Position numbers and translations under genes: made by a program
Assembly: GCF_000484535.1 (NCBI RefSeq)
Contig: NC_022600.1
Location: forward strand, 1,054,001 to 1,118,000
Length of the DNA stretch: 64,000 nucleotides
Direction of reading: 5' to 3'
From: Gloeobacter kilaueensis JS1
GTDB lineage: Bacteria > Cyanobacteriota > Cyanobacteriia > Gloeobacterales > Gloeobacteraceae
The notes under the pieces: generated by a model
Told to the model about the DNA's origin: nothing
What the model saw: the letters and a program-made list of their open reading frames with translations, nothing else
The model's database searches: none
Part shown: one piece after another, positions 1 through 64,000 of the stretch
Layout of the letters: every line of letters starts with the position of its first letter
Position numbering within the stretch: position 1 is the stretch's first letter

Positions 1-95
1 GAACTGACAAGCTCAAAGCGAAATTCGGCGACCAGGGCGCGGGCAAATTCGACGAGGCCCGTCTTGTTGGAGACGCTGAGCAGAGCGGTGGGCAT
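1..95 (-). CDS. purH: PurH bifunctional AICAR formyltransferase/IMP cyclohydrolase, N-terminal part (runs off the window)
   Basis: Read on the minus strand from the ATG at 95, the first 31 residues begin MPTALLSVSNKTGLVEFAR, the hallmark start of PurH (family pattern ALLSVSDKTGLVEFA). PurH catalyses the last two steps of purine synthesis, AICAR to FAICAR to IMP, in the cytosol. Only the start of the IMP cyclohydrolase (MGS-like) domain lies in the window. It is divergent from the small gene at 197, with about 100 bases between them. Identification rests on a short but very characteristic stretch. Confidence 0.85.
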   Translation of the reverse strand, partial: MPTALLSVSNKTGLVEFARALVAEFRFELVS

Positions 96-196
96 CAAAT
101 TTCTCAAAGCGGCGGACCAGGCAATTGTGCCACAACCGTTGCAGCGGGCGGCGGGCTCGGCAATAATGACCTCACGTCGTCCGTGCGCTCTTTACT

Positions 197-370
197 ATGT
201 GCATTCACTACATCGAAGCTGAGATCGCCGTGGACACCAGCCGCGAACTGGTGGGCCAGATCGAGCAGGCGCTGCGCCCCCAGGGCGAACCGCTCCGCTG
301 GGCGATCGTCGAAGCCTCTGGCTCGCCGGAGGCACCGGTGCGCGTCGAGGCGGTAGTCGTCCGCGAGTGA
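197..370 (+). CDS. Small conserved-looking protein (57 aa), overlaps the DUF3326 gene
   Basis: An ATG at 197 opens a 57-residue frame beginning MCIHYIEAEIAVDTSRELVG. It ends in a TGA that overlaps the GTG start of the next gene by four bases (GTGA), which is typical of translational coupling. The product is acidic with an alternating hydrophobic pattern and has no membrane segment or signal peptide. I do not recognise the family. The tight overlap with the DUF3326 gene, the absence of another promoter space and good codon usage argue that it is real and co-expressed with that gene. Confidence 0.6.
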   Translation: MCIHYIEAEIAVDTSRELVGQIEQALRPQGEPLRWAIVEASGSPEAPVRVEAVVVRE

Positions 371-1413
371 GGCCGCTCACCGTTGTCCTGCTGGTGCCGA
401 CCGGGGTCGGAGCGGCGATTGGCGGCTACGCCGGGGACGCAATTCCTGTCGCCAGACTCCTGGCCGGGGTAGCCGACCGGCTTGTGACCCATCCGAACGT
501 CTTAAACGGCGCGCTTTTAAGCTGGCCTCTGCCCAACGCCCTCTACGTCGAGGGCTACGCCCTCGATCGCTGGTGCCGGGGCGAGTGGGCGCTGCGGCCT
601 GTCCACCGCAACCGCGTCGGCGTCCTGCTCGATGCCGCGTTAAGTGACAGCCAGCGCCTGCAGCACCTCCAGGCGATCGAGGCGGCCCGCTTTACCCTGG
701 GCGTCGATATCCTGGGCCACTGCACCAGCGAAGGGGCTTTGGGCATCCTGGTTCATCCAGGTTCCACCGGCACCGCCTGGGGAACGATCGCCCATCCGGA
801 TCGGCTGTTGCGCGCCGCCGAGCGGCTGGTGGCGGCTGGCGCAGACGCAATCGCTATCGTCAGCCGCTGCCCGGAAGTGGACGACAGCGCCTATCTGGGT
901 GGCCGGGGCGTGGACCCAATCGGAGGGGTCGAAGCGCTCGTGAGCCATCTGGTGGTGCGCCACCTGGGGCGACCGGCGGCCCACGCACCTGCCTTCGACT
1001 ACGCGGCGGAACCCCAGCCGGTCCATCCGCGCGTCGCTGCCGAGGCGCTGGGACCGACGTTTTTACCCTGTGTGCTCGCCGGGCTTTCTACGGCCCCGCG
1101 CTACGTGAGGGCAGACGCCGCCCACCCGTCGGATCTGCTCCCCACGCAGGTAGATGCGATCGTCGCCCCGGTCGGTTGCTCAGGCGGTCCGGGATTGCTC
1201 GCTCTGATGGCCCAGACAACCCCGCCGGTATTGCTCGCTGTCGAAGAAAATCTCTGCCGCCTGGATGTTACCCCCGAACGGCTCGGGCTCAAGGCCCGGC
1301 GCGTGCGCTCGTATCTGGAGGCGTGCGGCTGGCTGGTCGCTCTCAAGCAGGGTGTGGCTCTGGCGGAGGGAACGGTCTGCGCAATCAAACCGGACCCGCA
1401 CCAGGACTGCTGA
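367..1413 (+). CDS. DUF3326 family protein
   Basis: This is a 348-residue protein with a GTG start fixed by the four-base overlap with the upstream small gene. The sequence carries the hallmarks of the cyanobacterial and plastid DUF3326 family: an early VLLVPTGVGAAIGGYAGDA motif, then LVTHPNVLNGA, NALYVEGYALDRW and LRPVHRNRVG. Near the C-terminus there is a cysteine-containing IVAPVGCSGGPG loop. The family is widespread in oxygenic phototrophs and its function is unknown to me. There is no signal peptide or clear transmembrane helix. Length is as usual for the family. Confidence 0.85.
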   Translation: MRPLTVVLLVPTGVGAAIGGYAGDAIPVARLLAGVADRLVTHPNVLNGALLSWPLPNALYVEGYALDRWCRGEWALRPVHRNRVGVLLDAALSDSQRLQHLQAIEAARFTLGVDILGHCTSEGALGILVHPGSTGTAWGTIAHPDRLLRAAERLVAAGADAIAIVSRCPEVDDSAYLGGRGVDPIGGVEALVSHLVVRHLGRPAAHAPAFDYAAEPQPVHPRVAAEALGPTFLPCVLAGLSTAPRYVRADAAHPSDLLPTQVDAIVAPVGCSGGPGLLALMAQTTPPVLLAVEENLCRLDVTPERLGLKARRVRSYLEACGWLVALKQGVALAEGTVCAIKPDPHQDC

Positions 1414-1419
1414 ACAAAT

Positions 1420-1536
1420 TTAACGCTCGCCGCTGCGACCGGGGTTGCGGGCCGGGTCGCCGGAGAGAAAGCCAAAGGCAAACAAACCGACGAACAACAG
1501 CACCACGATCGTGACAACCCACTTAAGAATTTCCAT
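1420..1536 (-). CDS. psbI: Photosystem II reaction center protein I
   Basis: This is a 38-residue single-helix protein, too short for most gene callers. It starts [14 protein letters not shown] and ends with the diagnostic PsbI tail [14 protein letters not shown]. PsbI binds next to D1 in photosystem II and helps assembly of the reaction centre. The gene converges with the DUF3326 gene, leaving only six bases between the two stops. It lies downstream of the SDR gene on the same strand, about 46 bases away. Length and C-terminal motif match the family, so the call is secure. Confidence 0.93.
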
Positions 1537-1582
1537 TCTTGAGGATCCCGAAGTATTTCTTAAACAATAATAGAGCACCGCT

Positions 1583-2479
1583 TCAAATTTGGAGATATTC
1601 CCGAATGCCTTCGCTGAGGCTGGTGAGGGCAGCCGGTGGCCCCTCCGCGAACGGGTTTTGCTCGGTGATGTTGTCCTCCTGCAGCATCACGAGTTGGTCC
1701 GATGTGATCGGCAACAGCTGCGGAGCGATCGCACTGCCGATCGCGACCGCCGGTCTGACAAACGCGAGTGGAATCGAGACGAAGGGCTTGTTGACCCGCA
1801 GGTAGGCGGCGAGAATTTCGAGGATCCGCCGCAGGCTCAGCTGTTCAGGGCCGCCCAGTTCCAGCGTGCGGTTATCCAGGGTATCGCTGGTCACACAGCG
1901 GACGATGAACCGGGCCAGATCTTTTACCCATAGAGGCTGCAGGCGGTTGGTGCCGGGGCCAATTACCGGAATCACCGGCGGTGTGCGCACCAGGTCGTTG
2001 GCGAGCAGGTTGATAAATTCGTCGCCCGGACCAAAGACGACCGAGGGGCGCAGGACGATCCAGGCAAGGCCCGAGGCGCGCACCAGTTCTTCGGTAGCCC
2101 ACTTGGTCTGGTGGTAGCGGGCCGGGGCGGTGGGCCGGGCCCCGATGGCTGAGATGTAGACGAATTTGCCCACGCCTGCTTTTTGGGCGGCAGCGAGCAG
2201 GTTGCGGGTGCCGTCGGTGTGAACGCGCTCGAAGGTGACGGCGGGGGGCTGCTCGCGGATGATGCCCACCAGGTGAATCACCTGTTCGACGCCCTGGGTA
2301 GCCCGCTCCAGCGCTGGCGGATCTTCCAGGCTGCCGGCCACGATCTCGACATCGAGCTTTTTGAGCGCCGCTGTGTCTGCCCCCGGACGCACCAGGGCAC
2401 GCACGGGCAGGTTGCTCTCGCGCAGGGCGCGGGCGGTGTGGGAGCCGATAAAACCAGTGGCACCGGTCAGCAGAATCAT
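1583..2479 (-). CDS. NAD(P)-binding SDR-family protein (NDUFA9-like / atypical SDR)
   Basis: The 298-residue protein opens with a Rossmann motif, [17 protein letters not shown], followed by [27 protein letters not shown] and [11 protein letters not shown]. These are features of atypical extended SDRs related to the complex I subunit NDUFA9. In phototrophs such proteins are often quinone- or chlorophyll-related reductases or assembly factors, but the substrate cannot be told from sequence. The gene starts 18 bases after the tetR-type gene on the same strand, so the two are probably one operon. Confidence 0.85.
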
Positions 2480-2497
2480 GCCTTCACGATGCCACAG

Positions 2498-3133
2498 CTA
2501 GCAATCTTCAAGACCACTGCCGCGCAAAAAGATCGCGATCACCGTGCGCTTCCAGAGAGCAAACTGCTCGGGATCATCGAGAATTTCGGAGAAAAAGCTC
2601 TGGAGGTACTGCATCTGGGAGAAGTACGAGAAGCACAGCACCATGCTCGAAATCACCATCCGGCTCATGTCGATATCGGCGCGCAGGCGGCCCTGCTTTT
2701 GAGCTGCCTCGAAGTAGGCGACCACCTCTTCAAATGTCTGGCGGCGAAAACCGAGGTTGCTCAACTGGTTGGGCTCGCTCAGGACCTCCCAGCTGATGAG
2801 CCGCACGTAGACGCGGTGGGTGGCAAGAAAATCAAAGTAGCTGTTGAGCAGGCGCTTGAAAGTCTCCGCAGGTGAAAGATCGGCGTGCAGCAGATGGCGG
2901 CTCAGCTCGATCATCGGTTTGAGGTGCTTTTCGAGCACCGCCCGGTAGAGCCCTTCTTTGCTGTTGTAGTGGTAGTAGATCATCCGCTTGTTGATCTCAG
3001 CGGCGCGGGCGATCTCATCGACGCGGGTACCGACGAAACCGAACTTGGCAAAAAACTGCTCCGCTGTCTCCAGAATGCGCTGGGCAGAACCGCTACCAGA
3101 ATTTTCAGTATTGGAATCCGTGCTATCGTTCAT
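2498..3133 (-). CDS. TetR/AcrR family transcriptional regulator
   Basis: With the ATG at 3133 the protein is 211 residues. An N-terminal helix-turn-helix region reads ILETAEQFFAKFGFVGTRVDEIARAAEINKRMIYYHY, split here only as landmarks (AEQFFAKFGF, VDEIARAAEI, MIYYHYNSKEGL), typical of TetR. The C-terminal part is a helical ligand/dimer domain resembling TetR_C. An in-frame ATG four codons upstream (3145) is also possible; longer starts overlap nothing recognisable. It is divergent from mutS2 and immediately upstream of the SDR gene, which it may control. Confidence 0.85.
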   Translation of the reverse strand: MNDSTDSNTENSGSGSAQRILETAEQFFAKFGFVGTRVDEIARAAEINKRMIYYHYNSKEGLYRAVLEKHLKPMIELSRHLLHADLSPAETFKRLLNSYFDFLATHRVYVRLISWEVLSEPNQLSNLGFRRQTFEEVVAYFEAAQKQGRLRADIDMSRMVISSMVLCFSYFSQMQYLQSFFSEILDDPEQFALWKRTVIAIFLRGSGLEDC

Positions 3134-3285
3134 CGTTGCGCGCATTGCAAGCCGCAGGGCTGAGTGTCGTTGCAAACAGTGTTGCACAAAACACCGGCAG
3201 TAACGGTTGTTTTGGTGCGAAAGGCCGATTCTGGGCGGTTGGACTACGATCGAGAAGCGGACGTTGACGCAGCAAAAACGATTGA

Positions 3286-5664
3286 ATGGCACAACTTGCA
3301 GATCTGGCGGCGGAGACGCGCGGGCTACTGGGCTGGCCCCGGCTGTGTGCGCACCTGGCTACCTTTGCCCAGACGAAGGCGGCCCGGCGCGCCTGTGAGG
3401 AGCTGTTGCCCTTTTTAAAAATAAGCGAAGCCGAGTTGTGGCTGGAGCGCACCGCCGAGGCGATCGATCTGAGCGAGACGCTGCCGGGGGGCCTCAGCTT
3501 CGAGGGCGTCCACGATATTGCCGGTGACATCGATCGCGCCGAGCGGGGGGGCATGTTGAGCGGTGAGCGGTTGCTGGCCCTCGCCTCCACCCTCGCTACT
3601 GCCCGCCGGTTGCGCCGCACGATCGACGATCGGGCTGAACGGGTACTGCAACTGGCTTTGCTCGTGGGCGATCTGCGCACCTTTCCTGAAATTGAGCAGG
3701 AGATCTACCGCTGTATCGATGACACAGGCGAGGTGGCCGACCGGGCAAGCGAAAAGCTCGGTAACCTGCGCTCCGCCCACAAGCGCCTGCGCAGCGAGAT
3801 CCAGCGCGATTTGCTGCAGCTTTTGCAGCGGCGGGCCAGTGCCTTTCAAGAACAGCTCATCACCCAGCGCGGCGAGCGCTTCGTGCTGCCACTCAAAGTC
3901 ACCCACCGCGACTCGGTGTCGGGCATCGTCCACGACTCCTCCGCCAGTGGCCAGACGCTCTACATCGAACCGATGGCCGTCGTCGAGACCACCAACCGCC
4001 TCATCGAAGGGATGCGCGCCGAGCAGGTCGAGGTCGAACGCATTTTGCTCGCGCTTTCTGCCCGCGTCGGTGAATCGGCCCCGGAGCTTGCTCACCTCCA
4101 TCAGGTGCTCACCGAGCTGGATCTGGCCGCGACCCGCGCCCGCTACGCCCTCTGGCTTAAAGCAGTGCGCCCGAATCTGGGCGCAGATAATTGCGAGCTT
4201 GCCGGTGTGCGCCATCCGCTACTGGTCTGGCAGGAGCGCCACGAGCAGGGGGTGCCGGTGGTGCCCGTCGATCTGCCAATTCCAGGCAGCGTGCGGGCAG
4301 TGGTGATCACCGGTCCCAATACCGGCGGCAAGACCGTTACCCTCAAGACCCTGGGACTGGCGGTGCTGATGGCCCAGGCGGGACTATTCGTACCGGCCCG
4401 CGATCCGGCGGCCCTGCCCTGGTTCGATTCGATCCTCGCCGACATCGGCGACGAGCAATCGATTGAGCAAAATCTTTCGACCTTCTCGGGCCACATCCGC
4501 CGGATCGTGCGCATCTTAGAAGCGATGGACGCAGGTTCGCTGGTGCTCCTCGACGAGGTGGGTGCCGGCACCGATCCGCAAGAAGGAGCCGCCCTCGCCC
4601 GCGCCCTGCTTGTCGAACTGGCGGCGCGGGTGCGTCTGGTGCTTGCCACCACCCACTACGGCGAATTGAAGGCGCTCAAGTACACCCACGCGCACTTCGA
4701 GAACGCTTCGGTCGAATTCGATCTGGCGAGCCTCGCTCCCACCTACCGCCTGCTCTGGGGCATTCCTGGCCGCTCGAACGCCCTTACGATCGCTGCCCGC
4801 CTGGGCCTCGATCTGCAGGTTATCGACGCGGCCCAGTCGAGCCTGAGCGAGAGTGACATCGAACTCGATCAGGTGATCGCCGCCCTGCAGCGACAGGTGC
4901 AGGACCAGCAGGTGCAGGTCGATTCCGCTACTCGTCTGCGCGCCGAACTCGAGCGCCAACAGTCGGATCTGATCCGTCAGCAAGCGGCCCTCGACCAGCG
5001 CGAGGTGCAGTTGCGCGAGCGCCAGGACCGGCAGGTGGCCGAGATCGTCTCCCAGGCCCGCTCCGAAGTGGCACGGGTGATTCGCGAGTTGCAGCGCGGC
5101 AATGCCACCGCTCAGCAGGCCCAGCAGGCGAGTGCTGCCCTCCAGGACATTGCTGAAAATTACCAGAGCAAACCGCCCGAGCCGCCCGCCGCTTACCGGC
5201 CCCAGCTGGGCGATCGGGTCGAGATTCTTTCTCTAGGTCAGAGCGGGGAAGTTGTGAGCCTCCAGGACGACGGCCAGGTGGTGCGCGTGCAGGTGGGCGT
5301 GCTCAAGCTCACCGTTCCTGTAAGCCAGTTGCGTCCTCCCGGCAGCCCCCGCCCCAAGCTCCCTGCCCGTTCTCAACCTGTCGAGCCGCCCCGTCCCCCT
5401 GCCCCTGCCAACCCTGAACCCCTGGTGCGCACCGAAGCCCAGACCATCGACCTGCGCGGACGGCGCGTCGCCGAGGCGGAAGCGCTGCTGGAGCCGGAAC
5501 TGAACCGCCAGCGCGGACCTCTCTGGATCATCCACGGTCACGGCACCGGCAAACTACGCGACGGCGTCCACGAAATTCTGGGGCGTCACCCGCGCGTTGC
5601 CCGCTTCGAGTTCGCTGATCGCGCCGACGGCGGCAACGGCGTCACCGTCGCCTTCTTAAAGTAG
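3286..5664 (+). CDS. mutS2: Endonuclease MutS2
   Basis: This 792-residue protein has the MutS2 layout. An N-terminal clamp region is followed by an ATPase with Walker A ITGPNTGGKTVTLKTLG near residue 340, a signature region SIEQNLSTFSGH and Walker B LVLLDEVGAGTDPQEG. A coiled-coil stretch rich in Gln and Arg follows, and the protein ends in a Smr nuclease domain (IDLRGRRVAEAEALL and IIHGHGTGKLRDGV). MutS2 suppresses homologous recombination and, in some bacteria, acts on collided ribosomes. The gene is divergent from the tetR-type regulator and followed by tRNA-Thr. Confidence 0.95.
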   Translation: MAQLADLAAETRGLLGWPRLCAHLATFAQTKAARRACEELLPFLKISEAELWLERTAEAIDLSETLPGGLSFEGVHDIAGDIDRAERGGMLSGERLLALASTLATARRLRRTIDDRAERVLQLALLVGDLRTFPEIEQEIYRCIDDTGEVADRASEKLGNLRSAHKRLRSEIQRDLLQLLQRRASAFQEQLITQRGERFVLPLKVTHRDSVSGIVHDSSASGQTLYIEPMAVVETTNRLIEGMRAEQVEVERILLALSARVGESAPELAHLHQVLTELDLAATRARYALWLKAVRPNLGADNCELAGVRHPLLVWQERHEQGVPVVPVDLPIPGSVRAVVITGPNTGGKTVTLKTLGLAVLMAQAGLFVPARDPAALPWFDSILADIGDEQSIEQNLSTFSGHIRRIVRILEAMDAGSLVLLDEVGAGTDPQEGAALARALLVELAARVRLVLATTHYGELKALKYTHAHFENASVEFDLASLAPTYRLLWGIPGRSNALTIAARLGLDLQVIDAAQSSLSESDIELDQVIAALQRQVQDQQVQVDSATRLRAELERQQSDLIRQQAALDQREVQLRERQDRQVAEIVSQARSEVARVIRELQRGNATAQQAQQASAALQDIAENYQSKPPEPPAAYRPQLGDRVEILSLGQSGEVVSLQDDGQVVRVQVGVLKLTVPVSQLRPPGSPRPKLPARSQPVEPPRPPAPANPEPLVRTEAQTIDLRGRRVAEAEALLEPELNRQRGPLWIIHGHGTGKLRDGVHEILGRHPRVARFEFADRADGGNGVTVAFLK

Positions 5665-5718
5665 CGCCCCCTTGGCTTGGCTTACCGAAAGCGCTATAAC
5701 CAAAAAGGTATCCGGTTT

Positions 5719-5790
5719 GCCGATGTGGCGCAGTGGTAGCGCATTCGATTCGTAATCGAACGGTCGCGAGTTCGAATCTCGCCATCGGCT
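5719..5790 (+). tRNA. tRNA-Thr (CGT anticodon)
   Basis: A 72-base cloverleaf can be drawn. The acceptor GCCGATG pairs with CATCGGC, a five-pair anticodon stem encloses the loop TTCGTAA (anticodon CGT), and the T arm contains GTTCGAAT. CCA is not encoded. A partial copy of the anticodon arm and T-stem lies about 2 kb downstream (7737-7770), suggesting this tRNA served as an integration site. Confidence 0.95.
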
Positions 5791-5921
5791 TTACAAGTAG
5801 CGCCAGAAAGCTCTTTCCGGTATCACGGTGTGCAATCTGCTCCTGAGCCTTTGATTGGTACAGTAGGTTGTCACCCCAACTGGCATATAGTCTTCCTTGA
5901 AGTAAAGCCATCACTTACGGG

Positions 5922-6153
5922 AACCTTAAGAGCCAGGGCTTTTTCGTTCTCCGCAAGATTGGTTATGCTTAACTCGTTAACCTATCTGGCGCAGAGTCCA
6001 CTCTAGAAGGGTACTCTGCACATTCTCAACTGAGAAAAAAACCTACTGACCTTATGATTTATACTGTTGATGGTGGTCTTGGTGAAGCTGCGGCTACAGC
6101 TTGGTTTCAGCAAATCGACGCTCCAGAATGAAAAAGCCCTGCCTTAAGAGCTT
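5922..6153. mobile_element. MITE-like element with imperfect terminal inverted repeats
   Basis: A 232-base segment is bounded by about 28-base imperfect inverted repeats. The left arm (5922-5949) contains CTTAAGAGCCAGGGCTTTTT and the right arm (6126-6153) contains AAAAAGCCCTGCCTTAAGAG. Inside there is only a 25-codon frame (6053-6130, starting MIYTVDGG) without recognisable homology, and a smaller hairpin near 5991-6020. The size, terminal repeats and lack of a transposase fit a non-autonomous miniature element. No clear target duplication was established. The rest of 5791-6276 shows no gene. Confidence 0.5.
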
Positions 6154-6276
6154 ACATAAATTCGATGAAATTGCTTCTCTATCCTTACCTTATTTAGCAG
6201 GTACTCCTTATGTGAAGGAGAGAGCATGTATAAGCACCCCCTGTGTTATCACTAAAGAGTTGAGTATTTCTTGAAC

Positions 6277-6645
6277 ATGGGCCAAAAGCTAATTCTTCGT
6301 GTCAAACATATAAACCGACTTGCTGTACATGAGGGTTTTACTCGCAAAAGCCCAAATGCTGGAGGGGGTCGAATCGAGCATGTTCGATTGCTTGACGACA
6401 ACTACAGACTTACAAATGAGACGGTTGACGTTGATGCTTCAAATCTTGAAGTCCTATCTCCCCAACCGTACGAATCCCAACCTGATAAGCGGCAGTTGCC
6501 GGAGCAGAAGCCATTTTCCAGCGCTGTAGAACCTTCCACCGGAAGGTTGACACTTCTAGCAGAGTGGGGCGGCAGTCTTGACTTCCTTCGCGACGAACCG
6601 GATCTGTACAGCCTGGAAGATGGGGAAGCCCTCCATGGTGAGTAA
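6277..6645 (+). CDS. Putative antitoxin of MazF/PemK toxin (hypothetical)
   Basis: This is a 122-residue protein from the ATG at 6277; a TTG two codons earlier is also possible. Its 3' end overlaps the toxin gene by 11 bases, the usual antitoxin-toxin arrangement. The C-terminal segment (AEWGGSLDFLRDEPDLYSLE) is acidic and resembles the short tails that antitoxins use to bind MazF-type toxins. The N-terminal part is basic and could bind DNA, but I cannot name the fold. Base composition is more AT-rich than the flanking housekeeping genes, consistent with transfer. Confidence 0.6.
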   Translation: MGQKLILRVKHINRLAVHEGFTRKSPNAGGGRIEHVRLLDDNYRLTNETVDVDASNLEVLSPQPYESQPDKRQLPEQKPFSSAVEPSTGRLTLLAEWGGSLDFLRDEPDLYSLEDGEALHGE

Positions 6646-6976
6646 AGGGGATATCGTTCTCGTACCTTTCCCCTTCACCGACTTGAGCCAGACAAAAGTG
6701 CGACCGGCAGTGACACTCTGGAGCGACGTTGCAGGGGCTGACGTTCTGCTCTGTTTCATAACCTCCCAGCCTGGTGATCCTCTAGCCTTTGAACTATTGC
6801 TCGATCCACAAGATTCAGAGTTTCCTCTTACTGGTCTGCAGGTACGTTCGCGGCTGCGAGTAACGCGCATGGCGACAATTGAGCGCCGCCTGCTACGCCG
6901 CCGGTTGGGCAAGTTGGGAGAACAGATGTTGCAAAGACTGGATGCTAGCCTAAAGCAGGCTTTGCAACTGTCTTAA
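6635..6976 (+). CDS. Type II toxin, PemK/MazF family endoribonuclease
   Basis: The 113-residue protein begins MVSKGDIVLVPFPFTDLSQT and continues with KVRPAVTL, the conserved N-terminal strand-loop region of PemK/MazF toxins. MazF-type toxins are small ribonucleases that cut mRNA at short motifs and are neutralised by a cognate antitoxin. The ATG at 6635 is chosen because it begins the conserved domain and overlaps the antitoxin by 11 bases. The pair lies inside the segment bounded by tRNA-Thr and its partial repeat. Confidence 0.85.
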   Translation: MVSKGDIVLVPFPFTDLSQTKVRPAVTLWSDVAGADVLLCFITSQPGDPLAFELLLDPQDSEFPLTGLQVRSRLRVTRMATIERRLLRRRLGKLGEQMLQRLDASLKQALQLS

Positions 6977-7000
6977 ACGTACTAAAAGCATTACTATTAA

Positions 7001-7651
7001 TTACTCAGCATCAAGACCCAGTTGGCGCAGGCGCTCCGCTAAGCGGTCAGCCCGTTCTCGTTCTCGCTCTGCCCGTTCTCGCTCTTGTTCGGCTCTAGCG
7101 GCAATCTCGCTATAACTTTCAAAGCGCGCACCGTCCGGTCGCCAGAGTTGTAGTTCTTCCCCGCTCAACTCGAAGCGCACCCCTAGGCGCGGGCTGACCC
7201 AGCCCATCATCTCCACCGCTTCGAGATTCTCGCCACGGCGGAGGTAGCCGTTGAGCGTCCCTTCGTCCGGATCATAGACGTAGTACTCCTCGATGCCGTA
7301 GCGCTGATAGAAAGCAAACTTGCGCGTGATCTCAGCCACCCGGTTACCGGGGGAGAGCACCTCGAAGACGACCTGGGGAGCGATTCCGCCCTCCTCCCAC
7401 TGCCGGTAGCTGCCTCGATCGCCTTTGGGACGACCGAAGGCGACCAGGACATCGGGACCGATGCGGGTCTTGTTGTCGCCCTCGATCGGATACCACAGCA
7501 GGTCACCAGCAACGAACACATTCGGATCGGCAGCGAGGAGCCATTCCAGCCCTTCTTTGATATAGACAATCAGGCGGAACTGCTTTGTGTTGTCGGACAT
7601 GGGCATGCCATCCGAGTCAGGGTAGTGAACCGCCTGTGTGTAGAGGACCAT
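7001..7651 (-). CDS. Uma2 family putative restriction endonuclease (DUF820)
   Basis: The 216-residue protein has the Uma2/DUF820 PD-(D/E)XK pattern seen in huge numbers in cyanobacteria. Landmarks are IGPDVLVAFGRPKGDRGSY, VVFEVLSPGNRVAEITRKF, YQRYGIEEYYVYDPDEG and a C-terminal coiled coil rich in RAEQERERAERERERA. The acidic-x-lysine active-site elements (D of GPDV, E of FEVLSP, K of TRKF) are present. Function in the cell is not established for this family. It lies inside the small tRNA-bounded island with the toxin-antitoxin pair. Confidence 0.85.
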   Translation of the reverse strand: MVLYTQAVHYPDSDGMPMSDNTKQFRLIVYIKEGLEWLLAADPNVFVAGDLLWYPIEGDNKTRIGPDVLVAFGRPKGDRGSYRQWEEGGIAPQVVFEVLSPGNRVAEITRKFAFYQRYGIEEYYVYDPDEGTLNGYLRRGENLEAVEMMGWVSPRLGVRFELSGEELQLWRPDGARFESYSEIAARAEQERERAERERERADRLAERLRQLGLDAE

Positions 7652-7736
7652 GCTGCGCTGTTAAGCCTATGTACCATCGATGATAACAACCACTCAGCAT
7701 CAATCTTGTCGAAAGGCATTACGCTCTTCCCGCTGC

Positions 7737-7770
7737 GATTCGTAACCGAACGGTCGCAAGTCGTAATTCC
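7737..7770 (+). repeat. Partial direct repeat of tRNA-Thr (possible attachment-site relic)
   Basis: Bases 7737-7760 match 22 of 24 positions of the anticodon arm/variable region of the tRNA-Thr gene at 5747-5770 (core GATTCGTAA-CGAACGGTCGC). A looser match with an indel continues into the T arm to about 7770. The two are in direct orientation about 2 kb apart, as expected for attL/attR left by tRNA-targeting integration. The copy cannot fold as a tRNA, and no integrase is found between the repeats. Confidence 0.6.
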
Positions 7771-7914
7771 GGGTTCGGGTTCCCTGCGATTGTGCTCGAT
7801 GGTCCAAACGTCTTCTACCTGCACCCTCTCTGGCTTAGCGAGTGCAACAACTATTTGGCGAGCACGTCAAAATGGATCCGACAGAGCGTTCACAAGACAG
7901 GGGAGATAAAAGAT

Positions 7915-8946
7915 ATGGGCGGACAGGAGTTAGCGGCAACTGCCAGAGCAATGGTTGCTCCCGGCAAAGGGCTTCTGGCAGCAGACGAAAGTTACGACAC
8001 GGCAAACCGGCGCTTTGAGAAGCTGGGCATTGCGACGACTGCTGAGATGCGGCGGGCCTACCGCGAAATGCTCTTTACGACCCCCAGCATCGGTGACTTT
8101 CTCAGCGGCGTGATTTTATTCGATGAGACGATTCGCCAATCGACAAAAGACGGTACGCCCTTTATCAAAGTTCTGCAGGACGCCGGTATCATTCCGGGCA
8201 TCAAGCTGGACGCGGGGGCAAAGCCGCTCGCCAAAGCGCCGAGTGAACTGGTGAGCGAAGGTCTCGATGGCCTGCGCGACCGCATCGCTGAGTACTACAA
8301 GCTGGGTGCCCGCTTCGCCAAGTGGCGGGGGGTGATCACGATCGGCGACGGCATTCCGTCCAACCGCTGCATCAAGACCAACGCCCACGCCCTCGCCCGC
8401 TACGCCGCCCTCTGTCAAGAAGGCGGCCTGGTTCCGATCATCGAGCCGGAGGTTTTGATCGACGGCGATCACACCCTCGAGCGCAGCTACGCTGTCCACC
8501 ACGAAGTGCTCAAGGCGGTATTCGACGAACTCTACATCCAGGGCATCGAGCCGGAGCAGATGATTCTCAAACCGAGTATGGTCCTACCCGGCAAAAAAAG
8601 CCCCCAGCAGGCGAGCGTCGAGGAGGTGGCGCGCTTTACGGTAAAGTGCCTCAAGGAGCGCGTTCCGGCTGCCGTTCCTGGCTGCGCCTTTCTCTCCGGT
8701 GGCCAGAGCGACGAGGACGCCACCGCTCATCTCAATGCCATGAATGCGCTGTTTAAAGATGAGCTGCCGTGGCGGCTGACCTTTTCCTACAGCCGCGCCC
8801 TTCAGCAAACCGCCATGCAGATCTGGAACGGACGGGAAGAAAACGTCGCGGCGGCGCAAAAAGAACTGTACCGTCGCGCCAGGCTCAACAGCGCCGCCTC
8901 CCTGGGGCAGTATCGGCCTGAAACGGAAAAAGCCACTGCTGTGTAA
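7915..8946 (+). CDS. Class I fructose-bisphosphate aldolase
   Basis: This 343-residue protein starts at the ATG at 7915, preceded by an AGGGGAG ribosome site; upstream in-frame codons are not homologous. It has the class I aldolase N-terminus (GKGLLAADESYDTANRRFEK) and the Schiff-base lysine motif MILKPSMVLPGKKS near residue 219. Further family motifs are WRGVITIGDG, EPEVLIDGDH, FLSGGQSDEDA and the C-terminal SYSRALQQ. The enzyme interconverts fructose-1,6-bisphosphate and triose phosphates in glycolysis and the Calvin cycle without a metal. The gene appears monocistronic. Confidence 0.95.
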   Translation: MGGQELAATARAMVAPGKGLLAADESYDTANRRFEKLGIATTAEMRRAYREMLFTTPSIGDFLSGVILFDETIRQSTKDGTPFIKVLQDAGIIPGIKLDAGAKPLAKAPSELVSEGLDGLRDRIAEYYKLGARFAKWRGVITIGDGIPSNRCIKTNAHALARYAALCQEGGLVPIIEPEVLIDGDHTLERSYAVHHEVLKAVFDELYIQGIEPEQMILKPSMVLPGKKSPQQASVEEVARFTVKCLKERVPAAVPGCAFLSGGQSDEDATAHLNAMNALFKDELPWRLTFSYSRALQQTAMQIWNGREENVAAAQKELYRRARLNSAASLGQYRPETEKATAV

Positions 8947-8962
8947 ACTCTCCCGCTGTCGG

Positions 8963-8991
8963 GCCGCCCTCAGCTCAGGCTGCAGGGCGGC
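8963..8991. terminator. Hairpin between convergent genes
   Basis: GCCGCCCT at 8963-8970 pairs with AGGGCGGC ending at 8991, with a 13-base loop. There is no strong T-run, so it may act as a weak bidirectional terminator between the aldolase gene and the convergent gene at 9003. Confidence 0.4.
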
Positions 8992-9002
8992 TTGAAAGTC
9001 GG

Positions 9003-9332
9003 CTAGGCTGCGAAGTCTTCCTTGCTCGACTTGGTGAGCAGCTCGCTCAGCTTTTCGAGCTTCTCGCTGGTGCTCGAATCGATCTTGGCGGCAACCTTCT
9101 TGGTTTCCTTGCCGAGTCGGGCCAGCAGCTTGCCGACGGCCTTGCCATCGACTTCATCCGATTTGAGGATGCCCTCGAGCTTCTCAAGATCGGCAGCAAT
9201 CGGCTCATAGTCTGGGCCGGCCTCAGCTAGATCCTTGCGCCAGGCTTCGATATTGCGCGTGGCCTTACCGACTGTAAGGGAAGTGATTTTCTCCTGGAAT
9301 GCAGCGAGCGTGGTGTCGAGTTTTGTAGACAT
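9003..9332 (-). CDS. Small helical hypothetical protein
   Basis: From the ATG at 9332 (MSTKLDTTLAAFQEKI) the product is 109 residues. It is rich in Lys, Glu, Ala and Leu, with predicted continuous amphipathic helices and no membrane segment. I do not recognise a family. The even distribution of charged residues and segments such as LEKLEGILKSDEVDGKAVG suggest a soluble helical bundle. It is convergent with the aldolase gene and appears monocistronic. Confidence 0.7.
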   Translation of the reverse strand: MSTKLDTTLAAFQEKITSLTVGKATRNIEAWRKDLAEAGPDYEPIAADLEKLEGILKSDEVDGKAVGKLLARLGKETKKVAAKIDSSTSEKLEKLSELLTKSSKEDFAA

Positions 9333-9534
9333 AGTGCTTACTCTCATAAACAACATGGGCAGCGGGCAAATCCGGCAGATGGAGGCTGGCGATGTTCCCT
9401 TCTGCCCGTCCCACCGTCTCCCCAGCTAAGGGCGCATTCGCTGTATCCGAGGTCAGAAGTCTACTTTCTATCTTTGTGGGGACGTTTTTTAGAGGGATAT
9501 GGGTGGACCGGCAGGCAAAAAGCCGAGCCGAAGT

Positions 9535-10446
9535 TTATGGCCGTGTTCCTGGGCCAAACTCGCCTTTGCTCACCAGCACCACCCGACCGCCGACGCGAAT
9601 GGCTGTCAGTTGCCCATCCTGCAGGTCGTACTGGAGGTTGAGAAAACTTGGACGACCCATCTCGACGCCCTGCTCGACGAGGTAAGAGCAGGTACCGTGG
9701 ACGAGAGGATCTTCCAGTGCCAGGTAACCAGCTAGAGCGGTGACGGCTGAACCGGTGGCAGGATCCTCCAGCACACCGACGCTGGGGGCAAACATGCGCG
9801 CCCGCAGGTAATCGGCCCGCTCCGGGTCCGCTCCGACGACAAAAGCAAAGATCATCGAGGCCCAGGCACCGCCCAGCACCCGTTGCCACTGGGTCAGCTC
9901 GAGGCGGATGCGACCGAGGGCGTCCAGGTTCGTGATCGGCACAAACAAAAACGGAACGCCGCAGGAGATTGCCCGTGCGGGAGCGGCAATTGCCCTCGTC
10001 TCCAGCGAAAGCACAGCGGCAAGATCGGCGGCGGCGGGCGGCTCGGGACCATACTCGGGCATCTGAGCCGCACTGAGCGTACAGCTTACAGGCTGACTGT
10101 TCCGGGCTTCGACAGTTACCGGCACCGGCCCGACCCCTTCTTCAAAAACAATTTCTGTCCGTTCGCCTGTCAGGGAAATGTCGCCGATGGCAGCCAGAAC
10201 AAAGGCGGTTCCGACAGTAGGATGTCCAGCGAAGGGCAACTCGACCTGGGGAGTGAAGATGCGCAGGCGGCGGGTGCCTCCCTGTTCGGGCGGCAGAACA
10301 AAGACCGTCTCAGAGAGATTGAACTCGCGGGCGATGTGCTGCATCTGCTCTGGATCGATGGCGCGGGCATCGGGAAAGACAGCCAAAGGGTTGCCCCCAA
10401 AGATCTGATCGGTGAAGACGTCGGCGGTGTAGTAGCGGTACGGCAT
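9535..10446 (-). CDS. PhzF family isomerase-like protein
   Basis: A 303-residue protein begins [20 protein letters not shown], the typical PhzF start. The conserved glutamate lies in [10 protein letters not shown], and [15 protein letters not shown] and [11 protein letters not shown] follow. PhzF proteins share the diaminopimelate epimerase fold; outside phenazine clusters their substrates are mostly unknown. No phenazine genes are nearby. A TTG two codons upstream could also start it. Length is normal for the family. Confidence 0.9.
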
Positions 10447-10522
10447 AGACAAAACGAAACGATAAGATTAGATGAAGTTGAGCGACGCTTATTGTAAAAA
10501 TATATAATATAAGCTTGCTTTT

Positions 10523-10639
10523 CTAGGTTGGCTTTTGCCCTCCAGTCAAGAGAAGTGCAACCGAAGCAATTACTCCTTTATGAGGCAAAGAAACCCCAGC
10601 CTTAAATTTAGGTACATATTTTTTGCGATCCTGTGTCAT
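10523..10639 (-). CDS. Candidate small protein (38 aa)
   Basis: A short minus-strand frame starts at an ATG (10639) preceded by AAGGAG at good spacing and encodes a basic 38-residue peptide starting MTQDRKKYVPKFKAG, with a hydrophobic middle (VIASVALLL). I do not recognise it. The ribosome site is the main support, since the frame is too short for statistics. It lies in an otherwise gene-free stretch. Confidence 0.4.
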   Translation of the reverse strand: MTQDRKKYVPKFKAGVSLPHKGVIASVALLLTGGQKPT

Positions 10640-10946
10640 GATCTGCTCCTTCTGAGGTTAGTGTAGCGGAGCAGGAACATAACTTAGCGGGCTGTCTAGC
10701 TTTCCAGGTCCACCTCCCTCATGAACAGCTGTCCAACTTAGACGTGAGCCAGCTCTACTTATGTCTTTAGATAAAATTTGGCCCTACCTATTTACATAGG
10801 TGAAGGCTAGATCACCCACCTAAGATCAAGGTCTTACAACCTTAATCGGTTCGCTGTAAAACCTTAGCCTGCCACTTGCAGCAAGGTTCTGACTTGCTAG
10901 CACAAGTCTAATTTGCACTTTCTCAAACATTGAGGGGACTACTTAC
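10640..10946. other. Intergenic region upstream of the membrane protein gene
   Basis: No gene is evident in these 307 bases. They are AT-richer than the neighbours and contain a perfect hairpin, ACCTAT-TTAC-ATAGGT, at 10786-10801. They presumably hold the promoter of the gene at 10947, though no convincing -35/-10 pair could be fixed. Confidence 0.5.
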
Positions 10947-11564
10947 ATGACTTACGCAGATCAGTCGGGACGCGTCGCCGGTGTTCCCGCCGCACCTACC
11001 ACTACCGAGGTTATTGAGTATCACGACCGGGTACGCTGGGGTCCAGTTCTGGCTGGCCTGGTTGTTGCACTTGGTACGCAACTCGTATTGAGTTCACTGG
11101 GTGCTGCCTTCGGCCTGAATGCGATTGCCAACTCCGGTGCACCGCGTTCAGATGCTGGTGATGTCGGGAGCGCCGTCGGTCTCTGGAGCATTATCTCGCT
11201 GTTTGCCTCGCTGTTCGTGGGCGGCTGGGTAACTGCCCGTACGAGTGGTCCAATCACTCGCAATGGTTCGCTGTTCAACGGTGCTATCTTGTGGGCAACG
11301 ACCCTGTCACTCGGTGCCTACTTACTGGCGAGCGGCGTCTCTGGTGCCCTGGGCGTGCTCGGCTCCAACCCTCAGTTGACCGGCCAGGCCCAGAATAATG
11401 TGCCGGCTGGCGTACAAGCTCCGACAGCGGAGCAGACCCGCAACGTCGCTGGTAACGCTGCAAAAGGCAGTTTGTCCTTCGCTGTCGGCTCGCTTCTGGG
11501 TCTGGCTGCTGCCCTGAGCGGTGCCTATGTAGGTGCCAAGCGCCGAATGATCGAAGAAGTATAA
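10947..11564 (+). CDS. Multi-pass membrane protein, function unknown
   Basis: This 205-residue protein has a short hydrophilic N-terminus and then four or so hydrophobic segments: VLAGLVVALGTQLVLSSLG, a long one around LWSIISLFASLFVGGWVTA, LWATTLSLGAYLLASGVSG and a C-terminal SLLGLAAALSGAYVGAKRR. The Gly/Ala/Ser-rich helices and basic C-terminus resemble small bacterial envelope proteins of unknown role. There is no catalytic motif. A ribosome site (GAGGGGAC) precedes the ATG. It appears monocistronic and is followed by transposon debris. Confidence 0.75.
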   Translation: MTYADQSGRVAGVPAAPTTTEVIEYHDRVRWGPVLAGLVVALGTQLVLSSLGAAFGLNAIANSGAPRSDAGDVGSAVGLWSIISLFASLFVGGWVTARTSGPITRNGSLFNGAILWATTLSLGAYLLASGVSGALGVLGSNPQLTGQAQNNVPAGVQAPTAEQTRNVAGNAAKGSLSFAVGSLLGLAAALSGAYVGAKRRMIEEV

Positions 11565-11744
11565 CCTGCCTCGTTCATTAGATTATCTTGGATTTCACAA
11601 CTCTGAAAGCGCCCCTCGCCTGGGCGTTTTTTGTGGCCTCTCCGGCTTTTTTTGGTCTTGACCCGTAAAACTGGACCACGGGAAACGCCGACAGGCGCAC
11701 AGGCTTCCTGCACAAGCTCTCGACACAGCTCCTCCGCAAGAACC

Positions 11745-11765
11745 ACCCCATTCGGGGGGCAGGCC
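11745..11765 (+). repeat. Small dispersed hairpin repeat, copy 1 (inside tnpB remnant)
   Basis: The copy contains CCCCATTCGGGGGGCAGG. It sits between codons for LLRKN and VVVVEDL of TnpB. Removing these 21 bases leaves the expected KNQVVVVEDL, so it is an in-frame insertion of 7 codons. It forms a CCCC/GGGG stem with ATTC loop and CAGG tail. Confidence 0.75.
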
Positions 11766-11813
11766 AAGTGGTGGTGGTCGAGGACTTGTGTGTGAAGGGG
11801 TTGGGACGGACCC

Positions 11814-11833
11814 CCCCATTCGGGAGGCAGGCC
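11814..11833 (+). repeat. Small dispersed hairpin repeat, copy 2 (inside tnpB remnant)
   Basis: The copy contains CCCCATTCGGGAGGCAGG. It separates VKGLGRT from LAKSFHDAG. Deleting 20 bases restores a single frame with an Arg codon at the junction, so this insertion caused the frameshift. One stem position (GGGA) is mismatched relative to the other copies. Confidence 0.72.
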
Positions 11834-12138
11834 GCTTGGCCAAATCGTTCCACGATGCAGGCTTTGGCAAGTTCCTGGCGATGCTTGAGGCGAAGGCTTT
11901 CACGTACGGACGGGAAGTGCTCAAAGTCGGCAGGTACTTCGCTTCTTCTCAAATCTGTTCTACTTGTGGGCACAAGGACGGACCGGAGCTGCTATGGGTG
12001 CGGCAGTGGACCTGTCCCCAGTGTCATAGCGAGCACGATAGGGACGAGAATGCAGCGAAGAACATCCTCGCCCAGGGACTCGGGGAGAGGTTAGGGCACC
12101 CTCCCGCATCCGCCACTGCGGAGAAGGAACCCGGATAA

Positions 12139-12264
12139 ACGCCTGGGTCGCCAGCGTAAGACCACTCGCAAGGGGGCAGCAGGCAGTGAAGCAGGAACCC
12201 GCCGGTCGGGGAGACAGCAATGTCTTGCTGAGAAGGAATCTCCGTCCTTCTAGGACGGGGAGGA
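12139..12264 (+). mobile_element. Right-end relic of the TnpB element (possible omega-RNA scaffold region)
   Basis: Directly after the tnpB remnant there is the characteristic right end of IS605/IS1341-type elements. A GC-rich stretch is followed by AATCTCCGTCCTTCTAGGAC with a CCGTCC/GGACGG hairpin at about 12242-12258. In intact elements this part is transcribed into the guide (omega) RNA used by TnpB. The rest of 12265-12551 shows no gene and would contain the hli promoter. Confidence 0.5.
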
Positions 12265-12551
12265 GGTCAAATCGAAGAGATAATGGCTAAACCAGCGTCA
12301 CTCTCACCTAAGAAACCATGCGAGTATGGTATTGCAAGTCCAGCGACACCTTCGCCCGCCATGTACTAAATAGGCAGAGTGCAACTATTCCACTAAAGTT
12401 GCCCTTGCAGCTAAGAAATGGTCGTCTTACTCACACCATTAATATTGCATCACCACTGGGTATGCCTTTATAGGGATAGACAACTAGCCGAGCCATCAAC
12501 TACGGTAGTAATGTAACGAACTGTTAAACACCATTTTCGAGGATGCTTGCT

Positions 12552-12731
12552 ATGGAAACCAATACACAAACCGAAATAAACGGACAAAATCGCAATGCAT
12601 GGCTTTTCGGTTTCACACCCCAGGCTGAAATCTGGAATGGTCGTCTAGCGATGATCGGCTTCGTCGCTTACTTACTCTGGGATTTAGCAGGTTACAGCGT
12701 CTTGCGCAACGTATTGCATCTTATTGGGTAA
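12552..12731 (+). CDS. High-light-inducible protein (one-helix CAB-like)
   Basis: A 59-residue protein starts METNTQTE and carries the chlorophyll-binding helix motif EIWNGRLAMIGFVAYLLWD, in which E and N/R form the CAB-type ligand pair. Hlips are single-helix membrane proteins that bind chlorophyll and carotenoid, and protect or help assemble photosystem II under stress. An ATG three codons upstream is an alternative. The gene stands alone between IS remnants on both sides, suggesting repeated insertion around it, but its own frame is intact. Confidence 0.93.
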   Translation: METNTQTEINGQNRNAWLFGFTPQAEIWNGRLAMIGFVAYLLWDLAGYSVLRNVLHLIG

Positions 12732-12833
12732 GTGGCTTTAGAGAAGCAGGGATTGAGTTATCAGAGCCTGAGCAAAGTGGGTCTGTCCAGTAACAGTGCT
12801 ATGGCTCATTCAATTTCACTAGCTCACCTCTAG

Positions 12834-12944
12834 CTAGATGGTTCTCTGATCTTCCCAATTGGGTTGACGTGTCAGCTCTGTTTCACAGATGATGTTGGTC
12901 TCGAACTCGATAGGTGACAAGTGTCCGATTGCTGGGTACGATCG
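12834..12944 (-). pseudogene. IS3-family transposase OrfB, C-terminal scrap
   Basis: On the minus strand RSYPAIGHLSPIEFE is followed by a hydrophilic tail and stop. This is the conserved end of IS3-type OrfB integrases (HSALGYLSPLEFE). Nothing upstream (to about 13129) continues the frame. The remainder of 12732-13129 is unassigned IS debris and promoter region for rpmG. Confidence 0.75.
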
Positions 12945-13129
12945 CTCCTGCTTGGAAACTTACTGGTTCCGTTGCAGGAAGTCTGATCTACTTGGCTGAG
13001 AGAGTACAGTCAACTCCACAGCCACCTGACGAGCAGGTTTCGGCTTCTTCCAGCTAAGCTCGTCGTGCATCCTGTGGGCAGATCGAGAGCGGAATGCGAA
13101 CCAGTGAGAGACCGTGCAAGGACTGGACA

Positions 13130-13330
13130 ATGGCAGCCATAGCGGAGCCAGCTGCTCGCCTCATTGTGAGTCTGGAGTCTGCCGAGTGCCAGACCAACGC
13201 CCTGCAAGCGTTCGCCCGGCGTCTCGCGCTACAGCACCAGCAAAACAAGTGCAACGCGACGAGGCGCATGGAACTCAAAAAGTTCTGCTCCCACTGCAAC
13301 AAGCACACCATACATCAAGAGATCAAATAG
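13130..13330 (+). CDS. rpmG: 50S ribosomal protein L33, with an internally frame-swapped segment
   Basis: The 66-residue frame has normal L33 length. It starts with a [13 protein letters not shown] segment (family pattern VTLECTECRT) and ends with an excellent L33 tail, [22 protein letters not shown] split here as [12 protein letters not shown] and [10 protein letters not shown]. The middle, however, only matches L33 in another frame: from 13203 that frame reads [15 protein letters not shown] +1 and a -1 change therefore appear to bracket about 15 codons. The first zinc-ligand Cys is Ser here. It is followed two bases later by rpsR. It is either a decaying copy or a diverged functional gene. 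Confidence 0.7.
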
Positions 13331-13332
13331 CG

Positions 13333-13554
13333 ATGGCCTATGGATATCGTGGCAAGCGGGTGTCGCCCATCCCGCCCAAGGACAAAATTGATTACAAAGA
13401 CGTGGACCTACTGCGCAAGTTCATCAGCGAGCGGGGCAAGATTCTACCCCGACGAGTCACCGGGCTTACTGCCAAGCAGCAGCGTGACCTGACTGTGGCG
13501 ATCAAGCGTGCTCGCATCCTCGCTCTATTGCCCTTCGTCAATCGAGCCGGCTAA
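13333..13554 (+). CDS. rpsR: 30S ribosomal protein S18
   Basis: This is a 73-residue protein with S18 hallmarks: [35 protein letters not shown] and [13 protein letters not shown]18 binds with S6 to the small-subunit platform. The start ATG lies two bases after the L33 stop, the usual cyanobacterial rpmG-rpsR pair. The gene looks intact, unlike its partner. It is followed by a nested hairpin. Confidence 0.95.
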
Positions 13555-13558
13555 AACC

Positions 13559-13625
13559 GCTCCTGGCTGTGGCCCTCCTAGCCTGCACTGCATTTTTATC
13601 CAGTGCGTTCGGCCATCCCAGGAGC
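13559..13625 (+). terminator. Nested hairpin after rpsR
   Basis: Three helices stack. GCTCCTGG (13559-13566) pairs with CCAGGAGC (13618-13625), TGGCC pairs with GGCCA, and GCACTG (13585-13590) pairs with CAGTGC (13601-13606). No T-run follows, so it may be a processing or stability element rather than a simple terminator. Nothing else is seen to 13800. Confidence 0.45.
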
Positions 13626-13800
13626 ATCCCGATCTGCCCATGGGATGAGCAACATGTTCACTCTATGAAATTTTAAGAAAATGGCCGCTTGATTTCGGCA
13701 ACTCTGGGCTCAAGCCAGCTTTTGATGAAGCGGGGTCTTCCTGGAATGGTCAAGTTGACTGGAGTGGCCACCGAGGACAAGCTTCTAGCACCGTGAAAAG

Positions 13801-14150
13801 ATGAGCAAAGCCGACTCCCTCTACTACCGTCATCGTTTCCCGCCAGAAATTATCTCCCACTGCGTCTGGTCCTATTTCCGATTCAATCTCGGCTACCGCG
13901 ATGTTGAGGAGATGATGGCCATGCGTTGCATCACCCTCACCTGCGAGACCGTTAGAGCTTGATGTCGCAAGTTCGCACAGACCTTCGCTAATCAAACCCG
14001 TCGCCGACGGCCAAAGCCCGGTGACAAGTGGCATCTGGACGAGATGGCCCTCAAGATCAACGGTCACACCTCCTATTTATGGCGGGCAGTGGATGGGGAT
14101 AGCACTATGCTCGACATCCTGGTATAGAAGCGGCGCAACGAGGCGGCGGA
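13801..14150 (+). pseudogene. IS6-family transposase remnant (N-terminal part, two internal stops)
   Basis: The frame from the ATG at 13801 reads YYRHRFPPEIISHCVW, YRDVEEMMAMR, then RRRRPKPGDKWHLDEMALKI and LWRAVDGDSTMLDILV, the N-terminal and DDE-core start of IS6/IS240 transposases. A TGA replaces a Trp codon (CETVRA-stop-CRKF) and a TAG replaces Gln after DILV. The sequence ends abruptly at about 14150 against an IS21 remnant on the opposite strand. Confidence 0.85.
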
Positions 14151-14830
14151 TTAGGGGCGTTGGGGCAATGCCCCTGAGGTGACTCGACTGAGCCATTCTC
14201 ATGGCCTCTACCACGATTGTTGCGGCTGGGGGTCATGCCGTAGTGCAGACACAGACCCTGGTAGGCCACGGTCAGATCCTCAGCTGTGCGCGGGTGCAGA
14301 TTGTGGAAGGTCGCTGAGAGGCTATCAGCGCGGGGTGCTCGGCTGGGCAGCCACCCAGCTGCCATAGAGCATTCTGCAATCCTTGGGAGAGGGCGGCAAA
14401 ACTCTCACCCCCCTGAACAACCTGAACGTAACTCCAGCCGCTAGAGGCCAGCCGGGAATGAAACAAGCGATGAGCGAAGGGTTGACCGTCAATGGTGACA
14501 GTGGCCTGCTTCAGTTCAGCCTGCCCCCCGAATGGGGGGTGAAGTCCGAGAGGCCCTGCTGTCCTAGTAAGTGCTCCTGGCGGAACATCAGGCCCGTTGG
14601 CCCCAACGGGCCATCATTTCCTTGGGTGGACCTTCTGTAGCCAACCACTTGCGCACCCGTCGCTGCAGAGTGCGCAGAATCTTGCGGGGGTAACGACCGG
14701 GATAGAGCGTTTGTAGATGTTCCCACAGCGTCATCGGCCCCAGTTCAGGTGTACGACGCAGTGGCAATAGTTCTGATTGCCAGACCTCAGCGAGAGGATC
14801 TTCTCGGGTGCGATGAGACCAACAGAATAA
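14150..14830 (-). pseudogene. IS21-family transposase IstA remnant, frameshifted and interrupted
   Basis: On the minus strand, pieces of IstA appear in order. LLPLLRRTPELGPMTLWEHL and RRVRKWLATEGPPKE (about 14660-14800) come first. GLSDFT follows, then after a 20-base insertion ELKQATVTIDGQPFAHRL, VQGGESFAALSQGLQNALW and GGCPAEH. A two-base shift precedes ADSLSATFHNLHP, and YGMTPSRNNRGRGHENGS comes last. The start and the C-terminal half are missing. The repeat copy at 14520-14540 interrupts the gene. Confidence 0.8.
14520..14540 (-). repeat. Small dispersed hairpin repeat, copy 3 (inside istA remnant)
   Basis: On the coding (minus) strand it contains CCCCCATTCGGGGGGCAGG. It lies between GLSDFT and ELKQATVTI of the IS21 transposase; removing 20 bases gives a continuous FTELKQ frame. 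The stem here is six C/G pairs around the ATTC loop. Confidence 0.75.
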
Positions 14831-14907
14831 GCAGTTTGGAAACCAGCATGGGAGGGAGCAGAGATTACACCTTCAAACTACCAGACTGACTCAGCCAGGC
14901 TGCACTA

Positions 14908-15195
14908 TTACCTGGGCCGCTCGGAACGGTTAGCGAAGCTGCTACCGTTACGTTCGGGCCGGGGCTCGGCCTTGCTGACTCGGATCTGGCGGTTGTCCCA
15001 GGTAGTGCCGTCGAGTTGTTCGATCACTTTCGCTTCCTCAGATTCCGCCATCTCTACAAAGGCGAAACCCCTGGGCTGGCCGCTATCGCGGTCGATCGGG
15101 ATCTTCACGTTCTTCACAGTTCCGAACTTGGCAAACGCGTCGCTGAGATCCTGCTGAGTAACGGAAAAAGGCAAGTTGCCAACAAAAATAGTCAT
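14908..15195 (-). CDS. RRM-domain RNA-binding protein
   Basis: From the ATG at 15195, preceded by AGGAGA, a 95-residue protein consists of one RNA-recognition motif. RNP2 is IFVGNL (residues 3-8) and RNP1 is RGFAFVEM, followed by a short basic tail ending NRSERPR. Cyanobacterial Rbp proteins of this type are RNA chaperones induced by cold or stress. Unlike the second RRM gene in this window (26888), it lacks a glycine-rich tail. Confidence 0.93.
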   Translation of the reverse strand: MTIFVGNLPFSVTQQDLSDAFAKFGTVKNVKIPIDRDSGQPRGFAFVEMAESEEAKVIEQLDGTTWDNRQIRVSKAEPRPERNGSSFANRSERPR

Positions 15196-15663
15196 TGCAC
15201 GTCTCCTATGAAAACAACCAAAGGTCAAGGAGAGCAATGCGCCCTGACAGATGGGTCAAGTACCTCCACTGTAGACAGCAGTAAAACGATTTGGTTTTTT
15301 GTAACAATATCTTAACGAGTGTCGAGTTTGTGTGAGGGAAGCTTCGGCGTAAGTCGTTCTGCCCAACATGTGATGGGCATCGTCACCACCCACAATCGCT
15401 TCTTGACAACAGGGCTGTGGTCTCGAAGTTTGCTTTGTAGGAGCGCCATATAGAGAGTTGAAGGTGCAAGATTTCGCTCGTCTACCTTCTCTATTTACAA
15501 CTGCTCTGGCCTATTTTTAACTCGAAATTCCCACACAACAAGGGCCATATCGCTCAATAGAGATTGCGGTTATGCTTCCTTTTATTCATGTCTGTTCGTG
15601 GACAATGTTGCCGATCTAGAAACATGTGTGCCATGCTAAAAGTGCAAGAAACAAAAGGAATCA
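15196..15663. other. Intergenic region between divergent rbp and fasciclin genes
   Basis: This stretch of 468 bases has no recognisable gene. The half next to the RRM gene is a probable long 5' leader, which is usual for cold-induced rbp genes. The half next to the fasciclin gene is AT-rich. I see no clear repeat or conserved operator. Confidence 0.5.
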
Positions 15664-16074
15664 ATGTCTAATATTGTTGACACAGCCGTTCAAGCTGGTA
15701 CTTTCAAGACTCTGGCAGCTGCTCTGGGTGCGGCAGATCTGGTTCAGACCCTCAAGGGTAACGGACCGTTCACTGTTTTCGCTCCGACCGAAGAAGCATT
15801 CGCACAATTGCCTGCTGGCACCATCGATAGCTTGCTGAAGCCCGAAAACAAAGCTGAGTTAGTGAAAATCCTCACTTATCATGTTGTTTCCGGTAAAATC
15901 TTCTCCCGCGATATCAAGCCTGGTAAGGTCAAGAGCGTTCAAGGTGGTGAGTTGTCAATTGGCCAGCAGGGTGGCAAGGTTACCGTGAACAACGCAACGG
16001 TCAATCAGGCAGATATTGCTGCGGACAATGGTGTGATTCACTCTATAAATCAGGTTTTGATGCCCACTGGCTAG
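15664..16074 (+). CDS. Fasciclin (FAS1) domain protein
   Basis: The 136-residue protein is a single FAS1 domain: [20 protein letters not shown], then the H1 motif [25 protein letters not shown], and the C-terminal [18 protein letters not shown] (H2 region). No signal peptide is evident, as in other short cyanobacterial FAS1 proteins. The role is usually given as adhesion or matrix interaction, but is not established. A terminator hairpin follows. Confidence 0.9.
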
Positions 16075-16148
16075 AGTGATGACCGATGGACCGGGCTGCT
16101 GGCTCGGCATCATTCCCTGCCAATTAATTTCGGCATGATACAAGCAAG

Positions 16149-16179
16149 TCCTTGCTCGAACTAAAGCAAGGATTTTTTT
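16149..16179 (+). terminator. Rho-independent terminator after fasciclin gene
   Basis: TCCTTGCT (16149-16156) pairs with AGCAAGGA (16165-16172) around a short loop and is followed by a run of seven T. It is a good intrinsic terminator. Confidence 0.85.
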
Positions 16180-16584
16180 AGTTTATGGGATAAATTCTCG
16201 TTATTGATATCGCGATATAGCTATTTTTGTTTTACTTGCTTTAAAAGCAGCAAAGCTGCTGCTAAGTAAACGGAGATAATCAAACGTAAGATTGTCGATA
16301 GTTCAAATGCTTTCAAAGAGAAGATTTTAGCCTTATGCTCTATGCCCTTTCACGTTCTAGCTCCTTAGTAGCGAAGTAATTTTCAACCAACATCGAAAAG
16401 TTTCATAAGTAAGTAACCCTAAAGCTAAACTCGATTTCCCGAACCCAATACACAGTAAAGATCTGCCTCCCAGAACTTTCAGTTTTGTCATGTTCGCATA
16501 TTTATTGCAGTATGATTTCTCTGGGTCGAAGTGCTAAAGAAGTCGGAAGTAGTCTAGACTAGAGATTCATTAATCAGGCTTTTC
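16180..16584. other. Intergenic region upstream of the L25-like gene
   Basis: These 405 AT-rich bases show no gene. A small hairpin AGCAGC-AAA-GCTGCT lies near 16247-16262. The remainder presumably holds the promoter and leader of the ribosomal protein L25-type gene. Confidence 0.5.
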
Positions 16585-17205
16585 ATGTCTCATCCTCACG
16601 TTACTGCTGCAAAGCGCACCTTCGGTATCAATCCACGTGCGTTGCGTCGAGCAGGCAAAGTGCCAGCTGTTCTCTACGGACACCAAGGCACCCAGTCCGT
16701 GTCTTTAGAAGTGGAACTAGCTGCTGTCGAGCAGTTGATGCAGCGAGCATCAGTTAACAACACGGTCATAGATATTGTCATCGCTGGAGTTTGGTCTGGA
16801 GAGGTACTGCTGCGCGAGAAGCAAATGGACCATCTACTTCAAAAACCCCAGCATTTGAGTTTTTTTGCAATTGCTGGACACGGCCCTATCACAATGAACT
16901 TGCCAATTGTCTTTATTGGTGAGCCAGCTAGAGTGACTGGCGAGCGTGGCATAATGGAAAAAGTACTCACAGAACTGGCCGTCATTGCCAGTCCGGAGTC
17001 GGTGCCTGAATCGATCGAAGTCGATGTGAGCAGGCTGGGTATCGACGACGTTCTGCACGTGGGAGACATTGAACTGCCGGTTGGCCTAGAAGTGCTAGGC
17101 AACATGGAGAGGGTAGTGGTGATCGTAAAACCCTCTGCTATGAGCAATGAACTGGCTTCACTCGAAGCGGGCACGCCCGCTATCTCCCAGCTACCCGCAG
17201 CCTAA
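16585..17205 (+). CDS. rplY: 50S ribosomal protein L25/general stress protein Ctc
   Basis: This is a 206-residue protein of the long (CTC) L25 type. The N-terminal 5S rRNA-binding domain has GKVPAVLYGHQGTQSVSLEV, and a C-terminal TL5-like beta domain includes IPESIEVDVS-like PESVPESIEVDVSRLGIDD and GDIELPVGLEVL. L25 binds 5S rRNA in the large subunit; CTC proteins are linked to stress. The segment between residues 50 and 90 is less conserved. The gene is monocistronic. Confidence 0.9.
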   Translation: MSHPHVTAAKRTFGINPRALRRAGKVPAVLYGHQGTQSVSLEVELAAVEQLMQRASVNNTVIDIVIAGVWSGEVLLREKQMDHLLQKPQHLSFFAIAGHGPITMNLPIVFIGEPARVTGERGIMEKVLTELAVIASPESVPESIEVDVSRLGIDDVLHVGDIELPVGLEVLGNMERVVVIVKPSAMSNELASLEAGTPAISQLPAA

Positions 17206-17271
17206 CACTGCCTTCGCCTGGAGCGCAGTGCAGATGGCACTGTCAGATGAGGCCACCAATTTTCGGGGGGT

Positions 17272-17463
17272 ACCTGCGCCTACGAATCCGGTTGGCATAG
17301 GTCTGTGCGAACTTGCGGCACCAAGAGCAGATAGTCTCGCAGGTTAGCGGCACGCCGCGCACAGCAATCAACTCCTCGACATCGCCATAGCTAAGGGCAA
17401 AGCGGAAATAGAGCCAGCCGCAACGGGAGATGGTCTCAGGCGGGAAGCAGCGGTGGAGAGGGG
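17272..17463 (-). pseudogene. IS6-family transposase N-terminal scrap
   Basis: On the minus strand LHRCFPPETISRCGWLYFRF, LSYGDVEELIAVRG and LTCETICSWCRKFAQTYANR match the IS6 remnant at 13801 (HRFPPEIIS, YRDVEEMM, CRKFAQTFAN). After RRRR the match stops at a C-rich stretch. No catalytic core is present. Confidence 0.75.
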
Positions 17464-17638
17464 AATGGGGAGTGCTCGTCGCTCTACAGTGCCAGACGCC
17501 CACTCCTTGAACTTGACAATGCCGACTAGCTTATCCCCCGGCCCGAACTCACGTTATGGTGAAGTTCGCGGATTCCCTCTGCCTCACCACCTGGAGGCGA
17601 TGTGCCCCAACTGTTCGCTGCCTCAAGGAGATGTACAG

Positions 17639-19228
17639 ATGTTACACAGAACTGGCTGGTCAATCGCCCTGGCGATTCTTGTCTCGGGCTGCTTTGCCAG
17701 TGCCGCTCGGACACAGCAGGCGATGAGTGTTCGGCGCGGCACGAGCCCCAGCATCTGTACAATCGCAGGTACCCGCTGCAGCAGTAGCGCTACGACGGCA
17801 TCGACCGCTCTGGCATTTAACTTCGTACCCACGAACAAGGTGCATTCCGGCGACCCACTTTCCATCCGGCTGACAGGACTATCTGCAGGCGCAACCGTCG
17901 AGATTACTGCCCAACGCCTCGTGCCGGCGGACAAACCAACGCTCTATCGCTCCTCGGCTACTTTTCAAGCCGATACCAACGGCGTGATCGATCTAGCTAC
18001 TACCCCAGCCCTTTCGGGCTCCTTCACCGGCATCGACCCCACCGGCCTTTTCTGGTCGATGCTTCCTACCACCGCATCAATCGCGGGCTTTGCGCCGGGT
18101 CTGGTTCAACTCCAGGCAAGCGCCGCAGGAAAACCGTTGGCGATCGGGGAAGTAACACTCCTCGATAGCGATCCGAATGTGCGAATCGAGGCGGTGGACG
18201 CGTTTGCCGGAGCAGTGCTTGCCCATCCACCGCGTCAGAGCAAACCGCCGGTGCTCATCGTTCTGGGTGGCTCAGAAGGCGGGGCCACCACAGCTCGCAG
18301 TCTGGCTGGGCGGCTTGCTCCCTATGGGTTTGCTGTTCTAGGGCTGCCCTACTACTCGCCCGATTTCGGTGGCAAACAGGAGGTGCCGGGGTTGCCCTCC
18401 AGCTTCGCTCGATTGCCAGTGGACCGCCTCGCTCAGGTGCGCGCCTGGTTGCAAAAGCGCTCCGACATCGACGCAAGTCGAATTGCTATCTACGGAGTCT
18501 CAAAAGGAGCAGAATTTGCCCTCATCGCTGCAAGCAAGTATCCCTGGCTCACCTCGGTGGTAGCAGTGGTGCCCAGTGATGTGGTCTGGGAGGGCTGGGG
18601 GGCCACTGCCCAGCCGCCAGGATCACAACCGTCGTTTTCCTTCGAGGGAAAAGCACTGCCTTTTACTCCATACGATGGCATCGACAAAGAATTTGCCAAG
18701 TTCTCCCAGCCTGGTGCGGTGGTGCGTCTGCGCATTCCCCACGATGCAGGGCGACGAGCCAACCCCGAACGAGCCGCCGCTGCCCGCATTCGAGTCGAGG
18801 ACTTTGCAGGCGAGATGATGGTGGTGGGTGGAATGGAAGACCAAGTCTGGGCTTCCGGGCTGATGGCTCAGAATATCGCTGAGCGCCGTGCGGAGGCGGG
18901 ACGCAAGACAACGGCCCTCATCTACCCGGAGGCCGGGCATCCGCTGAGCGGTGATGGCTGGAAACCGACCACTGACTACGGTGCAGGTCTAGGAGGTAGC
19001 CCGGCGGGCAATGCCCACGCCCAATACGACGCTTGGCCCAAGACCATCGCTTTCCTGCTCCGGACGTTGAAGGTATCGGCTGACAGGGACAGTTGGTCCA
19101 CGAGGGATAGGATGAGCGACGGTGCTGTTGGCGAATTCGACAAGGGGCTAAAAGGCAAGACATGGATTTCAGACTGGAAGATGGGCCTGCGGAGGTCTAT
19201 GGTTTCGAAAGGGTCGCCACCTACCTGA
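17639..19228 (+). CDS. Acyl-CoA thioesterase/BAAT-family hydrolase, lipoprotein-like
   Basis: The ATG at 17639 follows CAAGGAG and opens a 529-residue protein with a signal sequence ending LVSGCFAS, a possible lipobox. An N-terminal beta domain (residues about 60-190; LSIRLTGLSAGATVEI) resembles the acyl-CoA thioester hydrolase/BAAT N domain. An alpha/beta-hydrolase domain follows, with nucleophile motif GVSKGAE, a candidate Asp in GGMEDQVW and His in EAGHPL. Eukaryotic relatives cleave or conjugate acyl-CoA; the bacterial substrate is unknown. The last 45 residues after FLLRTLKV look unlike the family and may be read-through into foreign sequence. Confidence 0.8.
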   Translation: MLHRTGWSIALAILVSGCFASAARTQQAMSVRRGTSPSICTIAGTRCSSSATTASTALAFNFVPTNKVHSGDPLSIRLTGLSAGATVEITAQRLVPADKPTLYRSSATFQADTNGVIDLATTPALSGSFTGIDPTGLFWSMLPTTASIAGFAPGLVQLQASAAGKPLAIGEVTLLDSDPNVRIEAVDAFAGAVLAHPPRQSKPPVLIVLGGSEGGATTARSLAGRLAPYGFAVLGLPYYSPDFGGKQEVPGLPSSFARLPVDRLAQVRAWLQKRSDIDASRIAIYGVSKGAEFALIAASKYPWLTSVVAVVPSDVVWEGWGATAQPPGSQPSFSFEGKALPFTPYDGIDKEFAKFSQPGAVVRLRIPHDAGRRANPERAAAARIRVEDFAGEMMVVGGMEDQVWASGLMAQNIAERRAEAGRKTTALIYPEAGHPLSGDGWKPTTDYGAGLGGSPAGNAHAQYDAWPKTIAFLLRTLKVSADRDSWSTRDRMSDGAVGEFDKGLKGKTWISDWKMGLRRSMVSKGSPPT

Positions 19229-19377
19229 CAGATCTATCGTATATGGATAGGCAACTGACACGTCCTTCGACAGGTTGCCAGAGGTCACAGATAGGTAACC
19301 GGGCCAGCAACAGGAACTGGCACTAGCCTTCCATTTACCAGATACAGCCGACGCTTCTTCGGCACAGCATTGAATCT

Positions 19378-20058
19378 ATGTCTCGTGTGTTTTCCCGTTT
19401 CCGGAACTTCTGGCCTTTGCTATCCGGCCTGCCCCTCGCGGGTCTGCTCGTGGCCGCCCTGGCCCTGTGGGTTTTCACCGCACTGGGCGAGGATGTCCTT
19501 GAAAAGGAAAGCTTCGCCTTCGACCAGTCCATCCTGCTTGCCATCCGTCGCCTCCACTCCCCGACACTGGACACCTTGATGAGCGGCATTACCACCCTGG
19601 GAGATCCGAAAGTGCTGGTGGTGTTGAGCGTGGGTCTGAGCGTGGCCCTGGCCCTGCGTCGGCGAAGGGCGGAGGGGCTGACTTTGCTGGTAGCTGGGGG
19701 CGGGGCAGCGGCGCTCAACTTGCTACTCAAGAACCTCTTCGCGCGTTCGAGGCCCGAACTGTGGCAGCGGGTGGTCGCGGTGATCAATTACTCTTTCCCG
19801 AGTGGTCACGCCATGGGTTCTCTCGTCATCTACGGCCTGGTAGGCTACCTGCTCATCAAACACGCGAAGCACTCGCGGGGTTGGATAGCTGCTGCCACGA
19901 TCGCGCTTATCGCTGTCATTGGCTTCAGTCGCCTCTACCTGGGCGTGCATTGGCCCACCGACATCATCGCCGGGTACGCCGCCGGGCTGGTGTGGCTGAC
20001 GGCCTGTATCCTCACCCTGCGCCTGTGGCAAGGACGAGACTCGGCTGCAGAAAAGTAA
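19378..20058 (+). CDS. PAP2-family membrane phosphatase
   Basis: The 226-residue multi-pass protein has all three PAP2 signature motifs: KNLFARSRPE (motif 1, KxxxxxxRP), FPSGHAMGS (PSGH, motif 2) and SRLYLGVHWPTDIIAG (SRxxxxxHxxxD, motif 3). Such enzymes remove phosphate from lipids such as phosphatidate or undecaprenyl pyrophosphate on the outer face of the membrane. About five transmembrane helices are visible. It is followed within 50 bases by an IS3 remnant on the other strand. Confidence 0.93.
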   Translation: MSRVFSRFRNFWPLLSGLPLAGLLVAALALWVFTALGEDVLEKESFAFDQSILLAIRRLHSPTLDTLMSGITTLGDPKVLVVLSVGLSVALALRRRRAEGLTLLVAGGGAAALNLLLKNLFARSRPELWQRVVAVINYSFPSGHAMGSLVIYGLVGYLLIKHAKHSRGWIAAATIALIAVIGFSRLYLGVHWPTDIIAGYAAGLVWLTACILTLRLWQGRDSAAEK

Positions 20059-20104
20059 AACTCCCACGTGCTTTTCGCCGCATAGCACACGACAGGCAAT
20101 CTAC

Positions 20105-20483
20105 TGAGATTGCCCAGGTTTTGCGGTCTGTAGATGTTGAGCCATCGACCACCCATTCGGGTGGCAGGCCAGCCCACCACTCGACGGGAAAATAGATCGA
20201 TGACCACAGCCAGGGTCGTTGACCCAACGACCCCCATCTGCAGTTGCTGGTTTTCCCGACGCAGGCGAGCCAGTTCCTGGCGCTCCACGCTCGTCGAAGG
20301 GGCATCACAGAAGTGCTATGGAGTCGGTCAATCTGGGACTGGCGGAAGAGAGCGGCTGAGGGTGGTTTGGCAGATGCCGAGGTTCTTAGCAAGCTGGGTG
20401 ACGGATTTGCCGGACTCTCGGGCAATGCGAACGGCTTGTTGCTTCTGCTCAGAGGTGTACTGCTGGTGAGATTTTGGTGGCAT
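20105..20483 (-). pseudogene. IS3-family transposase remnant (OrfA fused by deletion to part of OrfB)
   Basis: On the minus strand from the ATG at 20483: MPPKSHQQYTSEQKQQAV, then QLAKNLGICQTTLSR (OrfA helix-turn-helix). A frameshift follows, then ERQELARLRRENQQLQM (leucine-zipper part), and after an internal deletion LAVVIDLFSRRVVGW of the OrfB core. A 20-base repeat then separates this from SMAQHLQTA. The rest of OrfB is absent. The stretch 20484-20661 holds only the IS end and no gene. Confidence 0.85.
20151..20170 (-). repeat. Small dispersed hairpin repeat, copy 4 (inside IS3 remnant)
   Basis: On the plus strand it is ACCCATTCGGGTGGCAGGCC, opposite in orientation to the transposase frame. 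Removing these 20 bases joins SRRVVGW to SMAQHLQTA, the normal IS3 OrfB sequence. The stem is ACCC/GGGT, so both sides of the outer pair differ from the C/G version of other copies (compensatory change). Confidence 0.78.
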
Positions 20484-20661
20484 GGACTCCTCCTTGGTTC
20501 CAAGTCTACTGAGGGAGTCCACCAAATCCAGGCAATCTCAATCTCGATGCGAAGGAGGGCTTGGCTTGAGTCAATATCTCACCTCTATGCGCTTTTGCTA
20601 ACTAGAGTGCAGTTCTTGATCGCAGACAATGTGCTTACATGGCTCGTCACCGTGGGCACAT

Positions 20662-21000
20662 TCATTTAATAGCTCGGAAGCGATACTTTTTCTTATCTTC
20701 CTGCTTGTCTTGGTTAATCAGGATGGAGCCACTGCCCTTACAGTGTGAGCAGTAAGGGCTGAGCCCTGATTTTTTGAGGCGGGCGCACACCAGCGGCCAG
20801 TGCAACGAGCAGAACAGGCCACTAGGCATATCGAAGTCCATGCCTACCGGGTCCAGCCGCCCTGCCCACAAAAGCACAGCTTTATCTTCATCATCCAGTT
20901 GATCGAGCGAGCGGACCCGCTCGGCATAATCGACATTCAGGCGTGCGGCGGCGGCACTCCAGCCAATTCCACCACATTTGCCGCACTTCAGCTTTTGCAT
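20662..21000 (-). CDS. Small zinc-ribbon-like hypothetical protein
   Basis: From the ATG at 21000 the product is 112 residues. It has an N-terminal CGKCGG pair (residues 6-9) and a second cluster near the C-terminus (LFCSLHWPLVC and YCSHCKGSGS) that could bind zinc. The tail is lysine-rich. I do not recognise the family. It lies between an IS3 remnant and a truncated integrase, so it is probably part of a degraded integrated element. Confidence 0.6.
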   Translation of the reverse strand: MQKLKCGKCGGIGWSAAAARLNVDYAERVRSLDQLDDEDKAVLLWAGRLDPVGMDFDMPSGLFCSLHWPLVCARLKKSGLSPYCSHCKGSGSILINQDKQEDKKKYRFRAIK

Positions 21001-21089
21001 CTTGACTTGAGTTTTGTGATTTGGTACTTCGCTTGCGTCCAGTGTACGCAATTGAGTGACAAGTCAAAAAACCGTCCGGCCTGAGCGGC

Positions 21090-21806
21090 TCACCCAAATA
21101 CGGCAATTGCTGAATAGATGCACTGCCACCCTGGATTGGGAATTTTTTCACGCCACGCTTCTATTTCAGAATCTTCCGGCAAGTTGCGCGGCAGCACTTG
21201 TTTAGCCGTATGGGTTCCTTTGAGGGCTTTGATATCAAAATTGAGTTCCGGTTTTGCGAACTCAGCCAACTTGCCCATCGCAAAGCAGAATTTCTCACGG
21301 GCTCGTGTCCCCGCAGGCTTACTTAAGATGGCCTGATGCAAAAGCTCCACAGTGAACGGGGCATCTTGATCTAGTTGAATAAAAGCGGCTCTGTAGCTTG
21401 CTTGCCAGGTAGCAAGCGGGCCAGGTTCTCTGGGTCTGCGTTGAAAGTAATCTTCCTCCATGCGAGCGATTACCTCCCGCAAGGTCGTAAGTGGGGGACT
21501 TTGCTTTTCTGCTGGCGGGCTTGACGGTTTATATTCATCCCAGGAAAAAACACCATTTTCCAACTGTTCACCCACCAGGCGGGCCTTACGTTCAGCAACA
21601 GCGATACCAGCGACAGAAGCACGCAGATGGAGAGGGATGCGCTGTTGAAAAGGTAGCTTCTTGGCGGAAGCAGGTAAGGGAGGCAAGGTTGCTCGCAAGT
21701 AGAGGTATCCGCCAACCAGGCTAATCTGCACTCCGCTTCCACGCTCTTTCAGGCGTTTGTTGGCCGCTAAGATAGCCAGGCACACTTTTTCAGCCACCTC
21801 AGACAT
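21090..21806 (-). pseudogene. Tyrosine recombinase/phage-type integrase, truncated before the catalytic residues
   Basis: From the ATG at 21806 (or 21815) about 238 residues are readable. The arm-binding region is LVGGYLYLRATLPP, LHLRASVAGIAVAERKARL and LENGVFSWDEY. A core-binding helical domain has IARMEEDYFQRRP and REKFCFAMGKLAEFA. The catalytic domain starts as LPEDSEIEAWREKIPNPGWQ but stops after YSAIAVFG, exactly where cyanobacterial integrases continue YGLRPHEV. The R-K-H-R-H-Y catalytic set is therefore absent. It sits 200 bases from the 3' end of tRNA-Lys, the usual integrase position. The gap 21807-22008 shows no gene. Confidence 0.7.
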
Positions 21807-22008
21807 GGCTTCCATCCCCTGGGCGCATCTGCTGGAATGCTACAAGCAAAGGGGTTTTGGCCCAAATTGGATAGCCAAAGTTATTGCCTAAATTTGCTCT
21901 CAGCTCTGGCTTTTTGAGCGGTTGCATCCGCTCTATCAGCAGGGCCAATGCAAAACACAGGAGAGCTACAAGCCTCTTGATAGGGGGCTTATAGTCTGAA
22001 AGGGTTGA

Positions 22009-22080
22009 TGGGCCGTCAGGGATTCGAACCCTGGACCAAGAGATTAAGAGTCTCCTGCTCTACCGCTGAGCTAACGACCC
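22009..22080 (-). tRNA. tRNA-Lys (CTT anticodon)
   Basis: Minus-strand cloverleaf: acceptor GGGTCGT pairs with ACGGCCC, the anticodon loop is CTCTTAA (anticodon CTT), the T loop is GGTTCGAATCC, and the discriminator is A. Its 3' end faces the truncated integrase gene. Confidence 0.93.
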
Positions 22081-22180
22081 AAATCAAGCTAGCACTTCAT
22101 TTGCGCCTTTGCCAGGGGTTGCCGTTCCAAAAAAGGGTGCGCTAATATACATGGTCTGTGCAAGCAATTGCGCCCCATTT

Positions 22181-22253
22181 GCCCTCATCGTCTAGAGGCC
22201 CAGGACACCGCCCTCTCACGGCGGCGACGCCGGTTCGAATCCGGCTGGGGGTA
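22181..22253 (+). tRNA. tRNA-Glu (CTC anticodon)
   Basis: Cloverleaf with anticodon stem CCGCC/GGCGG and loop CTCTCAC (anticodon CTC), D arm TCGTCTAGAGGCC-type typical of tRNA-Glu, and acceptor GCCCTCA against TGGGGGT with two wobble pairs. The pseudouridine synthase gene starts eight bases after its end. Confidence 0.93.
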
Positions 22254-22260
22254 TAAAAAT

Positions 22261-23187
22261 ATGGCCGAAAGCAGCGACAGCGCTGTGAATCAGGGCTGCA
22301 CCTACATCGATCGCATCGACCGCGTAGCAGCGGGGGCGACGGTCCTCGATTTTTACCGCGAGCGCTACCGCCATTCGCAGCCGCAGCAGTGGCGGGAGCG
22401 CATCGAGAAGGGAGAAGTGCTGCTCGATGGGAAAAGGACAGGGACTGGAGAAATCCTGCGCCCAGGCCAGGTGCTCAGCTACCACCGGCAACCCTGGCAG
22501 GAGCCACCGGTGCCGCTGCACTTCGAGATTCTCTACGAGGACGAGGTGGTGCTGGTCGTAGCCAAGCCTTCGGGGCTGCCAGTGCTGCCGGGGGGCGGCT
22601 TCGTCGAAAATACGCTGCTGGCCCAACTAAAAAAACACTTTCCTGAGCGCACACCTGTACCGGTGCATCGGCTGGGTCGGGGCACCTCGGGGCTGCTGTT
22701 GCTCGCCCGCACCCCAAAAAGTCGGGCGGCCCTCAGCGAACAGTTGCGCCGGCAGCAGATCACCAAGATTTACCGGGCTCTGGCCTCGGGCTCGCCGGTG
22801 GCCGATCACTTCGCGATCGACCAACCTATCGGCAAGGTGCCCTATCCGGGCCTGGGTTATCTCTGGGCCGCGACGGACGGGGGTCTTACTGCCTACAGCG
22901 AGTGCTCTGTGCTCCGCCGCCAGGCCCGAGACAGCCTGCTTGCCGTGACGATCCGCACCGGCAGGCCCCACCAGATCCGCATTCACCTCGCGGCTGCCGG
23001 GCATCCCCTGGTGGGCGACCCGCTCTACGGTCCCGGCGGGGTGCCGCAAGCAGTGGAAGGGGAAGGCAGACGGGCAGTACCGGGCGACTGCGGCTACTGG
23101 CTGCACGCCTGGAAATTGGGATTCAGGCACCCTGAGAGTGGCCGGGGGCTTGAGCTGACCTGTGCGCCCCCGCCTGGGCTCGCCTGA
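22261..23187 (+). CDS. RluA-family pseudouridine synthase
   Basis: From the ATG at 22261 the protein is 308 residues. An S4-like N-terminus includes WRERIEKGEVLLDGKRTG. The catalytic domain has VVLVVAKPSGLPVLPGGG, the HRLGRGTSGLLLLARTP motif (an RLGRxTSG variant; the usual RLDxxTSG has the catalytic Asp), and a C-terminal GRPHQIRIHLAAAGHPLVGD. The expected catalytic Asp position reads Gly in HRLGRGTSG, which deserves checking. RluA enzymes modify rRNA or tRNA uridines. Placement straight after tRNA-Glu may mean shared transcription. Confidence 0.88.
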   Translation: MAESSDSAVNQGCTYIDRIDRVAAGATVLDFYRERYRHSQPQQWRERIEKGEVLLDGKRTGTGEILRPGQVLSYHRQPWQEPPVPLHFEILYEDEVVLVVAKPSGLPVLPGGGFVENTLLAQLKKHFPERTPVPVHRLGRGTSGLLLLARTPKSRAALSEQLRRQQITKIYRALASGSPVADHFAIDQPIGKVPYPGLGYLWAATDGGLTAYSECSVLRRQARDSLLAVTIRTGRPHQIRIHLAAAGHPLVGDPLYGPGGVPQAVEGEGRRAVPGDCGYWLHAWKLGFRHPESGRGLELTCAPPPGLA

Positions 23188-23217
23188 GGTGCAGTTGCCT
23201 CCTGTAGCGCCAGCAGT

Positions 23218-24867
23218 TCAGTTGACGATGAGCTGCGGCTGGCCGTTGGGGATCGTAAAGGACTTGAGGGTAAAGCGGCTCGAAGTGGTGCTCACGATCG
23301 ACTTTACGGCCCGGTAGCTCACCTGCATCGAATCGGGGGTGATCACGGCCTTCGAGTAGACGTGGTACTTGAGGTCGAGGTAGAGGATGTGGGGGTTGGT
23401 CGCCTGCAGGAGCAACCGGCCCAAAGCGGTGAGGTTGAGGCCGCCCACCAGTTCGTAGACGCCCGCCGAGCTGACCGAGCCGCCCACCACTTCGACCGCT
23501 ACGGTCGGGCTGTTGGGGTCGGTAAAGTCGGGTTTGAGCAGACCCGCGTAGCAGTTGTGGATGTCGCCGGTCCAGAAGACGACGTTTTTGATCTGCCTGT
23601 CGCCGATAAATTGCAGCAGCTCCTGGCGCTCCGCCGGGTAGCCGTCCCAGGCGTCGAGGTTGATGTAGAGGGTGAGGCTGTTGATCAGATCCTGGTTCGC
23701 TCCCTGGTAGAGGCGGGGGTTTTTGATGGGCAGAGCCCGATCGAAGTAGCGCGGTGCCTGGCCGGTAGGACCAAATAGCGAAATGTCGATCGCCGCAAAG
23801 CGCATCGCCATCACTTCGTTGAGAATGACCTTCCAGCGTGCAGCGGAGGCGGCCAGGTTGTCCTTGAGCCAGGTTTTTTGACTCGTCCCCAGCATCGTGC
23901 GCGCCGGATCGTCCAGTTCCGGGCAGGGCGGGGTAAACAGGTCGCTCTTGCAGACCACACCGTCGCGGTACTGCCGCTCGTCGAGCACAAACAGATCCGC
24001 GAGGCTACCGAAGGAGAGCTTGCGGTAGAGCTGCACGCTCGCCTTGCCGTCGGAGCCAATCGCCAGTGGGCTGACCGGTTCGACCGGCAGATATTCGAGA
24101 AACGCCTGATAACCCGCCGCCTGGCGCGCCTCGTCGCTCGCGGAGGTAAGTTCGGTTCCGGCGTAGTTGTTGAAGACCTCGTGGTCGTCCCAGAGATGAA
24201 TCCAGCAGAACTGGCGGCGCACCTCCCGATAATTCGCATCGCTCAGGTAGAGCCTGTACTTCTGGCGGTACTCGTCGAGGGTGGTCGCTTCGCCGCCACC
24301 GATCGTATCGAGGCGCACCTGGCCTTTTTGAAAGTCAGCGGCACCGGTCTCGTAGATGTTGTCGCCCAGGTGGACGCAAAAGTCGGCATCGTCGTCGGCG
24401 ACGATCGCGGCGAAGACTGTGTAGTAGCCCTGGGTAAAGTCCTGGCAGCTGACGTAGGCAAAGGTGAGCCGGGCAGGCTCGCTACCCGCTGCTGGAGCCG
24501 TCTTCGTGCGACCGGTAACGCTGGTGTAGCCGGTGTCGCTCGTGAAGCGGTAGTAATAACGGCTAAAAGCAGCCAGGCCGCTGACGCGCACTTTGACGGT
24601 GTAGTCGCTGCTTGCGTCGGTCACCTGGCTGCCGGTGGCGACGATGGTCGAAAAACCGCTGTCGGCAGCCACCTCGTAGCGCACCGTCACCGCCCCGCTG
24701 CCCTGGAACGCCTCCGGCACCCTGGTCCAGAGGAGTACCCCGTCGGGTTGGGGTTCCCCCGAGGCCACACCGTAGTCGTCGGTGGCCTGGGCAAAACCCG
24801 ATTCGCCAGCCAGCAGCAAGGCCGGTACAGCCAGCGTCCCTTTGAGAACTGAGCGGCGGTTGAACAT
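23218..24867 (-). CDS. phoD: PhoD-family alkaline phosphatase/phosphodiesterase, Tat-exported
   Basis: This 549-residue protein begins MFNRRSVLKGTLAVPALLLA, a Tat-type leader (RR followed by S/V-L-K). An N-terminal beta domain (YGVASGEPQPDGVLLWTRVP) is followed by the metallophosphatase core with FAYVSCQDF, VHLGDNIYE, LWDDHEVFNNYAG, VLDERQYRDG and WTGDIHNCYAG. These supply the calcium/iron ligands in PhoD. The enzyme releases phosphate from esters outside the cytoplasm when phosphate is scarce. A direct repeat resembling a Pho box lies 43-61 bases upstream. Confidence 0.92.
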   Translation of the reverse strand: MFNRRSVLKGTLAVPALLLAGESGFAQATDDYGVASGEPQPDGVLLWTRVPEAFQGSGAVTVRYEVAADSGFSTIVATGSQVTDASSDYTVKVRVSGLAAFSRYYYRFTSDTGYTSVTGRTKTAPAAGSEPARLTFAYVSCQDFTQGYYTVFAAIVADDDADFCVHLGDNIYETGAADFQKGQVRLDTIGGGEATTLDEYRQKYRLYLSDANYREVRRQFCWIHLWDDHEVFNNYAGTELTSASDEARQAAGYQAFLEYLPVEPVSPLAIGSDGKASVQLYRKLSFGSLADLFVLDERQYRDGVVCKSDLFTPPCPELDDPARTMLGTSQKTWLKDNLAASAARWKVILNEVMAMRFAAIDISLFGPTGQAPRYFDRALPIKNPRLYQGANQDLINSLTLYINLDAWDGYPAERQELLQFIGDRQIKNVVFWTGDIHNCYAGLLKPDFTDPNSPTVAVEVVGGSVSSAGVYELVGGLNLTALGRLLLQATNPHILYLDLKYHVYSKAVITPDSMQVSYRAVKSIVSTTSSRFTLKSFTIPNGQPQLIVN

Positions 24868-24909
24868 GTGCAGTGCTCCAGAATGACCAGAGCAAAGTTA
24901 CCGCGATTG

Positions 24910-24928
24910 CTTTAAGGCAGCTTTAAGG
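24910..24928 (-). promoter_or_regulatory. Pho-box-like direct repeat upstream of phoD
   Basis: Two copies of CTTTAAGG occur at an 11-base period (24910-24917 and 24921-24928). On the phoD strand this reads CTTAAAG repeated. Cyanobacterial Pho boxes are CTTAACCT-like octamers spaced 11 bases apart, so spacing and core fit, but the last bases differ. The rest of 24868-25172 has no other evident feature. Confidence 0.45.
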
Positions 24929-25172
24929 GACCGGCAAACCTTTGGGAACATGTATCGAATTTAGCGCGTCTACCCGTCCAGCCTGACCAGGATAGACGCA
25001 CAGTACTACTCCACCAGAATTTGGAGCGATACTGGCTTGCATGGGCTTTCAAGTCATCAGTACGAATCTTCTCTCCCAGGGGAGGCAAAGGTTACAGTCA
25101 GACCTTATGTATAGGGACATGTATGGAAATATCTGTTACGCTCTTATCGCTTCGTCCAACAAATAGTTTCTG

Positions 25173-26747
25173 ATGAACGTTCTTTTGTTCTCGCCCATCT
25201 TTCCAAAAACCTTCTGGTCCTTCGAGCGCGTTCTCAACTTGATCGGTCGCAAGGTGCTTCTGCCGCCCCTGGGGCTGGTGACAGTAGCGGCGATGTTGCC
25301 CAGGCACTGGTCGCTGCGTCTGGTAGATCGCAACGTGCGAGCTGAGACGGAGGCGGACTGGCAGTGGGCCGATCTGATCTTGATCTCAGCGATGATGGTT
25401 CAAAAAGAAGACTTTCTGCACCTGATTGGCGAGGGCGTGCGCCGGGGCAAAAAAGTCGCCGTCGGCGGTCCCTATCCCACTTCGATGCCGACGGACGCTG
25501 AACGGGCCGGGGCGCACTATCTGGTGCTCGACGAAGGGGAGCTGACAATTCCGATGTTTATAGCTGCCCTCGAGCGCGGAGAACAAAGCGGCACTTTCCG
25601 GGCTGCAGAAAAGCCAGACATCACCGCTACACCCGTACCGCGCTTCGACCTGCTGGAGCTGTCGGCCTACGATTCGATGTCGGTGCAATTTTCGCGGGGC
25701 TGCCCCTTTCAGTGCGAATTTTGCGACATCATCGTGCTCTATGGCCGCAAACCGCGCACCAAGACCCCCGAGCAGTTGCTCGCCGAATTGCAGGCACTGG
25801 TGGATCTAGGTTGGGACCGCTCGGTGTTCGTCGTCGATGACAACTTCATCGGCAACCAGCGCAACGTCAAGCGAATGCTTAAAGCCTTGATTCCCTGGAT
25901 GCAGCAGCGCGGCTTTCCTTTTCGCTTTACAACCGAAGCTTCTGTCAATCTGGCTGAGGATGCGGAGTTGATGGAGTTGATGGTTGAAGCGGGATTCGAT
26001 TCGGTCTTTCTGGGCATCGAGACGCCCGACGAAGAGAGCCTCAACCTCACCCAAAAATTTCAGAACAACCGCAAGCCCCTGAGTGAGTCCTGTCGGCAGA
26101 TCACCCAGGCTGGGCTGAGGCTGCTTGCCGGTTTTATCATCGGCTTCGACGGCGAAAAATCGGGCGCGGGGGAGCGGATCGTGCGTTTTGTCGAGCAGAC
26201 GGCGATTCCCGATGCCATGTTCAGCATGTTGCAGGCTCTTCCGGGCACAGCCCTCTGGAGTCGCCTTGAGCGGGAAGACCGCCTGGTCGATGTCGGCGAC
26301 GGCATGAACCAGAGCACCCTGATGAACTTTGTGCCAACCCGGCCCATCGACCAGATCGCTGAGGAGTACGTGCAGGCGTTCTGGGAACTGTACGAACCGG
26401 CGCGCTTTATCAGGCGCTGCTACCGCCATGCGCTCGAACTGGGGATGCCCAAGGGCAAGCGTCCTTTCAAGCTGCCTGCCCTGCCCGAGATGCGCGGTCT
26501 ATTGCAGATTGTCTGGCTGCAGGGTGTGCAGCGCGCCCGGACCCGACGGCTCTTCTGGGCGCAGCTGTGGGATCTGCTGCGGCGCAATCCCCAGGCTCTG
26601 GGAGCTTACCTCACCGTCTGTGCCCACGGCGAGCATTTTTTTGAGTTTCGCGAGGAAATCCGCGCTAAGATTCACCTGCAGCTGGCAGGCTCCGGTCTGG
26701 GGGCGGCGATTGGCGAAACGATCGCCACGCGCAGCCGCCCAGCGTGA
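25173..26747 (+). CDS. B12-binding-domain radical SAM protein
   Basis: The 524-residue protein has an N-terminal cobalamin-binding-like Rossmann domain (MNVLLFSPIFPKTFWSFERV, VGGPYPTSMP). The radical SAM core follows, with the cluster motif RGCPFQCEFCD (CxxxCxxC) near residue 175, then VFVVDDNFIGN and FLGIETPDEESL. The C-terminal DUF4070-like part contains YEPARFIRRCYRH. Relatives include methyltransferases and hopanoid or bacteriochlorophyll enzymes; substrate cannot be assigned. The gene is monocistronic and divergent from phoD. Confidence 0.9.
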   Translation: MNVLLFSPIFPKTFWSFERVLNLIGRKVLLPPLGLVTVAAMLPRHWSLRLVDRNVRAETEADWQWADLILISAMMVQKEDFLHLIGEGVRRGKKVAVGGPYPTSMPTDAERAGAHYLVLDEGELTIPMFIAALERGEQSGTFRAAEKPDITATPVPRFDLLELSAYDSMSVQFSRGCPFQCEFCDIIVLYGRKPRTKTPEQLLAELQALVDLGWDRSVFVVDDNFIGNQRNVKRMLKALIPWMQQRGFPFRFTTEASVNLAEDAELMELMVEAGFDSVFLGIETPDEESLNLTQKFQNNRKPLSESCRQITQAGLRLLAGFIIGFDGEKSGAGERIVRFVEQTAIPDAMFSMLQALPGTALWSRLEREDRLVDVGDGMNQSTLMNFVPTRPIDQIAEEYVQAFWELYEPARFIRRCYRHALELGMPKGKRPFKLPALPEMRGLLQIVWLQGVQRARTRRLFWAQLWDLLRRNPQALGAYLTVCAHGEHFFEFREEIRAKIHLQLAGSGLGAAIGETIATRSRPA

Positions 26748-26887
26748 ATCTGAACACACCAGCAAACATGCCCCGCCGGCAGGGCTCGACACGGACAAAT
26801 CGATCCGTGCTAGGGTGGAGCGGCTAAGCCAGCGGTAAAGTCACTTTCAGGTCCTTTGCAGTTGGTCAGTTTTTTTGGAGACAGACG

Positions 26888-27223
26888 GTGACGATATTTG
26901 TTGGCAACCTGCCTTTTTCTGCTACCGAGCAGGAACTCGTGGACGCCTTTGCCGAGTACGGCGAAGTCAAATCGGTGAAGATCCCGACCGACCGTGAGAC
27001 GGGTCGGCCCCGGGGGTTTGCTTTCGTCGAGATGGACGAATCTGCCGAGGCCAAGGCGATCGAAGAGCTGGACGGGGCGACCTGGAACAACCGCGAATTG
27101 CGCGTCAACAAGGCCGAACCGCGACCCGAACGCGGCGGCGGTGGCGGCGGCGGTGGCTATCGCGGCGGCGGTGGCGGTCGCAGTGGCGGTGGCGGCGGTG
27201 GCGGTCGGGATCGCCGCTATTAA
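26888..27223 (+). CDS. RRM-domain glycine-rich RNA-binding protein
   Basis: A GTG start at 26888 follows TTTGGAGACAGACG, a clear ribosome site. The 111-residue protein has an RRM (RNP2 IFVGNLPF, RNP1 RGFAFVEM) and a C-terminal glycine/arginine tail (GGGGGGGGYRGGGGGRSGG). This is the classic cyanobacterial Rbp architecture of cold-induced RNA chaperones. A strong hairpin follows the stop, and a DEAD-box helicase and S21 lie downstream. Confidence 0.95.
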   Translation: MTIFVGNLPFSATEQELVDAFAEYGEVKSVKIPTDRETGRPRGFAFVEMDESAEAKAIEELDGATWNNRELRVNKAEPRPERGGGGGGGGYRGGGGGRSGGGGGGGRDRRY

Positions 27224-27243
27224 GCCCTCCCATTCCGGTTTGA

Positions 27244-27284
27244 CCCGTCTTCTGACACGTATCAGAAGACGGGAGCGGCTTTTT
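27244..27284 (+). terminator. Strong hairpin terminator after rbp gene
   Basis: CCCGTCTTCTGA (27244-27255) pairs perfectly with TCAGAAGACGGG (27262-27273); AGCGGC and a T-run follow. It should limit read-through into the helicase gene. Confidence 0.8.
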
Positions 27285-27373
27285 GCGAAGCAAAAAAGCA
27301 ATGGTGTCCGGTGGAGCGCGGTTGACCTCAGCCGCGCTCTGTCGGACGTTTTAACCTGTAGGCACCCCAAGCT

Positions 27374-28681
27374 ATGACCTTTTCACAATTGAATCTGCAC
27401 CTGGCGTTGCTGCGCGGCATCGAGGAGATGGGCTTCAACCAGCCGACGGCAATCCAGTCTGAGGCCATTCCCCCAGCTCTGGCCGGCCACGATGTGCTGG
27501 CCTGTGCGATGACCGGTAGCGGCAAGACGGCTGCTTTCTTGCTGCCGATTCTGCAGCGGCTACTCGATGAACCGCGCGGGACGACCCGTGCCCTCATCCT
27601 CACCCCGACGCGGGAACTGGCAACCCAGATTCAAGAACATTTTGTTCAGCTCGCCCGGCACACGCGCCTGCGCAGCGCGGTGATCATGGGCGGCGTCCCG
27701 GCAGCTCCCCAGATTCGGGCACTCAAAAGCGGCGTCGAGGTGCTGATTGCCACACCCGGTCGCCTGCTCGATCACCTGGACCAGTCCTACACCCGTCTGT
27801 CCGGCCTCGAGGTTCTGGTCCTCGACGAAGCGGACCGAATGCTGGATATGGGCTTTTTACCGGCGATCCGCCAGGTGCTTTCCCATCTGCCCGCCCGGCG
27901 GCAGACGCTGTTTTTCTCGGCGACGATGCCCCGGCCCATCGCCCGGCTGGCAAGAGAAATCCTCAAGCAGCCGTTTTCGATCAATCAGGAGCGTCAGGCC
28001 GCTCCCGCTACCGGCCTCACCCAGAGCGCCTACCCGGTGGCCCAGGAACTGAAGGCGAGGCTGTTGCTGCAGCTTATTGCCCACGAGCGGATGCGTCAGG
28101 TGATCGTCTTCACGCGCACCAAACACCGGGCAAACCGGCTGGCTGAATTGCTCACCGCCGCCGGAGTAAGCTGCGATCGCATCCACGGCAACCGCACCCA
28201 GGCCCAGCGCACCCAGGCGCTCGAAAGCTTCAAAAGCGGCAAATGCCAGGTTCTTGTAGCGACCGATATCGCCGCACGGGGCCTCGATATCGAAGCGCTC
28301 GGCCATGTCGTCAACTTCGATGTGCCCCAGGTGGCCGAAGATTATATTCACCGCGTCGGTCGTACCGCCCGTGCCGAGCGCACCGGCGATGCGATCACCT
28401 TCGTCGCCCCCGACGAGGAGGAGCGCTGGCGAGCGATCGAGCGGGCAATCGGCAAGCGCCTGCCCCGGCTGACGCTCGCCGGTTTCGACTACAAGGCGAC
28501 CCCCGCCCAACCGCTGGAGGTACCGATCCGCGAGCGGATCGCCGCGATCCGCTCTGCCAAGACGGAGGAGCGGGCGCGGGCTACAGCCAAAGCCGAGCGC
28601 AAGGCCCAACGGCAACCGGCCCAGGCCCATTCCCGGCCAGAGGCGAAGCGGCCTGCGCTCAGAAAACGGGCCTCGGCCTGA
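27374..28681 (+). CDS. DEAD-box RNA helicase (RhlE/CrhR-like)
   Basis: The 435-residue protein has the full set of motifs: Q motif GFNQPTAIQ, Walker [33 protein letters not shown] in [16 protein letters not shown] in FFSATMPRP, and the C-terminal [13 protein letters not shown] and [14 protein letters not shown] basic Lys/Arg/Ala-rich tail of about 60 residues follows. Such helicases unwind structured RNA, notably in the cold. The gene lies between a glycine-rich RRM gene and rpsU, a grouping that suggests a cold-response RNA module. Confidence 0.95.
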
Positions 28682-28716
28682 CAAAGTCTTCAGTACATCA
28701 ACTTGAGGAGGGAGCG

Positions 28717-28899
28717 ATGGCGCAGGTTAGACTCGGCGAGAACGAGACGATTGAATCGGCCCTGCGCCGCTTCAAACGGGTCGTCTCCAAGGCGGGTATC
28801 CTTGCCGATGCAAAGCGGCATCGCCACTTCGAGACAGCGGTCGAAAAACGGCGGCGCAAGGCGGTGGCCCGGCAGCGCCGCAAATATTCCCGCTCCTGA
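28717..28899 (+). CDS. rpsU: 30S ribosomal protein S21
   Basis: A 60-residue basic protein starts at 28717 after GAGGAGGGAGCG, a strong ribosome site. It has [33 protein letters not shown] and a [14 protein letters not shown] tail, all typical S21. S21 takes part in early mRNA binding on the 30S subunit. It starts 35 bases after the helicase and is probably co-transcribed with it. Confidence 0.95.
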
Positions 28900-28912
28900 G
28901 AGGCACTTTTTT

Positions 28913-29386
28913 TTAACGGTCTCGATATAACTGTTGCAACTGCCGCAGCAGCTCTCCTGCTGCGTCGCCCTGGGCTCCGACAGTGGCCGTGCGCGGCTCG
29001 TGCCAGTCCAGTCGAATGCGCAGGTAATTTTCTGGCAGCTCGCTGAGCCGCTCTGCCCATTCGATAGCGACGATCGCCGGTTGTTCCCAGAGTTCTTCGA
29101 GGCCGAGGGCCGGTACTTCCTGTGGTTCGAGCCGGTAGAGATCGATGTGGATGAGCGGCCAGGGCCCACCGCCGTACTCTTCGATCAAAGAAAAAGTCGG
29201 CGAGGTGACCGGCTCGCCGATGCCCAGCTCATGGGCCAGACCCTGAATGCAGGTCGTCTTGCCCGAGCCTAGATCGCCGTAAAACAGCAGTACCACCGCT
29301 GGCTGCCAGCAACGGGCGAGCCTCGCTCCCAATTCCAGCGTCGCGTGCCGGTCCGCGAGCAAGATCTTCACAGCCAAATGTGACAA
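28913..29386 (-). CDS. tsaE: tRNA t6A threonylcarbamoyladenosine synthesis ATPase TsaE
   Basis: This 157-residue protein has Walker A GDLGSGKTTCIQGLA, switch-like TSPTFSLIEEY, and HIDLYRLEPQEVPALGLEEL with IVAIEWAERL. That is the complete TsaE signature. It is the ATPase that resets the TsaB-TsaD complex making t6A on ANN-decoding tRNAs. The gene converges with rpsU (13 bases apart) and is divergent from the NYN gene. Confidence 0.94.
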   Translation of the reverse strand: MSHLAVKILLADRHATLELGARLARCWQPAVVLLFYGDLGSGKTTCIQGLAHELGIGEPVTSPTFSLIEEYGGGPWPLIHIDLYRLEPQEVPALGLEELWEQPAIVAIEWAERLSELPENYLRIRLDWHEPRTATVGAQGDAAGELLRQLQQLYRDR

Positions 29387-29417
29387 ACTTGAAACATAAG
29401 CAAGCCTGGAAACGGCA

Positions 29418-29936
29418 GTGCAGACGATTCTACTGGTCGATGGCTACAACGTGGTCGGCAGCTGGCCAAAGCTGGTGCGCCTGCGAGACAGTGTCAGCCT
29501 TGAGGCGGCAAGAAACGCCCTCATCGAGCAGTTAGCTGACTTTGCCAGTTTTCGCGGCTACTACACGGTGCTGGTCTTCGACTCGCAGCTGGTGCTCTCA
29601 CCTCTGGCACGGAAGGTAGAGACGGCCAGCCTTGAGATTTGCTTTACCGACTACGAACAGACAGCGGACAGTTTTATCGAAAAATTTAGCTACGAGCTAT
29701 TGCGCGAGGGAAGGCGGGTGATGGTGGCCACTTCCGACCGGGCCCAGCAGTTGCTGATCCTCGCCCAGGGAGCAGGCTGGCTCTCGGCCCAGCAGCTACT
29801 TAAAGAAGTCAAGGCTGCCCGCCACCAGATGGACGAACAATTGCAGCAGCGCCGCCGCCAGCCGGGCCGCAAGCTCGCCGATCACCTCGATCCTGGGGTA
29901 CTCGAGCGCTTTGCCCGCTGGCGGCAGGGCGAATAG
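29418..29936 (+). CDS. NYN-domain (YacP/Rae1-like) putative ribonuclease
   Basis: A GTG-initiated 172-residue protein begins MQTILLVDGYNVVGSWPKL, with the invariant Asp and YN of the YacP/NYN family, then VLVFDSQLV and SFIEKFSYELL with MVATSDRAQQ. YacP homologues include Rae1, a ribosome-associated mRNA endonuclease. The C-terminus is Arg/Gln-rich. coaX follows after an 11-base gap, so they form an operon. Target RNA is unknown. Confidence 0.88.
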   Translation: MQTILLVDGYNVVGSWPKLVRLRDSVSLEAARNALIEQLADFASFRGYYTVLVFDSQLVLSPLARKVETASLEICFTDYEQTADSFIEKFSYELLREGRRVMVATSDRAQQLLILAQGAGWLSAQQLLKEVKAARHQMDEQLQQRRRQPGRKLADHLDPGVLERFARWRQGE

Positions 29937-29947
29937 GAGAGCCGAGG

Positions 29948-30646
29948 GTGTGGCTCGCGGTCAATATCGGCAACAGCCGCCAGCACTGGGGCTGGTTCGA
30001 TCAAAGTACGCTCGTCGCAGTGGCCGATTACCCGCTCGATTACTGGGATAGGGGGTCTATCGCTCAAGCAGAAGCGGTGATCGTCGCCTCGGTGGTGCCC
30101 GAAGCGCTCGCGCCCTGGCAGGCGGCGGGAGCGCAGATCCTGACACTCGAAGCGCTACCGCTGGCCGGTACTTACACAGGTCTTGGCATCGACCGGGCAC
30201 TGAATCTCATCGCGGCAGCCGACGCCTGCGGGCTGCCGGTGCTGGTGGTCGATCTGGGCACGGCAATTACCGTCAGCAGCAGCGATAGCGAGGGCCGCTT
30301 TGGCGGGGGTTGCATTCTACCGGGCTTTCGCACCCAGTTTCGCGCCCTCGCCCAGGACGCAGCCGCGCTGCCGGAGGTGGTCCTGCCGGAGATGGTGCCG
30401 GCGTTGCTGTCATTTTCTACGGTCGAAGCGATTCAGGCCGGAGTCGCCCACGTTGCCCTGCTGGGCCTCCAGCACATCCTCCAGCAGTGGAAGATCCAGT
30501 GGGCCGGGGGGATCACCGTCGCTACCGGCGGCGATAGCCCCTGGGTACAAAAGCAGAGGCCGGACCTGTTCGACGTCTACGAGCCCCACCTGACGCTCTG
30601 GGGAATTCAAGTGACCCGGTGTGCGCGGCAAGCCCACACATCGTAA
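29948..30646 (+). CDS. coaX: Type III pantothenate kinase
   Basis: The GTG start at 29948 follows AGGAGAGCCGAG. The 232-residue protein has the CoaX motifs in divergent cyanobacterial form: WLAVNIGNSRQHWGW (phosphate-binding loop), LGIDRALNLIAA, VVDLGTAITVS and GGGCILPGF. It phosphorylates pantothenate in the first step of CoA synthesis. The protein is a little short compared with other CoaX proteins, and the first-motif Asp is replaced by Asn (VNIGNS). Confidence 0.9.
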   Translation: MWLAVNIGNSRQHWGWFDQSTLVAVADYPLDYWDRGSIAQAEAVIVASVVPEALAPWQAAGAQILTLEALPLAGTYTGLGIDRALNLIAAADACGLPVLVVDLGTAITVSSSDSEGRFGGGCILPGFRTQFRALAQDAAALPEVVLPEMVPALLSFSTVEAIQAGVAHVALLGLQHILQQWKIQWAGGITVATGGDSPWVQKQRPDLFDVYEPHLTLWGIQVTRCARQAHTS

Positions 30647-30673
30647 AATCGGGGCACCGTCCACGTGGCTGCA

Positions 30674-31207
30674 ATGAAAAAATCTATTCTTTCAGGGTGC
30701 CTGCTCCTGCTCATACCAGTTTTCGCCGCCTCCGCCCAGACGGGCACCCGTCAGGCCACCGCCGCCCTGGTCGATAGCAACGGCCAGACCGTAGGCACCG
30801 CTGCCCTCAGCCAGTCCTCCGCCGGCGTGTTGAGCGTCAAGCTCGATGTCAAGGGACTGCCGCCGGGCGAGCACGGCATTCATTTTCACGCCGTCGGCCT
30901 GTGCGAGGGGCCAGGCTTTACTTCAGCAGGTGGCCACTTCAATCCGGCCACCAGACAGCACGGCCTCGAAAATCCCAAGGGGGCGCACGCGGGTGATCTG
31001 CCCAATCTGAGCGTCGCAGCCGACGGAACCGCCAGCTACAGCGCCACCGACGTGCGCGCCTCCCTCGAACCGAACGCCTTCAATAACCTCCTCGACAGCG
31101 ACGGCACGGCCCTCATCATCCATGCCCGGCCCGACGATCTCAAGAGCGATCCGGTGGGCAACAGTGGAGCCCGCATTGCCTGCGGTGTGCTGAAGCCCGC
31201 CAAATAA
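30674..31207 (+). CDS. sodC: Superoxide dismutase [Cu-Zn], exported
   Basis: From the ATG at 30674 (MKKSILSGC) or 30665, about 177 residues with a signal peptide ending AASAQ. Copper and zinc ligands are in [24 protein letters not shown] and [12 protein letters not shown], and the disulfide partner is in GARIACGV. It converts superoxide in the periplasm. Family length and all metal-site motifs are present. The gene is convergent with the small secreted protein at 31224. Confidence 0.94.
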
Positions 31208-31223
31208 GCGTGCGCTCGGGTGG

Positions 31224-31499
31224 CTAGGAAGCTTTCTTCTTGACGTCGCTGGTCTTGTTTTTGACGTCCTTGGTCATCTCGGCGCGCTGGGCCTTGGCCC
31301 GCCTGTCGGACTTGACCTGACGCTCGCGCATCTCGGAGAGCGTGTTGTCCTTTTCTTTGGTGGTCGTTTTGGTCTCGGTCTTATCGGTCATCTTCTGCCT
31401 GGAGGTGGTCTCCGGTGTGCTGGTCTGAGCCAGGGCCGGGACGACGAAGCTGCCCAGGAGGCTGAAGGCAGCGAGCACGGCGACGAGTGAGCGTTGCAT
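31224..31499 (-). CDS. Small secreted, highly charged protein
   Basis: The 91-residue protein has a clear signal peptide (MQRSLVAVLAAFSLLGSFVV, cleavage after ALA). The mature part is rich in Lys, Thr, Glu and Arg (TDKTETKTTTKEKDN, DVKNKTSDVKKKAS), probably disordered or helical. There is no recognised family. It converges with sodC, 16 bases apart. Confidence 0.75.
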   Translation of the reverse strand: MQRSLVAVLAAFSLLGSFVVPALAQTSTPETTSRQKMTDKTETKTTTKEKDNTLSEMRERQVKSDRRAKAQRAEMTKDVKNKTSDVKKKAS

Positions 31500-31600
31500 A
31501 GGAATACTCCGTGAGAGAAAGAACGGATTTCTGAGTCCATCTTGCGCGTGCCTCGGGCAACGGGGGTCTTCCCGAGGGTGGAACCTGTCCGTTCAACTCT

Positions 31601-33022
31601 CTACCAGAATTTGATCCGCCGCCCGGCAAACACACACATGCGCAACAGCAACAGTCCCTCGCGAAAGTGGGCGATGTTGGACTGGCCATAGACGCGGGGC
31701 TGGTAGCGAATCGGCACCTCGACGATCTGCAGGTTCAATTTGGCCGCTCCAAAGAGCAGATCAAAGTCGCCGAAGGGGTCGAAGTCGCCAAAGTAGGTTC
31801 GCCCGGCGGCGATCTTACGGTAGTCCGTCCGCCAGAGAACTTTGGTGCCGCAGAGGGTGTCCTTGAGCGGCTGATCGAGCAGGTACGAAAAGACCGCGCC
31901 AAAAAATTTGTTGGCGAGGGTGTTGAGCCAGGGCATCGCCTGGCGCGAGCGCGGATAGATGAGGCGCGAGCCGTTGATAAATTCGCCCCGACCAGAGGCG
32001 ATCACCCTAAAGAATTTGGGCAGATCCTCGGGGGGCACCGTCAGATCGGCGTCGAGAATGAAGAGCACGTCGCCTGTCGCCTGCTCGAAGGCAAAGCGCA
32101 CCGCGTCCCCTTTGCCCCGGCCCGGTTGCTGAAAGATCCGGATCTCCCAGCGCCCGGCGTACTCGCGGGCCGCCTGAACGATCACAGCCCAGGTATCATC
32201 CTGCGAGTGGCCCTCCACAAAGATCACCTCGGTGCGGCTGCCCAGTTTCGGCAGCCGCTCAAGCGCAGCGCGAATATTGCCCGACTCGTTGCGGGCCGGA
32301 ATGATCACCGAGCAACTCGGTAGCGCATCGCCCCAGGCCGCAGGCGAACGGGCGACGATGTACTGGGTGAGGCACAGGTGCTCGACGAGGGGCAGGCGGG
32401 CGACGTAGCGGTTCAGCCAGTTAGAGACCAGAGGCACCCGGCGCGGCACCAAAAGCCGCCGTCCCTGCTTGACGACCGTGTAGCCCGTGATCGCCAGCAG
32501 ACTGCGCACGTCGGCCACCGACAACCAGTTTTGTGCCGGTTGGGGCATCCGCTCGCCGATGCGCTCGCCGATGCGCAGGATAGGCTCCCAGAGATAGTTG
32601 TGAAAAAGAATGACGACGCGGGTGCGGTGGTGGCAGTAGGGCAAAAGCTGCTCTAAGACCGTCTGCACATCCGCCAGATAACCGACCACACCGGCCAGCA
32701 GAATATAGTCGAAGCGCTGCTCACCTAGCTCCAGCTTCTCAGCGTCCTGACAGAGAAACTGCAGATCGGGGTGGCGCTCGCGGGCCAGAGCGACCATCGA
32801 AGCGCTGAAGTCGATACCAAGACCCGCCCCACAGCCTAGCGCAGCGAGCAGATCGCCGTTACCCGAGCCAATTTCAAGAACCCGGCTTCCCTGGGGAATC
32901 AAAAACCGGCACAGCGCCTCGATGTCCTGGTAGTAGTAGCGGTTGCGCCGCCGCCAGCGCTCCAGGCTGTAGGCCACCGCCTCGAAGTGCTTCTGGACTT
33001 CTTCTTTGTAGGAATAGTTCAT
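31601..33022 (-). CDS. Fusion of SAM methyltransferase and family 2 glycosyltransferase
   Basis: This is a 473-residue two-domain protein. Residues about 1-215 form a class I methyltransferase (VLEIGSGNGDLLAALG, GIDFSASMVALARER, LLAGVVGYLADV). Residues about 235-473 form a GT2 domain with CSVIIPARNESGNI, EGHSQDDT, RGKGDAVRFAF, LFILDADLTVPPED and PLKDTLCGTKV. The latter resembles dolichol-phosphate-mannose-synthase-like enzymes. The fusion suggests lipid-linked sugar or polysaccharide modification in the cytosol. Direction on the minus strand; no operon partner is evident. Confidence 0.88.
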   Translation of the reverse strand: MNYSYKEEVQKHFEAVAYSLERWRRRNRYYYQDIEALCRFLIPQGSRVLEIGSGNGDLLAALGCGAGLGIDFSASMVALARERHPDLQFLCQDAEKLELGEQRFDYILLAGVVGYLADVQTVLEQLLPYCHHRTRVVILFHNYLWEPILRIGERIGERMPQPAQNWLSVADVRSLLAITGYTVVKQGRRLLVPRRVPLVSNWLNRYVARLPLVEHLCLTQYIVARSPAAWGDALPSCSVIIPARNESGNIRAALERLPKLGSRTEVIFVEGHSQDDTWAVIVQAAREYAGRWEIRIFQQPGRGKGDAVRFAFEQATGDVLFILDADLTVPPEDLPKFFRVIASGRGEFINGSRLIYPRSRQAMPWLNTLANKFFGAVFSYLLDQPLKDTLCGTKVLWRTDYRKIAAGRTYFGDFDPFGDFDLLFGAAKLNLQIVEVPIRYQPRVYGQSNIAHFREGLLLLRMCVFAGRRIKFW

Positions 33023-33053
33023 CGACCGGCAGCACCGGACGGTAACGCAAGAG

Positions 33054-33143
33054 CTACTTTCGCTCGGACTGGACCCAGACGATGATCAAAAAACCGCAAC
33101 AGACCAGAACCAGCAACGCAATCGCAAGCAGTGCAATACTCAT
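33054..33143 (-). CDS. Single-helix membrane miniprotein (29 aa)
   Basis: The ATG at 33143 is preceded by GGAGGTGATAAAGG, a near-perfect anti-Shine-Dalgarno match. The product is 29 residues, one hydrophobic helix (ALLAIALLVLVCCGFLIIVW) followed by VQSERK. It faintly resembles PsbM-type tails (LIxxYVQT) but lacks the conserved N-terminal part, so I do not name it. It lies between the fusion glycosyltransferase gene and the ferredoxin gene, all minus strand. Confidence 0.55.
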   Translation of the reverse strand: MSIALLAIALLVLVCCGFLIIVWVQSERK

Positions 33144-33208
33144 CGAACCTTTATCACCTCCGGTGCCCGTCCTCCAAACAGAATAGCACCCACCCTAAAA
33201 AACGAAGT

Positions 33209-33505
33209 CTAAGGCTTGACGCGCACACCCAGTTCACCCGATACGACCGTCTGGCAGGCGAGCCGATAGGAGACCGGCTTGTTGCGCAACTTTTGCTCCT
33301 CGACGGCGGTGCGCTCACTGAGTTGCTCGGCTCCGGTGAGAATCTCGACGACGCAGGTGCCGCACTGACCGACGCCGCCGCAGTTGAGCAGCTTGGCCAT
33401 GCCTTTGTAGATGTCGATGCTATTTTTGAGGAGCGCATCGCGCAGGATGGTGCCGTCCATGACGTAGATGTCGGTTTGCTGAGGCTTGATGTGGATCGTT
33501 GCCAT
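33209..33505 (-). CDS. 2Fe-2S plant-type ferredoxin-like protein
   Basis: From the ATG at 33505 a 98-residue protein carries the 2Fe-2S motif CGGVGQCGTC (CxxxxxCxxC) with a distal Cys in YRLACQTVV. The start IHIKPQQTDIYVMDG is typical of the cyanobacterial short ferredoxin-like group. It is an electron carrier; the redox partner is unknown. It is divergent from psbB. Confidence 0.9.
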   Translation of the reverse strand: MATIHIKPQQTDIYVMDGTILRDALLKNSIDIYKGMAKLLNCGGVGQCGTCVVEILTGAEQLSERTAVEEQKLRNKPVSYRLACQTVVSGELGVRVKP

Positions 33506-33752
33506 AGGTGCCCTGCCAGCGAAATTCCAGTCCTCTATCGGCAACCGCTCCCCTCGATCCCCGGCTTTGTTACAGGAGTGAAAAGCCTTGTAAAAAAGAG
33601 TTGCGCGGTTGCTGAGCATTGGTTACACTTCTTTATACTGTTTTCCAAGACCTGCGGCAATAAAAAAAGCGGTTCTTACGGGCAAAGAGTATAGGCGCGC
33701 TGGATGGCGGGCCCAACGCGGATAACTGGCACAGTTAAGGAGGACGAGTTCG

Positions 33753-35393
33753 ATGGGATTACCTTGGTATCGGGTGCACACAGTTGTCACCTCTGATCCA
33801 GGTCGATTGATCGCAGTACACCTGATGCACACGGCGCTGGTGGCCGGTTGGGCAGGATCGATGGCCTTCTATGAAGTGGCCACCTTTAATCCGTCTGACC
33901 CGATCCTCAATCCGATGTGGCGGCAGGGGATGTTTGTCATTCCCTTCATGACCCGGCTGGGTGTGATCAATTCCTGGAGTGGCTGGTCGGTTTTCGGGCC
34001 CTTCACCTCCGACGGGCTGGGCAATCCGGTGACTGGGGACGTTGGTTTCTGGTCCTTCGAGGGCGTCGCTGCTGCCCACATTGTGCTCTCCGGGCTGTTG
34101 TTCTTGGCGGCCTGCTGGCACTGGGTCAACTGGGATCTGGAGCTATTTCGCAATCCGCGCAACGGGGAACTGGGCCTCGATCTGCCCAAGATCTTCGGCA
34201 TTCACCTGTTGCTTGCGGGTATTCTCTGCTTTGGTTTTGGGGCCGTTCACCTGCAGACGGTGGGCATGTGGTACTCGCTCGACCCGCTCTACGTCGAAGC
34301 GGGCAAGTACGGCGACTATATCCAGCGACTGGCAGCGAATATACCCAAGGACGCCTTCGGCAACTTCAAATCGACCGGCATCGTCGTTCCGACGGGCTTT
34401 GCCTGGGGAGCGGACGGCTTCAACCCGTATAACCCGGCGGGTATTGCTGCCCACCACGTCGCCGCCGGTATCGTCGGCATCTTAGGGGGCATCTTCCACA
34501 TCGCGGTGCGGCCACCGGAGCGGCTATACCGCTCGCTGCGGATGGGCAACATCGAAACGGTCCTGGCGAGCGCCCTCGCGGCGGTCTTCTTTGCCGCCTT
34601 CGTCGTCGCCGGTACCTTCTGGTACGGCTCTGCCACCAACCCGGTCGAACTGTTCGGTCCAGTGCGCTACTCCTGGGATGCGCAGCTCTACGACGAACGG
34701 ATTGACCAGCTCGTTGCCGCCAACATCGCCAAGGGCATGAGCCCCAAGCAGGCCGAGGACGCCGTGCCGCTGCGGTTGCGCTTCTTCGATTACGTCGGCA
34801 ACAGCCCCGCCAAGGGCGGCCTCTTCCGGGGCGGCCCGATGAACAACGGCGACGGCATCGCCAACGGCTGGCTCGGCCACCCAATCTTCAAGGACAAAGA
34901 AGGCCGCACCCTCCGGGTGATGCACCTCAACACCCTCTACGAGACCCAACCGGTCGTGCTCATCGATAAAGACGGCATCCCGCGCGCCGATATCCCCTTC
35001 CAGCGCTCCGAGTCCCAGCTCAGCATTGAGCAGACGGGTGTCACCGTCTCCTTTGTGGGTGGCAAGCTGGATGGCCAGAGCTTCGAGGATCCGGCCCAGG
35101 TCAAGAAGTACGCCAAGGCCGCCCAGTTCGGCGAACTCATCGAGTTTGACCGCAACCTGCCGGGCGGGACAGAAGCTGACGGCGTGTTCCGCACCAGCAC
35201 CCGTGGCTGGTTCGTCCTCGCCCACGGCATCTTTGCCCTGCTGTTCTTCTTTGGCCACATCTGGCACGGAGCGCGCACGCTCTTCCTCGATGTCTTCACC
35301 GGCGTCGATCCGACCCGTCAGGAAGAAGAGTTCGAGTACGGCGTCTTCAAGAAGCTGGGTGATGCCACCACCCGCAGAGAAGAAGTGGCCTGA
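33753..35393 (+). CDS. psbB: Photosystem II CP47 chlorophyll apoprotein
   Basis: This 546-residue six-helix protein starts [19 protein letters not shown] after an AAGGAGG ribosome site. A possible -10 (TATACT) is at 33634. Conserved segments include [73 protein letters not shown] and the [19 protein letters not shown] loop. CP47 is the inner antenna of photosystem II. It is longer than the usual approximately 507-510 residues, mainly in two lumen/periplasm-side loops (residues about 80-97 and 170-219). psbT follows. Confidence 0.97.
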
Positions 35394-35466
35394 TTTTGTA
35401 GTTCAAGCGGCGGGGTTCCCCGCTGCTTGAACCTGCACTTTCCACTGTTATCCAAGGGGATCGCTC

Positions 35467-35568
35467 ATGGGTTCGTCCGGTATCACGACTATCACCTACG
35501 TACTGATCCTGGCCCTCATCATCCTGGCTATCTTCTTCGCCGTCTTCTTCCAGGAGAAAAAGCGCTGA
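35467..35568 (+). CDS. psbT: Photosystem II protein T
   Basis: A 33-residue single-helix protein (ITTITYVLILALIILAIFFA then FFQEKKR) lies 73 bases after psbB in the standard psbB-psbT order. PsbT helps at the dimer interface and QA site. The sequence is divergent from canonical PsbT (MESVAYILVL...), so the name rests largely on position, size and topology. Confidence 0.85.
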   Translation: MGSSGITTITYVLILALIILAIFFAVFFQEKKR

Positions 35569-35596
35569 AGTTTGCCCACGGGGCCGGATGCGTTCC

Positions 35597-35639
35597 AACA
35601 AAAAGCCACCCGGCGACAATGGCCGGGTGGCTTTTTGTT
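35597..35639. terminator. Bidirectional terminator between psbT and psbN
   Basis: AACAAAAAGCCACCCGG at 35597-35613 pairs with CCGGGTGGCTTTTTGTT at 35623-35639. A-run and T-run flank the stem, so it can terminate both psbT (plus) and psbN (minus). Confidence 0.9.
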
Positions 35640-35652
35640 GAATCTATTCGAT

Positions 35653-35784
35653 TTAATCCTCGTGCATCTCAAACGGGTCTGCCAGTTTCTTAGAAGGCGG
35701 ACCAAAGGCGGTGTAGATCGAAAGGGCGGTCACCAGCACCAGGGCGACCAGAATGCCAACGACGAAAAACTGTGCGACACCCAT
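35653..35784 (-). CDS. psbN: Photosystem II assembly protein PsbN
   Basis: A 43-residue minus-strand frame has an N-terminal helix and the diagnostic [17 protein letters not shown] tail. PsbN is needed for assembly of the photosystem II reaction centre. Its placement on the opposite strand between psbT and psbH is conserved across cyanobacteria and plastids. Confidence 0.95.
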
Positions 35785-35924
35785 GGTTGTTTCAAAGTGT
35801 AAACTGCTGCTTCCAGTGTGTCAGCTTTGCCCCAGGCGCGCAAGCCGGAAAATTCGTTGACAGGTGCGTTAGATCCCGACAGAATACGTATAATTTAGTA
35901 ACACTAGCTGCGACAGGTGTACCG

Positions 35925-36161
35925 ATGGCGCGTAGGACATGGTTAGGTGACCGGCTCAAGCCGCTAAATTCGGAGATCGGCAAGGCCAGCCCTGGCTGGG
36001 GGACAACGCCGATCATGGGCGTGCTCATCGCTCTATTTGGCGTCTTTTTGATCATCATCTTGCAGATCGCCAACAACTCGCTGTTGCTGCAGGGCGTCAA
36101 CGATCAGGAGGCGACCGGTCCTGCCAACCAGGGTTACGGTTACTATCCCAAGTCTCGCTAG
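35925..36161 (+). CDS. psbH: Photosystem II protein H
   Basis: A 78-residue protein starts [20 protein letters not shown], then [20 protein letters not shown] and a C-terminal extension [17 protein letters not shown], longer than the usual 64-67-residue PsbH. PsbH binds CP47 and stabilises QB-site function. Upstream of the ATG lies a promoter-like TATAAT (35889-35894). Confidence 0.96.
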
Positions 36162-36201
36162 GGTGCCGCTCTATACTGGGAGCAGGTAGGCGAGTTTTGC
36201 T

Positions 36202-36525
36202 ATGGAACTATTTGGCGTCGGCCCGCTGGAACTGGTGGTCATTGGTCTGGTCGCTCTGCTGGTCTTTGGACCCAAGAAGCTACCGGAGCTGGCGCAGAAT
36301 GTCGGTCGGCTGATGCGCGGTCTTAAAGATGCCTCGCGGGACTTCGAGCGCGAGTTGCGGCGCGAGTTCGTCGAGCCTCAGACACCGGTGGCATTCCCCG
36401 AGCGCTCCTTCGAGCCCGCCCCACTGCCGGAGCCAATCACTACCGAAACCGTCGCCGAACTCAGCGATTCGGCAAACGGGAAGCCGCCGGTTGCTTCTCA
36501 GCCTTCTTCGGAACCAGCGGCCTAG
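36202..36525 (+). CDS. Sec-independent translocase protein TatA/TatB-like
   Basis: The 107-residue protein has one N-terminal helix followed by FGPKKLPELAQNVGRLMRGL and an amphipathic helix, then a Pro/Glu-rich tail. This is the TatA/B/E plan, and Phe-Gly-Pro after the helix is diagnostic. It forms part of the twin-arginine export pore, relevant to the Tat-type PhoD in this window. The last 65 bases overlap the convergent ggt gene. Confidence 0.88.
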   Translation: MELFGVGPLELVVIGLVALLVFGPKKLPELAQNVGRLMRGLKDASRDFERELRREFVEPQTPVAFPERSFEPAPLPEPITTETVAELSDSANGKPPVASQPSSEPAA

Positions 36526-38248
36526 CCGGGGCGATCCAGAGGGCGCTGGTGCCCTCGCGCCGCCGGTCGCTTGCGGCGACGAACGGCACAGCGGGGTCAG
36601 GCTGGGCCTGCACCGCTTCGACGTTGCCCATCGCATCGATGGGCACAACCTGATAGCCCAGATCGCTTAGGGTGCTTGTCGGCACTGGAAAATCCGCTTC
36701 GACCAAAAGGCGGTCCGGCTGCCATTGATGGTGCAGGCGGGGAGCGTTCACCGCCTCGGCGAGGGGCAGTTTGTAGTCGAGCAGGTTGAGCACCGTCTGC
36801 AGAACGGCGTTGGTGATAAACGATCCGCCGGGGCTACCGAGGACGACCCAGGGCCGCCCGTCTTTAAGCAGAATCGTCGGCGTCATCGACGAGAGGGGCC
36901 GCTTGCCGGGGGCGATGGCGTTCGCCTTGCTGCCTATCAGGCCAAAGAGGTTGGGCACGCCGGGGGCGGCAGCAAAGTCGTCCATCTCGTTGTTGAGCAG
37001 AATGCCGGTCCCCGGTGCAACCACCCCGGCTCCGAAGCCGCCGTTGATCGTCTGGGTGATCGAGACGGCGTTGCCGTCGCTGTCGATCGTACTCAGGTGG
37101 GAGGTGTTCTCCACCGGGCGCGGCCCTTCCCAACTGGTGAAGGCGGCGAGGGTCGATCGATCGAGGAGGCTTCCGGGGGTGATGGCACTGGAGGGGGTGG
37201 CGCGGGCCGGGTCGATGGTTGCTTTTTGAGCAATGCCGTAGCTTCTGGCAATCAAGGCTGCAACCGGCACCGGCACGAAGGCCGGATCGCCCAGAAAGCG
37301 CGAGCGATCGGCGTAGGCGCGGCTCATCGCCTGGGCCGTAAAGTGGGCCCGCAGGGGCAGAGGCTGGGTGGGCAGATCAAAATTTTCGACAATACCGAGC
37401 ATCTCCAACAGCACCGTGCCGCTACCGGGGGGCGGCATCGTCAGCATCTCGGTCCCCCGATAGCTGCCGCGCAGGGGGTCGCGCCAGAGCGGAATATAGG
37501 CTCCCAGATCGTTCGTGCTCACCAGAGCGCCGTGGGCCGTCATCGCCCTGGCCAGGGCCTGGGCCGTCTGGCCCCGGTAGAAGCTCGCGCCTCGCGTCTG
37601 GACCCACGCCTCGATCGTGCGCGCCAGATCCGGCTGTTTGAGCAGATAACCCGCCGCCGGTGCCTGGTTATTGACCAGAAAGATGCGGCTCGCCTCCGGA
37701 TCGCGCCGGAGCCGACTGGCCGACGCTTCGAGCCGCTCGTGCAGGAGCGGGCTCACCGCAAAGCCGTCCCTGGCCAGCCGGATCGCCGGGGCGGCCACCT
37801 CGGCAAGGGGCAGACTGCCGCTCGTCTGCTGCAGCCGCAACAGGCCCGCCGCCTGACCGGGAACGGCTACCGCCAGATAGCCATCGAGGGAGAGCCTGGG
37901 GATCACCTTGCCCGCCGCATCCAGATACATCGAGGCGCTGGCCCGCGCCGGAGCGGTTTCGCGAAAGTCGAGCACCCGCGCCTGATGGGTGCGGCCCGTG
38001 TAAAAAAGCGCAAAGCCGCCACCCCCCAGACCGGACGCCTGGGGTTCGACCACTCCCAGTACCAGACTCGCAGCGATGGCGGCGTCGAAGGCGTTGCCCC
38101 CCTTGCGCAACATCTCGATCCCGGCGGCGGTGGCCAGCGGGTGGGCGGTGCTCACAGCACCGCTTTCGGCACGGGCAGCGGCGGCAAAGGGCAAAGCTGC
38201 CAGAGCGGCGATGGCCAGCCTTCCTCCCAGGCGATAGTTCAGAGGCAT
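36461..38248 (-). CDS. ggt: Gamma-glutamyltranspeptidase
   Basis: This is a 595-residue exported enzyme with a signal peptide (LAIAALAALPFAAAARA). Key motifs are GGNAFDAAIAASLVLGVVEP, SGLGGGGFALFYTG, the autocleavage/nucleophile Thr in NTSHLSTIDSDGNAVS near residue 385, and a C-terminal PGKRPLSSMTPTILL with GSPGGSFITNAVLQ. It cleaves glutathione and other gamma-glutamyl bonds in the periplasm. Its 3' end overlaps the convergent tatA-like gene by 65 bases. Confidence 0.94.
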   Translation of the reverse strand: MPLNYRLGGRLAIAALAALPFAAAARAESGAVSTAHPLATAAGIEMLRKGGNAFDAAIAASLVLGVVEPQASGLGGGGFALFYTGRTHQARVLDFRETAPARASASMYLDAAGKVIPRLSLDGYLAVAVPGQAAGLLRLQQTSGSLPLAEVAAPAIRLARDGFAVSPLLHERLEASASRLRRDPEASRIFLVNNQAPAAGYLLKQPDLARTIEAWVQTRGASFYRGQTAQALARAMTAHGALVSTNDLGAYIPLWRDPLRGSYRGTEMLTMPPPGSGTVLLEMLGIVENFDLPTQPLPLRAHFTAQAMSRAYADRSRFLGDPAFVPVPVAALIARSYGIAQKATIDPARATPSSAITPGSLLDRSTLAAFTSWEGPRPVENTSHLSTIDSDGNAVSITQTINGGFGAGVVAPGTGILLNNEMDDFAAAPGVPNLFGLIGSKANAIAPGKRPLSSMTPTILLKDGRPWVVLGSPGGSFITNAVLQTVLNLLDYKLPLAEAVNAPRLHHQWQPDRLLVEADFPVPTSTLSDLGYQVVPIDAMGNVEAVQAQPDPAVPFVAASDRRREGTSALWIAPARPLVPKKAEKQPAASRLPNR

Positions 38249-38328
38249 AATTTCTTGAGAGATTCCGAGTCAGGTGTATCATACCGGGGTAATCCTTCGC
38301 CGGACCTCCGGCTTCTGACGCGGACGGA

Positions 38329-39087
38329 ATGCTCGGACAGTTGCGGCGCTTATCGATCGTTGCTTCGCTGGTGGCCCTCGCCCTGCCTGCCCCTGCCCTG
38401 GCGCTGACGTTGCAGGTGACGGTGGCGGGCCAGAGCGTTCAGGTCACAGACAACAGCAAACTCGATGCCGAGAAGACGAGCGGCACGATCCGCTACGCGG
38501 GCCAGGTGGGCGACGTCGAGGTACGGGCGACGGCGGTCGAAGAACTTACGGCCAGGGGCCAGCGCGCCCTGACCCTGAGCGGGCCGACCGGCAGCGAGGG
38601 GCCGGAGCCGATGATCACCAACGCTGGAGAACCAGGGACAGAAATTACTCTCAGCGTCACCAGTTCCGACTTTGAAACCCTTGGCCCCGAGACGCGCACG
38701 AGCCTGCACTACCAGGGGCAGATCACCGATGTCGAGGATGCCCGACTTGCCCTCGATGTGCCCCAAAACCAGCTCAGCGCCCTTGTCGGCAGCCAGACTG
38801 CCACAAGCATCCAGATTCCGGCGGTGCAGTCCGAAGGAGAACAGTCCAACTTTGAACAAAAAAGCCCGCCCGCCCAGCTCAGCGGCGAGGTCAAAAATAT
38901 TGGTCTATCGCTGCAGGTCAAACTTGGCTCCGGCGACGCCCTTTTAGTCGATGAGGCGCGGGTCGTCACCGCCACCGTCGAGCAGAGCTTCAACCTCGCA
39001 TCGATCGCCGGGATTGCCGTCGCCCTAGTAGTGATTGCCATCGGCCTCGTTCTTTTTCTGCGGCCCCGCCGCCGCGTCCGCCGCTAG
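38329..39087 (+). CDS. Exported hypothetical protein with C-terminal anchor
   Basis: The 252-residue protein has a signal peptide (SIVASLVALALPAPALA), a beta-rich middle (residues about 28-215) with no recognised motif, and a C-terminal helix (IAGIAVALVVIAIGLVLFL) followed by RPRRRVRR. Topology suggests a periplasmic domain anchored at the C-terminus. It starts 80 bases from ggt (divergent) and is 24 bases upstream of folD, perhaps in an operon with it. Confidence 0.75.
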   Translation: MLGQLRRLSIVASLVALALPAPALALTLQVTVAGQSVQVTDNSKLDAEKTSGTIRYAGQVGDVEVRATAVEELTARGQRALTLSGPTGSEGPEPMITNAGEPGTEITLSVTSSDFETLGPETRTSLHYQGQITDVEDARLALDVPQNQLSALVGSQTATSIQIPAVQSEGEQSNFEQKSPPAQLSGEVKNIGLSLQVKLGSGDALLVDEARVVTATVEQSFNLASIAGIAVALVVIAIGLVLFLRPRRRVRR

Positions 39088-39111
39088 CCCGCCCGATCAG
39101 GAGTTCCACCC

Positions 39112-39984
39112 GTGTCCGCACTGCTTCTCGATGGCAAAGCCCTGGCGGCCCGCATCCAGGCAGAATTGACCCACGAAGTCCGCTCGCTGCAGGAGCGCTT
39201 CCCCCGCCCGCCCGGCCTCGCCGTCCTCTGGGTGGGCGACAATCCAGCCAGCGCCGCCTACGTCGGCAACAAGAACCGCTCCGGTGCCGGCGTCGGCATC
39301 GATATCAGCAAAGGGCAGCATCTACCCGCCACCCTCTCGGAGGCCGAACTGCTCGCGATCGTCGATGAATTGAACGCCGATGCGAGCGTGGACGGCATTC
39401 TCGTCCAGCTGCCACTGCCGGAGCAGATCGACAGCAACCGCATCCTCGACCGCATCGATCCGGACAAGGACGTGGACGGTTTGCACCCCACCAACCTTGG
39501 CCGTCTGGTGCGCGGTGAACCGGGTCTGCGCTCCTGTACCCCGGCGGGGGTGATGCGCCTGCTCGCCGAAGCAGGGATCGATCTGGCCGGTAAGACTGCC
39601 GTCGTGCTCGGTCGCAGCATTCTGGTGGGCAAACCCGTCGCCTTGATGCTGCTCGAAAAAAACGCGACGGTCATCATGGCCCATTCGCGCACGCGGGATC
39701 TGGCAGCCCTCACCCGCAGCGCCGATGTGGTCGTGGCCGCTGTCGGCAAGCCGGGCCTGGTGGATGGCGCGATGATCAAGCCGGGAGCGGTCGTCATCGA
39801 CGTGGGCATCAACCGGATCACCGACGCGGCGGGCAAGAGCCGCCTGGTAGGCGACGTCGATTTTGCCTCCGTGCGTGAGGTGGCCTCCGCCATCACCCCG
39901 GTGCCGGGCGGCGTCGGGCCGATGACGGTGACGATGCTGCTCGCCAACACCGTGCAGAGCTATCGCCGGCGCGTGGGCAGCTAG
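39112..39984 (+). CDS. folD: Bifunctional methylenetetrahydrofolate dehydrogenase/cyclohydrolase
   Basis: From the GTG at 39112 the 290-residue protein carries the FolD signature: [17 protein letters not shown] with catalytic Tyr and Lys, [44 protein letters not shown], and the C-terminal [19 protein letters not shown]. It interconverts C1-folates for purine and methyl synthesis. The stop (39982-39984) is directly followed by the ATG of the DUF2252 gene. Confidence 0.96.
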
Positions 39985-41175
39985 ATGACGATCTTCGAGC
40001 GCATCGAGCAATTCAACCGGGGCCGCGACCCGCAGTTGCTCCAGATCAAGTACGCGAAGATGCGCACCAGTCCCCTGCGCTTTTTTCGCGGCAGTTGTCA
40101 CTTGTTTGCCGAGGACTGGCCGGTGGCCTCCTCGCTCAATCGCTCCCCGCTCACCTGGAACTGCGGCGATCTGCACATCGAAAATTTTGGCAGCTACAAG
40201 GGCGCAAACCGTCTCACCTACTTCGACATCGACGACTTCGACGAGGCGATCCTCGCTCCCTGCACGGTCGATCTCACTCGCTTTCTGACAAGTGTGCTGC
40301 TGGCTGTGCGGTCTTTGAGTGACGAAGCAACTGTTGCCAGACACCTCTTCCAGAGTGGACTTGAAGCTTACAGCGCTGCTCTTGCTGCGGGCAAGGCGTT
40401 CTGGATCGAGCGGCGGATCGCTGCGGGGCTGATCGGCGATCTGCTGGACCGTCTTCGTCAGCGCCGCCGCCGGGACTTTTTGTTGCGTTTAAGCGAGCGC
40501 ACTGCGACGGGCTGGCAGCTCAAGACACTACCGGGCCGCTTCTTCCCCATCCCTCAGCCAGAGTACGAACAGATAGCCGGGACCGTTGCCAGGCTCGCGA
40601 CAACAGCTCCGGACCCGCGATTTTATGAGATCTTCGACATCAAGCGGCGCGTCGCCGGTACCGGCAGCATCGGCATCGAGCGCTACGCGATCCTCGTGCA
40701 GGGGCGCGGTTCACCGGACGGGCACTTCATCCTCGATCTCAAGCGCGCCCTTCCCTCCTGCTGGCAGCCGCTGTTTCAAGCCTTTCAACCTGCCTGGCCG
40801 GACGAAGCGACGCGTGTCAGCCAGGTGCAGCAGCGCCTGCAGGCCGTCGCCCCCGACTCGCTGCACCCACTGGTACTGGACGGCAAGCCTTACGTACTTA
40901 AAGAACTGCAGCCGGAGGCCGACCGGGTGGATCTTACAAGCTGGGACGGCAAGCCGAAGCGCCTGGAAAGCCTGGTACGGACGATGAGCCAGATCATCGG
41001 CTGGGCGCACCTGCGCGCCAGTGGGCGCGACCGCTCGGCCATCGCCGACGCGCTCATCAACTTTGCCCACCAGCAAGGCTGGCAATCGCTGCTGAGCGAA
41101 TACGCCAACCATTACAGCGAGCAGGTAGTAGCGGACTGGCAGGAATTTTGCCGAGCCAGCGCACCCGATACTTGA
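39985..41175 (+). CDS. DUF2252 family protein
   Basis: The 396-residue protein starts immediately after folD. It shows DUF2252 landmarks: FFRGSCHLFAEDW, WNCGDLHIENFGSY, DIDDFDEAILAP, DIKRRVAGTGSIGIERY and VLKELQPEADRVD. The pattern of HxENF and DxDDFD resembles aminoglycoside-phosphotransferase-type kinases, so a kinase-like role is possible but unproven. Probable operon with folD. Confidence 0.88.
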   Translation: MTIFERIEQFNRGRDPQLLQIKYAKMRTSPLRFFRGSCHLFAEDWPVASSLNRSPLTWNCGDLHIENFGSYKGANRLTYFDIDDFDEAILAPCTVDLTRFLTSVLLAVRSLSDEATVARHLFQSGLEAYSAALAAGKAFWIERRIAAGLIGDLLDRLRQRRRRDFLLRLSERTATGWQLKTLPGRFFPIPQPEYEQIAGTVARLATTAPDPRFYEIFDIKRRVAGTGSIGIERYAILVQGRGSPDGHFILDLKRALPSCWQPLFQAFQPAWPDEATRVSQVQQRLQAVAPDSLHPLVLDGKPYVLKELQPEADRVDLTSWDGKPKRLESLVRTMSQIIGWAHLRASGRDRSAIADALINFAHQQGWQSLLSEYANHYSEQVVADWQEFCRASAPDT

Positions 41176-41287
41176 GCTATCCTCCTGCTTCGGACATCGG
41201 ATGTGTGATTTACAAACAGGGTTACAGGCATAACTGCTCTCTTGAAACTGACTTCACCCATCCCGCCTGCAGCCCAGTGACAGTGAA

Positions 41288-41336
41288 CCCCCCCTCTTCT
41301 CCTCTGCCCGGCGGGGCAGGGGAGGAGAGCGGGGGG
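41288..41336. repeat. GC-rich long inverted repeat in intergenic region
   Basis: A pyrimidine-rich arm (CCCCCCTCTTCTCCTCTGCC) is followed by GGCG and a purine-rich complementary arm ending GAGAGCGGGGGG, then further G-runs to about 41360. It folds into a strong imperfect hairpin. The rest of 41176-41526 shows no gene. It may be a dispersed intergenic repeat or terminator for the DUF2252 gene. Confidence 0.5.
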
Positions 41337-41526
41337 CAGGGGGGGTGTGGAGGGGTGGGGACGGTTTTAGCAAGCACCCAAAAAGCAAAAGAACGACCAG
41401 CTCCAAAATCCGCTTCCCCCACTCCAGCCCAAAACCTGATGCTTATCGTCTGCTTAGAATAAAAAAGTACATATTATGTTTTCCATTGCCGTTGCCTCGT
41501 CGTCGTTATTGCACTTCCGTAGTTTC

Positions 41527-42288
41527 CTATTCCCATTCAAATTGTCCAAACTCCCAATCATTATATGTATGTTTCCACCTCTCTTCATTTTCAAATTCCC
41601 GCTCATATGCTTCTACATCTCTAGCTTCCAGAGCAAGAATATGCGACTTAAGCAGAGCTTCGCGATTTTTCAGGTAGCAGTGAGGATGATCCGACCACTC
41701 GACTTCACACTCCTGGCCTGGAGCCTGTGAATTAAAGTCTTCAAATTCGCACCAAGTTCCTTTGACTCTACCCCAACCCCACATGCTATATCGGCTATTC
41801 CATCTGTACTTAAACCAAAATTCTAGCTCGGGAAAAGCACGTCCTATTAGACGGATGAGAGAAACAGAATGCTTTGGCTCGAAAACTCCCGTTCCCGATG
41901 CGTTGTAGACAAGACAATCTTCTGCTTCCTCAATAAGCTCTCCTCCTACACTGGGGAGATGGACATCAGTAGAGAATCCTTTTTCAACAATGAAATGGAC
42001 AGGATTGCCAGCAGAGTCAGTACAGTATAAGAACGTTTCAACCATTGGATCATCAAGGTAATCTTCCATCTCAGATTCCTCGACTTGTTTACCAACAATT
42101 ACTATAATCCCGTACTTACCTTGGTCCAGGATTATGGCCACACCGGTTGCTTTGAGGACAGGAATAAAATTAGAAAAATTTAGCGTGCTATACCGATTTT
42201 TGCCCTGGACCTGTAGCACATCTCTAAATCGTCTCAGTTCGTCTTTGGGACCACTAACTCTTATACGAAGCTCACCAGATGTCGCCAT
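41527..42288 (-). CDS. Hypothetical protein, AT-rich (probably acquired)
   Basis: The 253-residue protein (MATSGELRIRVSGPKDELRR) has mixed alpha/beta character, an acidic central part and a Trp/Glu-rich C-terminus (YNDWEFGQFEWE). No motif is recognised. The base composition is visibly more AT-rich than flanking genes. It sits next to the GC-rich inverted repeat, suggesting acquisition. The N-terminal FRDVLQVQGKN segment is reminiscent of small immunity or toxin-associated proteins, but that is only an impression. Confidence 0.7.
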   Translation of the reverse strand: MATSGELRIRVSGPKDELRRFRDVLQVQGKNRYSTLNFSNFIPVLKATGVAIILDQGKYGIIVIVGKQVEESEMEDYLDDPMVETFLYCTDSAGNPVHFIVEKGFSTDVHLPSVGGELIEEAEDCLVYNASGTGVFEPKHSVSLIRLIGRAFPELEFWFKYRWNSRYSMWGWGRVKGTWCEFEDFNSQAPGQECEVEWSDHPHCYLKNREALLKSHILALEARDVEAYEREFENEERWKHTYNDWEFGQFEWE

Positions 42289-42432
42289 AGAACCTGCTCA
42301 ATTTAATTGTATATGCTGGCTCAGTGGAGTATAGTAGCAGATGGCCCTGGGCACAACTTGTTGCCCCTCCACTATCCCTATCGGACGGAGAGCTGGTGAC
42401 TACTGGCTCTATGTTCTGGTACATCATCCGCT

Positions 42433-42567
42433 TTATGCCGAGTTGATTTTATGGTTGGCGGCGAGGATATTGCGCTCTCGACCTGTGGTCCACGCGGACC
42501 GTGCACGCTCCGTTCCCAGCCGCATCAGTTCCCGGAAGCGCTGCAGTTCTTCGTCTGTCAAACTCAT
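42433..42567 (-). CDS. Small helical protein (44 aa)
   Basis: From the ATG at 42567, preceded by AAGGGGAC, the frame encodes MSLTDEELQRFRELMRLGTE followed by RARSAWTTGRERN. It is a charged helical peptide. It begins 29 bases after the DUF1802 gene on the same strand, suggesting an operon. No family is recognised. 42289-42432 has no gene. Confidence 0.5.
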   Translation of the reverse strand: MSLTDEELQRFRELMRLGTERARSAWTTGRERNILAANHKINSA

Positions 42568-42596
42568 CGGCCTTGTCCCCTTACTCAGTTCCTTTG

Positions 42597-43175
42597 TCAC
42601 GGTGCCTCGACAGAAGCAGCTCCGCCCAATAACCGGGTAAGTTTGAAAGTGAGGTCTTGACGTTGCGGTTCGTCCAGCACTGGCGACATCTGTCGGGAAG
42701 GCGGTTCCTCCACGAGCGGCACCCAGGAGTGGCAACCGGCGTACTCAGGTTTTTCGATCACTTCAAAGGGTTCTAAGAGTCGAAAGACCGTGAGCAGAAG
42801 CACCGTGAGCCCCGGCCTGCGGTAGTAAAAGCGCTCTGCAACGGTGGCCGGAGCGAGCAGGTGCAATTCTGTCAGTTTTTCCAGTACCTCAAAGGTGTCC
42901 ACCTGCCAGTAACGCTCGACGCGGGCAAAAAGCTGGATCGGCACTCGCCCCGGTTCTGGAGTCCGAAGCTGGGCGAGCCGTTCTTGGGCGGCAGGGATTA
43001 ACTGGGCTGGATTCTGGTGAAAGGCAGTCGGGTAGAGAAAGAATGCCTCGTGCTCGACGCTGAAGCCGCCCCGCCGCTCGCGAATACCCCCCTTGCGCAG
43101 CAGGATGCTCTGCTCACCCCGCTCAAGGGCGTCGCAGATAACTGCCCATTCTTTAAGAGCAACGTTCAGGGTCAA
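42597..43175 (-). CDS. DUF1802 family protein
   Basis: The 192-residue protein matches the cyanobacterial DUF1802 pattern: NVALKEWAVICDALERGEQS, LLRKGGIRERRGGF, HEAFFLYPTAFHQNP and a C-terminal HSWVPLVEEP. Function is unknown. It starts eight bases after the der stop on the same strand and is likely co-transcribed with der. Length is normal for the family. Confidence 0.88.
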   Translation of the reverse strand: MTLNVALKEWAVICDALERGEQSILLRKGGIRERRGGFSVEHEAFFLYPTAFHQNPAQLIPAAQERLAQLRTPEPGRVPIQLFARVERYWQVDTFEVLEKLTELHLLAPATVAERFYYRRPGLTVLLLTVFRLLEPFEVIEKPEYAGCHSWVPLVEEPPSRQMSPVLDEPQRQDLTFKLTRLLGGAASVEAP

Positions 43176-43183
43176 AGATTCCT

Positions 43184-44554
43184 CTAAACTTTTTCGCGCT
43201 TGCGGGCCGTGCGCGCCACCTCCCGCTCCGGCTTGCCGCGAAAGACAAAGCGCAGGGGCGAACCTTCAAAGCCCAGAATCGAGCGGAACTGCCCTTCGAG
43301 GTAGCGGCGGTAGCCCTCTTTGAAGAGCTTGGTGTCGTTGACGAAGAGCACAAAAGTTGGTGGATTGGTGGCGATCTGGGTGGCGTAGTAGACCCGGCCC
43401 TGGCGGCCCTGGCGAGTCGCGGGGGGTGAGCGCCACAGCAGTGCCTCCTGCAGCGCCTCGTTGAGAACGGCGGTGGGCACCCGGCGCTGGTGCTGTTCGG
43501 CGACCCGATCGACTGCCTCGATGATCTTATCGACCCGCTGGCCCGTCAGGGCGCTGGTAAAGACGATCGGTGCCCACTCGACAAAATTTAACTCCTCCCG
43601 CAGCCGCTCGCGGTAGTGGTTCATCGTGTAGGTGTCCTTTTCGAGGGCATCCCACTTGTTGACAACTACTACGCAGGCGCGGCCTTGATCGACGATCTTG
43701 GCTGCCAGGTTGCCTTCTTGATCGTGGGCCCCTTCGAGGGCGTCGATGACGAGCACCACCACGTCGGCGCGGCGGATCGCCCGGATCGCCCGCGAGACGC
43801 TAAACGCCTCGGGGCCATAATCGACCCTGGCTTTTTTGCGGATACCGGCTGTGTCGATGAGGCGATAGCGCCGCCCGTTGCGCTCGATAAGTGTGTCAAT
43901 TGCATCGCGGGTAGTGCCCGCCACCTCGGAGACGAGGGCGCGTGGGTGCGGACCACCGACTAGGGCATTGAGCAGGCTCGATTTACCGACGTTGGGCCGA
44001 CCGATGATCGCGACGCGCAACTCCGCCTGCTCGCGCTCCTCGGGCTGTTCTTTGGGGAGAACCGCCACCAGCGCGTCGAGCAGATCGCCTGTGCCGGAGC
44101 CGTGGATGGCCGAGACGGCGAACGGTTCTCCCAGACCCAGAGCGTAAAATTCGGCGGCCAGGCTGAGGGCAGTGGAGGGCTCTTCGAGCTTGTTGACCGC
44201 AAGCAGCACCGGCAATTGCTTTTGGGAGCGCAGCCAGTCGGCCACCTCGCGGTCACCGCTGGTAAGGCCCAACTGACCATCGACGACAAAGATCACCGCC
44301 GAAGCTTCAGCGAGGGCAATCGCCACCTGCTCGCGAATCAGGGGCAAAAACTGTTCGCTATCTTCAAAGACCAGGCCGCCGGTATCGACCACCTGAAAGC
44401 GATAGCCGCACCATTCGGCGGGCAGATAGAGCCGGTCGCGGGTCACCCCCGGCTGGTCATAGACGATCGCCTCGCTGCCTCCCGCCAGGCGGTTGAGCAG
44501 CGTGGACTTGCCGACATTTGGTCGGCCAACGATAGCGACAACAGGTAATTGCAT
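43184..44554 (-). CDS. der: Ribosome biogenesis GTPase Der (EngA)
   Basis: The 456-residue protein has two tandem GTPase domains, each with [24 protein letters not shown] (residues about 10 and 185), [12 protein letters not shown] and [12 protein letters not shown] switch regions, and NKLEEP and NKWDALEK specificity motifs. A C-terminal KH-like domain and a basic tail follow. It assembles the 50S subunit. DUF1802 follows eight bases downstream. Confidence 0.96.
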
Positions 44555-44586
44555 AGCTTTGTTATTCTAACTGATCGCAAATGCGT

Positions 44587-45360
44587 TCAGCGGCGGCGCG
44601 GCCAGCGGCAGGCGAGCCAGCCTCTGCGTCTGGCCAGGCGCTTGAGCGCCCAATCGGGATTGACGACGATCGGGATGCCGACCGCGCTCAGCATCGGCAG
44701 ATCGGAAGCACTGTCGGTATAAAAAAAGCTATCCATCAACTCCAGCCGCTCTGCCCTCGCCCAGAGTTGGGCTGCCTTGACCTTGCCCTCGCCGTAGCAC
44801 AGGCCCACCCCAGCAAACTGGCCGGTAAAAAGGCCGTCTTCGACTTCCAGGTGGGTGCAGAGCGCCGCATCCATGCCCAGGGCGTGGGCGAGCGGTTCCG
44901 CCAGGTAGGAGATGGCGGCGGTGAGCAGCACGCAGCGATGGCCGCGTGCGCGGTGCCATTCGAGGACCGTCTGGGCCTGGGCCGCCACCCTGGGCAAGAG
45001 TTCCCTCAGCGCAATCTGGCGGCAAAAACGGATGAACTCGGCTTCTGGCTTGCCTTTGATGCCCTCCAGGGTCGGCTTTAAGATCGCATCCATCGACAGG
45101 CGGTTGAGGCGGTAGAGCAGGTAGTAGTAGATCGTCTTAAATAGATCGCTCATCGCGGCTCTGTCTTCGGCCACGGCGCGCTGCACATAAAGAAGCGAGG
45201 AGTTGCCCGCTACCAGCGTCTGATCCATGTCAAAAAAGGCGGCAACGCTGCCACCCTCGGGAGCAGCCAGAATTTTTTGCTGCAGGCGCAACTGATTTTC
45301 GATGGCCGAATGCCTGCGCGATGCGCGACGAACAATGGATTTGCGCAGACGCACGATCAA
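44587..45360 (-). CDS. HAD-IB family phosphatase (SerB/CicA-like)
   Basis: The 257-residue protein has HAD motif I FFDMDQTLVAGNSS (DxDxT), motif II in LLTAAISYLAEPLA, and motif III/IV YTDSASDLPMLSAVG. The helical cap between residues 50 and 130 fits HAD subfamily IB, which includes phosphoserine phosphatase and lysophosphatidic acid phosphatases. The basic N- and C-termini are unusual. Substrate is undetermined. Confidence 0.85.
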   Translation of the reverse strand: MIVRLRKSIVRRASRRHSAIENQLRLQQKILAAPEGGSVAAFFDMDQTLVAGNSSLLYVQRAVAEDRAAMSDLFKTIYYYLLYRLNRLSMDAILKPTLEGIKGKPEAEFIRFCRQIALRELLPRVAAQAQTVLEWHRARGHRCVLLTAAISYLAEPLAHALGMDAALCTHLEVEDGLFTGQFAGVGLCYGEGKVKAAQLWARAERLELMDSFFYTDSASDLPMLSAVGIPIVVNPDWALKRLARRRGWLACRWPRRR

Positions 45361-45467
45361 GGTGATTCTCGAAGCAGACCCTCCCAGTTTACCTGCATTA
45401 ACACTCCCGCCCTGGTATGAAGCCGCTCAGCTATGCTGAGAAAGCTTTTGCAGTAGGAGTTGGCGGC

Positions 45468-46460
45468 GTGTCTGGCACTGTCTGTATCGGTTCGCGCGAT
45501 TCTCAGCTGGCGCTGGTTCAGACCCACTGGGTCCAGGGCGAGTTGCAGCGCGCCCATCCTGAGACGCAATTTAGCGTCCTTGAGATGAAGACCCAGGGAG
45601 ACAAGATTCTCGATGTCCCCCTGGCCAAGATCGGCGACAAGGGGCTTTTTACAAAAGAACTCGAAGCCGCCATGCTCGATCGGCGCACCGACCTTGCCGT
45701 TCATTCGCTCAAGGATCTGCCCACCATCCTGCCGGAAGGTCTGATCTTAGGAGCGATCACCGAGCGCGAAGATCCCCGCGATGCCGTTATTATTCGCCAG
45801 GATCTGGAGGCAGCGAACCTCGAACAACTGCCTGACGGCGCTCTGGTGGGCACCTCCTCGCTCAGGCGGCTCGCTCAGCTCAAGCACCACTACGGCGATC
45901 GCTTCCGCTTCAAAGATATTCGCGGCAACCTCAACACCCGCCTGCGCAAGCTCGACGAAGGGCAGTACGACGCGATCGTGCTTGCAGTCGCAGGACTCAA
46001 GCGCTTAGGCAGTGAGATGGCTTCCCGGATCAGCGACATTCTTCCTCCGGAAATCTCGCTGCACGCCGTCGGCCAGGGGGCCCTGGGCATCGAGTGCCGC
46101 AGCGGGGATGAGGCGATACTCGCACTGCTCACCAGCCTCAACCATCCGCCCACCGCCCTGCGCTGCCGGGCAGAGCGGGCAATGCTGCGCGCCCTCGAAG
46201 GGGGCTGCCAGGTACCGATCGGCGTCTACAGCGAGATCAAAGATGACACGACCCTCAGCCTACAGGGCGTCGTCGCTTCCCTCGACGGCCAGCAACTGGT
46301 GCGTGCCCACCGCAGCGGCCCCGCCGACGATCCAGAAGCCCTCGGCTCTGCCGTTGCCGACGATCTCAAGGCCGCCGGGGCGCAGCAGATTCTGGAGGCG
46401 ATCTTTAAGCTGGCCCGTTCGCCGGAGGTGATCGCACCGGGGGCTCTGCCGGCCCAGTAA
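45468..46460 (+). CDS. hemC: Hydroxymethylbilane synthase (porphobilinogen deaminase)
   Basis: I choose the GTG at 45468 because AGGAG lies nine bases upstream and the conserved region starts at once ([16 protein letters not shown]). An ATG at 45417 would add 17 unrelated residues. The 330-residue protein has [45 protein letters not shown] and the dipyrromethane-attachment Cys in [10 protein letters not shown]. It makes hydroxymethylbilane for heme and chlorophyll. Confidence 0.93.
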
Positions 46461-46994
46461 TCAGTCGCGAAAGTAATAGCGATCGATGGCCTCGGTGGCC
46501 CGGCTGTCGCGCAGAGCCCGCTGGGCCAGGTTGGCGACTTGCTCGTTGCCTTCGATAAGCAGCAGGTACTTGCCCCGCTCGATCCGGTTGCGGTAGGCGA
46601 TCGATTCGCCGCTCTCGAAGACGAAGCCGACGCCACCGCCAACCAGTAGCCCGCCCAAAATCCCCGAGAGTCCACCCAGGATCGCGGCAATTACCAGGCT
46701 CAGGATGCGGTTATCCGGCACAATGTCGATGTGCGTAAGCCAGTTAAATAAAAAGCCAAAGACCAGGCCAATCAACCCCGTTAAGCTCGCGGTGCGCCAG
46801 GCGCGCTGCTTTGCGACCCGCAGCGGATCGGCGAAACCTACAGCGTCGGCGTCGCGGTAGCCTCTGCCGACGATCGCGATATTTTCGGGCGAAAGCCCCT
46901 GCCTCTGCAGAGAGCGATAAGCCTCCAGCGCCGCCGGCTCATCGCCAAGCACGGCAATCACCAGATGGCGCTCGCGCGGTTGAGTGCTCTGCAC
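46461..46994 (-). CDS. Membrane protein with glycine-zipper segment, unknown function
   Basis: A GTG-started 177-residue protein. The N-terminal domain (LVIAVLGDEPAALEAYRSLQ) resembles the small alpha/beta domain of general-stress membrane proteins. Two or three hydrophobic segments follow, one glycine-rich (AILGGLSGILGGLLVGGGVG). A C-terminal helix ends in FRD. It converges with hemC with no gap between the stops. No named family is assigned. Confidence 0.75.
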   Translation of the reverse strand: MQSTQPRERHLVIAVLGDEPAALEAYRSLQRQGLSPENIAIVGRGYRDADAVGFADPLRVAKQRAWRTASLTGLIGLVFGFLFNWLTHIDIVPDNRILSLVIAAILGGLSGILGGLLVGGGVGFVFESGESIAYRNRIERGKYLLLIEGNEQVANLAQRALRDSRATEAIDRYYFRD

Positions 46995-47132
46995 GCCCGT
47001 ACCCCCAACTTCGATTCTCCTCTCAGTCTATAAATATTCTTCAAGCAGGCCACCCATCTTCTGGTGCAGAGCGGGCGCGGACGATTGACATTCATGTTTG
47101 GCTGGATCCAGAATAGGTATTCGTTGATGCAA

Positions 47133-47205
<73 letters not shown>

Positions 47206-47343
47206 CTCGCAATTTGCTGGCTGTCGTCGATTGCCCCGACGGCAGAGCACAAATTTTTAGCTAAAACCGCAGCCTGTCCACAAAATAGAGCATCTATACT
47301 GACAGCACCTGCCAGATCGCAGGCAACACTGTAGGGGGCAACG

Positions 47344-47589
47344 ATGTCAAGTATTCAAGCACCAGGAACATTCGGTACACATTTTCGCGAACACGCAGGG
47401 TGGACGATTCTCACCCGAGCGGTCGAACCGGGCTACGGGCGCGGCTTCATCGCTGAGTTGATCGACCCGAACGGTGGACGCTGGGGGCCGCTCGTCGGGT
47501 TTCTCTCACACCAGGAAGCCCAGGAACAGACGATGCGGTGCATCGAAGCCATTGGCCGCCGCAAGCTGCGCCTGCGCCGTCGAGCCTAA
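47344..47589 (+). CDS. Small hypothetical protein (81 aa)
   Basis: The 81-residue basic protein (MSSIQAPGTFGTHFREHAGW) has a GTAGGGGGCAACG ribosome region before its ATG and a Lys/Arg-rich end (RKLRLRRRA). No family is recognised. A good terminator follows. The tRNA-Phe gene is 140 bases upstream. Confidence 0.65.
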   Translation: MSSIQAPGTFGTHFREHAGWTILTRAVEPGYGRGFIAELIDPNGGRWGPLVGFLSHQEAQEQTMRCIEAIGRRKLRLRRRA

Positions 47590-47660
47590 AGAAAGTACGC
47601 AAATCCGGCAGAAATAGTGTAGAATCGAGAGCACTACATAACTTGTAAGGCTCTCTGGGT

Positions 47661-47684
47661 GGTGGCGTTGCCGCCACCTTTTTG
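47661..47684. terminator. Rho-independent terminator
   Basis: GGTGGCG-TTG-CCGCCACC stem followed by five T residues and TTTG. It ends transcription of the gene at 47344 and lies against the 3' end of the convergent gene at 47694. Confidence 0.85.
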
Positions 47685-47693
47685 TTTGGGCGT

Positions 47694-48140
47694 CTAATAG
47701 GCGTTCCCCAGCTTTTGCTGGACGCAGGCGCGCATCGCTTCACGATCTTGCTGCGGCTGCTCGCTGCGGCACTGCTCGATTGCCTGGCGCAGGGCAGCGC
47801 GCTGCTGGTCGCTCAAGTTGGCAGGACCACCGCCTGACTCGACGCCATAGCCATAGCCATTGCCCGGCTGGCGACGATCACCTGTGAGCTGTTGTTTTTG
47901 CTCAGGTGTGAGGATAGTACCGAGGCGCTGGCGCACGCAGGTGCGCTGGTTATCCGGGCTCTGGGAACTCTGTTGCTCGCGGCAGTCGCGCACCGCCTGA
48001 CGCAGGGCCGCCTGTTGGTCGGAGGAGAGGTTGAGATTGCTGAGGTTGCCGCCGGGGGCAGGCCCTTCGACCTGGGCCAGGACCGGAGCTGTGAGCACGC
48101 AGAAACTCAACAGACTACGGATCAAAATAGGTTTGAGCAT
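47694..48140 (-). CDS. Secreted protein with two Cys-containing helical repeats
   Basis: From the ATG at 48140 the 148-residue protein has a signal peptide (SLLSFCVLTAPVLAQ). The mature part holds two similar units, SSDQQAALRQAVRDCREQQ...CVRQRLG and SDQQRAALRQAIEQCRSEQ...CVQQKLG, each with a Cys pair 13-15 residues apart, joined by a Gly-rich linker. The helical pattern recalls LTxxQ/Spy-like periplasmic proteins. Function is unknown. Confidence 0.75.
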   Translation of the reverse strand: MLKPILIRSLLSFCVLTAPVLAQVEGPAPGGNLSNLNLSSDQQAALRQAVRDCREQQSSQSPDNQRTCVRQRLGTILTPEQKQQLTGDRRQPGNGYGYGVESGGGPANLSDQQRAALRQAIEQCRSEQPQQDREAMRACVQQKLGNAY

Positions 48141-48378
48141 AGCGGAGCACACTCCTGTCAGAAAGTACGATAACCGCGACCCAGTATAGAGGGGACGCCG
48201 ACTGGGTAAAACTCCTGTTGGGCGGGGAACTGCTCTGTAGACGCTCGCTATCGGTCGAAGTTCAGACTCTACCTCCGGTAGGGGACAAATCTGCACGATC
48301 GAGCGGGCTGGTTGCCGGCTGCGCTTTTTAGGCTAAACAAGACAATCGCCCTCAATTCCGTAAGCGAGGTAAGTGGCG

Positions 48379-49938
48379 ATGCGCCGCTGGAGCGGGTCGT
48401 TGGGGCTGCTGCTGATGCTATTTTCTTTCTCGTCGGCCTGGGGAGGGGAGCCGCCCGCTGAGCCGCTGACGCTTAAGGTGCGCAGCGGCGATCTGCCGGG
48501 CACCCTCACCCTGCTGGGCCGAATTGCCAGGGCAAACGTGATCTTAGAAAATTCGGTGAGCGGTCGGATCACGCTTAACCTCGAAAAGGTCAGTTTCAGC
48601 GCTGCCCTTGCCGCCGTCGCCGCTGCTGCCGGATTAACAGTTGTTCGTACCGAGGACAACGTCTATATCGTGAGCAAGCCTGCCACCGCCGGTCTTTCTC
48701 CCCTGGTAAGCGGCATCGTCCAGGCGGGCGGCGGCAGCGATCCTGCCCAGCGACCGGTGAGTTTCAACGTCAAGAATGCCGAACTGGGTTCTGTCATCGA
48801 GAACATCGCCAACCAGGCCGGGGTGCAGCTGGTGATCAAAGGCATCCTGCAGGACCGGGTGACGGGCCGGATGGCGGGGGTGCCCTTCGAGCGGGCGCTG
48901 GGGCATCTGCTGGGCGGTACCCGCTTCGGCTACCTCCACGAGGATGCTATCTACCTCATCGCCGATGCCACCCCCGGCACCCTCACCAGCCGCCTGCTCG
49001 AGCAGACCGATGTCGTACCCCTCAGCTACACTTCCGCCAAGACGGTGAACACCCTTGTTCCAGCCAGCCTCGCCCCTTACATCAAGGCGGACCCGATTCG
49101 CAACGCCGTCGTCATAAGTGGCACCGAGGCGATCCGCCGCCAGGTCAAACAGTTGCTCGCCCGCATCGACGCCCCGATTAAGCAGGTGGTCTTTGAAGTC
49201 AAGATTGTCGAACTGAGCGAGTCGGGCTCCCGCGACCTCAACGTGCTCAAAGGGGTACAAAATGGCAGCGCCACCGGCACGACGAGCGACGACACCACCA
49301 CCAGCTCGACAAATCTCAGCCTCGCCTCGCAACTCACCGGCGGTGTAGCGGTCGGCGTCTTCAACAACGTTGCCCGCATCCTCGAAGTGGTGAGCGGTCT
49401 TGTCACCCAGGGCAAAGGCCGCCTTCTGACCGACACCAAACTGAGCACGGTAAGCGGCCAGAAGGCGAGCCTCGATGTCCAGACCGACATCAACCTCACC
49501 CTTACTGCCCAGAGCACGATCAACGGCTCGACTTCCAACACTTCGACCATCAACACCCTGCGCGCCGGTACGGTGGTCGAACTCGAACCGACCGTCCAGG
49601 CCGACGGCAACGTGCTCGCCATCCTCAGCCTCGAATCTTCGGTCGCCGGTACCCAGACCAACGCCAACACCGCCCCCAATATCTCCCGGCGCAAAGTGCG
49701 CAACACCCTGCTTCTCAAAGACGGCCTCACCGTCGAGATTGGCGGGTTGATTCAAAACAATACCCACGAGAACGTCACCCGCCTGCCCCTTTTTGGCTAC
49801 CTGCCCCTGATCGGACAACTCTTTAGCAACACCTCCGTCTCCGTCGAGCAAAGTGAATTGCTCGTCTTCATCACCCCCCGCATCCGCGATGTCCAGCCAA
49901 TCGAAGCGACCCGTCTGCCCCTCGAACCCCAGCGCTAG
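48379..49938 (+). CDS. Secretin (PilQ/GspD family)
   Basis: The ATG at 48379 follows GAGGTAAGT; a GTG two codons earlier is possible. The 519-residue protein has a signal peptide (LLLMLFSFSSAWG), N-terminal STN/secretin-N domains (VSFNVKNAELGSVIENIANQ), a long loop rich in Ser/Thr, and the C-terminal secretin pore domain with NTLLLKDGLTVEIGGLIQ and RLPLFGYLPLIGQLFSNTSV. It forms the outer-membrane gate of type IV pili or type II secretion. It is shorter than usual cyanobacterial PilQ, and no pil genes are adjacent. Confidence 0.88.
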   Translation: MRRWSGSLGLLLMLFSFSSAWGGEPPAEPLTLKVRSGDLPGTLTLLGRIARANVILENSVSGRITLNLEKVSFSAALAAVAAAAGLTVVRTEDNVYIVSKPATAGLSPLVSGIVQAGGGSDPAQRPVSFNVKNAELGSVIENIANQAGVQLVIKGILQDRVTGRMAGVPFERALGHLLGGTRFGYLHEDAIYLIADATPGTLTSRLLEQTDVVPLSYTSAKTVNTLVPASLAPYIKADPIRNAVVISGTEAIRRQVKQLLARIDAPIKQVVFEVKIVELSESGSRDLNVLKGVQNGSATGTTSDDTTTSSTNLSLASQLTGGVAVGVFNNVARILEVVSGLVTQGKGRLLTDTKLSTVSGQKASLDVQTDINLTLTAQSTINGSTSNTSTINTLRAGTVVELEPTVQADGNVLAILSLESSVAGTQTNANTAPNISRRKVRNTLLLKDGLTVEIGGLIQNNTHENVTRLPLFGYLPLIGQLFSNTSVSVEQSELLVFITPRIRDVQPIEATRLPLEPQR

Positions 49939-50021
49939 ATTATCGACTAGCCGACAGAGCTACATGAGCAGTCTGTTACCTGTTTTGGATCGTTTGTGAA
50001 GTCTTTGAAAGACTATTTTAT

Positions 50022-50879
50022 TTACAGATGCCGTTTTTGCTTGAGAGCAGATCCACGGCTCTCCGCTTGCTCCCGAGTCCGCTTGTACTTTTGCCGTTTT
50101 GCTTCAAGCCTCTGAAGTTTGTCGTTGACAGTTCGTTCTCGAAACCTGGATGTCACCTCTGAAGTCTCAGCCTGCAAATAGCTCCAAGGAACTGCCTCCT
50201 CAACGCTAATGCTGTACTGATACCAAACACACAGGCCCTCTTTACTTTCTGCTAGAGCGAACAAAGCTTTGATAACTTCTATAAACTCCCGACCTTTTAG
50301 ATCCAGCGATGCAACAAACTCTGGAATTACCAGCAGTAATAATCTAATATGTTTCTCATCCTGACGGTCATGTTGGGGAAGACCTTTAAGATTAGCGAGT
50401 TTACCCTCAAGCAGTGTGATTGGATCTATAACTTTGAGCTTGACACCAGCTGATTCATTCCGACCTATAAAGGCGAGAGCCTGCTCTAAGATTTTCTCTG
50501 TACTCACACCATACACACTGCCCAAGACATCTATCAGCAGAGTTGTATTCTTACGTTGAACAAGCAGCACACCTGTGTTTGGTGTACCACCATCGATATT
50601 TTTGTTGAGAGTGATCTTTGCTCCTAAAGCGCGACCAATTAACTCTGCATCCTGTCTGGTGCCAAGAAAATCAATGTCCATGCTCGTGTAAGGTTGCAGC
50701 TCTTGCCAATTGGCAGTTTCTCGCGCAAAGAGGATCGACCAAAAGTTGACAGCCTGTCCGCCAACTAGCACAACTTCAGCGCCGCTCTCGGTTATTTCAA
50801 ACAAGATTTCCTGCACTAGTGCAGGATCAAGAAAAGTACCGAGATGGCTCACCGTCGCTTGCGCAGACCCAGAGCCCAT
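50022..50879 (-). CDS. AbiEii-like nucleotidyltransferase-fold protein
   Basis: The 285-residue protein has a minimal nucleotidyltransferase core: GAEVVLVGGQAVNFW (GG motif) and YTSMDIDFLGTRQDAEL (DxD motif), as in type IV toxin AbiEii/AbiGii. The C-terminus is Lys/Arg/Gln-rich (AKRQKYKRTREQAE). It overlaps by 31 bases a small upstream gene on the same strand, which may be its partner. AT-richer composition than the neighbours suggests transfer. Confidence 0.7.
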   Translation of the reverse strand: MGSGSAQATVSHLGTFLDPALVQEILFEITESGAEVVLVGGQAVNFWSILFARETANWQELQPYTSMDIDFLGTRQDAELIGRALGAKITLNKNIDGGTPNTGVLLVQRKNTTLLIDVLGSVYGVSTEKILEQALAFIGRNESAGVKLKVIDPITLLEGKLANLKGLPQHDRQDEKHIRLLLLVIPEFVASLDLKGREFIEVIKALFALAESKEGLCVWYQYSISVEEAVPWSYLQAETSEVTSRFRERTVNDKLQRLEAKRQKYKRTREQAESRGSALKQKRHL

Positions 50880-51037
50880 CCCTTAGGCACGATGAGTTCG
50901 AAAGAGCGAGGACGGAAACTGAACTCAAGATAGCGCTGTGCCTGCTCTGGATCCAGTGCATTGAAAGCAGCTCTAGCCCTTGCTTTCTCGCGGGCTATTT
51001 GCTCCATTTCTTCTGGCTCGGCCATGCGTACATTCAT
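50849..51037 (-). CDS. Small partner protein of the nucleotidyltransferase (putative antitoxin)
   Basis: From the ATG at 51037 (MNVRMAEPEEMEQIAREKAR) the product is 62 residues, helical and charged, with ALDPEQAQRYLEFSF and a basic C-terminus (GWALGLRKRR). A longer start is possible. It overlaps the start of the nucleotidyltransferase gene, as in coupled toxin-antitoxin operons. No family is recognised. Confidence 0.55.
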   Translation of the reverse strand: MNVRMAEPEEMEQIAREKARARAAFNALDPEQAQRYLEFSFRPRSFELIVPKGWALGLRKRR

Positions 51038-51138
51038 GGACTGACTTGCTCCAACAGCAATCTCTGCGCAACAAAAGCTATGCACCTGCCCCTGTTCTAT
51101 CACGGGAGCGCGTCTTTCTCAAGGTTCCCCGAAGCGAT

Positions 51139-52065
51139 CTATGGCAGCTCTACAGAGAGGGGTTTGGCGATGTGGGGCAGGCCCCACCCGAGTTTTTCGC
51201 GCAAGAGGGCAAAAAATTCTGGCGGCTGCAGGCGGATAAGGCGAGTGCGAAAGCGGGAGCGGCGGACGCGCACCTGATCGCCCGGCACGATGTAGCAGCC
51301 GGAGTTGCCGTCGAGGGAGAGGATGAGGTGGGCGTGGTTGGTGGGCGGGTAGAGCACCAGCGATTCGGTGTCGGCGAAGACCAGCCCACGGGCGGCGAGG
51401 GAGTGGGGGCAGATCGGGATGAGCTGCATCACCTGCACGTCGGGGGTGACCACCGGACCACCGGCAGCCAGGGCGTAGGCGGTCGAGCCGGTGGGGGTAG
51501 CGATGATGATGCCGTCGGCGGCGATATCGACGGCGTTGTGGCGACCGATGGCGACCTCGAAGTGGCACATGCCCGAGAGGGGCTCCTTGTGGAGCACGGC
51601 CTCGTTGAGGGCGAGCGCTTCCCAGATCAGATGCTCGTCGCGAAAGACCCGCACCTCCAGCATCGAGCGGTCTTCGAGAATGTACTGCTCGGAGAGGAGC
51701 GTGTCGATGGCCGGATGGAGCTGGTTGAGGTAGCCCTCGGTGAGGAAGCCCATGTGGCCAGTGTTGATGGCCAGAAGCGGAATATCGAAGGGAGCCACCT
51801 GGCGGGCGGCGGCGAGCACCGTGCCGTCGCCGCCCAGCACGATCGCAAACTGCATCGCCTCGTCGTAGCCATCTGCCACCAGCCGGTCGATCGGCGTGTG
51901 GCAGACGGGGCTGTCGGGCCTCGGAAAGCCGAGGATGCCTCCCCAGCCGGTGGTCTGGTAGACCCGGTAGCCCGCTGTCAGGAGCTTGTCATTCAGTTCG
52001 ACGGCGGCTCGCACGGCGGCGGGCTTGGTGTCGTTGAAGATGATTCCGGCTTTTGGGCTGCCCAT
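51139..52065 (-). CDS. nadK: NAD kinase
   Basis: The 308-residue protein has the NAD kinase motifs: [39 protein letters not shown] and [16 protein letters not shown]. It phosphorylates NAD to NADP, needed in large amounts by phototrophs. The ATG at 52065 starts four bases after the lipA stop, so lipA-nadK form an operon on the minus strand. Confidence 0.95.
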
Positions 52066-52069
52066 AGCG

Positions 52070-52930
52070 CTATTCTGGTTCCCCGGCGTGGTAGGAACTG
52101 CGCACCAGTGGCCCCGAGCGCACATGGGCAAAGCCCAGCTCTCGGGCGGCAGCCTCCAGTTCGGCAAATTCGGCAGGGGTCCAGTAGCGCTGCACCGGCA
52201 GGTGGGCGCGGGAGGGCTGCAGGTACTGGCCGATCGTGACGCGCTCGCAGCCGATGGTGCGCAGATCGGCGAGGGTCTGGACGACCTCCTCGTGGGTTTC
52301 ACCGTGGCCCAGCATCAGGCCAGACTTGGTGGCGATCGCCGGATCGAGGCGGCGGACGGTGGCGAGTACGGCCAGACTGCGCTCGTAGCTCGCCGCCTTA
52401 CGGGCATAGTTCTGCAGGCGGCGCACCGTTTCGATGTTGTGGTTAAAGCAGACAGGACGGGCGGCGACAACGGTGGCGATGCAATTTTCGTCGCCGCGAA
52501 AGTCGGGGGTGAGCACTTCGATCGCAACTCCAGGGTTGCGCTCGCGGATGGCGGCCATCGTGCGCGCAAACCAGCCCGCTCCTTGATCGGCAAGATCGTC
52601 GCGGGCGACGGAGGTGAGCACGACGTAGCGCAGGCCCAGCAGGGCCACCGACTCGGCTACTTTCTCAGGTTCATCTGGATCGAGAGGAAGCGCTCTGCCG
52701 CTCGTCACCTGGCAGAAGCCGCAGGCGCGGGTGCAGACCGGCCCCATCAGCAAAAACGTCGCTGTCTTCTGGGCGTAGCACTCGGCCCGGTTCGGACAGC
52801 GCCCCTCCTCGCAGATGGTGTGCAGCTGGCGCTGCTTGATGATTTTTTCGACCGTGCTTACCTGGGAAGCAGTGCCGATCGAGCGGCGCACCCAGTCGGG
52901 CAGGCGCGGGGCGGCGGTCCGGTGACTCAT
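52070..52930 (-). CDS. lipA: Lipoyl synthase
   Basis: This is a 286-residue radical SAM enzyme with the LipA auxiliary-cluster motif [12 protein letters not shown] (residues about 40-51) and the SAM-cluster motif CTRACGFC, plus [10 protein letters not shown] and the conserved C-terminal RSSYHA with its Ser ligand. It inserts sulfur into octanoyl groups of lipoyl proteins. nadK follows four bases later. Confidence 0.95.
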
Positions 52931-52987
52931 GGCGTCCGTGGGCGATTCGATCCCAGGATAATACCCCGCTCTCCTGCTGGAGCGGGC

Positions 52988-54169
52988 TCAGCTTTTTTTG
53001 CCGTTTTCCTCCCGGCCAGACAACAGCTCCACCACGAGCGGCGCGGGCGGGGCGGCGGGGGCAGTTTGACCGACCAGCAGAATGCCTGCGCCCTCGAACG
53101 CCCTGAGCACGGCGTAGCGGATCGCCCGCTGGACAGCCCACTGCTCCAGGGGAGCCGTCTTCACCAGCATCCGCAGCCCGACGCCACCGGCGCTCAGTTC
53201 GTCGATACCGAGCACTCTGGGCGCTTCGAGAATTTTCTGGTGCCAGTCCGCCTCGCTTCGCAGCGCCTCTACTGCGGACGCCATGAGCGCCATCGCCCGA
53301 TCGATGTCGCTGCCGTGCTGGACGGTGAGCTTGAGATCGACCTGGGCAAAGCGGTTCGACAGGTTGGCCACCGTCTGGATCGCATTGTTGGGGATGGTAA
53401 TCAGCCGCCCTTCGCTGTTGCGCAGCTGGGTGATCCGCAAATTCATGTTCTCGACCATGCCGCTCAGACTGTCGTTGCTGTTGATCACAACAAAGTCGCC
53501 GACGCCGTACTGGTCCTCAAACAGGATAAAAAAGCCCGTGATCACATCCTTGACCAGACTCTGGGCACCAAAGGAAACCGCCAGCCCGACGATCCCGGCA
53601 CCGGCGATAATGGGTCCCACTTCGACGCCGACTTTGCCCAGCACCGAGACGGCGACGATGGTCACAAGCACGACGGTGAAGGTGCCCTTGAGCACGCCGC
53701 TGAAGGTGCCGATGCGCAGTTCCAGACGGGGGGAGCGATCGCGCGCCAGAAGCCGACCATCGCGGATCGCCTCGAAGAATAGATCGATGAGCCGGTAGCC
53801 GATCCGGATCGCAAAGACCCCCAGCGAGATCACAAGCAAAATGCCTGGCAGAGGCCCGATGAGCACCGCGTAGATTTGCTGTTGCCACTCAGCATTGACC
53901 AGACCACTGACAAGATAAAGCCAGCCGGCGACGATCCCCAGGCGGAGGAGCCACAGACAAAGGCGAGCCAGCTCCGGTACGAGCAGGTTGCGCGCCTTGT
54001 TCGACGAATCTGTCTGGACCTGGGCGCTGAAGTAGCGCCGCTGCAGGACGCCTGCAAGCCAGTACAGCCCGAGCGCCAGGACACTCAGACCGGCTGCAGC
54101 CAGGGACAGGCCCGGCCAATCGCCTGCGGCCAGCTGAGCTGTGACCAGTGTGCTTAGCCAGTTTTGCAT
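52988..54169 (-). CDS. Mechanosensitive channel of the MscS family
   Basis: The 393-residue protein has several N-terminal membrane helices. The pore helix region AGIVGLAVSFGAQSLVKDVI is followed by FFILFEDQYGVGDFVVIN, which is diagnostic of MscS, and a C-terminal cytoplasmic vestibule part. It releases osmolytes under hypo-osmotic shock. It is on the minus strand upstream of lipA, 58 bases apart. Confidence 0.92.
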   Translation of the reverse strand: MQNWLSTLVTAQLAAGDWPGLSLAAAGLSVLALGLYWLAGVLQRRYFSAQVQTDSSNKARNLLVPELARLCLWLLRLGIVAGWLYLVSGLVNAEWQQQIYAVLIGPLPGILLVISLGVFAIRIGYRLIDLFFEAIRDGRLLARDRSPRLELRIGTFSGVLKGTFTVVLVTIVAVSVLGKVGVEVGPIIAGAGIVGLAVSFGAQSLVKDVITGFFILFEDQYGVGDFVVINSNDSLSGMVENMNLRITQLRNSEGRLITIPNNAIQTVANLSNRFAQVDLKLTVQHGSDIDRAMALMASAVEALRSEADWHQKILEAPRVLGIDELSAGGVGLRMLVKTAPLEQWAVQRAIRYAVLRAFEGAGILLVGQTAPAAPPAPLVVELLSGREENGKKS

Positions 54170-54315
54170 AGTCGAGTGTTCGATAATTTTGCTCTATCTC
54201 ACCATCCTGGGTGAACGGGCCGTCGCCTATCTTCCTACCCTGGGGGGAGCTTCCTCTACCTGGGGGGTGAGGGGAACAGCAGTGCTACCTTATAAAAAAT
54301 ACGTTCAAGCACATC

Positions 54316-54969
54316 ATGGCCCTGCGCTTTATCGTCGTCGAAGACCACCCCGAGGTCGCCAAAAACAACTGCGAATGGCTGCAAAAAGTCGATGGCGACG
54401 CCTACTGCGAGATCCTCACCGATCCGATTGCCGCGAGCAAGCGCCTCAAAGAATTTCAGCCGGATCTGCTCGTAGTCGATCTGCTCTACGGCCAGACCAG
54501 CGGCCAGCAGTCGGGGGAACCGGGGCTCAACCTGCTGCGCGAAGTCTTTCAGAACTATCCCAACCAGAGCGTCATGGTCTACTCCAGCGAGCCGCTCCTG
54601 CTGACGCCTCTAAGCGAGGCGATTGGCAAGCACGAGGGCGGTTTTGCTGCCGTCAACAAGATGGACCGACGCACCCAGTTTCTTGAGGGGGCAAAAAGTG
54701 CCCTCAGCGGCGAATTAAAGATTCCCCGCGAACTGCGTGGCCTCCTGCAGCTCACCGAGCGCGAAGTCGAAGTGCTGAGCCTCATCTGTAAAGAAGCGCT
54801 CACCGACCAGGCCGTGGCCGACCGCATCTACACCAGCAAAAAAACCGTCCAGAACCACGTCCAGCGCCTCAAAGAAAAGCTGGGCATCGCCCTTGAGGAC
54901 ACCAACGAGACCAATGGCCGGGTAGCCCTGTGCATCGAGGCGATGCGCCGCAAACTGGTGCAGTTCTAG
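54316..54969 (+). CDS. NarL/LuxR-type response regulator
   Basis: The 217-residue protein has an N-terminal receiver-like domain (FIVVEDHPEVAKNN; phosphorylation Asp likely in LLVVDLLYGQ near residue 55). The C-terminal LuxR helix-turn-helix has LTEREVEVLSLICKEALTDQ and SKKTVQNHVQRLKEKLGI. The receiver has an unusual insertion between the Asp and the next strand. Its stop abuts the start of csaB, so it is operonic and may regulate cell-wall polysaccharide modification. Confidence 0.88.
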   Translation: MALRFIVVEDHPEVAKNNCEWLQKVDGDAYCEILTDPIAASKRLKEFQPDLLVVDLLYGQTSGQQSGEPGLNLLREVFQNYPNQSVMVYSSEPLLLTPLSEAIGKHEGGFAAVNKMDRRTQFLEGAKSALSGELKIPRELRGLLQLTEREVEVLSLICKEALTDQAVADRIYTSKKTVQNHVQRLKEKLGIALEDTNETNGRVALCIEAMRRKLVQF

Positions 54970-56022
54970 ATGCGGGCCGTCCTGTGCGGCTACTACGGCT
55001 TCGGCAACGGCGGCGATGAGGCTCTGCTTTTAAGCCTGCTGCAGATGCTGCCCGCCCATGTCGAGCCGGTCGTGCTCGCAGCCCATCCACAGGCGGCAGC
55101 AAAGCGCTACGGCATCGCCTGCATCGATCGCTGGAATATATTCAGCGTCAGCCAGGCGATCGCCGGTGCCGACGCTTTTATCTGGGGCGGCGGCAGCCTG
55201 ATGCAGGACGTTACGGGCAAAGCCAGTTTGCTCTACTACGGCTCGCTGATGCAGTTGGCCCAGAGCTTCGGTAAGCGCACGATCGCCTGGGCGCAGGGCC
55301 TGGGTCCCCTCAAAAGCCGCTGGAGCAGCGAGTACACCCGCCGCGTCCTTGCCGGTTGCACAGCGGTGAGCGTGCGCGACCGGGGTTCGGCGCAACTGCT
55401 CGATCGCTGGCAGATCCGCTACGAACTGGTCTGCGATCCGGTCTGGGGGCTCGAACCGCTGTCAGGCCCGCCTTCGCCGACTCAAAAATCGCAGATTGCC
55501 GTCGTTCTCAGACCCCATCTCGACCTCGACGCCCGCCGCCAGAGCGTGCTCGTCGCTGCCCTCGAACGTCTGCAGCGCGCCACCGATAGCCACATTCTCT
55601 GCGTTCCCTTCCAGCAACCGGGCGATGTTGCCCTGGCGCGGGCGATTGCCGAAAGCCTCGGCCCCTGCTGCGAGGTCGTCGCCGAATCGGACCCCAGGCG
55701 GCTCAGCAGCTTGTTTGCCGGGGTCGATCTGACGATCGCGATGCGCCTGCACGGTGTGCTGATCGCCGCCGCTGCCGGAAGCCGGGTCTGGGGAATCAGC
55801 TACGACCCGAAGGTGGCGCAACTGCTCGCTCAGATCGAAGCGCCGGGCTGCGATCTCGCCCGACTCCCGGACGATCCGGAGGTTCTCGCCCAATTCTGGA
55901 TCGATCACTACCGGCGCGGCAGGAGCCTCGATGAAGCGGAACGCCGGCACTGGCGGGCCCTGGCCTGGGGCAACGCCGCTGTGCTCCAGCGCGTGCTGGA
56001 CCGTCAGCCGTCCGGTTCGTAG
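54970..56022 (+). CDS. csaB: Polysaccharide pyruvyl transferase CsaB
   Basis: The 350-residue protein begins MRAVLCGYYGFGNGGDEALL, with IWGGGSLMQDVTGKASLLYY, IAWAQGLGPLKSRWS, VSVRDRGSAQLL and a C-terminal TIAMRLHGVLIAAAAG. CsaB ketalises polysaccharide with pyruvate, which creates the anchor for SLH-domain proteins such as those at 58299 and 59762. The ATG directly follows the stop of the response regulator gene. Its 3' end overlaps clpS by 19 bases (convergent). Confidence 0.93.
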   Translation: MRAVLCGYYGFGNGGDEALLLSLLQMLPAHVEPVVLAAHPQAAAKRYGIACIDRWNIFSVSQAIAGADAFIWGGGSLMQDVTGKASLLYYGSLMQLAQSFGKRTIAWAQGLGPLKSRWSSEYTRRVLAGCTAVSVRDRGSAQLLDRWQIRYELVCDPVWGLEPLSGPPSPTQKSQIAVVLRPHLDLDARRQSVLVAALERLQRATDSHILCVPFQQPGDVALARAIAESLGPCCEVVAESDPRRLSSLFAGVDLTIAMRLHGVLIAAAAGSRVWGISYDPKVAQLLAQIEAPGCDLARLPDDPEVLAQFWIDHYRRGRSLDEAERRHWRALAWGNAAVLQRVLDRQPSGS

Positions 56023-56285
56023 GTGCTGTTCAGGCCATGACGGCCAAGGCTTTCACTATAAAATTCAGCGTGTTCGAGGGCACAGACGATCACCACCGCT
56101 ACACCGCTGTTGTGCGCCTCGAGCATGACCGAGCGCGCTTTGGTGGGCTGCATCTTCGGAATCGTCTTCATCAGCACCTCGATGACGTAATCCATCGGGG
56201 TGTGATTGTCGTTGTGCAGTAGAACTTTGTACAGCGGCATCGGTTTGCGCTGTACAATCTTCTTCTCAAGAGTCTCTGTGCTCAT
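56004..56285 (-). CDS. clpS: ATP-dependent Clp protease adaptor ClpS
   Basis: From the ATG at 56285 a 93-residue protein has the ClpS core: YKVLLHNDNHTPMDYVIEVL and AHNSGVAVVIVCALEHAEFY. It delivers N-end-rule substrates to ClpAP/ClpCP. A downstream region beyond the stop overlaps the csaB end by 19 bases. Confidence 0.93.
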   Translation of the reverse strand: MSTETLEKKIVQRKPMPLYKVLLHNDNHTPMDYVIEVLMKTIPKMQPTKARSVMLEAHNSGVAVVIVCALEHAEFYSESLGRHGLNSTYEPDG

Positions 56286-56411
56286 AGATGCTGCGGATGG
56301 ATGCGTAAGAATACCCAGGTAATAATTCTGCCCTAAGGCAGAGGCGCTGGCAATACCAAATATAACCACTTCTGGCAAAAAGAACTCTCGCTTGACCAAA
56401 AAACGCAAAGG

Positions 56412-56483
56412 CTCGGGCGGATGGATTCGAACCACCGGATGGCGGGACCAAAACCCGCTGCCTTACCGCTTGGCTACGCCCGA
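56412..56483 (-). tRNA. tRNA-Gln (TTG anticodon)
   Basis: Minus-strand cloverleaf: acceptor TCGGGCG with CGCCCGA, anticodon loop TTTTGGT (TTG), T arm GGTTCGAATCC, discriminator G. It lies between clpS and the ndh operon. Confidence 0.92.
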
Positions 56484-56611
56484 ACAATCGAACCTGCCAG
56501 GCGATCGTAACGAGCGGGCTAGGGGGGTGTCAAGGCGAGAGCGGACGTCTGCCTGTCGGGCGCAGGAGGTGGGTTACACTGTTATTGTCAACAATTCGTT
56601 TACAAAACAGA

Positions 56612-56974
56612 GTGTTTGTTCTTACTGGCTACGACGCGCTGCTCATCTTCCTGCTGCTCAGTGCCCTGGTGCCCGTCCTCGCTCTGCTCGTCGCCAAGCT
56701 GATCCGGCCAAAGGTTGCTGGCGCTTACCGCACCACCACCTACGAATCGGGCATCGATCCCAGAGGCGATAGCTGGATTCAGTTCAACATCCGCTACTAC
56801 ATGTTTGCCCTCGTCTTCGTCGTCTTCGACGTGGAGACCGTTTTTCTCTATCCGTGGGCTGCCGCCTTCAACCAGTTGGGGCTGCTCGCCTTTATCGAGG
56901 CGCTTATCTTTATCGCCATTCTGGTGATTGCCCTTGTCTACGCCTGGCGCAAGGGTGCCCTCGAATGGACCTGA
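56612..56974 (+). CDS. ndhC: NAD(P)H-quinone oxidoreductase subunit C (NDH-1 subunit 3)
   Basis: From the GTG at 56612 the product is 120 residues, the usual NdhC length; a TTG at 56585 would add nine. Motifs are [35 protein letters not shown] and [11 protein letters not shown] with three membrane helices. The subunit is part of the membrane arm near the quinone site of the photosynthetic NDH-1 complex. ndhK follows 34 bases later. Confidence 0.95.
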
Positions 56975-57008
56975 GGCGCTCTGCCGACCCGAAAGCTCGT
57001 GAATCGTC

Positions 57009-57704
57009 ATGGAAACCAAGAATCTCCTCAACCCGATCCAGCGCCCGGAAGTCACCTCCGAATTGACCAACAACGTGGTGCTTACCACGCTCAACGACCT
57101 GTATAACTGGGCGCGGCTCTCCAGCGTCTGGCCCCTGCTCTACGGCACCAGTTGCTGCTTCATCGAGTTTGCCGGGCTTATCGGTTCGCGCTTCGACTTT
57201 GACCGCTTCGGTCTGGTACCGCGCTCCACGCCGCGCCAGGCCGATCTCATCATCACTGCCGGAACGGTGACGATGAAGATGGCTCCGGCGCTGGTGCAAC
57301 TTTACGAGCAGATGGCCGAACCCAAGTACGTGATCGCGATGGGAGCCTGCACGATCACGGGGGGCATGTTCTCCACCGACTCCTACACCACCGTGCGCGG
57401 CGTCGATAAGCTCATTCCCGTCGATGTCTACATCCCCGGTTGTCCGCCCCGGCCCGAGGCGATCTTCGATGCGATCATCAAACTGCGCAAGAAGATGGCC
57501 AGCGAGGACTTCCGCGAGCGCTACAACCAGATGCAGCAGACCCACCGCTACTACCAGACCCAGCACTCGATGAAGGCGGTGCCGGAACCGCTCTCCAGCC
57601 AGTACCTCGAAAGTCCCACCCGCCAGGCGGCACCGCCTGAGCTGGTGGCGGCGATGGAGGTGCCCCTGGTGCTGCCTGAGAAGACCAAACAGGAACAGTC
57701 CTAA
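57009..57704 (+). CDS. ndhK: NAD(P)H-quinone oxidoreductase subunit K
   Basis: The 231-residue protein has the NuoB/NdhK cluster-N2 motif [10 protein letters not shown] (here GTSCCFIEF), [32 protein letters not shown] and CPPRPEAI. The four cysteines that bind the terminal 4Fe-4S cluster are present. It lies between ndhC and ndhJ, a conserved order. Confidence 0.96.
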
Positions 57705-57715
57705 AGATCATCGTC

Positions 57716-58240
57716 ATGGAAGAAGAACAACTGCAGCCATCGCCGGCAACTGAAATCGAACCGCTCAAGGGCCCCATTTCCGACTCGCTCAAGGCGCGCG
57801 GTCTGCCCCACGAGTTGCTGGGCCTCGATCGCCAGGGCGTCGAGATCCTCAAAGTCGAGCCTGAGCACCTCTTGCGCGTCGCCAAAGCCCTCTACGACGA
57901 CGGCTTCAACTACCTGCAGTGCCAGTGCGGCTTCGACGAAGGCCCCGGTGCCCAACTGGGGAGCATGTACCACCTCACCCAGCTGAGCGACCGGGCCGAT
58001 CGACCGCCGGAGGTCCGGATCAAGGTCTTCCTGCCCCGCGACAACCCGAGGGTGCCTTCGGTCTATTGGATCTGGAAGACCGCCGATTGGCAGGAGCGTG
58101 AGTCCTACGACATGTACGGCATCCTTTACGAGGGCCATCCCAACTTGATCCGGATCTTGATGCCCGAAGATTGGGTCGGCTGGCCGATGCGCAAGGACTA
58201 CGTCACCCCCGATTTTTACGAACTGCAGGACGCTTACTGA
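57716..58240 (+). CDS. ndhJ: NAD(P)H-quinone oxidoreductase subunit J
   Basis: The 174-residue protein matches NdhJ (NuoC 30-kDa subunit) with [42 protein letters not shown] and [20 protein letters not shown]. It ends the ndhCKJ operon, 12 bases after ndhK, and is followed by a terminator. Confidence 0.95.
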
Positions 58241-58257
58241 GCGACCTGCTTCTGCAA

Positions 58258-58290
58258 AGCCACCGACAGTCGCCTGTCGGTGGCTTTTTG
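58258..58290. terminator. Terminator between ndhJ and the SLH gene
   Basis: AGCCACCGACAG pairs with CTGTCGGTGGCT around TCGC, with T-run TTTTTGG after it. Convergent position suggests two-way use. Confidence 0.85.
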
Positions 58291-58298
58291 GTGAGCCG

Positions 58299-59660
58299 TT
58301 AGCGCGAAGGGGGAACTGGTGCGCCGAGGGGAATGGCGTTGAGCTGACTGTCGGAGATTTTTTTGACCTGGTTGAAGTTGTAGCCCAGCGCCTGGAGGGT
58401 CTGGGGATCGGGGATCGCCCGGCGGCGGCCATTTTCGATCTGGTAGATCGTCGGACCACTGCCCCGGACCAGAGCACCGTCGGCAAAGAAGGGCTGGGAT
58501 GGAACGGGTTGGCCAAGCGGAATCGTGTTGAGCTGGTTGTCCGGCAGTTTGACAACTTGATCAAAGCTGTAGCCCAGCGCCTGGAGAGTCTGGGGATTGG
58601 GAATCGCCCGGCGGCGGCCATTTTCGACCTTGTAGATGGTCGAACTACTGCCCCGGACCAGTTTTCCTTCTAAAAAGTCCGGTCTGGTGGGTGCAGCCCC
58701 AAACGAGAGCCGCCGATCTGCCTCCTGGGTGATCGAGTCGTTGCGGTTGCGCAGCGTTACGGCGATGCGGGCGTTGTTTTCTTGATCGCCGCGCTTGACG
58801 GTGTAGTTGCCCTCGTAAACGCCGCTGTCGGTCTCCTGCAGGGGCAGCGACTGGGCAACGCCCTGGATGCTGAAGTTGCCCGTCGCCCCAGGCGAAGCGC
58901 TCACCCGAATGTTGAGCACTTCACCGGGTTGCAAGGACGGCTTGTTGGGGGAGAGGGCAATGCGCTCGATCGACAGGGCACCACCGCGATCCGCGCCGCC
59001 CTGGCCTCCACCAATCAGGCCGATCGACAGGGGCGGCAGGTTCTGACCGCTGCGGGCGAGGGTCTGGTACATCAAAGCGGCCACCTCCCCCCGCGAGGCG
59101 AGCTTGTTGGGCGCGATCACCGCCGGGTCCGGAAAATTGGCGATAATCCCGGCATCGGCGGCCTTTTCGATGCTTGTCCGGGCCCAGTCTGGCACCGCCT
59201 GGACATCGTTGTACTTATCGAGAGCCTGGGAGGAACCCTTGTAGCGGTTGCCCAGGGCTTTGGTCAGGATGACGAGCGCCTGGGCGCGGGTGATCCGCTC
59301 TTCGGGCCGAAACGTGCCATCCGGAAAGCCGGTCACCAGGCCATTGTCGCTTACTGCCGCAATGGCGTTCGCCGCCCAGTAGTTTCTTGTTACGTCGTTG
59401 AAGTTGGCGTTGCCGCCGCTGCCCTGCAGGTTAAAGGCTTTGGCGGCAATCGCCGCAAACTGGGCGCGGGTGATCGGGGCGCTGGGACGGAAGGTGCCGT
59501 CTGGAAAGCCGCCGATAAAGTTGCGGTCCGCCAACCCCGATACGTAGGGTTCAGCCCAGTAACCGGACACGTCGTTAAAATCTGCGGCCAGGGCGGTTGC
59601 GCCAAATACCAGGCTTGCAACCAGACCGCCTGCCACTGTCTTCCAGGGCGTTGTGTACAT
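58299..59660 (-). CDS. SLH-domain cell-surface protein with repeated C-terminal motif
   Basis: The 453-residue protein has a signal peptide (VAGGLVASLVFGATALA) and three SLH domains (residues about 27-205), each with DVSGYWAEPYV/GFPDGTFRPSAPITRAQFA-type landmarks. A beta domain follows (FSIQGVAQSLPLQETDSGVY). The C-terminus is a 63-residue motif in two copies (RGSGPTIYQIENGRRRAIPD), encoded by a 189-base tandem duplication with high DNA identity. SLH domains bind pyruvylated wall polysaccharide. It is paralogous to the upstream gene at 59762. Confidence 0.9.
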   Translation of the reverse strand: MYTTPWKTVAGGLVASLVFGATALAADFNDVSGYWAEPYVSGLADRNFIGGFPDGTFRPSAPITRAQFAAIAAKAFNLQGSGGNANFNDVTRNYWAANAIAAVSDNGLVTGFPDGTFRPEERITRAQALVILTKALGNRYKGSSQALDKYNDVQAVPDWARTSIEKAADAGIIANFPDPAVIAPNKLASRGEVAALMYQTLARSGQNLPPLSIGLIGGGQGGADRGGALSIERIALSPNKPSLQPGEVLNIRVSASPGATGNFSIQGVAQSLPLQETDSGVYEGNYTVKRGDQENNARIAVTLRNRNDSITQEADRRLSFGAAPTRPDFLEGKLVRGSSSTIYKVENGRRRAIPNPQTLQALGYSFDQVVKLPDNQLNTIPLGQPVPSQPFFADGALVRGSGPTIYQIENGRRRAIPDPQTLQALGYNFNQVKKISDSQLNAIPLGAPVPPSR

Positions 59661-59761
59661 GCGTCATGCTCCCATTGACATTCGGTGAACAGTATCACCG
59701 GAGAGGATAGGCACTAGTATTACCGTATCCTACCTCTCCTGCATCCGACTTGAGAGGGAAA

Positions 59762-60793
59762 TCAGCGATTGAGGACGGAAACGAAAGTATACGTTCCTTC
59801 TGCTGTCCGGGTAACGCTGCCGCCGGTTTGATTTTGAAGCGAGACCGCGATGCGGGCGTTGTTTCCTTGATCTTCGCGCCGGACCGTGTAGTTGCCCTCG
59901 TAGACGCCGGAGCCGACTTCTTGAAGGGGAATCGCCTGGGCAACACCCTGGATGCTGAAACTGGCCTGTGCGCCCGGTGTGGCGAAGACGCGCACCAGCA
60001 GTTCATCGCCAAAGCGGAAGGAGCGCACCGCCGGGACGATCACGATCCGCTCGATCGCAAGCTGGTCGTTGCGGGCGGCGACGTTCGAGGCGGGTGGTTG
60101 GGACGGCTGTGAGGTTCTGTCTTCGGGGTTGGCTGGAGCGTTGGGGGCAAGGGTGCCGATCTCAAGGGGCGGCAGGGACTGACCGCTGCGGGCGAGGGTC
60201 TGGTAGAACAGGGCAGCGACGGCACCGCGCGTGGCGAGGCTATTGGGCTCGATCACCGTCGAATCGGGGTAGTTGACGAGAATTCCAGCGTCGGCGGCGG
60301 TGGCAATTGCCGAACGGGCCCACTCAGGAACCTCCTGGGCGTCGGCGTAGCGCTGTAAGGTCGCAGCGGCGTCCGGGCGGTTGGTGCCCAGCACCCGCGA
60401 GAGGATGACGAGCGCCTGGGCGCGGGTGATGTTTTCTTCCGGATGAAACGTTCCGTCCGGGAAACCGGCTACCAGGCCACTTTTACTGACTGCTGCGATC
60501 GCACTGGCAGCCCAGTAGTTGCGATCGACGTCGCGAAAGTCCGGGCGCTCGCCGCCGCCTGGCAGATCAAAAGCCTTGAGCGCCATCGCCGCAAACTGGG
60601 CGCGGGTGATCGGAGCGTCCGGGCGAAAAGTGCCGTCCGGAAAACCTTCGACGAACTGGCGCTCGGCGAGGGTCTCGATATAGGGCCGCGCCCAGAAACT
60701 GGCAATATCCCGCAGCGGTGCAGCAACGGCAATCCCACTAATAGCCAGGTTCAAAGCGAGACTGGCTGCCGCTGCCTTCCAGAATCTTCCCAT
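59762..60793 (-). CDS. SLH-domain cell-surface protein
   Basis: The 343-residue protein has a signal peptide (SLALNLAISGIAVAAP), three SLH domains (GFPDGTFRPDAPITRAQFAA and similar; residues about 30-205), a Pro/Asn-rich linker and a beta domain with FSIQGVAQAIPLQEVGSGVY and NNARIAVSLQNQ like its neighbour. It lacks the repeated C-terminal motif of the adjacent gene. The two arose by tandem duplication. csaB, needed for the SLH anchor in other bacteria, is about 4 kb away. Confidence 0.9.
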   Translation of the reverse strand: MGRFWKAAAASLALNLAISGIAVAAPLRDIASFWARPYIETLAERQFVEGFPDGTFRPDAPITRAQFAAMALKAFDLPGGGERPDFRDVDRNYWAASAIAAVSKSGLVAGFPDGTFHPEENITRAQALVILSRVLGTNRPDAAATLQRYADAQEVPEWARSAIATAADAGILVNYPDSTVIEPNSLATRGAVAALFYQTLARSGQSLPPLEIGTLAPNAPANPEDRTSQPSQPPASNVAARNDQLAIERIVIVPAVRSFRFGDELLVRVFATPGAQASFSIQGVAQAIPLQEVGSGVYEGNYTVRREDQGNNARIAVSLQNQTGGSVTRTAEGTYTFVSVLNR

Positions 60794-60961
60794 GATCGCT
60801 CCTCGATGAGGGTAGTTCTGTATATTGTCAAATCCTCCAAGCTAGCCTGCCAGGGCAAAAGCGGCAGAGTGCAGGAGTAGAGGCTGAAACATACGGTACC
60901 TTTGACCGCAACCGTCAGAGCGTAGTTTCCAGCAACAGCGCTATTCTTGATACACGATTCT

Positions 60962-62923
60962 CTAACTGTCGGAGGCAGCGAGCTGTTTTTGCATCGTCTC
61001 TACCTGCCTCTTCATCTGTTGTATCAGAATCTGGAAGTCAGGATCGGCTCGCAGGCTGCTGAAGGCTGGTTCAGAGGCGGTGCCGCGATAGTCGCGCAGT
61101 CCGGCTGCTATCGCCTTGCGCAACCACTGCAAAGCCTGGGCTCTGTCCTTGCGGACCGTATAGACTGCAGCCAGATCGAACGGATAGTAGTAGGTCTCAT
61201 CGCCGGCGGCGATCCGCTCTTTGTCGGTTTTGACGCTCCTTGCGAGCAGGGAACGGGCAGCGGCAGCGTGGCCCGACTTGCTCTCGATGTCGGCGAGCAC
61301 CGTCGTAGGTTGCAGTACGTTCGAGCTGGCGGCAAAGTCGCCGCTGGTGAGTTCCAGCACTTTCTGGTAGTACTGGCGGGCGGCCCCCCAGCGGCGGCGG
61401 AAGCGCTCGACGTTGCCCGCCGCCGGAAGGCCGTCCAGACTCTCGGGGTCACCTTTGAGAATTTTCTGGGCCTGGGCCATCGCCCGATCGGGTTTGTTCT
61501 GCAGCAGGTAGATTTCGCTCAAGACCGCCAGAGCGGTCGTATCGTCCGGCTGCAACGCGAGCGCCTTTTGCAGCCACTGGATCGCTGTGTCATCCTCGGC
61601 GAGGGTGACGTAGATCAAGCCGAGGTTGTGGTAGGGGTTGGCGTTGGTCGGGTCGAGGGGAATCGCTTTTTTGGTCCAGCGCACCGCCTCGCTCAGCTCG
61701 CCCAGATTGGAGAGGGCTGAGCCGTAGCTGCTCACCGCCGGTGAATAGTTGGGGTTGATCGCGATTGCCCGGCGGTAGGATTCAAGCGCCCGGCGGACCT
61801 GGCCTTTGTCCCAGTAGCTGTTGCCAAGAGCAGTGTGGCCTTCTGCCAGATTTGGATTGAGAGAAACAGATTTCAAAGCGGTCTGCAGCGCCGCCTCCAG
61901 CCAGTTGAGCCCTTCGCCGAAGTAGATCGTCTTGCGGCTGTAGGCTCGGGCGAGCCCGGCGTAGGCCAGGGCGTAGTCCGCATCCATCGCCAGTGCCTGC
62001 TTGAATAGAGCGATTGCCCGGTCGTTGTCTGCTTTGTTGGTGCGCCGATAATATTCGAGGCCCTTGAGGTAGAAGTCGTAGGCGGTCAGGCTTGCCGTCG
62101 GTACCTGATCGATGTGGTTTTTTTCGGTGTCGGTGAGCTTTGCTTTGAGCTTGTGGGCGATCTGGGTGGCCACGTCCGCCTGAATAGCAAACACGTCCGT
62201 CAACTTGCGGTCGTAGTCCTCCGACCACAGTTGGGCGCTGGTGCGCGGATCGATGAGCTGCCCGACGATGCGCACGCGGTTGCCCTCCCGGCGCACCGAA
62301 CCGGTGAGAACCGTGCTGACTTTTAATTCTTCGGCGATCGCGGCGATGCTTTTTTTGCTGCCCTTGTACTGGAGGGCGGCACCGCTGGAGATCACCGTCA
62401 GATCGGCGATTTTGCCCAGTTCGTTGGTGATATCGACCGTCATGCCGTCGCTGAAGTAGGCACTCTGCCTGTCGCCGTCGAGGTTCTCAAAGGGCAACAC
62501 GGCGATCGAGTGGCCTGCGGCTGCTGGGAGCGTCGCCCGCGTCCCCCACCAGAAGACAACGGCGAGCAGCACCACCTCCAGCACTGCAATACCCGCCAGA
62601 AGCGCGTAGCGCCGTTTGAACAAAGAAGCGAACCAGCCACTGCCGGGACTGCTCGCCTCGACGCTGGTGGTAGCTGAAGCTTTGGCCGGGGCGTTGTTGA
62701 GCTGGTAGCTGAGGACGCCGATGATCAAAATACAGCCAATCGTCACCCCCAACAGCAGGGGGCTGGTGACGACTCTTTGATCGGAGAGCCGGGAATTGAG
62801 CCAGGTGAGTATGGAGTTGAGCAACACCACACTGACTGGCAGCACAAGGGGATGGAGCCTGGACAAGGAGGGAAAGCCAATCGCGCGGAAAACCAGCTTA
62901 AATGCTGGGGAGCCCAAATGCAC
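60962..62923 (-). CDS. FlgO/TolB-N-like domain protein with TPR repeats, membrane-anchored
   Basis: The 653-residue protein has three N-terminal hydrophobic segments (residues about 20-130), then SIAVLPFENLDGDRQSAYFSDG and VLTGSVRREGNRVRIVGQLID, the FlgO/TolB-N-type domain often found in adenylate-cyclase or winged-helix TPR proteins. At least six TPR units follow (residues about 300-560; NLAEGHTALGNSYWDKG and others). There is no cyclase or DNA-binding domain. It is likely a periplasmic-face or cytosolic scaffold. Function is unknown. Confidence 0.8.
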   Translation of the reverse strand: MHLGSPAFKLVFRAIGFPSLSRLHPLVLPVSVVLLNSILTWLNSRLSDQRVVTSPLLLGVTIGCILIIGVLSYQLNNAPAKASATTSVEASSPGSGWFASLFKRRYALLAGIAVLEVVLLAVVFWWGTRATLPAAAGHSIAVLPFENLDGDRQSAYFSDGMTVDITNELGKIADLTVISSGAALQYKGSKKSIAAIAEELKVSTVLTGSVRREGNRVRIVGQLIDPRTSAQLWSEDYDRKLTDVFAIQADVATQIAHKLKAKLTDTEKNHIDQVPTASLTAYDFYLKGLEYYRRTNKADNDRAIALFKQALAMDADYALAYAGLARAYSRKTIYFGEGLNWLEAALQTALKSVSLNPNLAEGHTALGNSYWDKGQVRRALESYRRAIAINPNYSPAVSSYGSALSNLGELSEAVRWTKKAIPLDPTNANPYHNLGLIYVTLAEDDTAIQWLQKALALQPDDTTALAVLSEIYLLQNKPDRAMAQAQKILKGDPESLDGLPAAGNVERFRRRWGAARQYYQKVLELTSGDFAASSNVLQPTTVLADIESKSGHAAAARSLLARSVKTDKERIAAGDETYYYPFDLAAVYTVRKDRAQALQWLRKAIAAGLRDYRGTASEPAFSSLRADPDFQILIQQMKRQVETMQKQLAASDS

Positions 62924-62940
62924 GCATTCGATACACAGCG

Positions 62941-64000
62941 TTAAGCCGGACCCAGCCAGGCTGTGAGCCGTTCGCGCTGCTCATTGGTTGCGTCGTTGGA
63001 GACGCTCAGGGTATAGCCCGTCGGTCGCGGTGCATCCAGCCAGACCGTGCTGCTCACCAGCTCCTCGCGGCGGAAGTAGGCCACCTCGATAGCCGTCCCA
63101 GGCTGCAGCTCCGCGAGGCGGTCCTTGAGGGTGGCGTGGGTCACCTTCCAGCCGCCGAGAGCGACCAGTTCGTCGCCGTGGTTGAGCCCTGCTTTTTGAG
63201 CCGGAGAATCGGCTTCGACGGTCTGCACGAGGGTGCGGCCATTTTGCTCCTGGGTGCGCAGGCCCAGACAGGGCGGTGCGTCCTCCAGTCCCTGGGCGAC
63301 AAGTTTCAGACCGTAGGGCGCAAAGCCAGCGTCAAAATCGAGTTCCGCCGTCGAGCGCAAGTAGCGATCGAAAAAGTCGCCAGGCTCGTATCCTGCTGCC
63401 TGGGCGATGATCTGCTCCAGCTCATCCTCCGGGAAACTCACATCCTCTCTGCCGTAGTGCTGCCAGAGATAGCGCATTGCCGCGTCGAGCGAGCGCTCGC
63501 CCCCGGTTTGCAGCCGAATGTCGAGATCGAGAAGCAAGCAGACGAGCTGGCCTTTGAGGTAGTACGAAATCTGGGCGTTGGCTGAATTTTCGTTCGGGCG
63601 GTAGAGCTTGATCCAGGTATCGAAGCTCGATTCGGCGAGGGGCTGCACCCGGCGGCCAGGGGTAGCAAGAAAACGGCTGATCTGCCCACCCAGCAATTTT
63701 AGATAGTGCTTGCGGTTGTAGAGGCCCGCCCGCAGGGGAATCAACTCGTCGTAGTAGCTGGTCGCCCCCTCCATGAACCAAAGGGCGCGGGTGTAATTTT
63801 CTTGCCCGTAGTCGAAGCGATCTAAAGTCGAGGGCCGGATGCGCTTGACGTTCCAGAGATGAAAAAATTCGTGGGCGACCAGATTGAGAAACTTAAAATA
63901 TTTTTCTTCGGGCTGCAGCTCGAAGCGCGGATAGAGTAGCGTCGTCGAGTTGCGGTGCTCAAGACCACCGTAGCTGTCGGCAAAGTGGACGATAAAGACG
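62941..64000 (-). CDS. M61-family glycyl aminopeptidase, C-terminal part (runs off the window)
   Basis: The minus-strand frame is open to the window end and shows the M61 features: GGLEHRNSTTLL, the zinc site HEFFHLWNVKRIRP (around 63850-63885) and LWFMEGATSYYDELI. A catalytic-domain helical part (NSANAQISYYLKGQLVCLL) and a C-terminal PDZ domain (VEADSPAQKAGLNHGDELVA) follow. The N-terminal part lies beyond 64000. It is a metallopeptidase related to glycyl aminopeptidases. The gene ends 18 bases before the TPR gene. Confidence 0.93.
   Translation of the reverse strand, partial: VFIVHFADSYGGLEHRNSTTLLYPRFELQPEEKYFKFLNLVAHEFFHLWNVKRIRPSTLDRFDYGQENYTRALWFMEGATSYYDELIPLRAGLYNRKHYLKLLGGQISRFLATPGRRVQPLAESSFDTWIKLYRPNENSANAQISYYLKGQLVCLLLDLDIRLQTGGERSLDAAMRYLWQHYGREDVSFPEDELEQIIAQAAGYEPGDFFDRYLRSTAELDFDAGFAPYGLKLVAQGLEDAPPCLGLRTQEQNGRTLVQTVEADSPAQKAGLNHGDELVALGGWKVTHATLKDRLAELQPGTAIEVAYFRREELVSSTVWLDAPRPTGYTLSVSNDATNEQRERLTAWLGPA

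Follow-up and report, generated by a model that had tools for sequence, protein, structure and literature searches.

A probable decayed footprint of tRNA-targeted integration at tRNA-Thr(CGT) in Gloeobacter kilaueensis

When a mobile element integrates into a tRNA gene, it leaves a regenerated gene and a displaced fragment of that gene, which together mark the ends of the element. The crossover sites lie in the anticodon or T-arm region, and the "A" subsite is the one centred on the anticodon. In the Islander approach, islands are recognised by an intact tRNA gene, a downstream 3' fragment in the same orientation that reaches the tRNA end, a tyrosine integrase, a length of 2-200 kb and no Pfam overlap. 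This outline follows the parts of PMC4383910 drawn on here. A literature search on cyanobacterial tRNA-Thr integrase islands with direct repeats returned archaeal work only, and nothing was found on tRNA-Thr integration in Gloeobacter.

A likely example of such a site, in worn form, occurs in Gloeobacter kilaueensis JS1. The window, meaning the whole stretch of DNA that was analysed, is 64 kb long and corresponds to 1,054,001-1,118,000 of the 4,724,791-bp single-contig genome (G000). Its relevant features, in window positions, are as follows.

3286-5664, plus strand: mutS2, upstream neighbour of tRNA-Thr(CGT) in G. kilaueensis, not beside the tRNA in the relatives G001-G003
5719-5790, plus strand: tRNA-Thr(CGT), intact (ARAGORN); proposed reconstituted target, attL side
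5924-5933, no strand: left 10-bp target-site duplication of the MITE, CCTTAAGAGC
5934-6141, no strand: MITE of 208 bp, ISAs1-type, with terminal inverted repeats CAGGGCTTTTTC(G/A)TTCT
6142-6151, no strand: right 10-bp target-site duplication of the MITE, CCTTAAGAGC, a perfect match to the left copy
6271-6645, plus strand: 124-aa ORF, putative antitoxin by position only
6635-6976, plus strand: PemK/MazF-family toxin gene, PF02452 E=6.2e-13 (searched with 6644-6976); start placed at 6635 from the sequence
7001-7651, minus strand: Uma2-family (putative nuclease) gene, PF05685 E=2.5e-17
7736-7761, plus strand: displaced 3' fragment of tRNA-Thr (nt 28-53), 24/26 identical; proposed degenerate attR core
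7762-7783, plus strand: possible degenerate remainder of the fragment (nt 54-73), only weakly similar
7915-8946, plus strand: class I fructose-bisphosphate aldolase, PF00274 E=2.3e-134 (run on 7903-8946); a neighbour for which no island membership is claimed

The direct repeat pairs 5746-5771 with 7736-7761 on the same strand at a spacing of 1,990 bp. Between the two copies lie, in this order, the MITE, the 124-aa ORF with the overlapping toxin gene, and Uma2 on the opposite strand. The best reading of the stretch 5719-7783, with a probability of about 0.8, is that an integrative element had its attachment site in tRNA-Thr(CGT) and left this footprint, which has since decayed.

Like the Islander-type islands, the locus has an intact tRNA gene followed by a 3' fragment in the same orientation that starts in the anticodon region. 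The fragment overlaps no Pfam domain, being placed between the end of Uma2 at 7651 and the aldolase domain. Its position, orientation and start thus fit an anticodon-region site. Unlike those islands, the locus has no integrase inside or overlapping it. Its length, 1.95 kb from tRNA to fragment or about 2.05 kb with both included, falls at the lower limit of the Islander range. The fragment is clear for 26 bp only, and an extension to the 3' end of the tRNA is not demonstrable. This counts against a footprint, as do the missing integrase and the ordinary base composition of Uma2. Because it lacks an integrase, the locus is classed not as an intact Islander member but as a remnant consistent with the mechanism.

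In the proposed course of events, a tyrosine integrase would have carried out recombination between the att site of the element and the tRNA gene, close to the anticodon arm. The present gene would then owe its 3' part to the element, and the original 3' part would have been pushed out to 7736-7783 and have decayed there. Loss of the integrase and of most of the element's other genes would have followed, with the PemK/MazF toxin pair and the Uma2 gene either left behind or admitted later, and an ISAs1-type MITE would have inserted separately. The former presence or action of an integrase at 5719-7783, the cargo genes and the order of events are presumptive.

The first-pass annotation had proposed tRNA-targeted integration, and comparison with other genomes strengthens that core reading. 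Across Gloeobacter, the 74 bp of tRNA-Thr(CGT) are identical in G001, G002 and G003, and each of G000-G003 has one exact copy per genome. The 5' flank of the gene is 91-97% alike in G001, G002 and G003, and the 3' flanks differ from each other. In the congener G003, a copy of nt 26-73 at 100% lies 3.2 kb downstream of tRNA-Thr(CGT) on the same strand. G001 is without this 3.2-kb stretch, and G003-like DNA resumes 208 bp after its tRNA.

The G003 interval resembles the G. kilaueensis locus in being short, in lying at the same tRNA and in having no convincing integrase match (tblastn; best E 0.073 over 25 residues). It differs in its perfect 48-bp repeat and in its gene content. Three ORFs were tested in it; one has a DUF4351 match, and the two larger ones are without a Pfam match.

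A further tRNA 3' fragment was seen in G003 at L143:6511-6554 (G003:C1:4096510-4096553, minus strand), with no intact tRNA in the 10-kb locus. By eye, its anticodon arm reads like that of a Thr(GGT) tRNA, and it is possibly another att remnant.

With the 74-bp tRNA as query, a search across 146 genomes of the class found matches in at least 141, and the fragment counts from it are lower bounds. Among the matches listed, G015 and G074 have fragments starting at nt 27, in addition to those of G000 and G003. G015 has a fragment of nt 27-74 at 90%, located 13.5 kb downstream of its tRNA-Thr(CGT) on the same contig and in the same orientation. G074 has two fragments of nt 27-73 on contigs other than that of its integrase; the first is at the end of a contig and the second about 700 bp short of a contig end. 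Also among the matches listed, two G100 contigs end inside the tRNA and two G035 contigs begin inside it.

Both G015 and G074 have a tyrosine integrase directly 3' of tRNA-Thr(CGT). The G015 protein, 397 aa long, starts 178 bp after the tRNA, and its PF00589 match has E 7.4e-6 and 26.3 bits, slightly short of the 27.1-bit cut-off; it also has an Arm-DNA-bind_2 domain. The 379-aa protein of G074 starts 181 bp after the tRNA and matches at E 1.1e-8 (35.5 bits, above 27.1). The 13.5-kb element of G015 shares with the G. kilaueensis locus the same tRNA, the same orientation and nearly the same fragment start (nt 27 and nt 28), and differs in having its own integrase, about a dozen further ORFs and a 48-bp repeat at 90%. 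A third integrase relative (34.8 bits) is found on a G100 contig, at the end away from the tRNA fragment and oriented differently. This layout does not fit cleanly with those of G015 and G074. DUF3987 or VapE-like genes accompany these integrases, and the G015 contig has a DUF3987 gene.

Two side observations concern these elements. In G015 (L133:2661-2734 and 16229-16276), the distal fragment, compared by eye with the intact tRNA, differs on both sides of the T-stem in a pairing-compatible way. Such changes are expected if the element brought its 3' end from another host. In G074 (L134, L135, L136), the 3' flank of the intact tRNA recurs over about 47 bp behind one of the two tRNA-Thr fragments, an arrangement for which tandem elements or a circular form are possible.

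The integrases of G015, G074 and G100 align with 36-41% identity to the first. A homology scan of the genome contigs with this alignment found 19 related loci, 17 of which have a same-strand tRNA ending 143-355 bp before the match; without the query contigs L144 and L147 the proportion is 16/17. The tRNAs at the 17 loci are Cys (11), Pro (2), Thr(CGT), Thr(TGT), Gly and Arg (one each). The two loci without such a tRNA are L147, which is the G100 contig, and L162.

Nothing of this kind is left at the G. kilaueensis locus. The earlier statement that no integrase remains there agrees with the absence of any PF00589 match in the window. Likewise, tblastn with 22 integrase sequences found no remnant in the interval or the next 8 kb (E up to 0.1). 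Loss of the integrase by decay is the simplest account, and integration in trans is a possible one. Under the latter, the interval would be a non-autonomous cassette that never had its own integrase and was integrated by one encoded elsewhere, as the 3.2-kb interval of G003 might be. Short intervals without an integrase at the same tRNA in two Gloeobacter genomes would suit such a model. The perfect G003 repeat would also suit it, as it implies either that the integrase was lost there recently or that integration took place in trans.

G. kilaueensis does encode tRNA-associated integrases at other sites. One, of 380 aa, lies 151 bp after tRNA-Val(TAC) near 415 kb (L139:4262-5628) and aligns with all three query integrases at 27-32% identity (E 2.6e-27 to 5.8e-43). 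Another, of 373 aa, lies 227 bp after tRNA-Ser(GCT) near 812 kb (L140:4354-5795) and gave no alignment with the three queries at E 1. No distal repeat was seen for either within the 10-kb loci. An integrase specific for tRNA-Thr is what the trans model is missing, however, since none of the five PF00589 matches in the genome adjoins tRNA-Thr. No second copy of the cassette was found, and deletion of an integrase explains the G. kilaueensis locus equally well. Integration in trans is accordingly held to be unlikely for this interval. Its generalisation, in which small non-autonomous cassettes (2-3 kb, with nuclease-like genes and a toxin pair) are inserted in trans at the tRNA-Thr(CGT) gene of Gloeobacter by tRNA-specific integrases whose genes lie elsewhere, is quite doubtful. 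If true, the trans-inserted cassettes would form a minimal counterpart, at tRNA sites, to MITEs or integron cassettes.

A repeat of this sort might also arise by partial duplication of the tRNA gene through ordinary recombination or replication slippage, with no integration at all. The repeat is a fragment only and the integrase is absent, as such a duplication would have it. However, the first matching nucleotide of the fragment, nt 28, is no more than 1-2 nt from where the fragments of three other cyanobacteria (G003, G015 and G074) begin, and two of these genomes have an integrase beside the tRNA. Its orientation and position also obey the rule for tRNA integration given in PMC4383910. Partial duplication is for these reasons considered improbable.

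The repeat corresponds to the one first noticed as 22 matches in 24 bases, in direct orientation about 2 kb beyond the tRNA; the same block extends to 24/26. The tRNA and the distal segment align locally with a score of 42. The 26-bp match has a genome-wide E of 0.0019, a value that is small yet not negligible, and its closeness to the tRNA is what makes the match strong. Upstream of nt 28 the similarity is absent, as 3,636/5,000 shuffles do equally well there. The similarity over nt 54-73 is weak, being matched by 513/10,000 shuffles and by 1,694/63,970 window positions. The repeat block thus starts sharply in the anticodon stem, and its 3' end is uncertain. Chance resemblance of intergenic sequence to the tRNA, which the genome-wide E and the weak 3' extension leave a little room for, is hardly credible. 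Elsewhere in the 64-kb window, with both strands searched, the best score is 27, and 2,000 first-order Markov shuffles of the 2-kb region gave a maximum of 30, with 0 at 42 or above. Chance similarity at many other places, named at the outset as an argument against an island, is not what is found.

The element at 5934-6141 has the marks of an ISAs1-derived MITE, namely ISAs1-like terminal inverted repeats, a target duplication and no transposase. Two copies at 80% occur in G003. The same genome has an IS at G003:C3:1370-2523 with ends similar to those of the MITE, and its protein matches the ISAs1 transposase model at 104.4 bits (cut-off 70). As in this IS, the ends recur with one or two changes in numerous short G002 elements (44 end matches). 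Terminal inverted repeats and a 10-bp duplication are common to 5934-6141 and the ISAs1-family elements, that is, the G003:C3 IS and the short G002 repeat. The IS has a transposase and the MITE is without one, and the likeness is drawn from ends and target duplication. The ORFs overlapping the MITE, 5830-6006 and 6101-6274, have no Pfam match. Since its 10-bp target duplication is perfect and its ends recur in G003 and G002 elements, the MITE most likely transposed into this position separately from the integrative element.

The short G002 repeat is itself an ISAs1-type MITE of about 130 bp with ends CAGGGCTGTTTCATTCT. It is present in about two dozen copies, for instance in L126 around 1291-1421, and the one copy inspected has a 10-bp target duplication.

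The first-pass annotation had placed a MITE-like element, a MazF/PemK toxin-antitoxin pair and a Uma2 gene between the repeats, all described as AT-richer. The MITE, the toxin and Uma2 are present. The PemK-family toxin scores 49.3 bits against a curated cut-off of 23.1, and its gene overlaps the upstream 124-aa ORF by 11 bp. This ORF matched no Pfam or NCBIfam model, leaving the antitoxin half of the pair to be assigned by position.

The composition claim holds in part. The G+C content of 5791-7735 is 52.1%. Bins of equal size average 59.6% (s.d. 4.0), and 11/249 of them are as low. Within the interval, 5791-6270 is AT-richer (37.5-47.2% G+C) and the toxin pair less so (49.9 and 53.8%). Uma2, at 59.8%, equals the window average. 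It also has many paralogues in G. kilaueensis and throughout the genus, and it is therefore tied to the element by position alone. Joint arrival of everything between the repeats is not supported, the MITE with its 10-bp duplication being treated as a separate transposition. Orthology of this Uma2 gene with the one directly 3' of mutS2 in G001 was considered and rejected, as other G001 paralogues are closer (74-77% as against 70.5%) and the orientation is opposite.

The surroundings of the tRNA gene have changed as well. In G001 and G003 a long distance separates mutS2 from tRNA-Thr, in G002 the two genes are on separate contigs, and window positions 8990-14000 have only scattered matches that are not collinear with the relatives. 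The neighbourhood has thus been rearranged in G. kilaueensis. A simple inversion joining mutS2 to tRNA-Thr was looked for and could not be reconstructed. The class I aldolase has no match in the eight relatives G001-G008. With the aldolase missing there and the tRNA in another neighbourhood, the insertion is not directly comparable with an empty tRNA-aldolase junction. The aldolase at 7915-8946 was itself either gained in G. kilaueensis or lost in the relatives.

The locus would be a remnant of an ordinary, well-known kind of mobile element, and no new mechanism is predicted from it. Two stages may be seen at one attachment site, with a perfect repeat in G003 and a worn one in G. kilaueensis. 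By this reading, the tRNA-Thr(CGT) gene of Gloeobacter, a cyanobacterial lineage that branched early, joins the sites repeatedly used by tRNA-targeting integrases. The site would also be tied to an integrase group that, in other cyanobacteria, sits immediately 3' of tRNAs for Thr, Cys, Pro, Gly and Arg.
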